A stretch of 64,000 nucleotides of DNA. Source: Acuticoccus yangtzensis. Its GTDB lineage: Bacteria > Pseudomonadota > Alphaproteobacteria > Rhizobiales > Amorphaceae. The stretch lies in contig NZ_MJUX01000001.1 in assembly GCF_001927245.1 (NCBI RefSeq), positions 124,001 to 188,000 of the forward strand. The letters are read 5' to 3'. The position numbers were made by a program, and so were the translations under genes. Shown here in pieces: positions 1 to 64,000 of the stretch (position 1 is its first letter; every line of letters begins with the position of its first letter). The notes under the pieces were generated by a model that was not told the origin of the DNA, made no database searches, and was given only the letters and a program-made list of their open reading frames with translations.

Positions 1-1462
1 GGCCGTGGTCCGACGCGAGGTCCGGGAACTGCGAGGCGGCGATCATGCCGAACGATCCCCCCACCATCGCGCCGAGATAGAGGGAGGGTGAGAAGATGCC
101 GCCGCCGAACCGGCAGGCGAGCACCAGCGACGTGGCGAAGATCTTCACCACCGTGAGGAGGATCATCGTCTGCAGCGCGAAGCCGCCGTGGAGGGCGATG
201 TCCGTCGCCTCGTAGCCGACGCCGATCACCTCGGGCAGCCACAGGCCGAGCAGCCCCATGGCGAGGCCGCCGATCACCGGCCGCGTCCACGCCGGCATGA
301 TGATGGCGCGGGCGGTCTGATCGAACATCACCAGGGCGAACTGGAAGGTGATCGCGACCACCGCCGCCGTGAGGCCGAGAAGGGCGAAGGCGGGCATCTC
401 CCAATAGGAGCCGATCGCATAGGCGGGAATCTCGAACGCCGCCACGTCGCCGATGACGAGGCGGCTGGCGAGCGTTCCGGCGACCGAGGCGATGACGATG
501 GGCACGAACGCCGACACCGCATAGTGGCGCAGGATCACCTCGTGGGCGAAGAGCACCCCGGCGATGGGCGCGTTGAAGGACGCGGAGATGGCGCTCGCCA
601 CACCGCAGGCGAGGATGATGCGCGCCGCCGGGGCCGGATAGGAGAAGGCGCGCGTCATCGCCGTGGCGAGGGTGGCGCCGAGGTGGATCACCGGTCCCTC
701 GCGCCCGGCGCTGGCCCCCGCCCCCAGCGAGATGACGGTGGAGATCGAGGACCACAGCCCGTTCCACAGACCGAGGCCGCGCCCGCCCTGGGCCGAAGCC
801 TCGATGACGTCGGACACTGCCCCGGCCCGGCGGCCGGACAGCACGAACTGGTTGAGGAGGCCGACCACGAAGCCGCCTGTGACGGGCGCCAGCACCACCA
901 GCCACCAGGGTGCGGCGCGCACGTTGTCGATGATATATTCGCCGGCCTCGCCCAGCCACAGCCACTGCACCCAGCCGATGCCGAGGCGGAAGACCACCGC
1001 CGCCGCGCCGATCGCAAGGCCGATCGCGAGGGCAATGAGCCAGAGGCCCGGCTGGCGGGTGGCGAGGAAGGCCTTGAAATTCTCGATCGAGCGCAGCCGC
1101 TGCGCCTCGGACCAGGCGCGTCCTTCCGCGAACTTGCGGGCGAGCCGTCCGGCCCACTCGCGCGTGTCGCGCCCGGCTTGCGCCTCCCCTTTGGCTTCCG
1201 CTGGCGCGTCGGCCGGGCTGGCCTCGTCGCCCTCCCCCTTGCCCGCGCCTGCGCCGGCCGCCGTGCCTGCGGCTCCCGTCTCGGCCTCGCCTTTGGTGGC
1301 GACGAGCCCGGCCAGCTCCTCGCGCTGAGCGTCGGCGCTGTCCTTGGCGTCGTCGGCGGCCATCTGCCGCGCGGCCTTGCGCTTGGCCTTGGCCTCTTGC
1401 GCGGCCGCAGTGTTCGCCCGCTTCTGCCCGGCCGCCTCCGGCCCGTCACCCGCCTGTGCCAT
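1..1462 (-). CDS. CLC-family chloride channel/antiporter, 3' end cut by window edge
   Basis: Integral membrane protein of the CLC family, which moves Cl- through the inner membrane, in many bacteria as a Cl-/H+ antiporter. The reading frame is open from the ATG at 1462 to the left edge (about 487 residues visible). The first ~125 residues are a hydrophilic Ala/Lys/Glu-rich tail; membrane helices follow. The selectivity motif GREGP, which carries the gating glutamate, is at about residues 253-257, and a GGGIFSP motif is near residue 455. The first CLC motif (GSGIP in E. coli) is replaced here by a GRRAGAVSD-like stretch. The start overlaps the stop of the upstream thioesterase as TGATG, so the two genes are probably translationally coupled. 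The C-terminus (possible CBS domains) is outside the window. Confidence 0.93.
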   Translation of the reverse strand, partial: MAQAGDGPEAAGQKRANTAAAQEAKAKRKAARQMAADDAKDSADAQREELAGLVATKGEAETGAAGTAAGAGAGKGEGDEASPADAPAEAKGEAQAGRDTREWAGRLARKFAEGRAWSEAQRLRSIENFKAFLATRQPGLWLIALAIGLAIGAAAVVFRLGIGWVQWLWLGEAGEYIIDNVRAAPWWLVVLAPVTGGFVVGLLNQFVLSGRRAGAVSDVIEASAQGGRGLGLWNGLWSSISTVISLGAGASAGREGPVIHLGATLATAMTRAFSYPAPAARIILACGVASAISASFNAPIAGVLFAHEVILRHYAVSAFVPIVIASVAGTLASRLVIGDVAAFEIPAYAIGSYWEMPAFALLGLTAAVVAITFQFALVMFDQTARAIIMPAWTRPVIGGLAMGLLGLWLPEVIGVGYEATDIALHGGFALQTMILLTVVKIFATSLVLACRFGGGIFSPSLYLGAMVGGSFGMIAASQFPDLASDHG

Positions 1463-1980
1463 CAGCCGAGCGGGGCGATGCGGCGCCCGGCCATGTCGGG
1501 CATGCCCACCTCCGCCTGGCGGGCGATCAGCCCATCCGCGGCCGCGGCCCCCGCCGCCGGAAGCGGCGACACCTGGCGCGAGTCCATGTCGACGTGGACG
1601 AACAGCGATTCGGAGGTCGCCGCCAACTGGTCGTCCTCCATCCGCACCATGGTCTGGAAGGCGTGCAGGCGCTTGGCATCCCGCCCGACGAGGTGGAACG
1701 AGACGCGCACCTTGTCGTGCGCTGCGACCTCGCGGCGGTAGACCACATGAGTCTCGACGTTGAAGATCGAGGCATGATGCTGCGCGCGGTAGTCCCGGCC
1801 GAGGCCCATGAGGTCGAAGGCGATGTCGACGGTGCGATCGAACATCACATGATAGTAGGCCATGTTGAGGTGGCCGTTATAGTCGACCCACCCGAGCTCG
1901 ATATCGTAGGGCTCGGACCAGATGAGCCCATCCGGCCCGAAAGGCGGCCTGTTCGGCTCAGACATGACACGCAATTTCAA
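1462..1980 (-). CDS. Hotdog-fold acyl-CoA thioesterase (4HBT-like)
   Basis: A 172-residue single hotdog-domain protein of the 4-hydroxybenzoyl-CoA thioesterase type, which hydrolyses acyl-CoA thioesters in the cytoplasm. The motif DYNGHLNMAYY near residue 33 is the catalytic D-x-x-GH-x-N signature of the family. An ATG at 1965 (MSEPNRP) would remove five residues and is an equally good start. It resembles the thioesterases of carnitine/betaine catabolism, but no other gene of that pathway lies nearby, so the substrate is unknown. It is the first gene of a pair with the chloride channel (one-base TGATG overlap) and is divergent from the D-lactate dehydrogenase gene. Confidence 0.85.
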   Translation of the reverse strand: MKLRVMSEPNRPPFGPDGLIWSEPYDIELGWVDYNGHLNMAYYHVMFDRTVDIAFDLMGLGRDYRAQHHASIFNVETHVVYRREVAAHDKVRVSFHLVGRDAKRLHAFQTMVRMEDDQLAATSESLFVHVDMDSRQVSPLPAAGAAAADGLIARQAEVGMPDMAGRRIAPLG

Positions 1981-2082
1981 ACATGACGCTCGGCTTCAGA
2001 CATGACGCGCGGCTTAGGCTCCCTTGTGGTGGGTCGGGCTTTTGCTACTGTGCCGGAAAAACCACAACAACGGGACCCTCCC

Positions 2083-3486
2083 ATGGCCGTGGCCTTTACA
2101 CGCCTGGCGCGCAACGACTCCGGAATCGAGCTTGCCGTCTCTGTCCTTAAACAACGTTTCGGTGATCGCTGCGAGACCGGCCGTGCCATGCGCGAGCAGC
2201 ACGGACACACCACCACCTGGCTGACCAACGAGCCGCCCGATGCCGTCGTCTTCGCCACGAGCACCGAGGACGTGTCCGCGGTGGTGGAGGTGTGCCGCAC
2301 CCACAAGGTGCCGGTGATCCCGTTCGGCGTCGGCACATCGCTGGAGGGCCATGTGAATGCGCCCAGCGGCGGCATCTGCATCGATTTCAGCCGCATGGAC
2401 CGCGTTCTCGAGGTGCGCGAGGAAGACCTCACCTGCACCATCGAGCCCGGCATCACCAGAAAGCGCCTCAACGAGGAGCTGCGTGACCGCGGCCTCTTCT
2501 TCCCCATCGACCCCGGCGCCAACGCGACGCTCGGCGGCATGTGCGCCACGCGCGCCTCCGGCACCAACGCCGTGCGCTATGGGACGATGCGCGACAACGT
2601 GATCAGCCTGGAAGCGGTGATGCCTGACGGCTCGGTCATCACCACGGCGAGCCGCGCGAAGAAGTCGTCGGCCGGCTACGACATCACCCGCCTCCTCATC
2701 GGCTCGGAGGGAACGCTCGGCATCATCACCAAGATCACGCTGAAGCTCGCCGGCATTCCGGAGGCGATCTCGGCCGCGGTCTGCCCCTTCCCCTCGGTCG
2801 ATGCGGCGTGCCAGGCGACGATCGCGACGATCCAGTCCGGCGTTCCGGTGGCGCGCATCGAACTGCTCGACGCGATGCAGATGAAGGCGGTGAACGCCTA
2901 TTCCGGCCTGACGCTCGCCGAGACGCCGACGCTGTTCCTGGAATTCCACGGTTCGGAGGCGAGCGTGGCGGCCGATTCGGAGATGGTGGCGGGGATCGCG
3001 GAGGATTTGGGCGGCGGTCCCTTCTCCTTCTCCACCCGCGCCGAGGAGCGCACCAAGCTGTGGCAGGCGCGGCACGACGCCTATTTCGCCGCGCTCGGCC
3101 TGCGCCCCGGATGCATCGTCTTCTCGACCGACGTGTGCGTGCCCATCTCGCGCCTCGCCGAATGCGTCGCCGAAACGCGGGCCGATCTGGAGAGCCTCGA
3201 CCTCATCGGCCCCATGGTCGGCCACGTGGGGGACGGCAACTTCCACGTCCTCATTTTGATGGACCCCGAGGACATGGACGAGCGCGGGCGGGCGGCCACC
3301 TTCCTGTCGCGCCTTTCCGAGCGGGCGATTGCGATGGAAGGCACGTGCACCGGCGAGCACGGTATCGGCCAGGGAAAGATGCCCTATCTGCGCAAGGAGG
3401 TCGGCGGAACCGTGGACGTGATGCGTGCCATCAAGACCGCCATCGACCCGGACAACCTGTTCAATCCGGGCAAGATCTTCGCCTGA
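2083..3486 (+). CDS. FAD-linked D-lactate dehydrogenase / glycolate oxidase-type flavoprotein
   Basis: A 467-residue member of the FAD-binding type 4 / GlcD family, most like the cytochrome-linked D-lactate dehydrogenase that oxidises D-lactate to pyruvate and passes electrons to the respiratory chain. The N-terminal FAD domain shows PFGVGTSLEGH and a GANATLGG segment. The C-terminal half carries HVGDGNFH and ends with the typical GEHGIGQGKMPYL and NLFNPGKIF segments. The frame is open back to an ATG at 2002, but family members start near MAVAFTRL, so the ATG at 2083 is preferred. It is divergent from the thioesterase gene. The exact 2-hydroxyacid substrate cannot be fixed from sequence. Confidence 0.9.
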   Translation: MAVAFTRLARNDSGIELAVSVLKQRFGDRCETGRAMREQHGHTTTWLTNEPPDAVVFATSTEDVSAVVEVCRTHKVPVIPFGVGTSLEGHVNAPSGGICIDFSRMDRVLEVREEDLTCTIEPGITRKRLNEELRDRGLFFPIDPGANATLGGMCATRASGTNAVRYGTMRDNVISLEAVMPDGSVITTASRAKKSSAGYDITRLLIGSEGTLGIITKITLKLAGIPEAISAAVCPFPSVDAACQATIATIQSGVPVARIELLDAMQMKAVNAYSGLTLAETPTLFLEFHGSEASVAADSEMVAGIAEDLGGGPFSFSTRAEERTKLWQARHDAYFAALGLRPGCIVFSTDVCVPISRLAECVAETRADLESLDLIGPMVGHVGDGNFHVLILMDPEDMDERGRAATFLSRLSERAIAMEGTCTGEHGIGQGKMPYLRKEVGGTVDVMRAIKTAIDPDNLFNPGKIFA

Positions 3487-3594
3487 GGCGCCGCATCGCC
3501 GCGGCCCCCCCCAGTCGGCGGCGGGCCCGGCTGATGCTAGACTACGGGTCCGGCCCCGCCGCGGGCCGCGCCCTTCTGCGATGAGGTGAACTGC

Positions 3595-6500
3595 GTGAAT
3601 TGGTTCATTATCAGCATCGGCGTCGCCATCGTCCTGGCGCTCGCCACCGCGACCGTGGGTCCCCATTTCGTCGACTGGGCGGCCTACCGCGTGGCGATCG
3701 AGCGCAATGCCGAGCGCGCGATCGGGACCGACGTCGCCTTCACCGGCGATGCCGACCTCGTCCTGTTGCCGCGACCGCGGCTGCGGGTGGAGAACGTCAC
3801 CGTCGGCCCGGCCGAGCGACCGTTGATGGTCGCCGCCGCGGTCGAGATGAGGATGGAGCTGACCCCCCTTCTGAAGCGCGAGATCCGCGTGAAGGAGCTG
3901 ACGGTGGAGGCACCGACCCTTTACGCCCGCATCACCCCGCAGGGGCGGATGGAGCTGCCGGACCTCACCGCGCGGCGCATGATCGCGAGCTATGTCGACA
4001 CGGCGAACGTCGCGATCGACACCGTGACCCTGTCCGATGCCACGCTGGTGGTGGCGGACGAGCGAACCGGCGTCGAGCGCCGCCTGGAGCACATTTCGCT
4101 GAACGGCAGCGCGCGCTCGCTGCGCGGCCCGTTCACCGTGGCGGGCGAGATCGTGTCGGCCGGACGCAACGTCGCCTTCACACTGGGTACCGGCGCGCTG
4201 GCGGACGGAACGTTGCCCCTGTCGGCCCGGCTGATGCCGGAGGGACTGCCGGTGTCGTTCGCCTTCGACGGTGCTTTGTCGCCGCAGCCCGCCGCGCCCG
4301 GCCTTGCCGGCCGGTTCGAAATTTCCAGCGAGACCGCGACACCCTGGTCCATCAACGGTGACATGGCGCTCGACACGGAGGCGCTGCGCCTCGGCCGCGC
4401 CACGCTGACCTACGGCGCGGGCGAGACACCGCTGCAGTTGACCGGCCGCGCCATCTACGCGCTGACCCGGTCCGACCCGCTGGCGCTTACGTTCGAGGCA
4501 CGGCAGATCGACCTCGACCGCGTCGCCCGCGCGCTGCGCCCCGGCCCGGACGGCAACGCGGCGGGGAGCAATGCGCCTCTCGGCGACGCGGCCAGTGGCG
4601 GGGGCAGTGTCTCGTCCGGCGATGCGGCAGGCGGAACGCCCGCGGTCGCCGCCGCGTCTGTCGGCGTTCCGTCCGAAATGCTGCCGCGCCTCGCCGCCCG
4701 CATCGCCCCCGCCCTCGGCGGGCTGGGCGGGTTGCCCCTGCCGGACGTGCCGATCACCGCCGACATCGACATCGGCACGCTGATCGCCGGGGGCGCGGTG
4801 TCGCGGGATGTGTCCGTTCGCCTGTCCACCGGCGCGACGGGGCTGATGCTGGACCGCGCCGAAGCCTTGCTGCCGGGCGACACCAGCGTGGAGACCAGCG
4901 GACGGTTCACCGGCGCGGGTTATGCCGGATCGCTGAAGATATCGGCCTCGCAGCCGTCCATCTTCGCCCACTGGTGGTCGGGCGAGGCGTTCGCGGGCGC
5001 CGTGGTGGACCCGGTCCTGATGGAAGCCGACATCGATATCGGCCGCGAGGGGTTCGACGCGCGGCGGCTGTCACTGCGGATCGGTGACAGCCGGGCCACG
5101 GGGCGTTGGCAAAGCGGCATGCGGGATGGGCGGCGCGAGGTTGCGATATCGCTCGGCGCCCCGCTGGTGGACGTGGACGACGTGATCGATGCCGCCGCCA
5201 TCCTGCCGCGCGGGCTTCTGCCGTCGGACGGAACGGATGTCACGCTCGATCTCAGCATCGACCGCATCCTTGTCGGCAATGTCGAGGGGGCGAGCCTCAA
5301 CGTCGATGCCAGCTACGCGGACGGAACGTTGAACATCGACGCGATCCAGGCCGAAAAGCTCGGCGGGGTGTCGCTATTCGCGGTCGGCCAGCTCGGCGAT
5401 CTTGCGGGCGAGCCGGTCGGCTCCATCAACGGCACGCTGAAGGTGCTGGACGGTGATGCGCTGGCCGCCAGCGTGCGACAGCTCCTACCGCTGAGCGCGT
5501 CGGCGCGCCGCTTCGCGTCCCTCGCCCCGGCGCTGTCGCCGGGGGACTTCACCTTTCGCATCGTCGGCGACACGGCGCCGGATGCGGCGGATCTCACGGT
5601 CGCCCTGAACGGCAGCGCCAACGGCACGGCCGTTGCGCTGACGGCGGCGGGAACGCCGTCGCATGGCGCGTGGGCGGCCGAGCCCTTGTCCATCGCGGTG
5701 GAGCTCACCAACGCGGACGGGGCGATCCTGGCGCGCCAATTCGGTCTCGGCGCTCCCCCGACCGACGAGCCCGGGCGCCTCTCCCTCACCGCAAGCGGCA
5801 CCTTGAACGAGGGCGCATCCGCCGCCCTCACCGCCTCCGGTTTCGGCAGCACGGTGCGTTACGAGGGGACGGTCCGCCACGATGGCGCATTCGGGCTCAC
5901 CGGGCGGCTGAGTGCGGACGCGCGCTCACTTTCGGCGTGGGAGACGCTGCTCGGCGTGCGTCTTCCCGTGGTGGCCGGGCTTTCGCTCGTGGCCGACATC
6001 GCCAGCGCCGAGGCGGGCGGACTGTCCGTGTCCGGCCTCGACGGGATCGTCGACGGGGTTCCGGTGTCCGGCTCGCTGCAGGTGGGTGCGGACGGTGCGG
6101 CCGGCGACCTCAAGGTGACTTCGGCCAATCTCGAGGATCTGGCCGCGCTCGTCCTCGGCCCCGAAGCCTTCACCCCCGCGCCGAGCGGCGAGGCTTGGCC
6201 GAGCACGACGTTCGCGCGGGTGGACGGCTCGCCCGTCCCCCTCAGCCTGGAGGTGCGCGCGGGGACGTTGATGGCGGGCGACCGGCGGCTCGAAGACGCG
6301 CGCTTCAGCCTCGACCTCGGACCCGGCCGGCTGGCGCTGAGCGGCCTTTCGGCGCGTTATGCCGGCGGCAGGCTGGAGGGCGGGCTCGACATCACCCGCG
6401 ACGGCGCCGCTGCTGCGCTGGACGGAGAGATCGCGCTCGACGGCGCGCGGCTTGCCCCGCTGGTGTGGCGCGCGGACGGGGCGCCCGTCGCGTCCGGCAC

Positions 6501-7791
6501 CCTGTCCTTCGGCGCGCGCGTGTCCAGCGAAGGCTATACCGTGGCCGATCTCGTCACCGGCCTCTCCGGCGCGGGGAGTCTGACACTGACGGACGGCCGC
6601 CTCGCCGCCTTCAACACAGCGCCTTTCGACTGGGACGACGCCTCGGGCGATGCGCCGGACGATGCGGCGGTGCGCGCCGATTTCCTCGCCCATCTGACGG
6701 GCGAGGCGACGCGGTTCGACCGTCTCGCCGGCGATGTCACGATCGAAAACGGGGCGCTGCGGCTGTCCCGCGTCACCACGGAGCCGGCGCTGGATTGGAC
6801 GGTGGAGGATGTGCGCGCGGATCTCGGCGCGTGGCGGCTGCGCGCCGGGTTGTCGCTGCGCACCGTGGTGTCGGGTCAGCCCGCGGTGCCGATCGGCGTG
6901 TCGTTCGATGGCGCGATCTCGGCGCCTGAGCGGTCTGTGGACGTCTCGCGGCTGACGTCGTGGGCGGCGCTGCGCAGCATCGAGCGGCAGGTGGAGGCGG
7001 TGGAGAGCGACAACGAGGCGCTGGCGCGGGAGGCGGATGCGGCGGGCGCGCCGACGTCGGACGCCTTGGGCCGGTTGGGTCTGGGTGCGGACGGCGCCGC
7101 GGCCCCTGGCTCCGGCGAAACACCCGCGGACCGGGGAAGCCCCCCGGCGGACCCGCCCGCCGAAGGCGCCACATCACCCGGCGCCGGCAGGGAGACGCGC
7201 TCCGACCGCAGCGAGGCGCCAACGGGCCGCCTCCCCCGTCGCGATGCCGCCGACGACCACGCCGCCCTCACGCCCCACCCCGCGGCGGCGGGGATGACGG
7301 CATCCGGCGCGGCAAAGCCGGACGTCTCAGTGTCCGCCACCGCCACCGCCGGGGCCGGGGTGGAGCCTGGACCCGAGAGGGCCGCGCCGATCCCGGCAAT
7401 CTACAGCGAGCTGCTGCCGCCGTCGTCCGCTGCCGCGCGGGAAGGGACGCGCCCTGCTCCATCGCGCTTACCGAACGCGGCGAGCGCGGACCGTCCGGAT
7501 GCGCTGGGCGATTATCTTCGCCAGATGAAGCGGCTGGACAACGACTTGACCGACTACGAGTCGCGCAGGGCCGCCCGCCAGCCGATCGCCGACGCGCTTC
7601 AGGAGACGTTGCGCGTCCACATCCGCACGCGGTCCGCATCCGCCGGCTCGCCCGGCGCCGCGGCTGCCGCGGGTGACCACGACGGCACGGGTGCCGCGAT
7701 CGGCGCGGACAACGCCGATCTACCCGGCGACGCCACCTACGAGGGGCGGACCGGTCATTTCCGCATGGAAGGGAACGCCGCCGCTCGTTAA
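3595..7791 (+). CDS. Very large AsmA-family membrane-anchored protein
   Basis: A 1398-residue AsmA-like protein. Family members are anchored in the inner membrane and take part in outer-membrane or lipid homeostasis. The N-terminus has one hydrophobic anchor (residues 5-22) followed by the family's opening pattern (HFVDWAAYR, DVAFTGDADLVLLPRPRLRVENV). The body is long beta-rich repeats typical of bridge-like AsmA proteins, and the AsmA_2-like C-terminal domain ends near residue 1130. The last ~270 residues are Pro/Ala/Gly/Asp-rich and look disordered. The GTG at 3595 is chosen because a GAGGTGA ribosome-binding site lies about 6 nt upstream; the GTG at 3586 would sit inside it. Confidence 0.88.
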   Translation: MNWFIISIGVAIVLALATATVGPHFVDWAAYRVAIERNAERAIGTDVAFTGDADLVLLPRPRLRVENVTVGPAERPLMVAAAVEMRMELTPLLKREIRVKELTVEAPTLYARITPQGRMELPDLTARRMIASYVDTANVAIDTVTLSDATLVVADERTGVERRLEHISLNGSARSLRGPFTVAGEIVSAGRNVAFTLGTGALADGTLPLSARLMPEGLPVSFAFDGALSPQPAAPGLAGRFEISSETATPWSINGDMALDTEALRLGRATLTYGAGETPLQLTGRAIYALTRSDPLALTFEARQIDLDRVARALRPGPDGNAAGSNAPLGDAASGGGSVSSGDAAGGTPAVAAASVGVPSEMLPRLAARIAPALGGLGGLPLPDVPITADIDIGTLIAGGAVSRDVSVRLSTGATGLMLDRAEALLPGDTSVETSGRFTGAGYAGSLKISASQPSIFAHWWSGEAFAGAVVDPVLMEADIDIGREGFDARRLSLRIGDSRATGRWQSGMRDGRREVAISLGAPLVDVDDVIDAAAILPRGLLPSDGTDVTLDLSIDRILVGNVEGASLNVDASYADGTLNIDAIQAEKLGGVSLFAVGQLGDLAGEPVGSINGTLKVLDGDALAASVRQLLPLSASARRFASLAPALSPGDFTFRIVGDTAPDAADLTVALNGSANGTAVALTAAGTPSHGAWAAEPLSIAVELTNADGAILARQFGLGAPPTDEPGRLSLTASGTLNEGASAALTASGFGSTVRYEGTVRHDGAFGLTGRLSADARSLSAWETLLGVRLPVVAGLSLVADIASAEAGGLSVSGLDGIVDGVPVSGSLQVGADGAAGDLKVTSANLEDLAALVLGPEAFTPAPSGEAWPSTTFARVDGSPVPLSLEVRAGTLMAGDRRLEDARFSLDLGPGRLALSGLSARYAGGRLEGGLDITRDGAAAALDGEIALDGARLAPLVWRADGAPVASGTLSFGARVSSEGYTVADLVTGLSGAGSLTLTDGRLAAFNTAPFDWDDASGDAPDDAAVRADFLAHLTGEATRFDRLAGDVTIENGALRLSRVTTEPALDWTVEDVRADLGAWRLRAGLSLRTVVSGQPAVPIGVSFDGAISAPERSVDVSRLTSWAALRSIERQVEAVESDNEALAREADAAGAPTSDALGRLGLGADGAAAPGSGETPADRGSPPADPPAEGATSPGAGRETRSDRSEAPTGRLPRRDAADDHAALTPHPAAAGMTASGAAKPDVSVSATATAGAGVEPGPERAAPIPAIYSELLPPSSAAAREGTRPAPSRLPNAASADRPDALGDYLRQMKRLDNDLTDYESRRAARQPIADALQETLRVHIRTRSASAGSPGAAAAAGDHDGTGAAIGADNADLPGDATYEGRTGHFRMEGNAAAR

Positions 7792-8181
7792 GCGTGGCTT
7801 CCACGGGCGAATTTCCGCGACACCGCACTCAGCGCGGGGCCGCCGCGCACCCCTTGTCCGCCCCCGTGCCCGGGCCGCTGCGCTACGTCGCCATCACATG
7901 CGGTCTCCGAATCACTGCGAAAGGCTGGGCCACGGCGGTCGGTTGGGGCGCTGTGACAGGCTCGGCCAGCGTGTTCCGCCAGGCCAGACGGGCCGAATTT
8001 TCTCTTATTGAGCCTCATTGGCGGCCCGCCCTTGAGGCCCGGCCATCAATCGCGCTTCCGGGAACGACGCGAAGGACCAGGAATGTGATCATTGGAGGTG
8101 CGGCGCGAGCGACGCCCGAGGCGAATCCGCGGATGCGGCCCGGTGACGCAAAAGCGGCGGCGCCGGTGCGGCGGGGACGCC
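7792..8181. other. Intergenic region between convergent genes, no gene recognised
   Basis: About 390 bases between the AsmA-like gene and the RHH gene, which converge. Short reading frames cross it on both strands but have no homology I recognise and no convincing start. An A/T-richer patch lies near 7990-8025. I could not match it to any structured RNA or to a clear intrinsic terminator. Confidence 0.5.
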
Positions 8182-8490
8182 TCAACGCGGGCGGGTGCTG
8201 CGGGGAGGCGAGGCGCCGCCCTCCCCCGTCTCATCCAGGCCGGGAGCGTCAGGGTCTCGCGAAAAGGCGTAGGCCAGCACGGCGAGGCGCAGCGCGGAGG
8301 CGAGCGAACCCTCCTCGCGGCCGCGGTCGATCGAGGCGATCAGCGCCGCGAGGGACCGGCCCTCGTCATGCGCCCACAGCTGCAGGGCGTCCCAGAAAGC
8401 CGGTTCCAGGGCGACGCTGGTGGCATGGCCGTGCAGCGTCACCGAGCGCTTATGAAGTCCGGTCGCGCTTGTGCGCTTCGTGCCGGGCAT
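8182..8490 (-). CDS. Ribbon-helix-helix domain protein (RHH_4 type)
   Basis: A 102-residue protein whose first two thirds match the small alphaproteobacterial RHH_4 proteins: a beta strand (RSVTLHGHATSVAL) followed by helices (PAFWDALQLWAHDEG, SLAALIASIDRGR, SLASALRLAVLAYA). It is presumed to bind DNA as a dimer; no target is known. The last ~25 residues are a charged, Pro-rich tail. Its ATG lies 41 bases inside the upstream DUF4169 gene, and no alternative start exists before the conserved beta strand, so the overlap appears real. With DUF4169 and fumC it forms a trio common in this order. Confidence 0.85.
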   Translation of the reverse strand: MPGTKRTSATGLHKRSVTLHGHATSVALEPAFWDALQLWAHDEGRSLAALIASIDRGREEGSLASALRLAVLAYAFSRDPDAPGLDETGEGGASPPRSTRPR

Positions 8491-8635
8491 CGTCGCGGTC
8501 CTTCGCCTTCTGGGTTTCGTCGCGCTCGCTTCGGGTGCGGCCGAACTGCACCCGGTTCTCGGCGGCGGCGGTCTTCGCGGCGTCGCGCTGACGCCGCTTG
8601 CGTTCCCGCCGCAGGTTGACGACGTCGTCGCTCAT
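8450..8635 (-). CDS. DUF4169 family small basic protein
   Basis: A 61-residue, highly charged protein matching DUF4169: it begins MSDDVVNLRRERKRRQRD and contains the family's ENRVQFGRTRSERD block at residues 26-39. It is probably one long alpha helix. Function is unknown. It lies 52 bases downstream of fumC on the same strand and its 3' end overlaps the RHH gene, so all three are likely one transcript. Family membership is secure despite the small size, because conservation covers the full length and the neighbourhood is the usual one. Confidence 0.85.
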   Translation of the reverse strand: MSDDVVNLRRERKRRQRDAAKTAAAENRVQFGRTRSERDETQKAKDRDDARHEAHKRDRTS

Positions 8636-8687
8636 GCCGCCGGGCCCGAAGCCGGAGCGGCTGCGCTGAAGCTCGCCGTCCGCCGTC

Positions 8688-10076
8688 TCACTTCGGCCCG
8701 ATCATCAGCTCGGGACGGACCACCTTGTCGAAGGTCTCCTCGGTGACGTAGCCGCCGCCAACCGCCTCCTCGCGCAAGGTGGTGCCCTTCTTGTGGGCGG
8801 TCTTGGCGATGGTGGTGGCGTTGTCGTAGCCGATCTCGGGCGCCAGCGCGGTGACCAGCATCAGCGAACGCTCCATCAGCGCCTTGATCTGGTCTTCGTT
8901 GGCCTTGATGCCGACGACGCAGTTGTCGGTGAAGGAGATCGCCCCGTCGGCGAGCAGGCGGACCGACTGCAGGAAGGCGTCGGCCATGACGGGCTTGTAG
9001 ACGTTGAGCTCGAAGTGGCCCTGGCTGCCGGCGACAGTCACCGTGGTCTGGTTGCCGAAGACGCGGCAGGCCAGCATCGTGACGGCCTCGCACTGGGTCG
9101 GGTTGACCTTGCCGGGCATGATCGACGAGCCGGGCTCGTTCTCCGGCAGCGACAGCTCGCCGAGGCCGGAGCGCGGGCCGGAGCCGAGGAAGCGGATGTC
9201 GTTGGCGATCTTGAACATCGCCGTGGCGACGGTGTTCAGCGCGCCGTGGGCGTGGACATAGGCGTCGTTGCCGGCGAGCGCGGCGAACTTGTTCGGCGCC
9301 GTGACGAAGGGCATGCCGGTGATCTTGGCGATCTCCTCGGCCACCTTCTCGGCAAATCCCGGCTTGGCGTTGAGCCCGGTGCCGACGGCCGTGCCGCCCT
9401 GGGCGAGCTCCAGAAGGCCCGGAAGCGCCTCCTTCACCTTCGCCATCGCGAAGTCGAGCTGGGCGACGTAGCCGGAGAATTCCTGCTCGAGGGTGAGCGG
9501 GGTGGCGTCCTGGGTGTGGGTGCGGCCGATCTTGATGATGCCGGCGAAGGACTTGCCCTTGGCGTCCAGCGCATCGCGAAGGTGATTCAGCGCGGGCAGC
9601 AGCGTCTTCTCGATCTCTTCGGCGGCGGCGATGTGCATCGCGGTCGGGAAGGTGTCGTTGGACGACTGGGAGCGGTTCACATGGTCGTTGGGGTGGACCG
9701 GGTCCTTGGAGCCGACGACACCGCCCAGACGCTCGATCGCGAGGTTGGAGATGACTTCGTTGGCGTTCATGTTGGACTGGGTGCCGGAGCCGGTCTGGTA
9801 GACGACGAGGGGGAAGTCCTCGCCCCTCTTGCCGTCGATCACCTCGTCGGCGGCGGCGGCGATCGCGTCGGCGATCTTGGGATCGAGGTTGCCGAGCTCC
9901 TTGTTGGCGAGCGCGGCGGCCTTCTTGATGACGCCGAGGGCGCGGACCATCGGGGCCGGCATCTTCTGCTCGCCGATCTTGAAGTTGATCAGGCTGCGGG
10001 CGGTCTGGGCGCCATAATAGCGCTCGCTCGGGACTTCGAGCGGACCAAACGAATCCGTTTCAGTGCGGGTGGTCAT
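8688..10076 (-). CDS. fumC: Class II fumarate hydratase
   Basis: A 462-residue fumarase of the oxygen-stable class II type, converting fumarate to L-malate in the TCA cycle in the cytoplasm as a homotetramer. The length matches the family. The signature [15 protein letters not shown] is near residue 317 and carries the mobile catalytic serine loop. [17 protein letters not shown] and the [14 protein letters not shown] active-site segments are present. The start ATG is followed by [16 protein letters not shown], the usual N-terminus. It heads a likely operon with DUF4169 and the RHH protein. Confidence 0.97.
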
Positions 10077-10168
10077 CGGCGGGCCTCTTCACGTGCCCGC
10101 GTCAGTTAGCAACTTTTCGCGGGGCGTCCAACGGCCTCTTTGTAAGGCCGTGTCGGCGCCTTGCGATG

Positions 10169-10636
10169 TCAGCCGTCGGAGCCGGTCTTGAGCGCGGGAG
10201 TTTCGGCGATCGCTTCGATGATGCCGACGGCCTTTTGCTTCAGCTGCGGATCGGAGATGGTGGCGAAGGCGCGGACCAGGCGGACGGTCGCGGGATCGCT
10301 GAGGGCCTGGCTGAGCGGGGTCGCATCGTTCACGCGGGCGATCGATGCGTCGGTGGCGCCTTCGAAGAAGTAGGTGATCGGGGCCTGGAGGACGATGGCG
10401 ATCTGGTGCAGCCGGGATGCGCCGATGCGGTTGGTGCCGCGCTCGTACTTCTGGACCTGCTGGAAGGTGATGCCGAGCTGTTCGGCGAGCTTTTCCTGGC
10501 TGAGGCCGAGTTCGAGGCGCCGGAGGCGGACGCGCGAGCCGACGTGACCGTCAACCGAGTTGGCCGAGCGCTGGTTGGGTACCGTCTCTGGTCGCGCCTC
10601 GCTCACTTGACCAGACTCGCTGACTGCTGCTGACAT
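10169..10636 (-). CDS. XRE/Cro-CI family regulator, PraR/PhrR-like
   Basis: A 155-residue transcription factor with a central HTH_3 domain (about residues 33-87): VRLRRLELGLSQEKLAEQLG, ITFQQVQKYERGTNRIGASR. This arrangement is that of the rhizobial PraR/PhrR regulators; that assignment is inference from resemblance. The frame stays open to 10810, but the ATG at 10636 has an AAGGACGTGGAA ribosome-binding site just upstream and starts at the usual distance from the HTH. A long AT-rich leader with palindromes precedes it, so autoregulation is plausible. Confidence 0.85.
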   Translation of the reverse strand: MSAAVSESGQVSEARPETVPNQRSANSVDGHVGSRVRLRRLELGLSQEKLAEQLGITFQQVQKYERGTNRIGASRLHQIAIVLQAPITYFFEGATDASIARVNDATPLSQALSDPATVRLVRAFATISDPQLKQKAVGIIEAIAETPALKTGSDG

Positions 10637-11169
10637 TTCCACGTCCTTCTCGACCGATCTAAACTCCGCCCCGCCATTCTGCGTTGAATCAGAGTGCGCC
10701 ATTGTGCAGGCGGGGGGGTCATCTGTTGCGGGTGTCGGACTCCAAAGGCAACATCCACAACAAGTTAGCTGATGTGCAACTACCGGATACGTGTGCGCAG
10801 GACAACCCAAGAATGATTAGTCTGTACACAAAGACACTGGATATCCTGTTTATAAACAAGGTTTCTGATCAAAGGATATGCAGCTGACCTTCTGTGGCGA
10901 TAAGTTCCTCTTTTGGAACGTCTCTAGAGAGGGCCGGGGCACTCGAAAGTGGCAGCCCTTCACCATATTTTGGATCCGAAATACATCGAAACCTGTCAGA
11001 CAGGTGACGAAGCCCGACGCGTGCATTCCATTCCTGGGATGGCATTCATATCCTCGGAAACAATTCCGTGCAATCGCAGGTTTGCCTTTTAGAGCATTTG
11101 GGGACAGTTCATCGCATATCGATTGCGGGGTAGACGGCGCCGGAATGAGGTGCTAGATCCCACCGCGTT
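10637..11169. other. AT-rich intergenic region between regulator and tRNA gene
   Basis: About 530 bases with clearly lower GC than the surroundings, between the divergent XRE regulator and the tRNA-Thr gene. It should hold the promoters of both. A perfect 12-bp palindrome, TGTTTATAAACA, lies at 10847-10858. A 92-codon plus-strand frame (10878-11156) has no recognisable homology and is not called as a gene. Confidence 0.6.
10847..10858. promoter_or_regulatory. Candidate operator palindrome upstream of the XRE regulator
   Basis: Perfect 12-bp inverted repeat TGTTTATAAACA in the AT-rich leader, about 210 bases upstream of the regulator's start codon and about 310 bases before the tRNA. It has the size and symmetry of a dimeric HTH-protein site. 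Its function is inferred only from position and symmetry. Confidence 0.3.
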
Positions 11170-11465
11170 GCCGCAGTAGCTCAGTGGTAGAGCGCACCCT
11201 TGGTAACGACATTGCCTCTCCCGCGGGAAACCGCGGGATGAAAACCGCTCAAATTCGGGGAAAGCTGAAATGCCGATCCCGAGCCAAGTCCGAAAGCCCC
11301 AAGGGTCTGACGGAACGGTGTAGAGACTAGACGGGCGGCACCCTCCTCCCCAAGGGAAAGGGTGAAGGGATAGTCCAGACCACAAACGCACCACACGGTG
11401 CGGCGGCGAAAGCCGAAGTGGTAAGAAGGGTGAGGTCGGGAGTTCAATCCTCCCCTGCGGCACCA
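11170..11465 (+). tRNA. tRNA-Thr(GGU), interrupted by a group I intron
   Basis: Exon 1 is 11170-11204 and exon 2 is 11426-11465. Joined, they give a complete cloverleaf: acceptor stem GCCGCAG (11170-11176) with CTGCGGC (11455-11461), D arm GCTC/GAGC, anticodon stem CACCC/GGGTG (11195-11199 with 11428-11432), T arm GGGAG-TTCAATC-CTCCC (11438-11454), discriminator A and an encoded CCA (11463-11465). The anticodon loop reads TTGGTAA after splicing, so the anticodon is GGU (11202-11204) and the tRNA reads ACC/ACU threonine codons. G1-C72 and C2-G71 agree with threonine identity. The interruption falls between anticodon position 36 and position 37. Without splicing the gene would be non-functional. 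Confidence 0.95.
11205..11425 (+). ncRNA. Group I intron (IC3-like) in the tRNA-Thr anticodon loop
   Basis: A 221-nt intron with no internal protein gene. The upstream exon ends in U and the intron ends in G, as group I chemistry requires. P1 can form between exon GGU and intron GCC (11214-11216), a short pairing including the U-G wobble, as in the Azoarcus tRNA-Ile intron. P2 is a perfect CCCGCGG-GAAA-CCGCGGG hairpin (11220-11237). The P/Q region is near AAATTCGGGGAAAG. The R element GGTGTAGAGACTAGACGG leads into P7, where GACTA (11325-11329) pairs with TAGTC (11371-11375) in the S element. These blocks closely follow the small tRNA introns of Azoarcus and Agrobacterium. Self-splicing is inferred, not shown. 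Confidence 0.93.
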
Positions 11466-11878
11466 GTGATCTCCCAATCTCCTCTTCACAGACACGCCCG
11501 ACGGACGCTTCGCGCTGTCCGCAATTTCGCATCTGTGCAATTTAACGTTCAACCTCAGGGCGCTTGGACGAGCGGCGCGCTAGAACCTCACGCGATATGG
11601 TCCCACAGGCGGCGCGCACTCTGCGCCACCGCGGTCGCTGCGCGTGTCCGGCGCGATCGCGCGCATGGGGACGGCGAAGTCGCCCCCTCACCCGCTGCGA
11701 GCCGGCCAGCCCGGACACCAGGCGCGGCCGGTCCGGACACCAGACGCCGCCGGCCCGCTGCGAAACGCACCCGCGACGCGGGGGATACGCCTCGAAGCGG
11801 CGGAGGCGGCGGACATGCCCCGCCGCGCCGTCGCGCCGGCCCCCGCCGCACCGGCGCCGCGCCAAAGCCGGCCGGAGA
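11466..11878. other. GC-rich intergenic region, no gene recognised
   Basis: About 410 bases between the tRNA and the DUF423 gene. Apparent reading frames on both strands are low-complexity Arg/Ala/Pro translations of GC-rich DNA without recognisable domains or ribosome-binding sites. No repeat of the tRNA 3' end that would mark an integrated element was found here. Confidence 0.5.
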
Positions 11879-12244
11879 TCAGATCCGGCGCGCCGCAGCC
11901 ACCGCCGTGATCAACCAGCCGAGCAGCAGGAGAATACCGCCCACCGGCGTCACATAAGCGGCTTCGGCCGGTCCGCCGAGCACCATCGTGAACAGCGAGC
12001 CCGAGAACAGGAGCACGCCGAGGCCGAACGCCCAGGAGGCGGCCCCCAACAGCGCCGGGATCACATGACCCTTCAGCCCGCCGATGGCCACCATCGCCAC
12101 CGCATGGAGGATCAAATAAAACACCGCGGTGTCGAACGTTTCTTTGTTCTGCGGCACGAAATTGGCGTCGAGAGCGTGTGCCCCGATCGCACCCAGACCC
12201 ACACCCAAAGCGCCGTAAAGCGCGCCAACAACAACAACCCGCAT
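11879..12244 (-). CDS. DUF423 family small membrane protein
   Basis: A 121-residue protein with four hydrophobic segments, matching DUF423 (YgdD-like). It opens MRVVVVGALYGALGVGLGAI with the conserved GAHAL motif near residue 23, followed by a TAVFYLILHAVAM segment. It resides in the inner membrane; function is unknown. The ATG at 12244 has an AGAGGA ribosome-binding site 7 nt upstream, so the longer frame to 12319 is not used. It stands alone between the tRNA region and surE. Confidence 0.88.
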   Translation of the reverse strand: MRVVVVGALYGALGVGLGAIGAHALDANFVPQNKETFDTAVFYLILHAVAMVAIGGLKGHVIPALLGAASWAFGLGVLLFSGSLFTMVLGGPAEAAYVTPVGGILLLLGWLITAVAAARRI

Positions 12245-12588
12245 CAGTTTCCTCTTGTCTCTCAGTTCAGCCGATCTCAATCCCGCTGATGAGCCGGACC
12301 GCCTGTCCCCGCGTAGCAAGAACCGTGCATGGTGTCCGATTTTTTTGTCTGAACGCCAGCGCCAACTGCGCGAAGACTGCGGATTTGTGGGCCGATCGCG
12401 TTCGTCGCGGGCGCCAGCCGGAACGGCCGCGGCGTGGCGCAGGTGGGGCGCAGGCGGGGCGAATCACCTCACGGGCGAATCGGCGCCGCGCAACGGTGCG
12501 CATCGGGGATCCGCCGAGGGAGCGCCGCGCCGGCTGAAGAGTGGTGCGCGCGACTGCCCGCGAAGGAGGCAGGCGCGCGCATCGCAGG
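12245..12588. other. Intergenic region, no gene recognised
   Basis: About 340 bases between DUF423 and the 3' end of surE, both on the minus strand. It should hold the DUF423 promoter. A run of seven T lies near 12340 on the plus strand without a convincing stem before it. No structured RNA recognised. Confidence 0.45.
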
Positions 12589-13377
12589 TCAGGAGAGATC
12601 GGGCAGAGGCGCGACGTTGAGAAGCTCGCCGAAGTCGGCGCGCATCGCGGCCCAATCCCACTCGGTGCGACGGTCCGGGCGCAGTGGCGTCACGGTGATG
12701 TAGCCGTCCCGCAGAAGGCTGATGTCGCAATCGGGGTCGACGACCTCCTCCGCCGAGCGGCGGAACTGCAGCCAGTGGTAGGACAGGCCTCGCACGTCGA
12801 CCCGCTCGACCACGTTCACCCCCTCGATGAAGCCGTGGCCCGGATGGCACAGCTTCACGCCCTCGATCGTTCCGGGATCGCGGTGCGGGAAGTTGACGTT
12901 CGGCACCACCTTGGACGGCCACGAGATGTTCAGGAGCTGCTCGATCATCGGCTTGGCGTAGGCCCGCGCGCAGTCCCACTTCACCTCGACACCCTGGAAA
13001 TACTGGCTGAGCGCGATCGCCGGGACGCCCAAGGTGAGCGCCGTCATCGCCGCCCCGACGGTGCCCGAATAGGCGATCGAATCGGCCATGTTGCCGCCGC
13101 GATTGACGCCGGAGAGGACGAGATCGGGCCTGGAGTCCATCAGGTGCTCGACGCCGAGGATGACGCAGTCGGCCGGGGTGCCCCGCACGAAGTAGCGCTT
13201 CTCGCCCTCGTGGTGGACGCGCAGCGGCTCGTGCAGGCTGATCGCGTGGCTGACGCCCGACTGGTCGAACTCGGGCGCCACCACCCACACGTCGTCGGTA
13301 AAGGAGCGCGCGATCTCCTCCAGAAGCTTGATCCCCGGTGCGCGCGCACCATCGTCGTTGGTAATCAGGATTCGCAT
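12589..13377 (-). CDS. surE: 5'/3'-nucleotidase SurE
   Basis: A 262-residue metal-dependent nucleoside monophosphate phosphatase used in stationary-phase survival and nucleotide salvage. The N-terminal ILITNDDG motif supplies the two metal-binding aspartates (residues 8-9). The serine of DQSGVSHAI and the asparagine in SGVNRGGNMADSIAYSGTV complete the metal site. Length is typical. In many proteobacteria surE sits with serS and pcm; neither is here. The upstream OpgC-like gene is on the same strand, 59 bases away. Confidence 0.96.
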   Translation of the reverse strand: MRILITNDDGARAPGIKLLEEIARSFTDDVWVVAPEFDQSGVSHAISLHEPLRVHHEGEKRYFVRGTPADCVILGVEHLMDSRPDLVLSGVNRGGNMADSIAYSGTVGAAMTALTLGVPAIALSQYFQGVEVKWDCARAYAKPMIEQLLNISWPSKVVPNVNFPHRDPGTIEGVKLCHPGHGFIEGVNVVERVDVRGLSYHWLQFRRSAEEVVDPDCDISLLRDGYITVTPLRPDRRTEWDWAAMRADFGELLNVAPLPDLS

Positions 13378-13436
13378 CGCCGTCCTCGCTCTTGCGAAGG
13401 CGCCCTAACCCGTTGGGACGGGCCGGGCAAGCGCGC

Positions 13437-14882
13437 TCAGACCGGCTCGCGCGCCGCACCTCCCGCGATCGGCCCCCCCGCGCCAGGCGCGCCCGGCGCC
13501 GTGGGCGCGGCCGCCTTCCCCGCCCGCGCCTCGCCACCGCGCGGAACGGCAACGCGCATGTCTGCGCGCAGTTCGGCCGGCGCCGCGGCCTTGGCGCCCT
13601 TCGCCTGCGAGGGATGAGGCACCGGCTCGCGCCGCCACGGCTCGGACTTGAACCAGCCGACGATGTAGGCGATCGCGATGAGGATCACGATGCCCGACAG
13701 GTTGGCCGCCGCCAGCGCCGCAGGTCCGCGCTCGGCCGAATGGTCCAGCGCCCAGCCCATGATCTGCGACAGCACCATCCCCGAGACGAACACCGCCAGC
13801 GACTGCTGCCCGACCTTGCGGATGACGCCGATCACGCGCCCGGCCACACCGTCCAGCGACAGGCGCCGCCCGCCCTCACCGGCCAGCATCCACGCCACAT
13901 AGGCGAAGGCGAGGAAGTGGACGACGCGGAAGATGCCGAGGTCTGTCTTCCAGAACAGCCACGGCACCGCCTCGCGGAAGGGGGCGACCCAGGCGAAATT
14001 GTCCCAGCCATAGCGCGAGGAGGTCACCACCCCGAGCGCCAGGACGAGGAGCGCCACGACCGTCAGCCCGTAGCTGCGCGGCGGCGGCTTCAACCAGCCC
14101 ATGACGAAGCTGAAGCCGATGAAGAAGATGAGCTGCCAGCCGAACGGGTTGAAATACCATTCGCGGTCGACGCCCTCGCGGATCTCCGCGCTGAAGGCCA
14201 ACAGGCCGAACTGCGCCGCCAGCCACACCGCGCCGACGGCGGCGAACACCGCCCCGCGCCCGAGCCGCGACAGCGCCATCACCCCCGGCATCATCACCAG
14301 GATCACCATGTACATCGGCAGGATGTCGAAGTAATTCGGAACGTAGCGCAGTGTCATGAACGCCAAGAGATGCGCGCCCGTGTCGTCGAAGAAGGGCCGT
14401 GTGTAGAGGCGTTCGGAGTAGAAGATGCCGCCGTTCCATTGGTCGAAGACGGCGATGACCGAGACGGTGACGATGAACAGCGCCACGTGCGCCCAATAGA
14501 CTTGCCACACCCGGTAGGCCGTGCGCGCGGTGCCGAGCAGGAAGGAGCGGTCGCGGAACAGCGACCCGAAGGCCAGCGCCGAGGCCATGCCGGAGCAGAA
14601 GACGAACAGTTCCGTCGCATCCGAGGGACCGAATGCGGCCGGGATCCAGAGATTCCACGGATTGTGCGGCGTGTGGGCAATGAAGATGATGAACATTGCT
14701 AGGCCGCGAAACACGTCGAGCCTCAGGTCGCGCGGGCGACGCGCCCGCTTCTCCGTGCTCACGATCCCCGACCGGGCGGGCGAACCCTGTTCATGGCAGC
14801 GCTCCAGTTTTTTCGACGCACGAAGAGAAGCGCCGGGCGAAGGCCGTTCGCACGGACCCACTCGTTCGTGGTTGGCTTGCAT
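13437..14882 (-). CDS. OpgC-like multi-spanning membrane protein
   Basis: A protein of the OpgC family, whose studied members add succinyl groups to osmoregulated periplasmic glucans; that role is inferred. It begins the conserved core with RDLRLDVFRGLAMFIIFIAH and has about ten hydrophobic segments up to residue ~420, then a Pro/Ala-rich cytoplasmic-looking tail of ~50 residues. The first ATG (14882) lacks a clear ribosome-binding site and gives 481 residues; a GTG at 14762 (VSTEKRARR) would give 441, closer to the family. The glucan synthase gene is not in the window. Confidence 0.82.
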   Translation of the reverse strand: MQANHERVGPCERPSPGASLRASKKLERCHEQGSPARSGIVSTEKRARRPRDLRLDVFRGLAMFIIFIAHTPHNPWNLWIPAAFGPSDATELFVFCSGMASALAFGSLFRDRSFLLGTARTAYRVWQVYWAHVALFIVTVSVIAVFDQWNGGIFYSERLYTRPFFDDTGAHLLAFMTLRYVPNYFDILPMYMVILVMMPGVMALSRLGRGAVFAAVGAVWLAAQFGLLAFSAEIREGVDREWYFNPFGWQLIFFIGFSFVMGWLKPPPRSYGLTVVALLVLALGVVTSSRYGWDNFAWVAPFREAVPWLFWKTDLGIFRVVHFLAFAYVAWMLAGEGGRRLSLDGVAGRVIGVIRKVGQQSLAVFVSGMVLSQIMGWALDHSAERGPAALAAANLSGIVILIAIAYIVGWFKSEPWRREPVPHPSQAKGAKAAAPAELRADMRVAVPRGGEARAGKAAAPTAPGAPGAGGPIAGGAAREPV

Positions 14883-14976
14883 AGATCGGGCTGACCGCCG
14901 GCCGGCGCGCCCGACCCTCCCTTAGCATCCAAACCTGAACGTCAGACCATATGACGGCGGCGACAAGACAGATTCG

Positions 14977-16305
14977 TCAGGCTGTGACACCGGAACACTT
15001 GGCGAGGCGGGTGATGGCGAAACTGTCCATCCCGCGCGTCGTCCCCCGCTCGCGGATCAGCCGCCGCGCCAGGCGCATGTGGCCCGCCTTCATCGCGGCG
15101 TCGATCGTGATGCGAACGAAGACGTCGCGCTGGGCGTGGCTGCCGCCGATCGTCGAAAGGCCGGCCTGCGCCATGGTGAGCGCCTCCACCGCGGCACCGA
15201 AGCGGCCGCGGCGGAAGGCGGCCAGTCCAGCCGCCGCGGGGCTGCCGACCTGGTGGGCAACGTCGCCCGTCTCCGTGCCGTCGCTCTTGGCCGCGAGCCG
15301 GTCCACCATCGCATCGGCCGCCGCGTCGCGCCCTGCCGCGAGAAGCGCCATCAGGTAGTGAAGGTCGGCGAAGGTGAGGCAGGCGTCGGCCGCGCGCTTT
15401 TCGGACAGGTCCGCCAGCTCCTCCCAGCGGCCCCCCACGTCGACGCCCTCCCCCTCGAGCCGCGCCAGCAGTGACACCGCGTTGGCGATGTCGCGATAAT
15501 CGTCCGTCGGCTCGGCGCGCACGGCGGTGTCGTAGAGGGCGAGCGCGGCGTCGAGGTCGCCGAGCTCCATCTCGAACAGCGCGGCGTGCCAGTCCACGTG
15601 ATGGCGGAAGGTGCTGCACCCGGCATAGGCGCCGGGGTGTGCGGCGATCAGCGCGCGCCCCTCGTGCGGCGTGCCGGTCATCTCGTGAACGTGCGCCAGC
15701 GCGTGCAGCCCCCACGCATCGTCGGCGGCGAGCCGGAGGGCGGATTGGCCGGCCGTCACCGCCTCGTCGAAATGGAGCGTCTCCTCCAGCGCGAAGGCGT
15801 GGCAGCCGTGAACATATCCGGCGTGCGGATGATCGTCGGCGAAGCCGGGGGCGGCGGCGGCGGCCGAGCGCAACATCCCCGCCGTGTCGCCGGCGATGAA
15901 GCGGATGGCTTGGCCGATTTTCAAGGCCATGGCGTCAGCCGGCCAGCGCTCCAGAATGGCATCGCAGACGGCCGCCGCGGCGGACGGCCGCCCGCCGCGC
16001 CACAGGGCGAGGACGCGAACGAAGGCCGCGTCGTGGTCGCTGGGCGACGCGGCGAGGCCGAGGGCCCGCTCGGCGGCGCGCAAGGTGGCGGCGGCCTCCG
16101 TCATCGCCTCGCGTCGACCGGACAGCATGAGCATGAGGCCGCTGGCGGCCGCCATGGCGGGCGAATGCGGCGCCACGGCCAAGCCTTGCGCCAGCGCTTC
16201 AGGCGCGACGGCGGAGTGTTGAAGGATTCGGGTTGTGAGGGTGATCCATGCGGCCGGATGATCCGCCAACGAAGGCGGGACCGGAGCTGCCGAGTGTTCG
16301 ACCAT
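14977..16305 (-). CDS. Tetratricopeptide-repeat protein, TTC38-like
   Basis: A 442-residue all-helical soluble protein resembling the TPR protein 38 family. Segments such as HAGYVHGCHAFALEETLHFD, WGLHALAHVHEMTG and FRHHVDWHAALFEMELGDLD (residues ~170-260) are typical TTC38 helices. No enzymatic motif was found. The ATG at 16305 has a GCGAGGT ribosome-binding site 6 nt upstream, preferred over the ATG at 16332. There is no signal peptide. It is not part of an obvious operon. Confidence 0.8.
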   Translation of the reverse strand: MVEHSAAPVPPSLADHPAAWITLTTRILQHSAVAPEALAQGLAVAPHSPAMAAASGLMLMLSGRREAMTEAAATLRAAERALGLAASPSDHDAAFVRVLALWRGGRPSAAAAVCDAILERWPADAMALKIGQAIRFIAGDTAGMLRSAAAAAPGFADDHPHAGYVHGCHAFALEETLHFDEAVTAGQSALRLAADDAWGLHALAHVHEMTGTPHEGRALIAAHPGAYAGCSTFRHHVDWHAALFEMELGDLDAALALYDTAVRAEPTDDYRDIANAVSLLARLEGEGVDVGGRWEELADLSEKRAADACLTFADLHYLMALLAAGRDAAADAMVDRLAAKSDGTETGDVAHQVGSPAAAGLAAFRRGRFGAAVEALTMAQAGLSTIGGSHAQRDVFVRITIDAAMKAGHMRLARRLIRERGTTRGMDSFAITRLAKCSGVTA

Positions 16306-16424
16306 GCTGACCTCGCAGAATCGGGCCATCATGTGGCGACCCGTTGTCGATCACATGTACGAACGCCGTGCCGGTCATTCGCCTCAACACCTCTCACTGT
16401 TGATTGATCGGTGTGTGACCGACC

Positions 16425-16565
16425 TCAGTCCGGGTCATTGAGGATGCGCCGCGCAGCGCCTTCCATGTCCGAATATTGGTCGGACCGAACCGACCAGATG
16501 AAGGCAACGAGGCCGAGGCCACCGAGGCCTAACGCCACGGGAATCAGATAGACCAGCACTGACAT
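16425..16565 (-). CDS. ccoS: cbb3 oxidase assembly protein CcoS/FixS
   Basis: A 46-residue protein with one transmembrane segment (SVLVYLIPVALGLGGLGLVAF) followed by the conserved W-S-V-R-S-D-Q-Y-S-D-M-E-G-A-A motif of CcoS. It is required for cofactor maturation of cbb3 cytochrome oxidase. It starts one base after the ccoI stop codon and closes the ccoGHIS operon. It is the correct size for the family although very short. Confidence 0.95.
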   Translation of the reverse strand: MSVLVYLIPVALGLGGLGLVAFIWSVRSDQYSDMEGAARRILNDPD

Positions 16566-18764
16566 TTAGGCAATCCCACTTGTGCTTCCGCGCATGACCC
16601 GCAAGGCGTTGAGGGTCACGACGATGGACGACGAGGACATCGCGATCGCCGCCACAAGGGGTGAGGCGAGGCCCAGGACCGCGATCGGCACGGCAATGCA
16701 GTTGTACACCGCCGCGATGCCGAGATTCTGCATCACGATGCGGTGTGCCCCGCGCGCGGTGGCGAGCGCCGCCCAGACCCCGGCGAGCGACGGTCCGGTC
16801 ATCACGAGATCGGCGGCGGTCTGCGACAGATCCGAGGCGTCGGCGGGGGCGATGGAGGCCGCGGCGGCGGCGAGCGCGGGACCGTCGTTGAGACCGTCCC
16901 CGACCATCAAGGGCCGCGCACCGGCCCGTTGGCGTGCCGCCAGATGAGCAACTTTGCCGGAGGGCGACAGGCGGGCGTGCCAGTCGGCTACGCCCAGCGC
17001 TGCGGCGACGCTCGCCACCGCCTCCGCCCGGTCGCCGGAGAGGATGGTGACGGGAAGGCCGCGCGCCTTCAGCCGGGCGACAAGGTCGGCGGCGCCGGCG
17101 CGCAATTCCTCGGTGACGGCGATGGGAAGCGGCGCCGCCCCCTCGCGCAGGAAGACCAGCCGTCCGCCCGCGGGCGCCGCGTCCTCCGCCCAGTCCGGAC
17201 CGCCTTGGCCGAGGAAGACGCGCCGCCCGTCGATCACCCCTTCCATGCCGCGCCCGCGCAGTTCGCGCACATCCGCGGCGATGACGCGCGCAAGGCCAGC
17301 CGCCTCCGCCGCGGCGACGATGGCGCGCGAGACGGGGTGGGTGGAGTGGCGCGCCAAGGCGGCGGCAGCGGCCAGGTCGGCGGGGGCGATGGCGGCGGGA
17401 TCGGTAAGGCTCGGGACCGTCAGGGTGCCGGTCTTGTCGAACACCACTTCGTCGATCCGCTCCAGCCGCTCCAGCGCGGCGCCGTCCTTGATGGCGAGGC
17501 CCTGGCGAAAGAGCCGCTCGCACGCCGCGACATGGACGGCAGGCACCGCGAGGCCGAGCGCGCACGGGCAGGTGATCACGAGAACGGCGATGGCGGTGGT
17601 GAGCGCCGCACCGGCGCCGAAGCCCGCGACCATCCACCCCAAGAAGGTGCCGAGCGCCAACAGGTGCACGACCGGCGCATAGACCGAGGCGGCGCGGTCG
17701 GCGATGCGGGCGTGACGCGAGCGCACGTTCTCCGCCGCCGCCTGCAGCGCAGCGAGACGCGAGACGTAGGAGTCGGCGGACGGGCGCAGGACGGTGAGCC
17801 GGTGCGGCCCGGTGACGGCGAGCGCGCCGGCCATGATCTCGCCCCCCGCGGTGACGGTCTCGGGATGGGATTCGCCGGTCGCCAGCGCGGTGTCGAAAGC
17901 GGCTTCTCCCGCCGCCAGCCGCGCGTCGAGGGGCACGCGCTCTCCGGCGGCGATCTCGATCAGCGCGCCGGGCCGCACGTCCTCCACCGCCACCGGCGCC
18001 GTGCCCGCGGTACCCACCACATGGGCGAAGGGCGGGCGCATGGCGGCGAGGCGGCCGACTGAGGCGCGCGCCTTCTCACGCGTCAGATGGTCGAGCAGGC
18101 GGCCGACGAGGAGGAAGAAGGTGAGCGTGATCGCCGCATCGAAATAGGTGACGCCCTCCCCTGCGACGGTGGCCACAAGGGACTGCCCGGCGGCGAGCAG
18201 GATGGCGAGGGAGATCGGCACGTCCATGTTGAGGCGACCGTGAGCGAGCGAGCCGGCGGCGGACCGGAAGAAGGGCCGCGCCGCGTAGGCGAGCGCGGGC
18301 AGCGCGATCAGCGCCGAGAACCAGTGGAAGAGCTCGCGCGTGGTGCCGTCCGCCCCGGACCAGACCGAGACGGAGAGGAGCATCACGTTCATCGCCGCGA
18401 AGCCGGAGACGGCGACGGCACGCATCAGCTCCGCCCCGTGCCGGTCGCGCACGTCGCTCGCGGTGGCGAGGGGCTGCGGCGTGTAGCCGAGATTGCGCAG
18501 GATGGTGACGGCGTCCGACGGGTCGAAGGTCGGCGCGTCCCAGCCGAGGGTGACGGTCTTGCGCGTGAGGTTCACCCGCGCATCGGGGCAGCACGGCGCC
18601 AGCGCGCGCTCGATGTTGGCGATGCAGGCGGCGCAGTGGATGTCCGGCACGTGGAGGACGAGGCGCCCGCCTGTCCCCTCCGGCGTGATCGCGGCGCGGA
18701 TGGCGTCGGGCAGCGTGCCGAACTGCCCGCTGAAGCCCGCGCGCGGATCGGCACAGCAGCTCAT
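16566..18764 (-). CDS. ccoI: Cu+-translocating P1B-type ATPase for cbb3 oxidase (FixI/CcoI)
   Basis: A 732-residue heavy-metal P-type ATPase exporting Cu+ across the inner membrane for cbb3 oxidase assembly. A cysteine-rich start (MSCCADP) precedes an HMA domain with HCAAC at residues 43-47. The membrane metal site TCPCALG is near residue 397, the phosphorylation motif DKTGT near 442, a TGES-type actuator loop (ATGESHPE) upstream, and GDGLND near 620. The ATG at 18764 overlaps the ccoH stop as ATGA, which decides the start against the longer frame to 18857. Gene order ccoG-H-I-S is canonical. Confidence 0.95.
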   Translation of the reverse strand: MSCCADPRAGFSGQFGTLPDAIRAAITPEGTGGRLVLHVPDIHCAACIANIERALAPCCPDARVNLTRKTVTLGWDAPTFDPSDAVTILRNLGYTPQPLATASDVRDRHGAELMRAVAVSGFAAMNVMLLSVSVWSGADGTTRELFHWFSALIALPALAYAARPFFRSAAGSLAHGRLNMDVPISLAILLAAGQSLVATVAGEGVTYFDAAITLTFFLLVGRLLDHLTREKARASVGRLAAMRPPFAHVVGTAGTAPVAVEDVRPGALIEIAAGERVPLDARLAAGEAAFDTALATGESHPETVTAGGEIMAGALAVTGPHRLTVLRPSADSYVSRLAALQAAAENVRSRHARIADRAASVYAPVVHLLALGTFLGWMVAGFGAGAALTTAIAVLVITCPCALGLAVPAVHVAACERLFRQGLAIKDGAALERLERIDEVVFDKTGTLTVPSLTDPAAIAPADLAAAAALARHSTHPVSRAIVAAAEAAGLARVIAADVRELRGRGMEGVIDGRRVFLGQGGPDWAEDAAPAGGRLVFLREGAAPLPIAVTEELRAGAADLVARLKARGLPVTILSGDRAEAVASVAAALGVADWHARLSPSGKVAHLAARQRAGARPLMVGDGLNDGPALAAAAASIAPADASDLSQTAADLVMTGPSLAGVWAALATARGAHRIVMQNLGIAAVYNCIAVPIAVLGLASPLVAAIAMSSSSIVVTLNALRVMRGSTSGIA

Positions 18765-19267
18765 GAGCGGTCCTGCACCGCCCGCGGATGCCGGTCGATC
18801 ACGTGGCGCCAGCCGACGCTCTCCCCGTCTCGCGCGATGGTGGCGCGGACCACCCATGAGCCTTCGGGCAGCGCCTCCACCGAGCGGTAGCGCCCTGCGC
18901 CGACGGCGGTGAAGCCGATCGGCTGCGGGTCGCCGCCGAGCAGCGGCTCGATCGTGGCGCTGACCACGGCCACCAGCGGCGCACCGTTCTCGCCCGTCAG
19001 GTCGATGCCTACGTGGCCGGCGCGGTCGGCGATGGCGATGTGCCAGCCGAGCGCTGCGGCCTGGTCGCGGGCGCGACCCTGCGCGGCATAGTCGATGGAC
19101 GCCACGTAGCCGTTTTTGGCGACGAGGCCGTTGAAGGTGCGGTTGGCGTAGACCGCCATGGTGATGTTCACCGTGATCACCACGCCGAAGAAGGCGACCA
19201 TGATGAGGAGCATGTGCCGCCCGGTGAACTCGCGGGCGGCCTTGCGGGGGGTGGCGGAAAGGGTCAC
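18761..19267 (-). CDS. ccoH: FixH/CcoH family protein
   Basis: A 168-residue membrane-anchored protein with one transmembrane helix (residues ~18-40, HMLLIMVAFFGVVITVNITM) followed by the family's Y-A-N-R-T-F-N-G-L-V segment and a periplasmic beta domain. CcoH/FixH is needed for stable assembly of cbb3 oxidase, probably with CcoI. It starts 4 bases after the ccoG stop and overlaps ccoI by 4 bases. Confidence 0.93.
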   Translation of the reverse strand: MTLSATPRKAAREFTGRHMLLIMVAFFGVVITVNITMAVYANRTFNGLVAKNGYVASIDYAAQGRARDQAAALGWHIAIADRAGHVGIDLTGENGAPLVAVVSATIEPLLGGDPQPIGFTAVGAGRYRSVEALPEGSWVVRATIARDGESVGWRHVIDRHPRAVQDRS

Positions 19268-19271
19268 GGGA

Positions 19272-20894
19272 TCAACGCTCCGGTGAATCGAAGACGGCGG
19301 AGGACGTGGAATTTTCGCGCCCCCCCATCTCGAAGGTGCGGAAGGTGAAGGCGGCGGTGTCGTCGGTCAGGTCGCGCGGGTCGGCCTTCACGAAGACGCG
19401 GAACTCGCGCACCTGGTCGGGGCCGACGGGGACGGCGAAGCGGCGCGCCGGCTCGTCGACGATGCCGGGGCTCCACATGAGGCCGCCGGGAAGTCCCTCG
19501 AGGCCGAAGTCGAATTCGCGCGGCGTCGGCTCCATGTTCATGATCTTGACCGTGTAGCCGTTGCGCACCGACCCGTCCGAAAGCTGGACGAAGCGGGGAT
19601 TGCGGTCGTGCGCGACGGACAGGTCCAGCCGGTCGCGCGACAGCACGGCGAAGACCATGCCGAGGCCGATGGCGCTCCACAAGCCGAAGTAGAGGAAGAC
19701 GCGCGGGCGCATCACCTCGCGCCAGCCGGGCAGCACCTGGCGCGCCTTGGCCGCCTCGACGCCCTCCTCCGCGGCGCGCTTGGTGTTGGCCGCATAGTCG
19801 GCGAGCGTGGTGTAGGAGATGAGGCCCTTGGGCTTGCCGATCTTCGCCATCACCTCGTCGCACGCGTCGATGCACAGGGCGCAGGTGATGCAAGGGAGCT
19901 GCTGGCCGTCGCGGATGTCGATCCCCGTGGGGCACACCGCCACGCAGGCGTTGCAGTCGATGCAGTCGCCGACGACCCGGCCTTCCGCGGCGGCGCGCTT
20001 GGCGTGGCGCGAGCGGGGCTCGCCGCGCCAATCGTTGTAGGTGACGGTGAGGGAATGCTCGTCCATCATCGCCGCCTGGATGCGCGGCCAGGGGCACATG
20101 TAGGTGCAGACCTGCTCGCGCATCAGCCCGCCCAGCGTGTAGGTGGTGAAGGTGAGGACGGCGACGGTGACATAGGCCGTCAACGGCGCCTGACCGCGCA
20201 CGAATTGGCCGAGAAGCGTCGGCGCATCGGCGAAATAGAAGATCCACGCCCCGCCGGTGGCCACAGCGATGAGGAGCCAGATGCCGTGCACGCTGGCCTT
20301 CAGGCGCAGCTTTCGGCCCGAAAAGGGCTCCTTGTCGAGCTTCATGCGGGCGTTGCGGTCGCCGATCACCAGCCGCTCGATCCAGATGAAGAGGTCCGTC
20401 CACACGGTTTGCGGGCAGGCATAGCCGCACCAGGCGCGGCCGACGGCGGAGGTCACCAGGAAGAGGCCGATGCCGGCCATGATGAGCAGGCCCGCGACGT
20501 AGAAGAATTCCTGCGGCCAGATCTCGATCCAGAAGAAGAAGAAACGGCGGCCGGCCAGATCGACCAGAACCGCCTGGTCCGGCGCATAGGGGCCGCGGTC
20601 GAAGCGAATCCAGGGCGTGATGTAGTAGACAGCCAGGCACAGGATCATGATGATCCATTTCCAGCGGCGGAATTGACCGTTCACCCGGCGCGGGTAGATC
20701 GGCTCCCGGCCCTTGTAGAGCTTCGGCTTCTTGCCCTTGTTGACGGCCGTGTCGTCGTACTGGCGCACGCCGGCCGGGTTGGTGGGCGCACCGGGGACCG
20801 GCTCGGCCACGGAGGGAGAGAGTGAGCCGGCGAACGTCGCGCCGGCGGCAGGGCGCTGTCCGAGATCGGGGCGGCCAACAAGAGTCACAGTCAT
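19272..20894 (-). CDS. ccoG: cbb3 oxidase accessory protein CcoG (RdxA/FixG)
   Basis: A 540-residue membrane iron-sulfur protein, shown in other bacteria to act as a cupric reductase during cbb3 oxidase maturation. It has about five membrane helices with cysteine motifs WCGYACPQTVW and CTYMCPWPR, then a soluble ferredoxin-like part with CIDCNACVAVCP and CITCALCIDACD for two [4Fe-4S] clusters, and a C-terminal Ig-like FixG domain. An FNR-type box 60 bases upstream shows it has its own oxygen-controlled promoter. It is first in the ccoGHIS operon. Confidence 0.96.
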   Translation of the reverse strand: MTVTLVGRPDLGQRPAAGATFAGSLSPSVAEPVPGAPTNPAGVRQYDDTAVNKGKKPKLYKGREPIYPRRVNGQFRRWKWIIMILCLAVYYITPWIRFDRGPYAPDQAVLVDLAGRRFFFFWIEIWPQEFFYVAGLLIMAGIGLFLVTSAVGRAWCGYACPQTVWTDLFIWIERLVIGDRNARMKLDKEPFSGRKLRLKASVHGIWLLIAVATGGAWIFYFADAPTLLGQFVRGQAPLTAYVTVAVLTFTTYTLGGLMREQVCTYMCPWPRIQAAMMDEHSLTVTYNDWRGEPRSRHAKRAAAEGRVVGDCIDCNACVAVCPTGIDIRDGQQLPCITCALCIDACDEVMAKIGKPKGLISYTTLADYAANTKRAAEEGVEAAKARQVLPGWREVMRPRVFLYFGLWSAIGLGMVFAVLSRDRLDLSVAHDRNPRFVQLSDGSVRNGYTVKIMNMEPTPREFDFGLEGLPGGLMWSPGIVDEPARRFAVPVGPDQVREFRVFVKADPRDLTDDTAAFTFRTFEMGGRENSTSSAVFDSPER

Positions 20895-20953
20895 TTCAGA
20901 AACTCCTGAAAACTGGAGAACCGCCGGCCTACGCCTCCAGCCCGGGGCATGTC

Positions 20954-20967
20954 TTGACCTCGATCAA
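20954..20967 (-). promoter_or_regulatory. FNR/FixK-type box upstream of ccoG
   Basis: TTGAC-CTCG-ATCAA (plus strand) matches the FNR/FixK consensus TTGAT-N4-ATCAA with one difference. It lies 60-73 bases upstream of the ccoG start, a suitable distance for a class II activator site. A nearly identical box precedes ccoN, which supports shared control by the nearby FNR protein. Confidence 0.85.
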
Positions 20968-21084
20968 TCATGACCGCGGGGCTGCGCCGAACCTGTCCCG
21001 CCATATTCCGCGGTCGCGTCCATGCCGCGGTCGCCGTGACAGACCCGGTGGGAGGCCGCTGCAGCCGCCGCCCGCCCCGAAGCA

Positions 21085-21109
21085 GACGGGCCCCGCACGC
21101 GGGCCCGTC
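21085..21109 (-). terminator. Hairpin after ccoP, likely end of ccoNOQP transcript
   Basis: Perfect 9-bp GC stem GACGGGCCC/GGGCCCGTC with a 7-base loop, 20 bases after the ccoP stop and upstream of the ccoG FNR box. It lacks a clear U-run, so it may be an attenuator, an RNA end-stabiliser or a weak terminator separating the two operons. Confidence 0.5.
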
Positions 21110-21129
21110 GTCGTCGATCACGCGCCGCC

Positions 21130-22014
21130 CTACTGGCCGCCGCCCAGATTGTGGACGTAGATGGCCAGCTTCTTGCGCGTGGCCTCGTCATAATACTCGG
21201 CCCACGGCGGCATCACGCCCATGCGGGGCCGGGTGATCTGCGCCGCGATCTGGTCGAGCTCCGAGCCGTAGAGCCAGATGGCATCGTTGAGGGCGGGCGC
21301 GCCGACCTCGATCATGCCGCCGCCGTCCTCGCCATGGCAAGCGGCGCACTGGGTCTGGTAGACCTCGGTGCCGGCCTCCGCCGCCGCCGCGTCATGGTCC
21401 AGCCCGGAGAGGCTGCGGACATAATGGGCAACGTCGCGGATCTCGCCCGCCGACAGGATGCCGTCCGCCCCGAAGGCCGGCATCATCGAGAAACGCGCGT
21501 CGATGTCGTCTTCGTTGCGCACGCCGTGGCTGATCGTGAAGAAGATCTCGTCCACGGTGCCGCCCCAGAGCCAATCATCGTCGTTGAGATTGGGGTAGCC
21601 GAGTTCCTGATTGCCCTGCGCGCCAGAGCCGTGACACTGCACGCACACGAGTTTGAAGGACGAGGCCCCCGAGCGCTGCGCATAGTCGGCGAGCTGCGGA
21701 TCGGCGGCGATCTCCTCGAACGACGCGGCGGCGATCTGGGTATCCAGCACCGCGCGGCTCTCGTTGATGGTGGCGATCTCCGCCGCCACCTCGCCGCGGC
21801 TCGACCAGCCGAGCACACCCTTCGTGCCGGAGGACAGCAGCGGCCACGACGGGTAGAGAACCCAGTAGACCACCGCGAAGACGATGGTCGCGTACATGAG
21901 ATAAAGCCACCAGCGCGGGAGCGGGTTGTTCAGCTCCTCGATGCCGTCCCAGCTATGCCCCGTGGTTTGAACGCCGGTGACTTCATCGACCGGCTTGCCG
22001 TCCTTCGGCGTCAT
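21130..22014 (-). CDS. ccoP: cbb3 cytochrome c oxidase subunit III (dihaem)
   Basis: A 294-residue membrane-anchored dihaem cytochrome c that feeds electrons to CcoN. The N-terminal GIEELNNPLPRWWLYLM segment and one membrane helix (residues ~32-55) precede two cytochrome c domains with CVQCH (124-128) and CAACH (222-226). Distal methionines are available in MMPAFG and MPPWAE. It overlaps ccoQ by 4 bases (ATGA) and ends the ccoNOQP operon. Confidence 0.97.
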   Translation of the reverse strand: MTPKDGKPVDEVTGVQTTGHSWDGIEELNNPLPRWWLYLMYATIVFAVVYWVLYPSWPLLSSGTKGVLGWSSRGEVAAEIATINESRAVLDTQIAAASFEEIAADPQLADYAQRSGASSFKLVCVQCHGSGAQGNQELGYPNLNDDDWLWGGTVDEIFFTISHGVRNEDDIDARFSMMPAFGADGILSAGEIRDVAHYVRSLSGLDHDAAAAEAGTEVYQTQCAACHGEDGGGMIEVGAPALNDAIWLYGSELDQIAAQITRPRMGVMPPWAEYYDEATRKKLAIYVHNLGGGQ

Positions 22015-22253
22015 GGTCTGTCCTCGCGATCGGCCGGGTTTCGGGACGCGCCCGCCCCCGCCGTCTTCAACGGATGGGATGTCTTGTCGCTTTCAGCGGG
22101 GCTCTCGGGTGCTTCCATCGGGATCCGGGCCGCTTGGCGATAGCGCTCGGCGCTGCCGCGACGGAACACGAAGAGGAGCATCATCAGGAACACGATGACG
22201 AGGAGAGCGAGCCCCCACGTGTCGGCGAAATGACGAAAGGCTTCGTAGGTCAT
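22011..22253 (-). CDS. ccoQ: cbb3 oxidase small subunit CcoQ
   Basis: An 80-residue membrane protein with one helix ([20 protein letters not shown], residues ~14-33) preceded by [13 protein letters not shown], the CcoQ pattern, and followed by a hydrophilic tail. CcoQ stabilises the cbb3 complex. It overlaps ccoO and ccoP by 4 bases each, giving tight translational coupling. Confidence 0.94.
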
Positions 22254-23044
22254 CGCCCCTCCGCCGCCGGCTCGAACTCGGACAGGTCGACCATCGTGCC
22301 CAGCACCTGGAGGTAGGCGATGAGCGCATCCATCTCCGACAGCACCCGCGGATTGCCGTCGAAATCGCGGATGTTGAGGGCGTTCTCGTAGCGCTCCTCG
22401 AGGCCGGACGGATCGTCGTTCATCGCCGCCTGGGCCATCATGTCGGCGGCCGCGTTCTCGATCATCTCGTCGCTATAGGGGACGCCCACCGCTCGGTTGG
22501 CCGAAAGGTCGGCGGCGATCAGCTTCGGGTCCACCTTCCGGTCCAGCAGGAAGGAGTAGCTCGGCATGATCGATTCCGGCACCACGTCGCGCGGCTCGTA
22601 GAGGTGCTGGACGTGCCAGGCGTCCGAATAGCGGCCGCCGACGCGGGCGAGATCAGGCCCGGTGCGCTTGGAGCCCCATTGGAAGGGGTGGTCGTACATC
22701 GACTCCGCGGCGAGGCTGTAGTGGCCGTAGCGCTCCACCTCGTCCCGGAAGGGGCGGATCATCTGGCTGTGGCACAGATAGCAGCCCTCGCGGACGTAGA
22801 CGTTGCGGCCCGCGAGCTCGAGCGGGGTGTAGGGGCGCACCCCGTCCACCTCCTCGATCGTGTTGTCAACATAGAACAGCGGCGCGATCTCGACGAGGCC
22901 GCCGATGGCGACGGTGATGAACGACAGGACGAGGAGCAGCGTGACGTTGCGCTCGATCTTGCCGTGGTCGAACACCGGCGCCTTGGCGCTCTCGTGCGGG
23001 TCCTGCGACGGCGGGGGGGTCGTGTTGCTGTGGGATGCGGACAT
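22250..23044 (-). CDS. ccoO: cbb3 cytochrome c oxidase subunit II (monohaem)
   Basis: A 264-residue membrane-anchored cytochrome c subunit. One N-terminal membrane helix (residues ~33-52) is followed by the haem-binding site CYLCH at 88-92 and the conserved [18 protein letters not shown] and [13 protein letters not shown] segments. It passes electrons from CcoP to the catalytic subunit. It starts 6 bases after ccoN ends. Length and motifs are canonical. Confidence 0.97.
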
Positions 23045-23050
23045 GATCGC

Positions 23051-24670
23051 TTACTCCGCCGGCGCGAGCTGGGCCGCGGGGGCCGTCTGACCGGCCACCT
23101 TGCCGCGGATCGTCTGGGTGATGTTGATGACGAAGAGGACGCCGCCGACGAGGTAGAAGATGCCGCCGACCGCGCGGATGACGTAGTAGGGGAACAGCGC
23201 CGCCACCGTTTCGGCGAACGAGTACACGAGGTAGCCGTCGGCGTTGTACTCACGCCACATCAGCCCCTGCGTGATGCCCGACACCCACATCGACGCCGCG
23301 TAGAGGACGATCCCCAGCGTCGCCAGCCAGAAGTGCCAGTTGACGAGGCGCATCGAGTAGAGCTGCGGCCGGTGCCACAGGACCGGGGCGAGGTAGTAGA
23401 CGACGCCGAAGGTGATGAGCCCGTTCCAGCCGAGCGCGCCTGAGTGCACGTGGCCGATCGTCCAGTCCGTGTAGTGGGACAGCGAGTTGACCGACTTGAT
23501 GGACAGCATCGGCCCCTCGAAGGTGGACATGCCGTAGAAGGCGACGGCCATCACCATCATGCGCAGGACCGGGTCGGTTCTGAGCTTGTCCCAGGCGCCG
23601 GACAGGGTCATCACGCCGTTGATCATGCCGCCCCAGGAGGGCATCCAAAGCATGATCGAGAAGGTCATGCCGAGCGTCTGCGCCCAGTCCGGCAGGGCCG
23701 TATAGTGCAGGTGGTGGGGACCTGCCCAGATGTAGAGGAAGATCAGCGACCAGAAGTGGACGATGGACAGGCGGTAGGAATAGACCGGCCGCTCGGCCCG
23801 CTTGGGGATGTAGTAGTACATCATGGCGAGGAAGCCGGCGGTGAGGAAGAAGCCGACCGCGTTATGGCCGTACCACCACTGCGTCAACGCATCCTGCACA
23901 CCCGCGAACGCCGAGTAGGACTTGGAGCCGAACAGCGAAACCGGGATCGCCAGGTTGTTCACCACGTGCAGCATCGCAATCGTCACGATGAAGGCGAGGT
24001 AGAACCAGTTGGCCACGTAGATGTGCGGCTCCTTGCGCTTCACCAAGGTGCCGATGAACATGACCAGGAAGGCGACCCAGACGACGGTCAGCCACAGGTC
24101 CACGTACCATTCCGGCTCGGCATATTCCTTCGACTGGGTGACACCCATGAGGTAGCCCGTCGCCGCCAGGACGATGAAGAGCTGGTAGCCCCAAAAGATG
24201 AACCAGCCGAGCGCCTCGCCGCCGAACATGCGCGCGTGGGTGGTGCGCTGCACCACATGCATGGCGGTGGCGATGAGGACGGACCCGCCGAACGCGAAGA
24301 TGACCGCGGAGGTGTGCAGCGGGCGCAGCCGGCCGAAGTTGAACCAGGGTTCGAGGTTGAGGTCCGGGAAGGCAAGCTGGAGGGCGATGAAGACGCCCGC
24401 CGCAAATCCGGCGATGCCCCACACCATCACCGCGATGACACCCGCCTTCACGGGGCCGTCAACGTAGCCGGTGGTGTCCCTCCGCGTCTTGGTCAGCCGT
24501 CCATCAGCCTCCCAATGGAGCGACTTGGCGTTGACGATGGCGACGATTGCCGTGACAGCGGCCACGACCCACATGTGGGTCGCGAACTGCGGATCACGCG
24601 CGAGCGCTGCGGCGACGATCGCCAGCAGCGAGACGATACCGAAAATTGGTATGAGAAGGGCGTTTCCCAT
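23051..24670 (-). CDS. ccoN: cbb3 cytochrome c oxidase catalytic subunit I
   Basis: A 539-residue haem-copper oxidase subunit that reduces oxygen to water and pumps protons with high oxygen affinity. It has about twelve membrane helices and the histidines for the low-spin haem, haem b3 and CuB, for example in [34 protein letters not shown] and [14 protein letters not shown]. The ATG at 24670 is preferred because GAGGAG lies just upstream; the in-frame GTG at 24688 would leave almost no leader after the FNR box. It is the first gene of ccoNOQP. Confidence 0.97.
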
Positions 24671-24730
24671 GGGCTCCTCGACGGACACGCGAATGAGCGC
24701 GCACGCTAGGAGCGGAGGGACGGGCGATCT

Positions 24731-24744
24731 TTGACTTCGATCAA
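24731..24744 (-). promoter_or_regulatory. FNR/FixK-type box upstream of ccoN
   Basis: TTGAC-TTCG-ATCAA (plus strand), 61-74 bases upstream of the ccoN ATG at 24670 and in the gap between the regulator gene and ccoN. It is nearly identical to the ccoG box, and both carry the same TTGAC half-site. If the site centres at -41.5, transcription would start about 25 bases before the ATG, which supports that start choice. Confidence 0.87.
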
Positions 24745-24823
24745 CCTGCCGGCCCGACCACGGCGCGGCGCTCCGGCCGCGGCCCGAGACGCCGTGACGG
24801 CGACCGCCGTCCGCGCGGGCCCT

Positions 24824-25552
24824 TTACTCCGACAGGAGCCGCAGCCGGGCGACGTTCGTGATGCGCACCGCCCGCGTTCCGTCCAGCGCGATGGCGCCCT
24901 GGTCCGACAAGGTCCTGAACTTCCGGCTGACGGTCTCGATCGTCAGCCCGGTGTAGCTGGCGATCTGCGCGCGGGTGATGGGGATCTCGAACACCATCCC
25001 GTCCACCGCGGTCTCGAGCGGATAGTGGCGGCATCCGGCGTCGGTATAGCGCGTGGCGAGACGCAACAGGAATGTGGCCACCCGCTCCTCGGCCGTCTTC
25101 TGTCCCAAGAGGAGCATCCACTCGCGCGCATTGGCGAGCTCGTGCCGCGCATGGGCGAGGTAGGCGCGCTGCAGCCCGGCATGTTCGCCCAGCAGCCGCT
25201 GAAAGCCGGCGCGGTCGTGATAGCACAGCTTCACGTCGCTCACGGCCTGAACGGTCGTGTCCGACACCCCATCCAGTTCACCGGAAATGAAGTCGGCGGG
25301 AAACAGGACGGAGACGATCTGCTCTCGCCCGTCCGCCATCGCCTTCTTCTCGATGCAAATTCCGGATGCGATGTTGGCGATGATCGAAGGATCACCTTCG
25401 GTGACGATCGTTTGACCCTCAGTAAACGTGCGAAAACGAGAGGCGTTGTTGAGCGCCGTCAATTCGGACGGCGACAAGGCGCTGCAGAGTGCGCGACTGC
25501 GCACAGCACACCGCGTGCACGCTTGCGGTATCATGATACCGTCAGTGGACAT
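24824..25552 (-). CDS. FnrL-type oxygen-sensing Crp/Fnr regulator
   Basis: A 242-residue Crp/Fnr activator. Cysteines at 12, 15 and 23 (CTRCAVRSRALC) and a central cysteine at 110 (VKLCYHD) match the four [4Fe-4S] ligands of E. coli FNR and Rhodobacter FnrL, so it should dimerise and bind DNA when oxygen is low. The C-terminal winged HTH has the recognition helix IETVSRKF, with the E-x-x-S-R residues that read TTGAT-type half-sites. It lies directly upstream of ccoN on the same strand and is the obvious regulator of both boxes. The start could also be 25591 or the ATG at 25534, which sits in a 16-bp palindrome. Confidence 0.92.
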   Translation of the reverse strand: MSTDGIMIPQACTRCAVRSRALCSALSPSELTALNNASRFRTFTEGQTIVTEGDPSIIANIASGICIEKKAMADGREQIVSVLFPADFISGELDGVSDTTVQAVSDVKLCYHDRAGFQRLLGEHAGLQRAYLAHARHELANAREWMLLLGQKTAEERVATFLLRLATRYTDAGCRHYPLETAVDGMVFEIPITRAQIASYTGLTIETVSRKFRTLSDQGAIALDGTRAVRITNVARLRLLSE

Positions 25553-25791
25553 TTCACACTCTGATCGGGCCGTGCCGATCCCCGCTCTCATCTTCGCTCA
25601 CTCTATATGTTCCACCATTTATCTCAATTGTAAGGCAAGCCGGCCGGCCCGATTGGCGCACCGTCCCTCCGCGCCCGCACCCCGGTGCACGCGCATGGGG
25701 TTTCAATTGGCCGCGATCCGTGCAGCTTGCTGAAACCATCGAATCGCCCATCAAGACATTCGCCCAATAAACGACCCCGGGAGACCCCATC

Positions 25792-26940
25792 ATGTCATTC
25801 GCGCCCGACGACGCCAGAGCCACCCTCCTCGGCCGTGCCTTCCGCCCCGGCATCGGCCCCGCCGTCGTCACCGTCCGCGACGGCGCCCTCGTCGACATCA
25901 CCTCCAAAGACGCCCCCACCGTGCGCGACGTGACCGAGGGCGCCGACCCGGCCGCCTTCGTGCGCGCCGCCCCCGGCGAGGCGATCGGCGATGCGGCCGC
26001 CATCGTCGCCACCGCCGAAGCGGACCGCGATCCGGCCCAGCCCTACATGCTCGCCCCGGTCGACCTGCAGGCCGTCAAGGCGTCCGGCGTCACCTTCGTG
26101 CAGAGCCTGATGGAGCGGGTGATCGAAGAGCAGGCGCGCGGCGATCTCACCAAGGCCGCCGCTCTGCGGTCCGAGATCACCACCCTCATCGGAACCGACC
26201 TGTCGCAGTTGAAGCCTGGCTCGGCCGAGGCGATGGCGCTGAAGGACGAGCTGATGGCGCGCGGCGCCTGGTCGCAATATCTGGAGGTCGGCATCGGCCC
26301 GGATGCGGAGATCTTCACCAAGGCCCAGCCGCTCAGCGCGGTCGGACCCGGCGCCTTCGTCGGCCTCCATCCGGTGTCCTCCTGGAACAACCCGGAGCCG
26401 GAAATCGTCGTCGTGGTGCGTTCGGACGGTACGATCGTCGGCGCCACGCTCGGCAACGACGTGAACCTGCGTGACGTTGAGGGCCGCTCGGCGCTGCTGC
26501 TGGGCAAGGCCAAGGACAACAACGCCTCCGCCGCGCTGGGCCCCTTCATCCGCCTCTATGACGAGAGCTTCGGCCCGGCCGACGTCGCCAGCGCGGAGGT
26601 CAGCCTCACGGTGGAGGGAACGGACGGGTTCCGCCTCACCGGCAGCTCGTCGATGAGCAAGATCAGCCGCTCGCCGGAAGAGCTGGTCGCCGCCACCATC
26701 GGCCGCCACCACCAGTACCCGGATGGTCTTGTGCTCTATCTCGGCACCATGTTCGCCCCGGTGGAGGATCGCGACGCGCCCGGCCAGGGCTTCACCCACC
26801 ACGTGGGCGACGTCGTGACGATCGCGACGCCGACGTTGGGTGCGCTCTCCAACACCGTCGTCCTGTCGACGGAGGCGCCGGCCTGGACCTTCGGCATGCG
26901 CGAGCTGATGGCCAACCTCTCCGGCCGCGGCCTCCTCTGA
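25792..26940 (+). CDS. Fumarylacetoacetate hydrolase (FAH) superfamily protein
   Basis: A 382-residue FAH-superfamily enzyme, a group of metal-dependent hydrolases, decarboxylases and hydratases acting on 2-oxo acids. The metal-binding pattern is visible in NNPEPEIVVVV (E-x-E) and ATLGNDVNLRDVEG (D); GKAKDNNASAALGPF follows. It is of the longer class related to sugar-acid and aromatic catabolism enzymes, but substrate and reaction cannot be assigned. It is divergent from the FNR gene and converges with the aminotransferase across a strong hairpin. Confidence 0.85.
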   Translation: MSFAPDDARATLLGRAFRPGIGPAVVTVRDGALVDITSKDAPTVRDVTEGADPAAFVRAAPGEAIGDAAAIVATAEADRDPAQPYMLAPVDLQAVKASGVTFVQSLMERVIEEQARGDLTKAAALRSEITTLIGTDLSQLKPGSAEAMALKDELMARGAWSQYLEVGIGPDAEIFTKAQPLSAVGPGAFVGLHPVSSWNNPEPEIVVVVRSDGTIVGATLGNDVNLRDVEGRSALLLGKAKDNNASAALGPFIRLYDESFGPADVASAEVSLTVEGTDGFRLTGSSSMSKISRSPEELVAATIGRHHQYPDGLVLYLGTMFAPVEDRDAPGQGFTHHVGDVVTIATPTLGALSNTVVLSTEAPAWTFGMRELMANLSGRGLL

Positions 26941-26944
26941 GCCG

Positions 26945-26970
26945 GCCTCCCGGCCAGGCGGCCGGGAGGC
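26945..26970. terminator. Strong hairpin between convergent genes
   Basis: Perfect 11-bp inverted repeat GCCTCCCGGCC/GGCCGGGAGGC with a 4-base loop, starting 5 bases after the FAH stop and 16 bases from the aminotransferase stop. It could end transcription from both sides, although no U-run is present. Confidence 0.55.
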
Positions 26971-26985
26971 GCCGTGCCCCCGCCC

Positions 26986-28308
26986 TCAGGGAAGATCGCG
27001 CAGCACGGCCTCCAGCATGCCGAACAGCTCGTCGATCTGCGCCGCGCTGATGATCAGCGGCGGCGACAGGGCGATGATGTCGCCCGTCACGCGGATCATC
27101 AGCCCTGCCGCGAAGGCGCGGCGCATGGCCTCGAACCCGCGGGCGCCGGGCTTGCCGGCGCGCGGCGCCAGCTCGATCGCCCCGATGAGGCCGAGATTGC
27201 GGATATCGATTACATGCGGGCAACCGGCCAGGCGGTGCAGCTTCTCCTCCCAGATCGGCGCCAGCATCGCCGCGTTCTGGAACAGTTCGTCGTCGCGGTA
27301 GACGTCGAGCGTGGCAAGCGCCGCCGCACAGGCCAGCGGGTGCCCGGAATAGGTGTAGCCGTGGTAAAGCTCGATCGGCGTCGGCGACCCCTCGACGATC
27401 GCACCGTGCACCGCGGAGGTGGTCATCACCGCCCCCATCGGCACCGCGGCGTTGGTGAGGCCCTTCGCCAGCACCATGATGTCCGGCACGCTGCCATAAT
27501 AGTCGCCGGCACAGGTGGTGCCGAGGCGGCCGAAGGCGGTGATCACCTCGTCGAAGATGAGGATGATGCCGTGCTGGTCGCAAAGCTGGCGCAGGCGGAA
27601 GAGGTAACCCTTCGGCGGCACCAGGACACCGGTCGACCCGGCGACCGGCTCGACGATCACGGCGGCGATCTTGTCCGCCCCATGCTCGGCGATGAGCCGT
27701 TCCAGATCGTCGGCGAGGTCCGCCCCTTCGTCGGGCGCCCCTTTGGAGAAGGCACTTTCGGGGCGGTAGGTGTGGCACAGATGGTCGACCGGCTGAAGCG
27801 ACGCGCCGAACTGCGCCTTGTTGGCCGCGATGCCTCCGACCGCCATGCCGCCGAAGCCGGATCCGTGATAGCCCCGCTCGCGGCCGATCAGCAGCGTCCG
27901 CTCGGTCTCGCCGTTGGCGTGGTGGTAGGCGAGCGCGATCTTCAGCGCCGAATCCACCGCCTCCGAGCCGGAGTTTGCAAAGAACACGTGCTTCAACGCG
28001 GACGGGAACAGGGCGGTGAGGCGCGTCGCGAGATCGAAGGCCAGCGGGTGACCGAACTGGAAGCTCGGCGCATAGTCGAGCTCGGCCGCCTGCTCGGCGA
28101 TCGCGCCGACGATGCGCGGGTCGCCGTGACCGGCATTGACGCACCACAGCCCCGCCGTCCCGTCCAGAATCCGCCGACCGTCCGCCGCAGTATAGTGCAT
28201 ACCCCGCGCGCCGACGACCACCCGCGGGTCCGCCTTGAACGCCCGATTCGCCGTATAGGGCATCCAGTAGCCGGCGAGGTCATTCGGGCGGCCAGAGGTC
28301 GCGTCCAT
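26986..28308 (-). CDS. Class III omega-amino acid:pyruvate aminotransferase
   Basis: A 440-residue PLP-dependent class III aminotransferase of the omega-amino acid (beta-alanine):pyruvate type. It shows FFANSGSEAVDSALKIA for phosphate binding, FDEVITAFGRLG for the pyridine-contacting aspartate, and the PLP lysine in MVLAKGLTNAAVPMGAV. The N-terminal YWMPYTANRAFK and AGLWCVNAGHG segments are characteristic of this subgroup. The amine donor is not known. It lies 84 bases downstream of mtnA on the same strand and may share its transcript. Confidence 0.92.
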   Translation of the reverse strand: MDATSGRPNDLAGYWMPYTANRAFKADPRVVVGARGMHYTAADGRRILDGTAGLWCVNAGHGDPRIVGAIAEQAAELDYAPSFQFGHPLAFDLATRLTALFPSALKHVFFANSGSEAVDSALKIALAYHHANGETERTLLIGRERGYHGSGFGGMAVGGIAANKAQFGASLQPVDHLCHTYRPESAFSKGAPDEGADLADDLERLIAEHGADKIAAVIVEPVAGSTGVLVPPKGYLFRLRQLCDQHGIILIFDEVITAFGRLGTTCAGDYYGSVPDIMVLAKGLTNAAVPMGAVMTTSAVHGAIVEGSPTPIELYHGYTYSGHPLACAAALATLDVYRDDELFQNAAMLAPIWEEKLHRLAGCPHVIDIRNLGLIGAIELAPRAGKPGARGFEAMRRAFAAGLMIRVTGDIIALSPPLIISAAQIDELFGMLEAVLRDLP

Positions 28309-28392
28309 CGCACTTCGTCCTTCATCCTGCGTGGCGGACCGCCACCCGGCAGGGCCTCTGTAACATTGGGGTGCGGACCCGCACCCGGTGGT

Positions 28393-29475
28393 TCAGGCTG
28401 ACCCGAACACTGCAGCAAGGTCCCCCGGAGAGACAATGCCGCGCTCGGTGATCAGACCCGAAACATAGCGTGCCGGCGTGACGTCGAAAGCAGGGTTCGC
28501 AGCCCCAGTTGCCGGTGTGGTTAAGCGAACGGTTTCGATGCGCCCGGCCGCCGTCTTGCCGGTGATGTCGGTCACCTCGGAGGCGTTGCGCTCCTCGATC
28601 GGGACATCCGCCCCACGCGCCAGGCTGAGGTCCAGCGTCGGCGAGGGCAATGCGACATAGAAGGGCACGCCGTTGTCGTGGGCGGCCAGCGCCTTCAGAT
28701 AGGTACCGATCTTGTTGCAGACGTCGCCGTTGGCCGCCGTGCGATCGGTGCCGACGATGCACAGGTCCACCTTGCCGTGCTGCATCAGGTGACCGCCCGC
28801 ATTGTCGGCGATCAGCGTGTGGGGCACGCCCGCTTCGGCCAGCTCCCACGCGGTCAGGGAGGCGCCCTGGTTGCGCGGCCGCGTCTCGTCCACCCACACG
28901 TGAACCTTAATGCCGGCGGCGTGGGCCTTGTAGATCGGCGCCGTCGCCGTGCCCCACCCCACCGTCGCCAGCCAGCCGGCATTGCAGTGGGTGAGGATGT
29001 TGATCGTCTCGCCCGGCCGTTTGGCGGCCGCCGCCTCGATGAGCGGCAGGCCATGGTCGCCGATCGCGCCGTTGAGGGCGACGTCCTCGGCGGCGATCGC
29101 CTCCGCCTCCGCCCAAGCCGCAGCCGCCCGCTCCTCCGGCGGCAGCGGCTCCAGACGCTGCATCATCCGGGCGAGCGCCCAGCCGAGGTTGACGGCGGTC
29201 GGGCGCGTGGCGAACAGCGTGGCGCGGGCCTCGGCCAGCGCCTCGCCCGACGCATCTTCACTGGCGGCGATCGCCATCCCGTGAGCGGCCGTCGCGCCGA
29301 TCAGCGGGGCACCGCGCACACGCATGACCGCGATCGCCTCGGCGACATCCGCCACCGTGGCAAGGCGCGCCACGGCAAAATCGTGCGGCAGGCGTGTCTG
29401 GTCGATGATCTCGACCGTCCCGCCTTCGGCCGCCCATATGGTGCGGCGCGCCGAACCGTCGGCCGGACGGCTCAT
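28393..29475 (-). CDS. mtnA: S-methyl-5-thioribose-1-phosphate isomerase
   Basis: A 360-residue isomerase converting methylthioribose-1-phosphate to methylthioribulose-1-phosphate in methionine salvage. The catalytic cysteine is C164 in [13 protein letters not shown] and the catalytic aspartate is D244 in [20 protein letters not shown], both matching characterised MtnA enzymes. The ATG at 29475 overlaps the upstream DUF2798 stop by 4 bases, which rules out the much longer open frame to 29790. No other mtn gene is within the window. Confidence 0.95.
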
Positions 29476-29711
29476 GCCTTGGCCTCGTCGGGATTGCGGG
29501 TCACCCGCGCCACGATCCGCCGCACGACCGGCGCCACCACCAACACGCCCGGAAAGGCGACGAGCCACGCCGACATCCACGCCTCCATCCACACCGAGAC
29601 GAAGTTCGGCTCCAGCCCAACCGCGCGGAGCATCGCCACGCCGCTGACGATGAGCGACATCAGCCCCGACAGGAGCAGGCCGAAGAGATAAGGGGCATAT
29701 TTGGGATGCAT
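29472..29711 (-). CDS. DUF2798 family small membrane protein
   Basis: A 79-residue protein with two transmembrane helices (residues ~7-28 and ~42-64): [20 protein letters not shown] and [20 protein letters not shown]. This is the DUF2798 pattern. Function is unknown. Start taken at the ATG at 29711 (MHPKYAP); the frame is open to 29744. Its stop overlaps the mtnA start as ATGA, so the two are co-translated. Confidence 0.8.
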
Positions 29712-29790
29712 GGCGGAACTCGGGGGGCAGTCGGTCGGACGCAAGAGCGGGCATGTCGTCCGGCTCGGGGGCGGGTTTCAGTCCACACAC

Positions 29791-29826
29791 AAAAGTTCGC
29801 GCCGTGCTGGTGTCAACACGGCGCGA
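29791..29826 (-). terminator. Intrinsic terminator of typA
   Basis: On the minus strand, 10-bp stem TCGCGCCGTG/CACGGCGCGA (29797-29806 with 29817-29826, 10-base loop) is followed by ACTTTTG. It begins 29 bases after the typA stop codon and fits a rho-independent terminator, with a short U-run. Confidence 0.75.
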
Positions 29827-29854
29827 CCCGTCATTCGGACGAAAGGGCCTCGGC

Positions 29855-31705
29855 TCAGGCGGTTTCGGCGGCCCGCTCGGCCTTCTTGCGGTCGTTCGGG
29901 TCGAGGTGGACCTTGCGCAGGCGGATGTTCTTCGGCGTCACCTCGACGAGCTCGAAGTCGTTGATGTAGCTCAGCGCGCGCTCCAGGCTCATGCGGATCG
30001 GCGGGGTCAGCTTCACCGCCTCGTCCTTGCCCGCAGCACGCACGTTGGTGAGCTGCTTGCCCTTGATCACGTTCACTTCAAGATCGTTGCCGCGCGTGTG
30101 CTCGCCGATGATCATGCCGCGATAGACCTTGATGCCCGGATCGATGAACATCGGCCCGCGGTCTTCGAGGTTGAACATCGCGTAGGCCGCCGCGTCGCCG
30201 TCACCGTTGGAGATGAGGACGCCGGTGTGGCGCATCGGGATCGCGCCCTTGTGCGGCACATATTCGTGGAACACGCGGTTGAGGATGCCGGTGCCGCGCG
30301 TGTCGGACAGCAATTCGCCCTGGTAGCCGATCAGGCCGCGCGTCGGCGCATGCATGATGATGCGCGTGCGCCCGGCGCCGGACGGGTTCATCTCGATGAG
30401 GTCGGCCTTGCGCTCCGACAGCTTCTGAATGACCGTGCCCGAATGCTCGTCGTCGACGTCGATGGTGACTTCTTCGACAGGCTCGAGCCGCGTCCCGTCC
30501 TCGGCCCGCTGCATGACCACCTGCGGCCGCGACACGCCGATCTCGAACCCCTCGCGGCGCATCGTCTCGATCAGGATGCCGAGCTGCAGTTCACCGCGGC
30601 CGGCCACCACGAAGGCTTCGCCGCCCTCGGTGTCGGTGACCTTCAGCGCCACGTTGCCCTCGGCCTCGCGCATCAGACGATCGCGGATGACGCGGGACTG
30701 CACCTTGTCGCCCTCGGTGCCGGCGAGCGGCGAATCATTGACGCGGAACGTCATCGCCAAGGTCGGCGGGTCGATCGGCTGGGCCGGGATCGGGGTCGTC
30801 ACGGACGGGTCGACCAGCGTGTCGGCCACGGTGCCCTTCAAAAGGCCGGCGATGGCGACGATGTCACCCGCGCGTCCCTCTTCGATCGGCTGACGCTCGA
30901 TGCCGCGGAAGGCGAGCACCTTGGACACGCGGCCGGTTTCGACGACGGACCCGTCACGGCCCAGCACCTTCACGGTCTGGTTCGGCTTCACGGTGCCGGC
31001 GGTGATGCGCCCGGTGAGGATGCGGCCGAGGAAGTTGTCCGCCTCGATGGTGGTGGCGAGCATCCGGAACGGCCCCTCCTCCACGCGCGGCTCGGGAACG
31101 TGCTTGACGATGAGGTCGAGGAGCGGACCCATCGTCTGCTCGCCGGAGGGCTTCGGCTCCAGGCTCATCCAGCCGTTCTTGGCGGACCCGTAGACGATCG
31201 GGAAGTCGAGCTGCTCGTCGTCGGCGCCGAGCGCGTCGAACAGGTCGAAGACCATGTTGACGACCTCTTCGTGGCGCTCTTCCGGCTTGTCGATCTTGTT
31301 GATCGCCACGATGGGGCGCAGGCCCATGCGCAGCGCCTTGCCGAGCACGAACTTGGTCTGCGGCATCGGCCCTTCGGCGGCGTCGACGAGGATGACCGCG
31401 CCGTCCACCATGTTCAGGATACGCTCGACCTCACCGCCGAAGTCGGCGTGGCCGGGGGTGTCGACGATGTTGATGCGGGTCGGCGGGGTGGCAGCGCTCT
31501 CCCACTCGATCGACGTCACCTTGGCGAGAATGGTGATGCCGCGCTCCATTTCGAGCGCGTTGGAATCCATGACGCGCTCGGCAACCTTCTGGTTCTCGCG
31601 GAACGCGCCGGACTGACGCAGGAGGACGTCGATCAGCGTGGTCTTGCCGTGGTCGACGTGTGCGATGATCGCGACGTTGCGCAGCGCGCGGGGTGCTGTG
31701 GTCAT
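29855..31705 (-). CDS. typA: Translational GTPase TypA/BipA
   Basis: A 616-residue ribosome-associated GTPase related to EF-G, involved in 50S assembly and stress adaptation. G motifs are complete: [12 protein letters not shown] (G1), MERGITI (G2), [11 protein letters not shown] (G3) and NKIDKP (G4). The C-terminal half has the EF-G-like domains and the BipA-specific end ([20 protein letters not shown]). The ATG at 31705 ([10 protein letters not shown]) matches the family start; the frame extends to 31762 without homology. Confidence 0.97.
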
Positions 31706-31875
31706 GAACCGGCCGGTCTTGGGGGCAAATATAGCGCGGTGCCTGCCACGGACCGGCGCCAATAGCTAGCCCCAAACCGACATGCCAGTGCTGCCCTGAC
31801 GCGAGGCTGGCCGGAAATGCACGGGAACGTTGCCGCGCCGAGCGCGATTAACTTGCCGAAAAATGGAGTTTCCCG

Positions 31876-31947
31876 ATGCGCCTGCCTCACATTTCGCTGA
31901 TCACCGTCGCCGCCATCGTCATCATCATCATCATTCTGGCGCGCTGA
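31876..31947 (+). CDS. Candidate 23-residue single-pass membrane microprotein
   Basis: ATG at 31876, with GGAG 7 bases upstream, opens a 23-codon frame: MRLPHISLIT-VAAIVIIIIILAR. It is one perfect hydrophobic helix with basic ends, as in known bacterial small membrane proteins. It lies alone between the divergent typA promoter and the convergent hydrolase gene, whose 3' end it overlaps by 17 bases. No homologue is recognised. The call rests on the ribosome-binding site, hydrophobic pattern and location only. Confidence 0.45.
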   Translation: MRLPHISLITVAAIVIIIIILAR

Positions 31948-33121
31948 CGGCCTCTCCTGCGGCGTCCGGCGCCGCGGCACCCGGTCCCGTGATGTCGGGG
32001 TCCGCGTCGTCCGGTCCGGCGAGATTGCCCACCTCAGCGTCGAAGCTGCCGTCCACCAGCGCCAGCAGCACCGGATAGGTGAGCGCGGGGTCCGCTCCCG
32101 GCTCCTCGGGGTCGATCAGCTCGTGACCGAGGCCGTGCTCGGCGGGAAAGCGCGTCGTGATGAGGTCCGCCCCGTGTGCGGCCCACAGCGCCACCACGTC
32201 GTCTGTCACCGCGTTGGATACCGCCGTGTCGGCCGCGTTGGTGGCGACCGCGATCTCGCCCGCCGCAGGGGCACGCTCGGCCGCCAGCGCCGTCACCGCG
32301 GCGGCAAGGCGCAGGAGCTCCCCGGTCCCGCGCGTCGACTGGCGCACATAGGCGTGGGCCATGCCGCCGGTGAACCGCTCGCGCAGCGCCGGATCCTTCC
32401 AGATCGAGATGTCGGGAACCGTCAGCATCGCGCGCATGATGAGGCTGTTGGTCAGTCTGTCGGTGCCGCCGAGGCCGAAAAGAGGCGCGACGAGCACCGC
32501 CCGGTCCACCTCCGCCCGCGTCTGCGCGAGGAAGCCCGTCACCGTACCGCCGCCGGAGATGCCGAGGACCACCACCTCGTCCCCCAGCCCCGCGGCGGCG
32601 TCCACCACCCGGTCGCCGAACGCGGCCAACTCCTCGGCGGTGATCTTCGACAGGGCGTCCGCCGCGCGATCGGCATAGCCGTGGTGCGGCATGCGCGCGA
32701 CGAGGACGTTGGCGCCGGTGGCGAAGACGGCGGGCGCGAAGTCGACGAAGGCGCGCGGGCAGCTCGACAGGCCGTGGATCAGGACGACGACGCGGTCGGT
32801 CTTGCCGCCGTGGCTCATCAAGGCCGGCTCGCACAGCGGGTTCAGCGGCTGCGGCGCGGGGGCGAGGTCGGCGTCGTAGATGGCGACGGCCGCCGCATAG
32901 TCCGCCGCCGGGGCGGGGTGGGAGACCATCCGCTCCAGCCCCACCGGGCGCAGCGCCAGCCCGCCGATCAGCACGGCGAGGACGGCCAGCACGATCAAGA
33001 CCGCCCGCCGCCAGCCTGCGAACCGCGCGAGCAGGCTGAGCACGGCGAGGACGACGAGGGCCGCCACCGCGAGCGCCATCGCCGTGCGCTCCTCCACCGA
33101 AAGAGGACCGATCCATTCCAT
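31931..33121 (-). CDS. Membrane-anchored alpha/beta hydrolase
   Basis: A 396-residue protein with two N-terminal hydrophobic helices (residues ~15-33 and ~38-57) followed by an alpha/beta hydrolase domain. The oxyanion region is VVLIHGLSSCPRAF and the nucleophile elbow is GISGGG (about residue 185); a HGLGHELID segment near the C-terminus holds the candidate catalytic histidine. It is esterase/lipase-like with unknown substrate. The last ~30 residues are Asp/Ala/Pro-rich. The ATG at 33121 (MEWIGPL) is chosen; the frame is open to 33226. Confidence 0.78.
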   Translation of the reverse strand: MEWIGPLSVEERTAMALAVAALVVLAVLSLLARFAGWRRAVLIVLAVLAVLIGGLALRPVGLERMVSHPAPAADYAAAVAIYDADLAPAPQPLNPLCEPALMSHGGKTDRVVVLIHGLSSCPRAFVDFAPAVFATGANVLVARMPHHGYADRAADALSKITAEELAAFGDRVVDAAAGLGDEVVVLGISGGGTVTGFLAQTRAEVDRAVLVAPLFGLGGTDRLTNSLIMRAMLTVPDISIWKDPALRERFTGGMAHAYVRQSTRGTGELLRLAAAVTALAAERAPAAGEIAVATNAADTAVSNAVTDDVVALWAAHGADLITTRFPAEHGLGHELIDPEEPGADPALTYPVLLALVDGSFDAEVGNLAGPDDADPDITGPGAAAPDAAGEAVSAPE

Positions 33122-33478
33122 CACCGTCGTCACACGTAAGCTCCCGAAGTCGGCACCGGAACGCGAAAGGATGACGGCGCGGCCGTTAAGCAATATGCGA
33201 CATGAGCGATGGTCAAGGCGTGACACGCCCCCGCGCGCTTGCTTGATAGCCGAAGACCGCCCGCCGTTGCCCGATCACCCGTGGACCGCTCACCCTTGAC
33301 CGATCGCCCCTTCACCCCGCTGCCCGCTCACCCCCGTTGACCGACCGCCCTTTGCCCGCTCACCCCGTTGCCCGCTCGCCCGCACACCCGCTGACGGTCC
33401 GACCGCGGCCGGCGGGCGTCGACGGGCACCCGCCAGCCGCAGCCCCGCCACCCGCAAACCTCTGGGAGAGGTGACGCC
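33122..33478. other. Divergent intergenic region with degenerate short repeats
   Basis: About 360 bases between two divergent hydrolase genes. The half next to the plus-strand gene is occupied by a degenerate 15-16-bp tandem repeat (see separate entry). The other half should hold the promoter of the minus-strand hydrolase. No structured RNA recognised. Confidence 0.5.
33266..33382. repeat. Degenerate 15-16-bp tandem repeat
   Basis: At least seven imperfect copies of a unit like GTTGCCCGCTCACCC, for example at 33266-33280, 33281-33295, 33296-33310, 33320-33334, 33335-33350, 33351-33366 and 33367-33382. Variation is mostly C/A at fixed positions. It lies about 100 bases upstream of an alpha/beta hydrolase gene. 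It may be a slippage-prone array or a set of protein-binding sites. Confidence 0.75.
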
Positions 33479-35212
33479 ATGACCGCCACCACCCCGCCGC
33501 CTGTGCCGCCCGCCTCTCCGAGCGCCGCCACCTCCGCCGCCGGCACGTCCGCCGCCGCCGCGCCGTCGCCGAGCGCCGCGGCCACCGTGCGCCCGGCGCG
33601 CCCGCCCGCGATCTCCGGCTCCGGCATTCTCCTCGGCTCGCTGTTCTTCGCCGCCTCGCTGACACCGTCGCTGGTGCCGCGCTCGGCCGAGATGCAGGGA
33701 CTGCTCGGCGGCGCGCTCTTCGCCATCGGCTACGCCATCGCCGTCTCCATCCTCATCGCCTGGCGCTGGCTGCAGCTCTACGAGCCGCCGCGGCGCTACT
33801 CCCGGCGCTGGGCTCTCGCCGCGGCCGTCATCGGCATCGCGGTGGTAGCGCTCACCCTCACCCGCGTCGCCGACTGGCAGGACGCGGTGCGCGCCGTCAT
33901 GGCGATGCCCCCGGTGGAGGAGACGCACACGCCCCTGGTGCTCGCCATCGCAGGCGCCACGGCGACGGCCCTCTTCGCCCTCGTCTGGCTGATGCGGCGC
34001 CTCTTCCGGCTCATCAAGTGGCCGCTGGAGCGGGTCATCACGCCCCGCCTCGCCTTCGTTCTCGGCCTCGCCGGTGCGTCCGGTGCCGCGCTCCTGGTGG
34101 TGGACGGCCTCGTCATCCGCACCACCTTCGAGATGCTGGACCGGTCCTACGCCGCACTCGACACGCTGATCGAGCCGGACACCGCCAAGCCGGCCGACCC
34201 CTCCGCCACCGGAAGCGCCGCAAGCCTCGTCCCCTGGGGCACGCTCGGTCGAGACGGCCGCCGCTTCATCGACAGGCGCACGACCGAGGCCGATCTCGCC
34301 GCCTTCTGGAACGGTCCGGTCAGCGCGCCGCTGCGGGTCTATGTGGGCCTCGGCTCGGCGGACGAACCGAAGGAGCGTGCCGAGCTGGCGCTGGCCGAAA
34401 TGCTGCGCACCGGCGCCTTCGACCGTGACGTGCTGGTGCTCGCCCTGCCCACAGGCACAGGCTTCATGGACCCCGGCGCGATCGCGACGCTGGAATATCT
34501 CCACCGCGGCAGCGTCTCCACGGTGGCGGTGCAATATTCCTACATGCAGAGCCCGTTCTCGCTGATCTTCGAGCCGGATGCGGGGACCGAGACCGGCCGC
34601 GCCCTCCTCTCCACCGTCTACGATCATTGGACCCAGATGCCGCGCGAGAGCCGCCCGCGCCTCTACCTCTACGGCCTCAGCCTGGGGGCCTACAGTTCGG
34701 AACGCTCGGTGCGGCTCTACGAGGTGGTGGGCGATCCGTTCAACGGCGCGCTGTGGGCCGGGCCGCCCTTCGTCAGCCCGATCCACCATGACGTGACGAT
34801 GAACCGCAATCCCGGCTCGCCGATGTGGCTGCCGGCCTTCGAGAATGGTGCGGTGGTGCGCACGATGAACCAGGAGACCATCACCTCGGACGGCGAGCCG
34901 TGGGGGCCGCTCAGGATCCTCTATTTCCAGCACGCCAGCGATGCGATCGTATTCTTCGACTACACGCTGTTCTGGCGGAGGCCGGACTGGCTGGTCGCCC
35001 CGCGCGGGCCGGACGTGACGGACACGATGCGCTGGTGGCCCATCGTCACCGCGCTTCAGGTGGCGGCGGACATGATGCTGGCCACCCACGTGCCCCGCGG
35101 CTACGGCCACGAATATGCCGCATCGCGCTACATCGACGCCTGGGTGACGCTGACCGATCCCGACGTGACCCCCGCCGACATCGCCCGCCTGAAGGCCCGC
35201 TTTGATGACTGA
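33479..35212 (+). CDS. Abhydrolase_9 family membrane alpha/beta hydrolase
   Basis: A 577-residue protein of the Abhydrolase_9 type. After a Pro/Ala/Ser-rich N-terminus (~45 residues) come about four membrane helices (Abhydrolase_9_N, residues ~48-215), starting ILLGSLFFAASLTPSLVPRS. A hydrolase-like domain follows, with LALPTGTGFMDP, VAVQYSYMQSPFS and the nucleophile region LYLYGLSLGAYSSE near residue 402. Function is unknown. A GAGAGGTGA ribosome-binding site precedes the ATG. It overlaps the next hydrolase by 8 bases, so the two are coupled. Confidence 0.88.
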   Translation: MTATTPPPVPPASPSAATSAAGTSAAAAPSPSAAATVRPARPPAISGSGILLGSLFFAASLTPSLVPRSAEMQGLLGGALFAIGYAIAVSILIAWRWLQLYEPPRRYSRRWALAAAVIGIAVVALTLTRVADWQDAVRAVMAMPPVEETHTPLVLAIAGATATALFALVWLMRRLFRLIKWPLERVITPRLAFVLGLAGASGAALLVVDGLVIRTTFEMLDRSYAALDTLIEPDTAKPADPSATGSAASLVPWGTLGRDGRRFIDRRTTEADLAAFWNGPVSAPLRVYVGLGSADEPKERAELALAEMLRTGAFDRDVLVLALPTGTGFMDPGAIATLEYLHRGSVSTVAVQYSYMQSPFSLIFEPDAGTETGRALLSTVYDHWTQMPRESRPRLYLYGLSLGAYSSERSVRLYEVVGDPFNGALWAGPPFVSPIHHDVTMNRNPGSPMWLPAFENGAVVRTMNQETITSDGEPWGPLRILYFQHASDAIVFFDYTLFWRRPDWLVAPRGPDVTDTMRWWPIVTALQVAADMMLATHVPRGYGHEYAASRYIDAWVTLTDPDVTPADIARLKARFDD

Positions 35213-36221
35213 GTCGGCGGGCCCGTCGGTCCCTCCCGTCTCCCCCGTCACCGGGCCGCCGCCACCCGGCGAGCCGGAGCGGCACGGGGAGCCCCCTCGC
35301 CTGACCCGCTGGCGCCGCATGCGCCGCCGCAGCCGCGTCCTGGTGGTGAGCTCCGCCGGGCTGGCGGCGCTCGTCCTGGCGCTGGGCCTCCACACGGTGG
35401 GACGGCTGGAGGGTTGGTTCACCGAGCGCGTCAGCCCGGCCGCGCTCAGCGCTCTGTTGGCGCCCTCTTACAAGGTGTCCAAGCCCGCGGGGAACGGCCC
35501 CTTCCCCACCGCGCTGCTCTATCATGGCTGCGACGGCGCCAAGGACAACATGGACCGCTGGGCGGACCGGCTGGTCGAGGCGGGATGGGCGGCCATCATC
35601 GTCGACAGCAACGGCCCCCGCGGCTACGAGGACTTCGCGAGCTGGCGGCTCGTGTGTACCGGCCAGCTTCTGCCGGGGCGCGAGCGGGCGGGCGACCTCA
35701 TCGTCTCCATCGCCGACGCCATCGCGATGCCCTTCGTCGACGCCGACCGCCTCGCCCTCATCGGCATGTCGCACGGCGGCTGGTCGATCATGGAGCTGAT
35801 GACGCTGGACCTCACGGTGCAGCGGCCGACCAACCTCACCCGCCTTCCCGCCCCCGGCCCGGCGCTGCTCGCCGGGGTGCGCGCCAATGTCCTCGTCTAT
35901 CCCTGGTGCGGCCTCGCCAATCAGGCGCGTTACGAACCGTGGCTCAACCCGGCGCCGCTGCTCTTCATTCTGGCGAGCGCGGACATCATCGCCCCCGCCA
36001 TCGAATGCGAATGGGTGGTGCGCGGGCTCGAGCGGGAGGGCCACAGCGTCGAGACGATCGTCTATGACGGGGCGACGCACGGGTTCGACCAGGAGGAGCG
36101 CTCCGACTTCAGCCCCCTCGTGTTCGACCCCGACGCCACCGCCGACGCGCTGACCCGCGCCATCGCCTTCCTCAACGCCGCCATCACCCCCGCACCCGCA
36201 CCGAACCCCGAGAGCCGATGA
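35205..36221 (+). CDS. Membrane-anchored dienelactone hydrolase-like protein
   Basis: A 338-residue alpha/beta hydrolase of the dienelactone hydrolase group. One membrane helix (residues ~45-64, VLVVSSAGLAALVLALGLHT) suggests inner-membrane anchoring with a periplasmic catalytic domain. LLYHGCDGAKDNMDRWADR contains the oxyanion histidine-glycine, GMSHGGWSIME the nucleophilic serine, and DGATHGFDQ the catalytic histidine near residue 290. Substrate unknown. Starts inside the previous gene (8-base overlap) and overlaps the following amidohydrolase by 4 bases, forming a three-gene operon. Confidence 0.85.
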   Translation: MTESAGPSVPPVSPVTGPPPPGEPERHGEPPRLTRWRRMRRRSRVLVVSSAGLAALVLALGLHTVGRLEGWFTERVSPAALSALLAPSYKVSKPAGNGPFPTALLYHGCDGAKDNMDRWADRLVEAGWAAIIVDSNGPRGYEDFASWRLVCTGQLLPGRERAGDLIVSIADAIAMPFVDADRLALIGMSHGGWSIMELMTLDLTVQRPTNLTRLPAPGPALLAGVRANVLVYPWCGLANQARYEPWLNPAPLLFILASADIIAPAIECEWVVRGLEREGHSVETIVYDGATHGFDQEERSDFSPLVFDPDATADALTRAIAFLNAAITPAPAPNPESR

Positions 36222-37720
36222 CCGAAACCTTCACCCGCATCGCCGGCGCCACGATCCTGACCGCCGACGCCGAGAACACCATCATCGAGGACGGCGACCT
36301 GTGGCTTTGCGGCGGGCGCATCGCCGCTGCCGGAGCGGCGGGGAGCTTCACCCCGCCCGAGGGCGCAACGGTGGAGACGATCGACGGGCGCGACCGGGTG
36401 GCGATGCCGGGGCTCTCCAACTGCCACACCCATTCCTACGCGGCGCTCCTGAAGGGCACCGTGGACACCGACCCGCTCGACGTCTTCATGGTGCAGGCGA
36501 TCCTGGCGGCGGGCGCCCGCTCGGCCCGCGACGTCTACGTGTCTGCGCAGGTGCAGGCGCTTGAGATGCTGGTGACCGGCACCACCGCCTGCCTCGACCA
36601 CTTTTCCCACCGCCCGCGCCACACCCCCGAGGCGCTGGACGCGGTGATGAGCGCCTACCGCGATGCCGGCGTCCGCGCGGCGGTGGCGCCGATGTTCTCC
36701 GACCGCCCGTTCATCGACACCGTGCCGCTGAAGGGCGAATTGAGCGCCGAGCTGATGGCCGAACTTCCGGCGACGCCGCAGCCCGCCGACCCCTTCTTCG
36801 CCATGATGGAGGACGCGCTTCCCCGCTGGGCGGGCGACGACCGCGTGACCCTCATGCTCGGCATCGACAGTCCGCAGCGCTGCACCGACGCCCTCCTGCG
36901 CCGCGCGGGCGAGTTCTGCGCAGCCCACGGCATCGGCAACCACAGCCACCTGCTGGAAGCCAAGACACAGTACGCGATGCTGGACGAGCGCGCGCCGAAC
37001 GGCTGGGTGCGGTATCTCGCCGAGTGCGGCCTCGCCGGGCCGAAGTCCTCGTTCGCCCACTTCGTGTGGGGGACCGAGGAGGACATCGCCGCGGCGGCGG
37101 AGACGGGCGTCAGCATCGTCCACAACCCGGCGAGCAACCTCATCCTCGGCTCCGGCATCCAGCCGCTTCTGAAGCTCGTCGAAGCCGGTGCCAACGTCGC
37201 CTTCGGGTCGGACGGGCTCAACGCGGGGCACATGTCGATGTTCGAGAAGGTGCGCCTCGCCGCCCTTCTGCCGCGGGTGACGGAGCCGGACCCCGCGCGC
37301 TGGATGACGGCGGAGACGGCGCTGAGGATGGCCACCGTCAACGGCGCCCGCGCGCTCGGCCGCGGCGGCGAAGCGGGCATGCTGGCGGCGGGCCAGCTCG
37401 CCGACATCACCATCCTCGACGCCGCGACGGTGCAGATGGCGCCGCGCGGCCGCCTCGCCCCGCAGATCGTCTTCTACGAGACGGGCGCCAGCGTGCGTGA
37501 CGTCTTCGTGGGCGGCGAGCGGGTGTTGAAGGACGGCAAGCCGACCCGCTTCGACGGCGCGGCGATCCTCGCCGAGGGCCGCGAGGTCGCCGCCCGCCTT
37601 GCGCGCGACTCCAAAGCTGCCGTCGACCGCATCGCCGCCTTCCGCCCCGGCATCGAGGCGATGGTGAAGCGTGTGCTCACCGACGGCTGCGGCCCCTGCC
37701 GCCTCGCCATGCTGAGCTGA
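36218..37720 (+). CDS. Amidohydrolase (TrzA/AtzA or deaminase type)
   Basis: A 500-residue metal-dependent hydrolase of the cytosine-deaminase/AtzA branch of the amidohydrolase superfamily. The metal ligands are visible in order: NCHTHSYAALLKG (H-x-H, near residue 69), NHSHLLEAK, FAHFVWGTEED and the aspartate in GSDGLNAGHMSM. The C-terminus is the usual small beta-domain with ADITILDAATV. Related enzymes deaminate or dehalogenate N-heterocycles. The substrate is unknown. It starts by ATGA overlap with the preceding hydrolase gene. Confidence 0.87.
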   Translation: MTETFTRIAGATILTADAENTIIEDGDLWLCGGRIAAAGAAGSFTPPEGATVETIDGRDRVAMPGLSNCHTHSYAALLKGTVDTDPLDVFMVQAILAAGARSARDVYVSAQVQALEMLVTGTTACLDHFSHRPRHTPEALDAVMSAYRDAGVRAAVAPMFSDRPFIDTVPLKGELSAELMAELPATPQPADPFFAMMEDALPRWAGDDRVTLMLGIDSPQRCTDALLRRAGEFCAAHGIGNHSHLLEAKTQYAMLDERAPNGWVRYLAECGLAGPKSSFAHFVWGTEEDIAAAAETGVSIVHNPASNLILGSGIQPLLKLVEAGANVAFGSDGLNAGHMSMFEKVRLAALLPRVTEPDPARWMTAETALRMATVNGARALGRGGEAGMLAAGQLADITILDAATVQMAPRGRLAPQIVFYETGASVRDVFVGGERVLKDGKPTRFDGAAILAEGREVAARLARDSKAAVDRIAAFRPGIEAMVKRVLTDGCGPCRLAMLS

Positions 37721-37860
37721 GGCCCTTTCGCCCCGGCTGGCGGGCGGCGAAATCGGTGCGTTGCTTCAGAAGCATGGGTGACGAACACTCAGCGATGTGT
37801 GTCAGCGCGCTAATTCATGGGTAGAACTGTGGCGTGACACGTCATTCGATCGGAGACCCA

Positions 37861-39291
37861 ATGCCAGACGCGGCCGACCTCGTCATCGCCAACGGAACCA
37901 TCGTCACGGAAACGGCGACCTTCACCGCCTCCATCGCGGTGAAGGACGGCAAGATTTCCGCGATCGGGGCCGAGGCCGCCATGCCACCCGCCGCCGAGCG
38001 GATCGACGCCGCGGGGCTCCACGTTCTGCCGGGCGTGATCGACGTTCACGTTCACTTCCGCGAACCGGGCATGACGCAGAAGGAAGACTGGGAGACCGGC
38101 AGTCGCGCGGCGGCGATGGGCGGTGTCACCACCGTGTTCGAGATGCCGAACACCGATCCTCCGGTCCACAATGTCGAGACATACGAGCTGAAGCGGGGCC
38201 TCGCCGCGGCGAAATCCTGCGTCGACTTCGGCATCTACGGTGTGATGGCCGAGCACAACCTCGCCGACCTCAGGCCGATGGCCGAGGCCGGTGTGGCCGG
38301 CTTCAAGCTCTTCCTCGGCAACACCACGGGCAATCTCCCCTGCCCGTCCGACGGCGCGGTGCTGGAAGGGTTCGAGATCCTGTCCCAGCTCGGCCTCAGG
38401 TGCTCCATCCACGCCGAGAACTCGCCCATCCTCTTCTGGCGGGAGGACCGGCTGAAGGCGGCCGGGCGCAACACCGCCATGGACCATCTCTTGGCGCGGA
38501 CGGACATCGTCGCCCTGGAAGCCTTGTCGAAAAGCTGCCTGTTCGCGGAGTGGACGGGGGCGCGGATCCACATCGTCCACGAATCGTGCGCGCGGAGCCT
38601 TCCCTATATCGCCTTCTACAAGGCGCGCGGGGTGGATGTGACGGTGGAGACGCTGCCGCAATACCTCACCCTCGCCGTCGAGGACGCGACGAAGCCCGGC
38701 ATGCACGTGATGCGCATGAACCCGCCGATCCGCGAGCGGGCGCAGCAGCAACCGCTGCGCGATGCCTTCGCGTCCGGGCTGATCGACATGATCGCCACCG
38801 ACCACGCCCCGCACACGCCGCAGGAGAAGGCCGGGGAGACGATCTGGGACATGGCGTGCGGCTTTCCGGGCGTGGAATCGCAGCTCCCCATCATGCTGAG
38901 CCTCGCCAAGACGGGCGCCTTCACGCTGCAGCGTTATGTGCAGGCCTCGTCGGCCAACCCGGCGCGCGCCTTCGGCCTCTACGGCACCAAGGGCGTGATC
39001 ACGCCGGGGGCTGACGCGGACCTCGTCCTCGTCGACATGAACCGGGTGGAGACGCTGTCGGCGGAACGGCTGCAGTCGCGCGGCAAGGTCTCGCCGTTCG
39101 AGGGGGTGGAGGTGTCGGCGTGGCCTGTCGCCACCATCGTGCGCGGCACCCCGGTGATGCGTGACGGCGAGATCACCGGCGCGCCGGGCTCCGGCCGCGA
39201 GGTGAAGGTGAGGATGCCCGTCCCCGCCCCGCGCAACGTGGAGACGCAGCTTTCGACCCTCTGCGGCGCCTCCCCGGCACCCGTGCATTGA
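37861..39291 (+). CDS. Dihydroorotase/hydantoinase-family cyclic amidohydrolase
   Basis: A 476-residue protein of the dihydroorotase-allantoinase-hydantoinase family, which opens cyclic amides. Metal-site elements: DVHVHFREPG (H-x-H), GFKLFLGNTTG (the lysine expected to be carbamylated), CSIHAEN, IHIVHESC and the catalytic aspartate in ATDHAPHTPQEK. The ATG at 37861 has CGGAGA upstream; the GTG at 37834 is less likely. Its setting with another amidohydrolase and a molybdenum hydroxylase suggests heterocycle or purine-type catabolism rather than pyrimidine synthesis, but this is inference. Confidence 0.87.
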   Translation: MPDAADLVIANGTIVTETATFTASIAVKDGKISAIGAEAAMPPAAERIDAAGLHVLPGVIDVHVHFREPGMTQKEDWETGSRAAAMGGVTTVFEMPNTDPPVHNVETYELKRGLAAAKSCVDFGIYGVMAEHNLADLRPMAEAGVAGFKLFLGNTTGNLPCPSDGAVLEGFEILSQLGLRCSIHAENSPILFWREDRLKAAGRNTAMDHLLARTDIVALEALSKSCLFAEWTGARIHIVHESCARSLPYIAFYKARGVDVTVETLPQYLTLAVEDATKPGMHVMRMNPPIRERAQQQPLRDAFASGLIDMIATDHAPHTPQEKAGETIWDMACGFPGVESQLPIMLSLAKTGAFTLQRYVQASSANPARAFGLYGTKGVITPGADADLVLVDMNRVETLSAERLQSRGKVSPFEGVEVSAWPVATIVRGTPVMRDGEITGAPGSGREVKVRMPVPAPRNVETQLSTLCGASPAPVH

Positions 39292-39464
39292 ACCACGCCC
39301 GGCGCTGAGCCGAGGCGGATGCCGTCACGTCCGACCCCGAGCCCGCGCCGCACCAGCCCCGCGCGGGATATGAGCACGACCACGGCCGGAGCCGCACCGC
39401 CCCGGCCGTCTTCCGCCCCGAACTGCGCCCGAGCGGCGCTCTGCCCAAAACCTCCGCGGACACC

Positions 39465-41798
39465 ATGGAACACGACACCGACGCCGCGGCCGGCCCGATC
39501 GGCCAGCCGCTCACCAATGTGCGCTGGGACAGGCTGATCCGCGGGCGCGGGCGCTTCGTCGCCAACCGGCGCCACCCGGACCTGGCCCACGCCGCCGTGG
39601 TGCGCGCCATGGAGCCGTCCGGCACCATCACCGCGATCGACACCGCCGAGGCGGCCGCCGTTCCGGGCGTCGTCGCGATCTTCACCCAGGCCGATTTCGA
39701 GACCGTCTGCACCCCCTGGCGGGCGACGCACGGCCTCTTCGCGGGCGCGAGCGTTCCGCCCGAATATCCGCTGGCGCGCGGCGAGGTCCGCTATGTCGGC
39801 GAGCCCGTGGCGCTGGTCGTGGCCGAGACCGCCGCCGCCGCGCGCGATGCCGCCGACCTCGTCGCGGTGACGCTGGACGCGCGCCCCGCCGTCGTCTCGG
39901 CCACCGACGCTTTGGCGCCCGGCGCCCCCGCGCTCCACCCGCACCTTGCCGGCGCGGAAGCCAACCTCCACTACCGCATCGCCCGCGAGGCGCCTGCAAC
40001 GGGCGGAACGCGCCACACCGTGCACCTCACCCTGTCCCGCGTGGCCCCGCAGCCGATGGAGACGCGCGGTGTTCTGGCCGACTACGACCCCGCCGAGGGC
40101 ACCCTCACCGTGGTCCAGTCGCATCAGCACCCGCACCAGCAGCAGGACATCTACGCCCGCCACCTCGGCATCCCCGAGCACAAGGTGCGCGTGATCGCCG
40201 AGGACGTGGGCGGCGCCTTCGGCATGAAGCAGCAGCTCCACAAGGACGAGATGGCGACGGTGTGCGCCGCGGTGGTGCTCGGCCGCGCGGTGCGCTTCAT
40301 CGCCACGCGCGGCGAAAGCCTCCTCAGCGACGGCCAGGCGCGCGACCACGCGATGACCGCCCACGCCGATGTCGCCGCGGACGGGACCGTCACCGGGCTG
40401 TCCCTCAGCGACGTCTGCGGCGTCGGCGCGTTCGGCCTCTACCCGCGCACCAGCTTCGGCGAATCGGGGCAGATGTCGCGGCTGTTCGGGGCGCCTTACG
40501 CGGTGGGTTCGGTGGCCTTCGAGTCGCGCCTCGCGTTCCAGAACCGGCCGCCGCTGGGGCATTATCGCGGTGTCGGTCACCCGGCCGCCTGCCTCATCAC
40601 CGAGGCGGTGATGGACAAGGCCGCCCGCGCCGCCGACGAGGACCGCGTCGCCTTCCGCAAGCGCCACCTCCACACCCTCGCGAACGGCCCCGCCACCACC
40701 GCCGCGGGCCTCGTCCTCCACCGCTACCGCATGGCCGAGTGCCTGGACCTCGTGGCCGACCGCCTCGCCGCCGTGCCCGCCCCGGCGGACGGGCGCATCC
40801 GCGGCACCGGCCTCGCCTGCCTCCTGGAGCTGACGGCCCCCGGCTCGCGCTATTATGGCGACGGTCAGATCAATGTCACCGCCACCGAGACTGTGACGCT
40901 GCGCATGGAGCCGTCCGGCACGGTGCGCCTCGCGTCGGGCCACACTGACCAGGGACAGGGCGCGGACCAGATGCTGGCCCAGGTCGCGGCGGACGTGCTG
41001 GGGCTGACCGCGGACGACATCGCCGTGACCACCGGCGACAGCGCGCATTCGCCCTATGGAGGCGGCGCGTTCGGCTCACGTGGCACGGCGGTCGGCGGGC
41101 GCGCGGCCTATGCGGCGGCCGGCATGCTGCGGGACAAGCTCATCGCCACCGCCGCCCTCCTCCACCAGCGCGACCCGGCGGATCTGTCGCTGGCGGCGGG
41201 TCATGTGGTGGCGGCGGACGGCACGCAGCTCGCCACGCTGGCGGAGGTGGCGCGCATCTGCCACTTCAAGCCGCACCTTCTGCCGGACGGGCACGACGCC
41301 AGCCTCAGCGTCGTCGCCCGCCACGTGCCGCCCCACGACGGGATGACCGCGGCCGCGGTGTTCGGCGCCGCCGTCGCCATCGACCCCGCCACCGGCGAGG
41401 TGACGGTGGAGCGGCTGGTGACAGCGCACGACTGCGGCACGGTGGTGAACCCCAGGAGCGCCGAGGCGCAGATGATGGGCGGGGCGATGCAGGGCCTCGG
41501 CCAGGCGCTCTACGAGGCGATCCGCATGGACGAGAGCGGCCAGCCCCTCACCGGCTCCTTCATGGACTATGCGATGCCGCGCGCAGACATGGCCCCACCG
41601 GTGGAGGTGCTGCACCTTGCCCCCCTGCCGGGCGATGGGTTCGCGCCGCACGGCGTCGGCGAGGCGGGAGCGTCCGGCGTTCCGGCGGCGGTCCTCCTCG
41701 CGGTCAACGACGCGTTGGCCCCGCTGGGGGCGGAGATCACCGCCCTTCCGGCGACCGCGCCCGACATCTGGCGCGCCATCCGCGACGCTGAGGGGTGA
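39465..41798 (+). CDS. Xanthine dehydrogenase-family molybdopterin-binding subunit (orphan)
   Basis: A 777-residue large subunit of the xanthine oxidase/CO dehydrogenase family, holding the Mo-cytosine/pterin cofactor. It has the N-terminal hammerhead domain (residues ~25-135), then EDVGGAFGMKQQ, LGHYRGVGHPAACLITE, GHTDQGQGADQMLAQ and the catalytic glutamate in PHGVGEAGASG near the C-terminus. The active-site loop is not the selenoCys/Cys loop of true CoxL. Such subunits work with FAD and 2Fe-2S subunits; neither is encoded nearby. It follows the dihydroorotase-like gene on the same strand after ~170 bases. Confidence 0.88.
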   Translation: MEHDTDAAAGPIGQPLTNVRWDRLIRGRGRFVANRRHPDLAHAAVVRAMEPSGTITAIDTAEAAAVPGVVAIFTQADFETVCTPWRATHGLFAGASVPPEYPLARGEVRYVGEPVALVVAETAAAARDAADLVAVTLDARPAVVSATDALAPGAPALHPHLAGAEANLHYRIAREAPATGGTRHTVHLTLSRVAPQPMETRGVLADYDPAEGTLTVVQSHQHPHQQQDIYARHLGIPEHKVRVIAEDVGGAFGMKQQLHKDEMATVCAAVVLGRAVRFIATRGESLLSDGQARDHAMTAHADVAADGTVTGLSLSDVCGVGAFGLYPRTSFGESGQMSRLFGAPYAVGSVAFESRLAFQNRPPLGHYRGVGHPAACLITEAVMDKAARAADEDRVAFRKRHLHTLANGPATTAAGLVLHRYRMAECLDLVADRLAAVPAPADGRIRGTGLACLLELTAPGSRYYGDGQINVTATETVTLRMEPSGTVRLASGHTDQGQGADQMLAQVAADVLGLTADDIAVTTGDSAHSPYGGGAFGSRGTAVGGRAAYAAAGMLRDKLIATAALLHQRDPADLSLAAGHVVAADGTQLATLAEVARICHFKPHLLPDGHDASLSVVARHVPPHDGMTAAAVFGAAVAIDPATGEVTVERLVTAHDCGTVVNPRSAEAQMMGGAMQGLGQALYEAIRMDESGQPLTGSFMDYAMPRADMAPPVEVLHLAPLPGDGFAPHGVGEAGASGVPAAVLLAVNDALAPLGAEITALPATAPDIWRAIRDAEG

Positions 41799-41816
41799 TC
41801 GTCCCCCGCGAAACGC

Positions 41817-41845
41817 AAAAAAGGCGCCCACCGGGCGCCTTTTTT
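41817..41845. terminator. Bidirectional intrinsic terminator
   Basis: A-run (41817-41822), stem GGCGCCC/GGGCGCC (41823-41829 with 41833-41839), 3-base loop and T-run (41840-41845). It works on both strands, between the convergent molybdopterin-subunit and AGCS symporter genes. Confidence 0.95.
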
Positions 41846-41862
41846 GTTTGTGTCAGTGGGGC

Positions 41863-43482
41863 TTACTCGGCCGGGGCCGCGTGGCTGCCCTTGAAGCGCT
41901 TGATCTCGCCGGACTTCAGGCGGGCGAAGTAGGACCCCGCCTCGGCCTTCACGATCGGCATCAGGAGATAGAGCGCGATGATGTTGACGACCGCCATGGC
42001 GAACAGCATCGCATCGGAGAAGTCGATCACCGCGCCGAGCTGGGCCGCCGCGCCGATGACGACGAAGAAGCAGAAGATCAGCTTGAACACGAGTTCGCGC
42101 ATCGGCCCTTCGCCGACGAGGTAGGTCCACGCCTTCAGCCCATAATAGGACCACGAGATCATCGTGGAGAAGGCGAAGAGGATCACCGCGACCGCGAGAA
42201 CGTAAGGGAACCAGGAGAGGCCCGTGGCGAAGGCGGCGGAGGTCAGCTCCACGCCGGTCACGCCGCCCTCGGTGGCGATGCGCCCGCCGTCCAGCACGTA
42301 AAGCCCCGTCGCAGGGTCGACGACGAGGACACCGGAGATGACGATCACCAGCGCCGTCATGGTGCAGATGACCACGGTGTCGATGAACGGCTCCAGCAGG
42401 GAGACGACGCCCTCGGTGGTCGGCTCGTTGGTGCGCACCGCCGAGTGGGCGATGGCGGCCGAGCCCACGCCCGCCTCGTTGGAGAAGGCCGCGCGCCTGA
42501 ACCCTTGGATCAGCGCGCCGATCATGCCGCCCGCCACACCGAGCCCGGTGAAGGCGCCGGCGAAGATCTGGCCGATGGCCCAGCCGATCATGTGGTAGTT
42601 GGCCGCCAGGATGATGAGCGCCGTACCGACATAGAGGATGCCCATGAAGGGCACGACCTTCTCCGTCACCTTGGCGATCGACTTGATGCCGCCGACGATG
42701 ACGAGGAAGACGATGGCCGCCAGCACCAGCCCGGTGATCCAGCCGCGCCCGTCGAGGAAGGAGCCGGCGCCGCCGGTGACGTTGACGATCTGGGCGTGGG
42801 CCTGGTTGGCCTGGAACATGTTGCCGCCGCCGAGCGAGCCGCCCAACGTGAAGATGCAGAACAGGATCGCCATGAAGGAGCCGCCGGCGATGCCGCGCTC
42901 GGCGAAGCCCTTCTTCATGTAGTACATCGGCCCGCCGGACACCGAGCCGTCCGGGTTGGTCTTGCGGTATTTCACGCCGAGCGTGCACTCGGTGAACTTG
43001 GTGGCCATGCCGAAGATGCCGGCGAGGATCATCCAGAAGGTGGCGCCCGGCCCGCCGATGCCGACCGCGACGGCCACACCGGCGATGTTGCCGAGCCCGA
43101 CGGTGCCGGACAGCGCGGTGGCGAGCGCCTGGAAGTGGCTGACCTCACCGGCGTCCTTGGGGTCCGAATAGTCGCCTTTGACGAGCTGGATGGCGTGCCA
43201 GAAGGCGCGGATCTGGATGAAGCCGAAGTAGATCGTGAAGACGAGCGCGGCGACCACCAGCCAGCCGACGATCCACGGGAAGCCGACGAAGGGTAGGTCC
43301 GCGAAGATCAGCGAGACGAACCACCCGGTCGACGAGGCGAAGATCTCGTTGATCTGCTGGTCGAGGCCGGGCGGCGGTGCGGCGGCTTCCGGCGCGGCGT
43401 CCTGCGCGAAGGCGGCGGCGGCGAAAAGGGGTGTCAGCGCGGCGGTCGTGGCCGTCAGGGCGGCGCGGTGAAATAAGGTCAT
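41863..43482 (-). CDS. AGCS-family sodium:alanine/glycine symporter
   Basis: A 539-residue inner-membrane symporter taking up alanine or glycine with Na+. A signal-like hydrophobic N-terminus (residues ~8-26, ending FAQDAA) precedes a Pro/Ala linker and about eleven membrane helices. Family motifs include [31 protein letters not shown] and [17 protein letters not shown]. The ATG at 43482 is used; the open frame to 43797 is the shadow of the stress-protein gene. It starts 10 bases after the universal stress protein gene, so the two are co-transcribed. Confidence 0.93.
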
Positions 43483-43492
43483 GGCCTGGCCC

Positions 43493-43933
43493 TCAGGGTA
43501 CGATGGTGACGGGAATAGGCGCGGAGGAGGCAAGGCGCACGCTGACGCTGCCGAAGACGTGCTCGCGGACCGATCGCGCCGTGGTGCGTCCGATGACGAT
43601 CTGCGAGGCGCCTTTGTCGGTGGCGACGGCTTCCAGCACTTCGGCGGCGTGGCCGTGTTTGACGATGCCTTCGGCGGCGATGCCCTCCGCTTTGAGCGCG
43701 GCCACCACGGGGCCGACCAGCTTGGTGTCGGCGGTGCTGAGCTCTTCCTCCCGCCGCGCGTGGCGTTTTTCGTTTTCCTCCGCGCTCTGGAAGGCAAAGG
43801 GCGACCACTCGATCACGTAGCAGACGATGATCTTGCTTCCCTCTCCTGGCGCGACCAATGATTTGGCGAATTTCAGGACCTTATCTCCTTGCTCGGTCCC
43901 ATCGAGACCGACAAGGATCGTCATATCCGGCAT
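43493..43933 (-). CDS. Universal stress protein (UspA family)
   Basis: A 146-residue single-domain Usp. It starts with [19 protein letters not shown], the usual nucleotide-facing strand with an aspartate. The C-terminal loop is [19 protein letters not shown]; the G-x2-G-x9-G-S ATP motif is altered at its second glycine (GRTT), so ATP binding is uncertain. It lies 10 bases upstream of the AGCS symporter on the same strand, a pairing seen for transporters regulated by Usp proteins. Confidence 0.9.
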
Positions 43934-44472
43934 TGATCAAGGCCCCCTTCAAATTGCGTTCGTATCCATGGAGTGTCGAACCAGACGACAGATCATGTCA
44001 AATACTTCGGCACATATATTCAATTTAGCGCCCTAAGCTGCGGGCGTTGCAATGAAAGTTGCTCAAATGACCGCCAGCCGGGAGGACTTGCGGATGCCGC
44101 GATCGCGGGGGCTTTGATCGACGGCGTTCAAAGGTGAGGCAAGCGGCGCCTAGGAATGGACCGCACTCGGACCGGCGGCGACCCGCGATTTTCGCACCGG
44201 CGGAACGCCAATGTCCCGGGGGGCCGAAAAGGCCGCGCCAGACCGATCGGCCGGCCCCGGCACGCCTGCAGCAACCGGCCGGCAGCGCCCTCGCGAGGGC
44301 GGCGCGGCACAGCGACATGGAGCACCGGCAGCACGGGGGGCACAACGGCAAGGTGGGCCGGCGGCACGGGGGGCACAACGGCAAGGTGGGCCGGCGGCAT
44401 GGGGACGCGCCCGCGGGCCGGCGGCTGGGTGATCAGGGCAGCGCCCGCGGCTGAGGCGCCGCCGACGGGAGG
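43934..44472. other. Intergenic region with tandem repeats, no gene recognised
   Basis: About 540 bases. The left end (to ~44060) is AT-richer and is likely the promoter of the stress protein. The remainder is GC-rich with a 33-bp tandem repeat. Overlapping open frames on both strands cross the repeat but have no convincing starts or homology. Confidence 0.5.
44331..44396. repeat. 33-bp perfect tandem duplication
   Basis: Two identical 33-bp copies (44331-44363 and 44364-44396) beginning GCACGGGGGGCACAACGG, followed by a degenerate third start at 44397. The unit length is a multiple of three, so any frame crossing it stays open, which explains the long apparent ORFs on both strands here. Confidence 0.9.
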
Positions 44473-44883
44473 TCAGGCGTCGGAACCCTCGACCTTCTTC
44501 AGATAGCAGCCGGTGATGCGCCAATGGCCGTCGGGCTGCAAAGCGAGGGTGTAGAGCGCACGCCAGGACTCGCCCGCCTGATCGCGGAAGGCGACCTCCT
44601 GGGCATAGGTGCCGTCATTGTTCGTCCGGCTGCGCAAGAACGTCGGATGGCCGGCGCGCGTGACGGCCTTGTAGCCCTTGCGCACCATGGTGATGTAGCG
44701 CTCCGGCGTTGGAAACATGCGCTTGATGGCGGGCGCCGCATAGGCATAGGCCGCCTCCGCGTCGCCGGCCTTGAGGGCCTTCATCTGCGCTTTGATGGTG
44801 GACTGAATGGCATCGGGATTGGCGTGGGCCTCGGCACTCAAGCCAACGAAGGCGACCACGACGAGAGACAAGATCCGCTTCAT
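44473..44883 (-). CDS. DUF4864 family secreted protein
   Basis: A 136-residue protein with a Sec signal peptide (MKRILSLVVVAFVGLSAEAHA) and the DUF4864 body: helices around STIKAQMKALKAGDAEAAYA, then AIKRMFPTPERYITMVRKGY and a beta domain ending WRITGCYLKKVEG, a fold like NTF2/SnoaL. It is expected in the periplasm; function unknown. The ATG at 44883 has GGGAG 8 bases upstream. It is downstream of galU on the same strand, 104 bases away. Confidence 0.87.
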   Translation of the reverse strand: MKRILSLVVVAFVGLSAEAHANPDAIQSTIKAQMKALKAGDAEAAYAYAAPAIKRMFPTPERYITMVRKGYKAVTRAGHPTFLRSRTNNDGTYAQEVAFRDQAGESWRALYTLALQPDGHWRITGCYLKKVEGSDA

Positions 44884-44987
44884 ATTCGCACTCCCGCTCA
44901 ACGATTTCCGTCGAACGCAAATTGCGGGCCAAGCGGCCCGCAATGTCAAATAGGCTTTGGATCAATCCACCGCGCGTTGGTCGAGGC

Positions 44988-45857
44988 TCAGCCCATCAGA
45001 CCCTTGGCGATCTCGGTCAGCTCGGGCGCCAGGTCCGGCCGGTCCAGCCCAAAAGCAAGGTTTGCCGCGAGGAAGCCGATCTTCGACCCGCAGTCGTAGG
45101 TGGTGCCCTGGAATTTCAGCCCCTTGAAGCCGTCTTCCTTCATCAGGGTCAGCATGGCGTCGGTCACCTGGATTTCGCCGCCCGCGCCCTTCTCGGTGTT
45201 GGCGAGCAGGTCGAAAATGCGCGGCTTCAGGATGTAGCGGCCGGTGATGATGAGGTTCGAGGGCGCAGTTCCGGCCTTCGGCTTTTCCACCATTCCCGTG
45301 ACGTCGAACACGTCGCCGGAGCCGTTGATCTCCACCACGCCGTACTGGTCGGTCCGCTCCGGGGCGACCTCCTCCACGGCGATGACGTTGGACCCGTGTT
45401 CGTTGTAGACGTCCATCATCTGCGCCATCACACCGCGCTTGTTCTTGATGATGACGTCCGGCAGCAGCAGCGCGAAGGGCTCGTTGCCGACGAGCTCGCG
45501 CGCGCACCACACCGCGTGACCGAGGCCGAGCGGCGACTGCTGGCGGGTGAAGGAGACGTTGCCGGCCTCGGGAAGCTGGGCCCGCAGCTCCTCCAGCGGC
45601 TTGGTCTTGCCGCGCTCGGCCAGCATCGATTCCAGCTCGAACGAGATGTCGAAATGGTCTTCGATGACCTGCTTCCCGCGGCCGATGACGAAGATGAACT
45701 GCTCGATCCCGGCCTCGCGGGCCTCGTCCACGACGTACTGGAGAACGGGCTTGTCGACGACGGTCAGCATCTCCTTGGGCATGACCTTCGTGGCGGGCAG
45801 AAAGCGGGTGCCAAGGCCTGCCACCGGCAGGACGGCTTTGCGGACGGGTTGCATCAC
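44988..45857 (-). CDS. galU: UTP-glucose-1-phosphate uridylyltransferase
   Basis: A 289-residue nucleotidyltransferase making UDP-glucose from UTP and glucose-1-phosphate in the cytoplasm. The nucleotide-binding loop VLPVAGLGTRFLPATKVMPKEM holds the G-x-G-T-R motif near residue 15, and DKPVLQYVVDEA, LGLGHAVWCARE, MVEKPKAGTAPSNL and GSKIGFLAANLAF follow in the family's order. UDP-glucose feeds exopolysaccharide, LPS and glucan synthesis, matching the neighbouring glycosyltransferase and export genes. It is downstream of the ABC permease with a 52-base gap. Confidence 0.96.
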   Translation of the reverse strand: MMQPVRKAVLPVAGLGTRFLPATKVMPKEMLTVVDKPVLQYVVDEAREAGIEQFIFVIGRGKQVIEDHFDISFELESMLAERGKTKPLEELRAQLPEAGNVSFTRQQSPLGLGHAVWCARELVGNEPFALLLPDVIIKNKRGVMAQMMDVYNEHGSNVIAVEEVAPERTDQYGVVEINGSGDVFDVTGMVEKPKAGTAPSNLIITGRYILKPRIFDLLANTEKGAGGEIQVTDAMLTLMKEDGFKGLKFQGTTYDCGSKIGFLAANLAFGLDRPDLAPELTEIAKGLMG

Positions 45858-45909
45858 GTTGCCTTTGCGTCGTTAGGGCGTGGGCGACTCGAAGGAGCCG
45901 CCCGATCTA

Positions 45910-46701
45910 TTACACGGTCGCGTGCAATAAACGATACCTGTATGCGCGCTCCAGCAACAACCCGACGACGATCCCGCCGGCACACCAGCCACCATAATAA
46001 TATATGTCAAAAAAGTGGGACGTATACTCGGGAAAATAGAAACTCCTCGTCAACTCCGTCGAATGCATGAACGGGTTATAATACAAATATTTCAACATCG
46101 CGGGGGGCAGCGTCTCGGCGGTGAAAAACATGCCGGAGACGATATTGAGCGGGCCGGTGAGAATACCGAACAGGGTGCCCCAGAATTTGAAATAGAGCTT
46201 GATCACCATGTTCAGCATGCAGAAGCCGAAGGCGATACAACAGTTTCCCATGGCCGGGAGCATCGACAGCCAGAAATATTCCGGCGTGTCCGTCCCATAG
46301 AAATAGTGGAAGAAGAAGGTGATGAGGGTGTAGAGCCCCATCATCGCCAGAAGTTGCAGGAGGATCCCGCCGATGACGAGGTCGATCGGCTGCATGTTGG
46401 GCAACACCAACAGCCGCTTCATGCGGTTGTAGGTGCGGTCGCCGCCGGTGACGGAGCTGCGGAAGACCGACAGCGGCACGATGCCCGTCATCAGAAAGAC
46501 CATGATGTAGTCGCCCATCCCGCCCGTGCGCAGACGCACATAGGTGAAGATGATCGTCATCATGGTGAGCATCGCCACCGGCTCCAGCACCATGGAGAAC
46601 ACGCCGACCGGCGATTCCACGTTGCGTGTCTGCGCCTCGCGCATGGCGACACTGTAGATCACCCCGGCCTGGCGGGAGACCGCCTCACCCACAGACGCCA
46701 T
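45910..46701 (-). CDS. ABC-2 type polysaccharide export permease (Wzm/KpsM-like), orphan
   Basis: A 263-residue membrane protein with six hydrophobic segments in the ABC-2 permease pattern; NRMKRLLVLPNMQPIDLVIG and MFFTAETLPPAMLKYLYYNPF match capsule/O-antigen exporters of the KpsM/Wzm type. Such permeases move lipid-linked polysaccharide across the inner membrane with an ATPase (KpsT/Wzt), but none is encoded nearby. The coding sequence is visibly more AT-rich than its neighbours, suggesting foreign origin. It starts 21 bases after the GT2 gene and is probably co-transcribed with it. Confidence 0.87.
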   Translation of the reverse strand: MASVGEAVSRQAGVIYSVAMREAQTRNVESPVGVFSMVLEPVAMLTMMTIIFTYVRLRTGGMGDYIMVFLMTGIVPLSVFRSSVTGGDRTYNRMKRLLVLPNMQPIDLVIGGILLQLLAMMGLYTLITFFFHYFYGTDTPEYFWLSMLPAMGNCCIAFGFCMLNMVIKLYFKFWGTLFGILTGPLNIVSGMFFTAETLPPAMLKYLYYNPFMHSTELTRSFYFPEYTSHFFDIYYYGGWCAGGIVVGLLLERAYRYRLLHATV

Positions 46702-46722
46702 CGACCATTCCTTACTGCGACC

Positions 46723-48411
46723 TCACACGCGGCGCCGGAAGCCAGCGTCGAGCGGGTCGAACTCGGCCGGATAGAAAGGGTCGCCATCGAGAAGCCCCGC
46801 CCAGTCCTGGCGGAACCGATGGCCCTCCACCGCGCGCTCGTATTGCCAGATCTCGCCCCCCCTTTCAAACAACCCGCCGGTGAGGCGTTGGCCGATCGTC
46901 GCCGACTCGTGGTGCACCGCCTCGGCGGCCGGAACGAGGAGATTGGTGAAGCCCGCCGCGTGCGCCTTCAGGCACAGGTCGACGTCGTTGAAGAGGACGC
47001 CGAAGCGGTCCGCGTTAAAACCGCCGAGCCGCTCGAACAGGCTGCGGCGGATCGCCATCAGCGCCCCGGTGACGCCGACGACGGACGTCTCGGCCCGCTG
47101 CCGGCCGCCAAATCCGGCGCAGCGCGCCGGCAGGAACCGTTCGGCGTGGCGCACGCGCGCCTCTCCCGCCAGCACCAGCCCCGCGTGCTGCACCCGCCCG
47201 TCCGGATAAAGAAGACGCGCTCCGGCCACGCCCACCTCGGGCCGCGCCGCCACGGCGGCCAAGGCGGCGAGCCAGCCGGGGCGGGAAAACTCGATGTCGT
47301 TGTTGGCAAACACCAGGACGTCGCCCTGCGCCGTGCGGGCCGCGAGGTTGTTGAGGGCGGCGAAGTTGAACGGGCGCGCGTCGCTGAGCACCTTATGGCC
47401 GGCCCGCTCGGCCTCCTCCAGGAGCGTTCGCGCGCGCGCGTCGGTCGTGCCGTTGTCGACGAGGATGGTCTCCTGCGGGCCGGGCCGGCTCGCCGCGAGC
47501 GTTTCGAGAAACCGCTCCAGATGGCCCGGCGCGTCCCGCGTCGCCGTGATCAGCGTGACGCTGGGCCCGGCCGTCACCGGCGCGGACTGCGGAGAAGCGG
47601 GGCGACCTGTCGCAAGCGCCCGGCCGGGCTGCCGCGGAACCGCAGCGGGCCACGCCGCCTTCGCCCGCACCGCATCGGCCAGCCGGACAGCGCGCCGCAT
47701 GGGGCCGAGCCGCACCACATCGAGCCGGCGGACGACGACGCTGCCGCTGGTCTCGCGCGGGCGCAGCAGCAGCGCCGCCGTGGGCGACGCGAGGCTGAAG
47801 CGCGCACGGTAGAGCGCACCGCGAACGCGGCGCAGCGTGCCGAGGCGCGCCCGCGGCGACACCGCATCATCGGCCAGCACCAGCGGTTCCACCCAGGCGA
47901 CCTTGCCCGCGTCATCCGTAAACTCGCCGGACATCTCCACCGTGCCGGGGCCGATCGGCGGGTCGAAGGTGAGGCGCAGGAGGCCCGTCTCCCCCACGTC
48001 GAACCGGTCGCCCGTCACGCGGACCCCCTCCGCCTCGGCGATGCGGATCCCCCTCATCCAACCCGCCGGGGTGGACGGCCGATGGCGCGGCCATGCGCCC
48101 TCGGCTCCGGCGCGTGGCGGCTGGCGCAGCGGTCCCAGCGGCCAGTCGGGGGCGAGCGTGCTCCATGGAGCCGCGCGGGCCACCATCAACGTGGCCGCCG
48201 CGGCCGGCCGGTCGGTAGGCCACACGTCGAACCCCGTCACCGGCTCGGCGGACGTGAACAGCGCTTCACCGGCCTCCAGCCGCAGCGGTACAGGACCGGC
48301 CGCCGTCACCACCGCCACACGCACGGCCACCGGGGCCGCGGCCGTGAGCCGGTAGCATCCCGGCGACAAGGGCAGCGCCACGCGCACAGGCGCACGCGCG
48401 CTCAGCTCCAC
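46723..48411 (-). CDS. Family 2 glycosyltransferase with N-terminal beta domain
   Basis: A protein of about 562 residues. The first ~265 residues are a beta-rich region of unknown role; the C-terminal ~290 form a GT-A glycosyltransferase family 2 domain. Signatures: VTLITATRDAPGHLERFLET, ILVDNGTTD, the RPFNFAALNNLAA block typical of GT2 rhamnosyl-type enzymes, VFANNDIEF at the metal site and FNDVDLCLKAHAAG. The GTG at 48411 has no ribosome-binding site. The frame stays open further, and a GGGAGGG lies before an in-frame CTG at 48489, so the 5' end is uncertain. Confidence 0.82.
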   Translation of the reverse strand: MELSARAPVRVALPLSPGCYRLTAAAPVAVRVAVVTAAGPVPLRLEAGEALFTSAEPVTGFDVWPTDRPAAAATLMVARAAPWSTLAPDWPLGPLRQPPRAGAEGAWPRHRPSTPAGWMRGIRIAEAEGVRVTGDRFDVGETGLLRLTFDPPIGPGTVEMSGEFTDDAGKVAWVEPLVLADDAVSPRARLGTLRRVRGALYRARFSLASPTAALLLRPRETSGSVVVRRLDVVRLGPMRRAVRLADAVRAKAAWPAAVPRQPGRALATGRPASPQSAPVTAGPSVTLITATRDAPGHLERFLETLAASRPGPQETILVDNGTTDARARTLLEEAERAGHKVLSDARPFNFAALNNLAARTAQGDVLVFANNDIEFSRPGWLAALAAVAARPEVGVAGARLLYPDGRVQHAGLVLAGEARVRHAERFLPARCAGFGGRQRAETSVVGVTGALMAIRRSLFERLGGFNADRFGVLFNDVDLCLKAHAAGFTNLLVPAAEAVHHESATIGQRLTGGLFERGGEIWQYERAVEGHRFRQDWAGLLDGDPFYPAEFDPLDAGFRRRV

Positions 48412-49128
48412 GTCGGCGCGCCAGTGACGGTCCGCGCTCTCGTGGCCGCCGCTGCTGTGGCCTGCGGTGTTGATGTCGATCTCGCTCAGGTCGCCCTCCC
48501 GGCGGCGCCGCCCTTCTCGCCGCCGTCATATCCGCCGCGGCACGGGGGGTCACGGGGCAACCTCGCCGGTGTGCTCTTGCGGTCACGCCGCGCTTGCCTC
48601 TCGACATCGGCGGCAAGCGGCAGGACACCATCGCGGTATAACAGACCTCACGCGCTTCGGGCGGCGACCGGCCACCCGCGGCCGTCGCACCGATCGTCTC
48701 GGCACCTCGGCGGGGCCGCGAAAGTCCAATAAATCCCGCAATTTATTTCCGTGGCACAACATTGAGCAATCGGTTCGCCCATCCGCCCACGACGCTGCGT
48801 GACAGGACCCCGCGGCCCCAATTCGATACGCCAAGCGCTTTCCTGTCATTCGACTCAATGGACCTTTGCAACGCTCCTATGGCCCGGACCGGCTTTGAAA
48901 CGCGTTGAATGTGCTCTACGAATTCGCACGGCCACGTGACGCGACCGCCCCGCTTGCCTATACTTTAGGTCGATCGGGCCTGATCTGCCGGACCAACCGC
49001 CCCGCCAAAGCCGGGACATGTCCGTGTCGAGGGAAATGTGATGGATGCACAACACATCCGGAGTTGGGTTCATACACCATCCGGTGTAGGACCTACCGAC
49101 GAATGCGTTGAAGGCAGGGTAAAGTAAC
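48412..49128. other. Long divergent intergenic region of the polysaccharide locus
   Basis: About 720 bases between the divergent GT2 and GT4 genes. GC falls in the right half (from ~48720), as expected for promoters. Short frames on both strands lack homology. The true 5' end of the GT2 gene may reach to ~48489. No structured RNA recognised. Confidence 0.5.
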
Positions 49129-50556
49129 TTGACCCGACCCCTGATCCTTTTTGATCTGACACGGCTCGTTTCGGCCTCCGGACGCTCCGCGCCGACCGGA
49201 ATCGAGCGCGTCGAGCTTGCCTATGCCAAATGGCTGTCGGGGCTCACCTCGGCGGACGTGCGCTTCGTCGTCACCATGCAGAGCGTGCGGATGATCGCCG
49301 ACTCCGCGGTGCCGCAATTCCTCGACCGGCAAGAAGCCACATGGGACGGCGGCGCGCAGGGCTTCTCGGCCGAAAGCGCCATCCTCAACGTCAACGAATT
49401 CCTCACCGGCGACGGCGCCCCCGCCGCCCCGCTCCTCGGCTACCTCTCGCGTGAAGAGCGCGAACTGCGCCGCTCACGTCGCGGCATCACCGGTGAGGCG
49501 CCCAGCCGCTCGCCGATCTCGAGCTGGGCGCAGCACATGGCCGCCAGCTGGGCGCGCGAACCCCTCGCCCCGCTGCTGCGCCAGACCCATCGCGACCGCC
49601 CCGTCATCTACCTGCGCGCCTCGCTCGACCGGCTGGAGCGGCCCGGACCGATCGAGCGGATCAAATCCTTCCCCGGCGTTCGGATGGTCAACGTCTGCCA
49701 CGACCTGATCCCGCTCGATTATCCGGAATTCGTGCGCCCCGGGACGGCCGCCACCTGCGCCGCCCGTGTCGAAACGCTCGCCAAGCACGCCGACGGGATC
49801 ATCTCCTCGTCGCACTATAGCGCCGCCCGGCTGCGGCAATATCTCGGCCCCAAGCCGCCGAAGATCGCCGTCTCGCACATCGGCTCCGAGCCCGCCCCGC
49901 CGACCGCCGCCCTGCCGCCGCTGGCGGACAAGCCCTTCTTCCTCGTCGTCTCCACCATCGAGGCGCGGAAGAACCACATGCTCCTCCTCAACGTGTGGCG
50001 GCGCCTGGTGGAGGACCTCGGCGAGGAAGCGCCCAAGCTCGTCATCGCCGGCAAGCGCGGCTGGGAGGCGCAGACCCCCATCGCCGTGCTCGACCGCGTG
50101 CGCAGCCTGTCGAGCCACGTTTACGAGGCCGGCGCCGTGCCCGACGCCGCGCTCGACGTCCTGCGCCGCAACGCCACCGCCGTTCTGATGCCCTCCTTCG
50201 TCGAAGGCTTCGGCATGCCGGTCACCGAGGCGCTCTCCGTCGACACCCCGGTGATCGCCTCCGACATTCCCGTCTTCCGCGAGATCGTCGGCCAGGCGGC
50301 CGAGCTGATCGACCCGCTCGACGGCCCGTCCTGGACCCAAGCCGTCATCGACTATGCGCAGCCCGGCTCGCCGCGCCGCGCCGCCGCCCTGGAGCGCGCC
50401 CGCCGCTACGAACCGCCCCAGTGGTCCGACCACTTCCGCGAAGTGCGCAACTTCATCGAGGAAGTCGGCCAGGTGCAGCCGAAGATCTACGTGCCCGCCC
50501 GCCGCCGGCCGATCCTGCAGACCCTCCTGCCCTCCCCGTCCCGCACCCTCCTCTGA
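49129..50556 (+). CDS. Family 4 (GT-B) glycosyltransferase
   Basis: A 475-residue retaining glycosyltransferase with the GT-B fold. The N-terminal part has LILFDLTRLVSASGR-S-A-PTGIERVE, seen in mannosyltransferase-like family members. The C-terminal donor domain has FFLVVSTIEARKNHMLLLNV and the E-x7-E motif in FVEGFGMPVTEALSV with the following TPVIASDIPVFREIVG. The only suitable start is TTG at 49129, with AGGG about 10 bases upstream. It is divergent from GT2 and probably adds a sugar to the same surface glycan; the sugar is unknown. Confidence 0.88.
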   Translation: MTRPLILFDLTRLVSASGRSAPTGIERVELAYAKWLSGLTSADVRFVVTMQSVRMIADSAVPQFLDRQEATWDGGAQGFSAESAILNVNEFLTGDGAPAAPLLGYLSREERELRRSRRGITGEAPSRSPISSWAQHMAASWAREPLAPLLRQTHRDRPVIYLRASLDRLERPGPIERIKSFPGVRMVNVCHDLIPLDYPEFVRPGTAATCAARVETLAKHADGIISSSHYSAARLRQYLGPKPPKIAVSHIGSEPAPPTAALPPLADKPFFLVVSTIEARKNHMLLLNVWRRLVEDLGEEAPKLVIAGKRGWEAQTPIAVLDRVRSLSSHVYEAGAVPDAALDVLRRNATAVLMPSFVEGFGMPVTEALSVDTPVIASDIPVFREIVGQAAELIDPLDGPSWTQAVIDYAQPGSPRRAAALERARRYEPPQWSDHFREVRNFIEEVGQVQPKIYVPARRRPILQTLLPSPSRTLL

Positions 50557-50613
50557 GAGGCCCGCCGGAGCGCCTCCGCCCGGCACCGGGACCGCCGCCG
50601 CCACCTGTCGTGA

Positions 50614-51981
<1,368 letters not shown>

Positions 51982-52443
51982 GTGACCGGCCACACGGCCA
52001 AGGTGCTCTGGACCGCCCGCGACGGGGACGACTTCCTGCGCGGGCGCTACAGCCGCACCCACACGCTCAGCTTCGACGGTGGCACCACCGTCGAAGGCTC
52101 CCCCGCCGCGATCAACGTTCCCGCGCCGTGGTCCGACGCCGCCGCCGTCGACCCCGAAGAGATGTTCGTGGCCGCCCTCTCCGCCTGCCACATGCTCTGG
52201 TTCCTCGATTTCGCCCGCCGCGCCGGCGTCAACGTCACCCGCTACGAGGACGACGCCGTCGGCACCATGGCCGACATCGGCGACGGTCGCCGCGCCGTAA
52301 CCCGTGTTGCGCTGCGTCCGCTCATCGCCAGCGATGCGGATGCCGCAACCCTCGCCGCGCTGCACGAGAAGGCGCACCACGCCTGCTTCATCGCCAATTC
52401 CGTGCGCACCGAGATCGTCGTGGAGCCTTACCCCGGCGCTTGA
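51982..52443 (+). CDS. OsmC-family thiol peroxidase
   Basis: A 153-residue OsmC/Ohr-type protein reducing organic hydroperoxides through two cysteines. C69 (in VAALSACHMLWFLDFAR) and C134 (in HEKAHHACFIANS) match the peroxidatic and resolving cysteines. It starts with GTG immediately after the enolase stop codon with no spacer, so translation is coupled to enolase. The link of a peroxide defence gene to enolase is an operon feature seen in related species. Confidence 0.93.
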   Translation: MTGHTAKVLWTARDGDDFLRGRYSRTHTLSFDGGTTVEGSPAAINVPAPWSDAAAVDPEEMFVAALSACHMLWFLDFARRAGVNVTRYEDDAVGTMADIGDGRRAVTRVALRPLIASDADAATLAALHEKAHHACFIANSVRTEIVVEPYPGA

Positions 52444-52553
52444 GCCGTGGGGGCCGCCGCGGCCTCCGGCGGGCTCCTGCTCACCAACGATCAGGGACCG
52501 CCTAATCGCCGGAACCGCCATCACCCCTGCACCGCGTGGCAGACCCGGCGGCA

Positions 52554-52602
52554 CCTTGCCAAGGACAAGCGGCTAAAGCCGGCCTTCGGCTCCTTGGCAA
52601 GG
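52554..52602. terminator. 12-bp inverted repeat between osmC and tgt
   Basis: Perfect 12-bp stem CCTTGCCAAGGA/TCCTTGGCAAGG enclosing a 25-base loop that can form a smaller AGCCG/CGGCT hairpin. It lies between convergent genes and may stop transcription both ways or be a dispersed intergenic palindrome. No U-run. Confidence 0.45.
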
Positions 52603-52707
52603 CACCACCGGGCCCGCCAAGGGTTGGGGGCGACGGCGGCTCCAGCGATCAGGCAGCGCGGGCCCGCAATGCGTGAGCGCCTCGCGGGCGGTGGGGCACT
52701 TTATGCG

Positions 52708-53817
52708 CTACGCTCCGCCGCCCCAGATTTCAGCCAGCCGGGCGCGCTTTTCGGCGAAACGGCCCTCGGCGATCGCCGCGCGGAGGTCCGCCATCAGGCG
52801 CTGGTAGAAGGCGATGTTGTTCCACGAGATCAGCGTGGCGGCCAGCGGCTCGCCCACCTTCACGAGGTGGTGCAGGTAGCCGCGCGAGAAGTCGCGCGAG
52901 GCGTGGCAGTCGAGGTTCGCGTCCAGCGGCGTGTCGTCGGTGGCGAAACGGGCGTTCTTGAGGTTCACCTTGCCTGTGGTGGTGTAGGCGAGGCCGTGGC
53001 GGCCCGCCCGCGTCGGCATCACGCAGTCGAACATGTCGATGCCCCGCGCCACCGCGCCGATGAGATCGCCCGGCGTACCGACGCCCATCAAGTAGCGTGC
53101 GTGCGTCGCCGGCAGATGCGGCGCGGTCACATCGATGGTGGCGAACATCTCATCCTGCGGCTCGCCCACGGCGAGCCCGCCGATCGCGTAGCCGTCGAAG
53201 CCGATGCCGACCAGCCCCTCCGCCGAACGCTGCCGCTCCGAGGGATCGGTGCCGCCCTGGACGATGCCGAACTGCAGGCGGCCCGACTGCGCCTCGAGGA
53301 ATGTGCGCCGCGCGAGGGCGCCCCAGTCCAGGCTGATCGTCACCGAACGCGCGATCTCCTCCGGCGTCGCCGGAAGACGCACGCACTCGTCGAGCTGCAT
53401 CTGGATGTCAGCGCCGAGCTTGAGCTGGATCTCCACCGCCGACTCCGGCGTCAGCCGATGCATCGAGCCGTCCACGTGGCTCTTGAAGGTCACCCCGTCG
53501 TCGTCGATCTTCCTCAGCGCCGACAGGGACATGACCTGGAAGCCGCCCGAGTCGGTCAGGATCGTGTGCGGCCAGCGCATGAACTCGTGCAGGCCGCCGA
53601 AGGATGCGACCCGGTCCGCTCCCGGACGCAGCATCAGGTGATAGGTGTTGCCCAGCACCACCTGCGCGCCGGTGGACTCCACGTCGCGCATCAGCATCGT
53701 CTTCACCGTCGCCTGCGTGCCCACGGGCATGAAGGCCGGCGTCTCCACGAGACCGTGCGGCGTCACCAGGCGGCCGCGGCGCGCCCCGCCATCGGTGGTC
53801 AGAAGTTGGAAGCTCAT
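52708..53817 (-). CDS. tgt: tRNA-guanine (queuine) transglycosylase with degenerate zinc site
   Basis: A 369-residue TGT, which swaps guanine 34 of GUN-anticodon tRNAs for preQ1 in queuosine synthesis. Family motifs: [84 protein letters not shown]. The zinc-binding C-x-C-x2-C...H site is eroded: positions 302, 304, 307 and 333 are L, C, S and N. The ATG overlaps the queA stop by 4 bases. Confidence 0.95.
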
Positions 53818-54875
53818 GGGCGGGGGTCCGGGAAGAGCAGCGAGGCGTCGCCGTAGGAGTAGAAGCGGTACCCTTCGGCGAGGGCATGGGCGTAGATGGC
53901 GTGCATGCGCGGCAGGCCGACCAGCGCCGCCACCAGCATCATCAAGGTCGAGCGCGGCAGGTGGAAGTTGGTCATCAGCCCGTCCACCGCGTTGAAGCGG
54001 AAGCCGGGGCGGATGAAGATGCGCGTCTCCCCCTCGAACGGGGCGAGCGTGCCGGACTGGGCTGCGCTCTCGAGGATCCGCAAGGCCGTGGTGCCGACCG
54101 CGATCACGCGCCCGCCCGCGGCCTTCGTGGCGGCGATCTCCGCCACCGTGGCCGCCGTCACCGTGCCGGTCTCGGCGTGCATCTCGTGCTCGTCCAGCCG
54201 CTCCACCTTAACCGGCAGGAATGTGCCGGCACCCACGTGGAGGGTGACGCGCGACAGGGATATCCCGCTGGCGGCGAGTTCGGCGAGCAGGCGTTCGGTG
54301 AAGTGGAGCCCTGCGGTGGGCGCGGCGACGGAGCCCGCGGGGTCGGCATAGACGGTCTGGTAGTCGTCCATGTCCTGCGCATCGGGAGCGCGTTTGGCGG
54401 CGATGTAAGGGGGCAGCGGCATCGAGCCGACCGCGAACGGATCGTCCTCGAACTGCACGCGCACCTCCGGACCGTCGCGCGAGACGACCTCGGCGGCGGC
54501 GTGGCGACCGCCTTCGGTGAAGGTCAGCCTGTCGCCGGGGGCGATGCGCTTGGCCGGCTTGGCGAAGGCGCGCCAGGTGCCGGGCGGGTCCTCGGCCAGA
54601 AGCGTCAGCTCCACCTTCGACGAGGCGTCGCCGCGCACGCGGGTGCCGACCAGGCGCGCCGGGACGACGCGGCTGTCGTTGACGACGAGGCGGTCGCCGG
54701 GGCGAAGGAGGCTCGGAAGGTCGCGCACATGGCGGTCCTCGAACCCGTCGCTGGGGCGCGAGACGAGGAGCCGTGCCGCATCGCGCGGGACGGCCGGGCG
54801 GAGCGCAATGGCCCCGTCCGGCAGCGTGAAGTCGTAATCGTCGAGGGACTCGCCCTCGCCCAGGGTGGCGGTCAA
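53814..54875 (-). CDS. queA: S-adenosylmethionine:tRNA ribosyltransferase-isomerase
   Basis: A 353-residue enzyme transferring the ribosyl part of SAM to preQ1 in tRNA to give epoxyqueuosine. Family blocks: [17 protein letters not shown] at the N-terminus, [20 protein letters not shown], the [17 protein letters not shown] motif near residue 187, [13 protein letters not shown], and [18 protein letters not shown]. It is followed by tgt with ATGA overlap, the usual queuosine pair, and preceded by a cyclophilin gene 16 bases upstream. Confidence 0.96.
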
Positions 54876-54891
54876 GGCCGTCGTCAGCCGA

Positions 54892-55431
54892 TCAATTGTC
54901 GGCGGCGATGCGCGCGCGGACGATCTTGTCCGGGTTCGCGACCTTGCCGTTGTTGGCCTGGGTGCCGGCGTTCAGCGCGTCGACATGCTCCATGCCGTCG
55001 ATCACCTGACCGAACACGGTGTACTGACCGTCGAGGAAGGTGGCATCGTCGAACACGATGAAGAACTGCGAGTTGGCGCTGTTCGGGTTCTGCGCCCGCG
55101 CCATGGAGACCGCACCACGCATGTGCTTGGTCTTGTTGAACTCGGCCTTCAGGTCCGGATAGTCGGACGAGCCCATGCCGGTGCCGGTCGGATCGCCGGT
55201 CTGCGCCATGAAGCCGGGGATAACGCGGTGGAAGACCACGCCGTCATAAAAGCCCTCGCGGGTCAGCTTCTTAATGCGCTCGACGTGGCCGGGCGCGATC
55301 TCGGGCAGAAGCTCGATGGTGACGGGGCCGTCCTCGAGCTCGAGGATCAGGGTGTTCTCGGGGTCGGCCGCGCCGGCGTGGGCGGTGGAGACCAGCGCCA
55401 TCGCGACGGCGGCGAGCAGGCGAGAAATCAT
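54892..55431 (-). CDS. Secreted cyclophilin-type peptidyl-prolyl isomerase
   Basis: A 179-residue PPIase with a Sec signal peptide (residues 1-21, [20 protein letters not shown]) and a cyclophilin domain. The catalytic arginine is in [20 protein letters not shown], followed by [18 protein letters not shown] and [25 protein letters not shown] split across family strands. It should speed proline isomerisation of periplasmic proteins. It lies between coaD and queA on the same strand, as in many Hyphomicrobiales. Confidence 0.94.
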
Positions 55432-55615
55432 CGTGTCGTCCTTTCGGGTCGGTCGGGGCGGATGGACCGCCCCTTCTTTGGTGAACCCTTAGCCCATCCC
55501 GCGGTGCGAGTTCACTAGGGCCATTGCGCTCACGGCGTGTTCACCGGAAAAGTTGAGCCGCACCGGCAAAGCCGAGCTTGGCCGCCCCGTCAAGCCGCCC
55601 CTGCCGCGCCGGGCC

Positions 55616-56110
55616 TCAGCCCTGTGCCAGCCGGGCCGCCAGAGCGTCCGCCACATGGGCGGGAACGAACGGGCGAACGTCGCCGCCGAGCTGGGCGATC
55701 TGACGCACCAAGGTGGCGGTGATGAAGCGCGTCGACGGCGAGGCGGGAAGGAAGACGGTGGAAAGCCCCGGCACCATCGTCTCGTTCATGCCGGCCATCT
55801 GCATCTCGTAGTCGAGATCGCTGCCGTCGCGCAGACCGCGGATGAGAAGCGTCGCGCCATGGTCGACCGCCGCCACGGTGACGAGGTTCTGAAACGAGAC
55901 CACGGCGAAGCGGTCGGCGGCGATGCCCGCCGCAGCCACCGCCTCACGCAGCATGGTTTCGCGCGCCTCGAACGAGAAGAGCGGCTTTTTGCCGGGATGA
56001 ACGCCGATGCCGGCGACCACCCTGTCGGCAACCGCGAAAGCGCGCACCAGCACATCCATATGTCCGTTGGTCACGGGATCGAACGACCCCGGATAAAAGG
56101 CGGTGCGCAT
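55616..56110 (-). CDS. coaD: Phosphopantetheine adenylyltransferase
   Basis: A 164-residue nucleotidyltransferase making dephospho-CoA from 4'-phosphopantetheine and ATP. The start [20 protein letters not shown] carries the H-x-G-H-like active-site NGH, followed by [35 protein letters not shown] with the conserved arginine, and the C-terminal [11 protein letters not shown] region. Length is typical. The ATG at 56110 is chosen by homology over the open frame to 56161. It leads the coaD-cyclophilin-queA-tgt group. Confidence 0.96.
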
Positions 56111-56442
56111 GACGGTGATTCCAGATGGCAAAAGGGTGTGGCGGGCCGCAGGTCTTAACAAGATTGATAGACCTTCAGCAATCCCTGCAACACTTATGGT
56201 AAACGACTGTTATCATTTTATTATTGGGTCGTTCGGAACCAGTTCAGACCGGATGCGTTTTTTCAACATCAGACGGATGCGAGGCGCCATGGCGGCGCCC
56301 GACCGGATCCGGGGCAGCACCCAGAAGGTGCCGCCCGCCATCCCCGCCGCGAAACGCGCGGGATGTGATGAGCGACACAGGTGAAGAACGCGATCGTCGT
56401 TAATTCATCTCGTGTCGCCCGGATGAACTTGAGGAGATTGAA
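56111..56442. other. AT-rich intergenic promoter region
   Basis: About 330 bases between divergent coaD and a small secreted-protein gene. The part from 56158 to 56275 is markedly AT-rich and should hold both promoters. A plus-strand frame crossing it has no homology. No structured RNA recognised. Confidence 0.5.
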
Positions 56443-56754
56443 ATGAACGCCGACCGCCGCATTCTGACCCCGATCGCCGGTACCGTTCTCGCTGGATTCA
56501 TGATTGCTGCCGCCACGCTGGGCGGGAGCATGGCCGAAGGAACGGCCGCCCCTAAGAGTGACCGCTTCGCCGTGGTCGGGGACAGCCTCTGCGCCGGTCA
56601 GGCGTGGCCCAATCTGTCTTCGGAATGCCTGGCGTGGTCCGAGGGACAGGCCGTCGCTTCGCCGGTGCGTTTCGTGACCATCGCGTCGAGCGATAAATCC
56701 GCCCGCGTGACCAAGCTGGAGCGCACGCCGGTTGAGGAAATCGCGCTGCACTAA
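56443..56754 (+). CDS. Small secreted protein of unknown function
   Basis: A 103-residue protein with a signal peptide-like N-terminus (residues 8-31, LTPIAGTVLAGFMIAAATLG) and a short exported domain with two cysteines (C51 and C62, in DSLCAGQAWPNLSSECLAW) that could form a disulfide. The ATG has GAGGAG upstream. It resembles short rhizobial exported proteins with a K-x-D-R-F...C...W-P...C-L layout, none of known function. It may share a transcript with the next small gene, but palindromes lie between them. Confidence 0.75.
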   Translation: MNADRRILTPIAGTVLAGFMIAAATLGGSMAEGTAAPKSDRFAVVGDSLCAGQAWPNLSSECLAWSEGQAVASPVRFVTIASSDKSARVTKLERTPVEEIALH

Positions 56755-56771
56755 ACTCCAATAAATAGTCA

Positions 56772-56802
56772 ACAGAATTGTTCGATTTACGCACAATTCT
56801 GT
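56772..56802. promoter_or_regulatory. 10-bp inverted repeat after the first small secreted gene
   Basis: Perfect palindrome ACAGAATTGT/ACAATTCTGT with an 11-base spacer, 18 bases past the stop codon. AT-rich arms argue against a strong terminator and fit an operator or an RNA stability element. A second palindrome with the same spacer length follows at 56821. Confidence 0.45.
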
Positions 56803-56820
56803 GAGGCACTGTTGCGGATC

Positions 56821-56845
56821 AGCCTCAGTCTCATAAATTGAGGCT
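56821..56845. promoter_or_regulatory. 7-bp inverted repeat upstream of second small secreted gene
   Basis: Perfect palindrome AGCCTCA/TGAGGCT with an 11-base spacer, ending 21 bases before the ATG at 56867. The loop (GTCTCATAAAT) contains a possible -10-like CATAAA. It could be an operator or a leader hairpin affecting translation. Confidence 0.4.
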
Positions 56846-56866
56846 ATGTCCGCGAGAGGTAATCCT

Positions 56867-57136
56867 ATGTACGGTGCCATCATCAAAAGCTCGATCATCG
56901 CGTCTGCCTTTGGCGTCGTGGCGCTCGCCCTCGCATTGACGGCTTCCAACTTCACGCGCGTGTCGACCACCACCCCGGCCTTGAAGGGCGATCTCCTCGT
57001 GGCGTTGGCCTATGAGAGCTGCCCCGAGGCCGATTGCGCCGCATTTCACGAGAAGCTGGGTGGCTATTCAACCGTGGTCGACCGCGACCTGGAGGCCGGG
57101 ACGATCACTCTGACCCGGCTGCGCCCTACCGACTGA
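56867..57136 (+). CDS. Small membrane-anchored/secreted protein of unknown function
   Basis: An 89-residue protein with an N-terminal hydrophobic segment (residues 4-30, AIIKSSIIASAFGVVALALA) and a short exported domain with two close cysteines (ESCPEADCAAF). It ends with a strand-like GTITLTRL motif. The ATG at 56867 has GAGAGGT upstream; an ATG at 56846 is open in frame but lacks a site. Its general layout (K-G-D near the mature start, two cysteines, C-terminal V-x-x-L-x-R strand) resembles the preceding small protein, suggesting distant relatives. Confidence 0.72.
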   Translation: MYGAIIKSSIIASAFGVVALALALTASNFTRVSTTTPALKGDLLVALAYESCPEADCAAFHEKLGGYSTVVDRDLEAGTITLTRLRPTD

Positions 57137-57237
57137 GGCCGCGCCACACCGCGCAGCCGCGCCGGCCCGGACGCGCTGCAGCACGAGCTGCGCCGGTCGG
57201 TGTCGAGGCTGAGCTTTCGGCGTAGCAACGGACCAAA

Positions 57238-57277
57238 TGAAAGAGCCGCCAGCGAGATCCCGCTGGCGGCTCTTTCA
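57238..57277. terminator. Long bidirectional hairpin between small gene and gyrA
   Basis: Perfect 17-bp stem (57238-57254 with 57261-57277) reading TGAAAGAGCCGCCAGCG, loop AGATCC. AAAG/CTTT ends give short U-runs on both strands. It lies between convergent genes and is the obvious terminator for both, including gyrA. Confidence 0.88.
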
Positions 57278-57324
57278 ACATCGGTGCTGATTTTCTCCTC
57301 ACTCCTCAGAGAGAGGCGCGCGGC

Positions 57325-60129
<2,805 letters not shown>

Positions 60130-60375
60130 ACGTCACACTCCTACGGGGAATGGGACTTAGCTAACGATTCCGAACGCCAATTGCCAGCGCTGGCGGCCCT
60201 TTTGAGTGACTTCGCCACAGCCGCGTGGACTTTTCCGACCTCGAACGCCCTGCGGCCCCTCAGAAGCCGCGGCCAGCGGCTTCATGGGTGCGGGGCTCCG
60301 CCGTGCCTCCGGGCGGCGCATCCGGCCCGCGACCGTGGCGTGGGCGCGGCGCCAAGCGACGTCGATGCGCCGTCT

Positions 60376-61365
60376 CTATATGCGCCGGCCGCCGGGCGCG
60401 ATGAGGATGCCGGCGGGAAAGAAACCGCCCGGCGCGTCGCCGCCATAAAGGACGCGCAGCGCCGTGGAAAGGCGGCGCGGCAGAATGAAGCCGCTCGTGT
60501 CCGCGGGCACGAGGTTCGCGACCGCGGCGTCACCGAGCCCGGTCTCGGCGACGGCCCCGCCCTCGGCAAGGCCCCCGCGCGTGTCGACGATGCGCGTGAC
60601 GGCGGCGGCGGCGTCCGACAGGCCGCGCTGGCGCATCAGCGTGCGCAACGCCCCGCCCTGGTAACCCTCGGCCGCCAGGATCTGCAACATGACCGTGCGC
60701 ACGTTGGGGTCGGCGGCCCGCTGGACGATGGCGGCATAGACGCCGACCGCGACCTCTTCGACGAGAAGGAGCGTGGTGAACAGCGCGTCGGTGCCGGCGA
60801 AGGGGCTGCGCGCCAGGCGGCTCCCGGCCGGGGCGAGCAATGTGGCGCTGGCGGTGAGGTCCAGCGCCGGTCGGTCGACCGGGCGGCGCCCATAGCCCTC
60901 CATGAAGGCGCGCAGCACCATGATGTGCCGTGCCTCGAGGTCCGCGCCCTCGGCGACGAGCGCGGCCGCCTCGCCCGAGAGGTCCGGAACCGGGCCCTCT
61001 CCGGTGACGCTACCCGGATTGGCCCCGCGAAAGGCCGCACCGAGGTCGACGGCGCCGTTGATGGCGGAATTGAAGAGCTCGAATTGCAGATATTCCAGGC
61101 TCAGGACGACGTTGAGGAGAGCGAAATCGCCCAGCCCGTCGTCCGGCGAGGTTTGCGCGGCGGCGCTGCCCGCCAGCATATCGGCAACGAGCGGCGCGCC
61201 AGCCAGCGCGGCGAGCCGGCCCAGGACGCGGCGCCGGTTCGGCCCCTCCGGATCAGCCGTCCCGATGGCGGCAATGGGTGCGGTGCGGGAAGAGGCTTTT
61301 GAACACTCGCCCCCTTGGGTGCGCACGTTCGGATCAGGCGGGGTGGACGCAAACTCGGCGTTCAT
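60376..61365 (-). CDS. Tat-exported ferritin-like domain protein
   Basis: A 329-residue protein with a twin-arginine signal near residue 43 (GPNRRRVLGRLAALAGAPLV, signal end about SAAAQTS) after an unusually long N-terminal extension. The mature part is a ferritin-like helical bundle (PF13668 type) with acidic/histidine positions in LEYLQFELFNSA and ADLEARHIMVLRAFM and EEVAVGVYAAIVQ. The function of this family is not established; Tat export implies folding, perhaps with metal, before transport. The N-terminal ~40 residues may be over-predicted. Confidence 0.82.
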   Translation of the reverse strand: MNAEFASTPPDPNVRTQGGECSKASSRTAPIAAIGTADPEGPNRRRVLGRLAALAGAPLVADMLAGSAAAQTSPDDGLGDFALLNVVLSLEYLQFELFNSAINGAVDLGAAFRGANPGSVTGEGPVPDLSGEAAALVAEGADLEARHIMVLRAFMEGYGRRPVDRPALDLTASATLLAPAGSRLARSPFAGTDALFTTLLLVEEVAVGVYAAIVQRAADPNVRTVMLQILAAEGYQGGALRTLMRQRGLSDAAAAVTRIVDTRGGLAEGGAVAETGLGDAAVANLVPADTSGFILPRRLSTALRVLYGGDAPGGFFPAGILIAPGGRRI

Positions 61366-61593
61366 CGCGCTCCTTTGAGCCGCTCGGCCCGATGGATGAC
61401 CGGCGCACCCTAGGCCCGCATCCGGGCAAAAGCGAGGGTGGACGGCCTCAGAATATGTTGAACGGCCGCGGCCGAACCTCTGTCGGGCGCCCGCGGCCGG
61501 ACCGCGGTGGCACCGTTGGCCGCCCAGGCGCGCCTACCCGTGCACCGGCGGCGCGTATGGCGGTCGTGGCACCGCAATTGCATCGGGTGTGGC
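61366..61593. other. Intergenic region upstream of riboswitch
   Basis: Divergent promoter region between the ferritin-like gene and the guanidine riboswitch. It should hold the promoter of the riboswitch-controlled operon. Plus-strand frames running across it into the riboswitch are not genes. Confidence 0.5.
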
Positions 61594-61704
61594 GTGCGGT
61601 GCGTCTAGGGTTCCGGCGTCGAACGACGTGTCTGGTCCGAGAGACGCAAGCCCTGCCGGTGGCGGGGTTACACGGCGGGCCAAAATCCCGGGAGGACGCC
61701 GCAC
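61594..61704 (+). promoter_or_regulatory. Guanidine-I (ykkC) riboswitch aptamer
   Basis: The conserved ykkC blocks occur in order: CTAGGGTTCCG (61605-61615), CTGGTCCGAGAG (61632-61643), ACACGGCGGG (61670-61679), then AAAA and CCCGGGAGG (61687-61695). P1 closes between GTGCGG...GCGTC (61594-61604) and GACGC-CGCAC (61695-61704). The class binds guanidinium and usually turns genes on. A hairpin CGGAC...GTCCG (61704-61727) sits directly after and shares the last P1 bases, so it may be the switch, although it lacks a U-run. The next gene is an ABC importer 155 bases downstream. Confidence 0.93.
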
Positions 61705-61789
61705 GGACTACCGCGTGAGCGGGTCCGTCTCCCGGTCCTTCTCATGCCTCATGTGCGGCAAGCGCCCCAACCGGCGGCGCCCCGCTTCC

Positions 61790-61842
61790 TGCCGCCACCC
61801 CGGCCAGCCGCCGGGAATGCCGCCACCCGGCCAGCCGCCGGG
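61790..61842 (+). repeat. Direct repeat in the riboswitch-operon leader
   Basis: Two near-identical ~24-base copies of GCCGCCACCC-GGCCAGCCGCCGGG (about 61790-61815 and 61820-61842) between the riboswitch and the ribosome-binding site of the substrate-binding protein gene. Each copy is partly self-complementary. Role unknown; it could influence leader folding. Confidence 0.7.
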
Positions 61843-61859
61843 CAGAGGAGGAGAAGGTG

Positions 61860-62918
61860 ATGAAGACGACGACCGCCGCGGCCCTCGCCGCCGCCATCCT
61901 GGCCGGCGCTGCCGCCCACTCGCCCGCCAGCGCCGAGGAGAAGACCGACTTCTCCGTCTGCTGGTCCATCTATGTCGGCTGGATGCCGTGGGGCTACATG
62001 CAGGACTCCGGCATCCTCGCCAAGTGGGCCGACAAATACGGCATCACCATCGAAGCGGTGCAGATCAACGACTACGTGGAGTCGATCAACCAATATACCG
62101 CGGGAATGTACGACGGCTGCTCCATGACCAACATGGACGCCCTCTCGATCCCGGCCGGCGGCGGCGTCGACACCACCGCCCTCATCGTCGGCGACTATTC
62201 CAACGGCAACGACGGCATCGTGCTGAAGGGCGCCACCGACCTCGCCGACATCAAGGGGCAGTCGGTCAACCTCGTCGAACTCTCCGTCTCCCACTATCTC
62301 CTCGCCCGCGCGCTGGAGACGGTGGACCTGTCGGAGCGCGACATCACCGTCGTCAACACCTCCGACGCCGACCTCGTCGCCGCCTACACCACGCCGGACG
62401 TGACCGCCGTCGTCACCTGGAACCCGCTGCTGTCGGAAATCGTGTCGATGCCGGACTCCACGGAAGTCTTCAACTCGGCCGAGATCCCCGGCGAAATCAT
62501 CGACATGATGGTGGTGAACACCGAGACGCTGGCCGACAATCCCGCCTTCGGCAAGGCCCTCACCGGCGCCTGGTACGAGACCATGGCGCTGATGGAGGCG
62601 GGCGACGAAGAGGCGCTGACGGCGATGGCCACCGCCTCCGGCACCGACATTGCCGGATACCGCGCGCAGCTCGAGTCCACGGCGATGTTCTATACGCCGC
62701 AGGAAGCGGTTGATTTCATCTCCGGCGAGGGGTTGCCCGAGATCATGAGCTTCGTCGCCACCTTCCTGTTCGACCACGGCATCCTGGGGACGGGTGCGCC
62801 GAGCGCCGAGTTCGTCGGCATCCAATATCCGGGCGGCACGGTCACCGGCGACGAGGCCAACGTCACCTTGCGCTTCGATGACAGCTATATGCAGATGGCG
62901 GCGGACGGCGAACTCTGA
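61860..62918 (+). CDS. Guanidine/urea-region ABC transporter substrate-binding protein
   Basis: A 352-residue periplasmic binding protein with a Sec signal (TTTAAALAAAILAGAAAHS, cleavage after SPASA). It belongs to the NitT/TauT-like type found beside urea carboxylase genes (FSVCWSIYVGWMPWGYMQDSG, AGMYDGCSMTNMDALSIPA). Those carboxylases are now known to act on guanidine, and the riboswitch in its leader supports guanidinium or a derivative as ligand; this is inference. GAGGAGGAGAAGG precedes the ATG at 61860. It is the first gene of a three-gene importer operon. Confidence 0.9.
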   Translation: MKTTTAAALAAAILAGAAAHSPASAEEKTDFSVCWSIYVGWMPWGYMQDSGILAKWADKYGITIEAVQINDYVESINQYTAGMYDGCSMTNMDALSIPAGGGVDTTALIVGDYSNGNDGIVLKGATDLADIKGQSVNLVELSVSHYLLARALETVDLSERDITVVNTSDADLVAAYTTPDVTAVVTWNPLLSEIVSMPDSTEVFNSAEIPGEIIDMMVVNTETLADNPAFGKALTGAWYETMALMEAGDEEALTAMATASGTDIAGYRAQLESTAMFYTPQEAVDFISGEGLPEIMSFVATFLFDHGILGTGAPSAEFVGIQYPGGTVTGDEANVTLRFDDSYMQMAADGEL

Positions 62919-62939
62919 CCGCGGAGGGGCCGCGCGCCG

Positions 62940-63761
62940 ATGCGCCTCATCAACCAGAGACCGGGCCGCGTCGGCGCCATTCTCCTCGGCGCGATCCCGT
63001 TCGCGCTGGCGCTCGCGGCCTATGTCGTCGGCAGCGCGGTCCGGCGGGCGGAGAACCCGCAGGACAAGCTCCTCCCCTCGCTGGAGGCGATGGGCACCGC
63101 CTTCGCCCGCATGGCCTTCGAGGCCGACCGGCGCAGCGGGGACTATCTCCTGTGGGTCGACACGGCCGCCAGCCTGGAGCGGCTCGCCCACGGCATGCTG
63201 ATCGCGGCCGGGCTCGCCATTGTGGTGGGCGCGCTCATCGGCATCCTGCCGGTGGGGCGCGCGCTGCTGTCGCCGTTCGTGTCCGCCTTCTCGCTCATCC
63301 CGCCGATCACGGTGCTGCCGATCCTCTTCATCGTGCTCGGGCTCGGCGAGGCGGCCAAGGTCGGGCTCATCGTGGTGGGCACGGCGCCGCTGATGATCCG
63401 CGCCGTCGCCCAGTCGGTGCTGGACCTGCCGCGCGAAGAAATCATCCGCGCCCAGACGCTGGGCGCGTCGACGATGCAGCTCACCGCGCGGGTGGTGTTG
63501 CCGCAGATGTGGCCGCACCTCGTCCGCGCGATCCGCATGGGGCTGGTGCCGGCGTGGATCTTCCTCGTCTCGGCCGAGGCGATCGCCGCGACGGAGGGGC
63601 TCGGCTACCGCATCTTCCTCGTGCGACGCTACCTCGCGATGGACGTCATTATCCCTTACGTCCTGTGGATCACCTTGATCGCCTACGTGCTGGACAGGGC
63701 GCTCGCACTCGCCTCGCGCCGCCTGTTCCCGTGGGCGCACCTGTCGGGCGACGCACTGTGA
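62940..63761 (+). CDS. ABC transporter permease (TauC/NitT type)
   Basis: A 273-residue inner-membrane permease with six membrane helices and the EAA loop REEIIRAQTLGASTMQLTAR preceding VVLPQMWPHL, where the ATPase docks. Helix pattern and length fit the BPD_transp_1 family paired with NitT/TauT-type binding proteins. It lies 21 bases after the binding-protein gene and overlaps the ATPase gene by 4 bases (GTGA). Confidence 0.93.
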   Translation: MRLINQRPGRVGAILLGAIPFALALAAYVVGSAVRRAENPQDKLLPSLEAMGTAFARMAFEADRRSGDYLLWVDTAASLERLAHGMLIAAGLAIVVGALIGILPVGRALLSPFVSAFSLIPPITVLPILFIVLGLGEAAKVGLIVVGTAPLMIRAVAQSVLDLPREEIIRAQTLGASTMQLTARVVLPQMWPHLVRAIRMGLVPAWIFLVSAEAIAATEGLGYRIFLVRRYLAMDVIIPYVLWITLIAYVLDRALALASRRLFPWAHLSGDAL

Positions 63762-64000
63762 CCGGCACTGCGGCCGGTGCCGCGCCCGCATTCGTGGAGG
63801 TGAAGCGGCTCGCCGTGACCTATGGCGACGCGCCGATCCTCGAGGGTGTCTCGGTCGGTGTCGCCGAAGGCGCGCTGGTGACGATCGTCGGCGCGTCCGG
63901 CTGCGGCAAGTCCACCTTCCTGCGCATCCTTTTGGGGCAGGAGCGGCCGACCGGGGGCACCGTCGCCATCGACGGCGCGCCGATCGCCCCGGAGCCGGAC
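63758..64000 (+). CDS. ABC transporter ATP-binding protein, cut by right edge
   Basis: First 81 codons of an ABC ATPase. The GTG start overlaps the permease stop. The Walker A motif is GASGCGKST at residues 49-57, preceded by VKRLAVTYGDAPILEGVSVG and followed by TFLRILLGQERPTGGTVAIDG, typical of the NitT/TauT group. It completes the guanidine-controlled importer. Enzyme genes such as guanidine (urea) carboxylase would be expected further downstream, outside the window. Confidence 0.93.
   Translation, partial: MTGTAAGAAPAFVEVKRLAVTYGDAPILEGVSVGVAEGALVTIVGASGCGKSTFLRILLGQERPTGGTVAIDGAPIAPEPD

Follow-up and report, generated by a model that had tools for sequence, protein, structure and literature searches.

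Group I introns are known from a few other bacterial tRNAs, and the tRNA-Ile(CAU) intron of the betaproteobacterium Azoarcus is the type specimen of the IC3 subgroup. It resembles the tRNA-Thr(GGU) intron described here in its size (near 205-221 nt), its P1-P9 layout and its anticodon-loop host, and differs in the isoacceptor, Ile(CAU). Ile2 hosts were reported in Acidovorax and Burkholderia (PMC8450103). The most frequent host in our surveys is tRNA-Leu(UAA), whose introns share with the Thr introns the core, the small size and the GAAA loops on P2 and P9; however, they are inserted within the anticodon, after CUU, in a class II tRNA and use the guide GAG, whereas the Thr introns follow on the 3' side of the anticodon, and their host is a class I tRNA. 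The alphaproteobacterial tRNA-Arg(CCU) introns (Agrobacterium; BbgpI of Bartonella) are, like the one reported here, small, ORF-less, located after U36 and hosted by an unannotated tRNA gene, and self-splicing of the Bartonella intron was observed both in vitro and in vivo (PMC7717549). The two differ in the guide, which is GGG for CCU in the Arg introns and GCC for GGU in the Thr introns.

The locus was studied in a window of 64,000 nt (the whole stretch of DNA that was analysed) from Acuticoccus, a marine bacterial genus. An earlier note on this DNA had claimed that a 221-nt intron splits tRNA-Thr(GGU) in the anticodon loop and that the two exons make up a complete tRNA-Thr with CCA. Both claims were borne out by ARAGORN, host and boundaries being right to the base: in intron mode the program places a tRNA-Thr(ggt) of 75 bases, interrupted by an intron of 221 bases, exactly at 11170-11465, and the manually joined exons fold into the same complete cloverleaf with the encoded CCA (Table 1). 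Without intron mode, ARAGORN finds zero tRNAs in the whole 64,000-nt window; thus the gene would escape ordinary annotation, and the case shows why tRNA annotation overlooks intron-split genes. The covariance search proposed in the earlier note gave a match to RF00028 at 11195-11390, with E=1.7e-11 locally and E=6.1e-11 across the 5.04-Mb genome, which contains no other match; its 48.3 bits fall slightly below the Rfam gathering score of 50. Two order-level relatives with Leu hosts score 56-62 bits against the same model. In addition, the folding energy of the insert is -94 kcal/mol versus -71.9 for dinucleotide shuffles (z=-4.8).

Table 1. Features of the intron-split tRNA-Thr(GGU) gene and its upstream region (positions in the window)
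Feature	Positions	Strand	Remarks
Putative -35 element TAGACG	11131..11136	+	predicted from upstream conservation
Putative -10 element CTAGAT	11153..11158	+	predicted from upstream conservation
5' exon of tRNA-Thr(GGU), nucleotides 1-36	11170..11204	+	ARAGORN in intron mode and after joining of the exons; equals the intronless gene of G008
P1 5' strand GGU, at the 3' end of the 5' exon	11202..11204	+	U36 in U.G pair at the splice site
221-nt group I intron at U36/A37, with terminal G	11205..11425	+	RF00028, ARAGORN, empty-site orthologue, covariation
Internal guide sequence UUGCC	11212..11216	+	GCC pairs with exon GGU (P1); GCC in 17/17 Thr introns
P2 hairpin, GAAA loop	11220..11237	+	two-sided changes in 7/7 pairs
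P3 5' strand, partner 11333-11338	11245..11250	+	100% of cells paired; two-sided changes in 2 pairs
P4-P5 with P and Q elements	11255..11282	+	
P7 5' strand GACUA, R element, partner 11371-11375	11325..11329	+	100% of cells paired
P8	11339..11364	+	two-sided changes in 4 pairs
P7 3' strand UAGUC, S element	11371..11375	+	
P9 domain, terminal GAAA hairpin	11379..11422	+	
3' exon of tRNA-Thr(GGU), nucleotides 37-76 with CCA	11426..11465	+	ARAGORN; G008 comparison

The assignment to group I, made in the earlier note from P1, P2, the P/Q/R/S elements and P7, agrees with the RF00028 match, with the covariation described below and with the anatomy, since P1, P2, P3, P4, P5, P7, P8, P9 and P10 were each located in the insert. 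P3 (CCGCUC with GGGCGG) and P7 (GACUA with UAGUC) together form the usual pseudoknot, and for P10 the UU of the guide is able to pair with A37-A38 of the 3' exon. The terminal G is present at the end of all 17 complete Thr introns. The U at the 5' exon end, paired with the guide G in P1, was counted in 15 of the 17, the two exceptions being alignment shifts in sequences that themselves read ...TGCC. Six-frame translation of the 221-nt intron gives short frames only, with no homing endonuclease ORF, for which the intron is too small. The intron is of the small tRNA type, IC3-like (the Azoarcus/Agrobacterium kind); the subgroup name rests on anatomy, namely the small size (221 nt), P1-P9 only and the tRNA anticodon-loop host, and was assigned without a subgroup-specific model.

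The proposed structure was assessed by covariation in 17 Thr introns from several orders, for which 56 pairs were first defined on the window sequence and then counted. In this set 93.0% of the cells are paired, versus 83.9% after shuffling; two-sided changes occur in 25 of the 56 pairs (shuffled mean 11.4) and in 76 cells (20.7 in the shuffled sets), and pairing falls to 29-49% when the partners are slid. The score of the whole structure exceeds all 500 shuffles and every slid version. Both helices of the P3/P7 pseudoknot core are fully paired and contain two-sided changes, such as the replacement of U-A by C-G on both sides of P7 in two sequences. P4 is silent in this test because it is invariant.

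We propose, with high confidence, that the sole tRNA-Thr(GGU) gene in Acuticoccus is split at U36/A37 by a small group I intron of the tRNA type, which is predicted to be self-splicing and is inherited vertically as a passenger. Guanosine-initiated two-step splicing is established group I chemistry. Here, the exon GGU would pair with the guide GCC to form P1, the U.G pair marking the 5' splice site, and an external guanosine held in P7 would attack after U36; the freed exon end, positioned by P10, would then attack after the terminal G, and ligation of the exons would yield a complete tRNA decoding ACC and ACU. Having no ORF for a homing enzyme, the intron would now be passed on vertically within the genus as a fixed and tolerated passenger. 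For Acuticoccus, transcription and the self-splicing chemistry are inferred, and protein helpers may be needed.

The intron (204-221 nt) is present in tRNA-Thr(GGU) of all eight Acuticoccus genomes searched (Hyphomicrobiales, Amorphaceae). Sequence upstream of it in the window matches all seven other genomes of the genus and downstream sequence five of the seven; on the strength of these flank matches the locus is orthologous across the genus. The pattern for an uninterrupted tRNA-Thr(GGU) gene, which tolerates no mismatch and also has no match in some order-level genomes, was absent from all eight genomes, and two sister-genus genomes each had one match. A search for intron-free orthologues, suggested in the earlier note, thereby succeeded: the intronless gene of the sister-genus genome G008 is identical to the joined exons at 75 of 75 bases and represents an exact empty site. 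Excision of the insert would restore an intact tRNA-Thr(GGU) sequence, the joined exons folding as a tRNA that is predicted to be functional.

A second GGU gene is absent among the other 42 tRNAs of the genome, which include Thr(UGU) and Thr(CGU). The assembly is a draft (96% complete, 29 contigs) in which one unassembled GGU gene is possible, but this is unlikely, since the same absence is seen in the seven other genomes of the genus. Because the intact-gene pattern has no match in the eight genomes of the genus and the empty site lies in a sister genus, splicing is, as far as the sequences go, the only visible source of tRNA-Thr(GGU) in Acuticoccus. The earlier note had reasoned that splicing would be essential if this were the only GGU threonine tRNA. 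In agreement with this premise, no other such gene occurs among the 42 tRNAs and the intact-gene pattern has no match in the eight genomes; the host gene is probably essential, and the conclusion goes no further because tRNA-Thr(UGU) might weakly read ACU/ACC. In seven ORFs of the window ACC and ACU make up 139 of the 245 Thr codons, ACC being the commonest in these sampled genes, so that the genus would rely on a ribozyme for the tRNA reading its commonest Thr codon. The Acuticoccus gene and the exact empty site in the sister genus together provide a clean system for asking whether splicing limits ACC translation.

An exact-pattern scan of about 85,000 species detected, in addition to Acuticoccus, a Thr(GGU) intron at the same site in Paracraurococcus, Siccirubricoccus and Roseicella (Roseomonadaceae), in Pseudaestuariivita and one uncultured Rhodobacteraceae genome, in a genome of Magnetovibrio and in an unplaced alphaproteobacterium. 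RF00028 matches occur in 31 of 385 sampled alphaproteobacteria, and five of the 31 have Thr(GGU) hosts (G000, G147, G183, G235 and G331, with G147 truncated by a contig end). An RF00028 search of 399 genomes from the phylum added no Thr(GGU) host among the loci inspected, and the viral contigs searched contained no Thr(GGU) intron. Four pattern matches, three in the genome collection (L060, L061, L071) and one viral (L141), proved to be chance matches in protein-coding DNA. Other intron hosts seen were Leu(UAA), Leu(CAA), Arg(CCU), Lys(UUU) and Lys(CUU), and, outside the alphaproteobacteria, Arg(UCU) and Ile(CAU), with two hosts of the Ile(CAU) type; the intron splits given by ARAGORN are unreliable for Leu and Lys hosts (Tyr, Ser or Phe is reported), and hosts were re-read from the exon ends. 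The alphaproteobacterial tRNA-Lys(UUU)/Lys(CUU) introns (L084, L086, L078, L095, L098) occupy two different anticodon positions, and Leu(CAA) hosts were seen twice in alphaproteobacteria (L045, L085). The literature, mainly openly licensed papers, yielded no earlier report naming Thr(GGU) as a host. Thus the statement of the earlier note that Thr(GGU) is not among the listed hosts stands, but it is not the sole unlisted one, as Lys(UUU/CUU) and Leu(CAA) are unlisted too. Thr(GGU) appears to be a new host for a known intron class, not a new kind of element. Inserts of 22-49 nt in cyanobacterial tRNAs have been called group I introns (PMC5733544); they are too short for this class, and we do not regard them as a precedent.

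How the intron came to be in tRNA-Thr(GGU) is a separate matter. Introns of other tRNAs, mostly Leu(UAA), may have repeatedly changed their guide and entered tRNA-Thr(GGU), a history that is quite possible, if somewhat short of probable; it bears on origin alone and does not conflict with the proposed self-splicing group I explanation. Trees were built from about 200 columns with the guide region left out. In the best tree of 45 introns the Acuticoccus introns cluster (support 93/95), yet four changes of the Thr label are needed and two Thr introns (L097, L059) fall among Leu introns; the larger tree, in which two introns labelled Lys (L148, L202) look like Leu hosts, needs seven. The Arg(CCU) introns are separate from the genus clade in the smaller tree, whereas in the larger one a single long-branched intron of the three (L087) falls inside it. 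Against repeated entry, about 200 alignable columns give weak resolution, and the AU test does not reject a single Thr clade in either tree (p-AU 0.281 with 45 introns, 0.288 with the larger set). Both histories therefore stand, a single origin followed by spread and loss as well as several origins.

Viral contigs proved rich in introns with the core seen in the window. Twelve distinct viral introns (L142-L194) combine the target GGU with a guide that ends in TTGCC and a 3' exon that begins with AA. In the examined cases their host gene encodes a phage major head protein, the two exons aligning to neighbouring stretches of PHROG 3437 and Pfam Phage_capsid_2 (for example, L162 8353-9459); in L166 the intron is located at a different GGU of the same capsid gene. 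Introns in phage capsid genes were already known (PMC3706429). The capsid introns share with the Thr introns the kind of core, the GGU target, the UUGCC guide and the AA that opens the 3' exon, and the capsid target (A/U)CGGU|AA(A/G)GGC resembles the tRNA site CUUGGU|AAGGG; in contrast to tRNA-Thr(GGU), their host gene is protein-coding and viral. The twelve form a clade (93/94) that is placed, weakly supported, beside one Thr intron, and the AU test does not reject a joint clade of Thr and capsid introns (p-AU 0.469). Their common descent is neither shown nor rejected, and the likeness of target and guide could be due to convergence. That the GGU-guide introns are one mobile lineage, moving between the phage capsid gene and tRNA-Thr(GGU) by guide-matched reverse splicing, is an idea we consider unlikely; if true, phages would be a vehicle bringing introns into essential alphaproteobacterial tRNA genes. 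The common target and guide suggest a testable route for a change of host.

The intron might instead be degenerate and unable to splice. The tRNA gene would then be a pseudogene, its codons being covered by Thr(UGU) and Thr(CGU). The sub-threshold RF00028 score is in line with such decay, which we nevertheless judge very improbable: the catalytic core is invariant or covarying across the genus and other orders, the exons remain perfect tRNA halves, and there would be no cognate tRNA for ACC, the Thr codon used most often in the sampled genes. Moreover, a pair of promoter-like blocks is kept upstream. A (T)GCTA block is located at a fixed distance upstream of the tRNA in all eight genomes of the genus, and a TRGAC-like block at its own, roughly constant distance from the tRNA in seven, the eighth having TTTACG, whereas the surrounding bases mostly differ. 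A generic consensus promoter scan found no site, and from their conservation we infer that the blocks are a promoter. Finally, removal of the insert by a protein endonuclease, as for archaeal introns of the bulge-helix-bulge type, which form a separate, endonuclease-removed class in the review of Hausner (PMC3984707), may be practically dismissed, for the insertion adjoins the archaeal canonical position but has the full group I anatomy, covariation in P2, P3, P5, P7, P8 and P9, and the RF00028 match.

Intron-split tRNA genes were also observed in viral contigs, in a phage and in plasmids. Many viral contigs (L145, L179, L161, L190 and many of L144-L208) carry tRNAs split by such introns, mostly Leu(UAA) and also Lys(CUU) and Arg(UCU); some of these contigs could be prophage or host DNA. 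In a 2014 review, every phage intron then known was in a protein-coding gene (PMC3984707). In the isolated Gordonia phage Daredevil (L140, NC_048021.1, ~41.8-42.1 kb), a full tRNA-Lys(UUU) gene next to the integrase is interrupted by a group I intron of 238 nt. This phage was grouped, in a 2024 study of tRNA-dependent lysogeny, among those integrating into the host tRNA-Lys-TTT without a copy of their own (PMC10865867); its intron is the probable reason why annotation missed the gene. The plasmid pCTX-M3 (L136 3950-4260; NC_004464.2, ~61.8-62.1 kb) contains an unannotated tRNA-Leu(UAA) gene whose group I intron shares about 73% identity with that of the window. In the plasmids inspected this tRNA adjoins a small AAA ATPase gene and the resistance gene aac(3)-IId, and the intron was matched in 1,271 plasmids of Escherichia, Klebsiella, Salmonella, Acinetobacter and others. 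It resembles the alphaproteobacterial introns, which may hint at the source of the resistance module. Elsewhere in the window, in an ordinary arrangement, a Guanidine-I riboswitch (61594-61696, 86.2 bits) lies upstream of two genes, one for an NMT1-like binding protein (61857-62918) and the other for an ABC permease (62940-63761).
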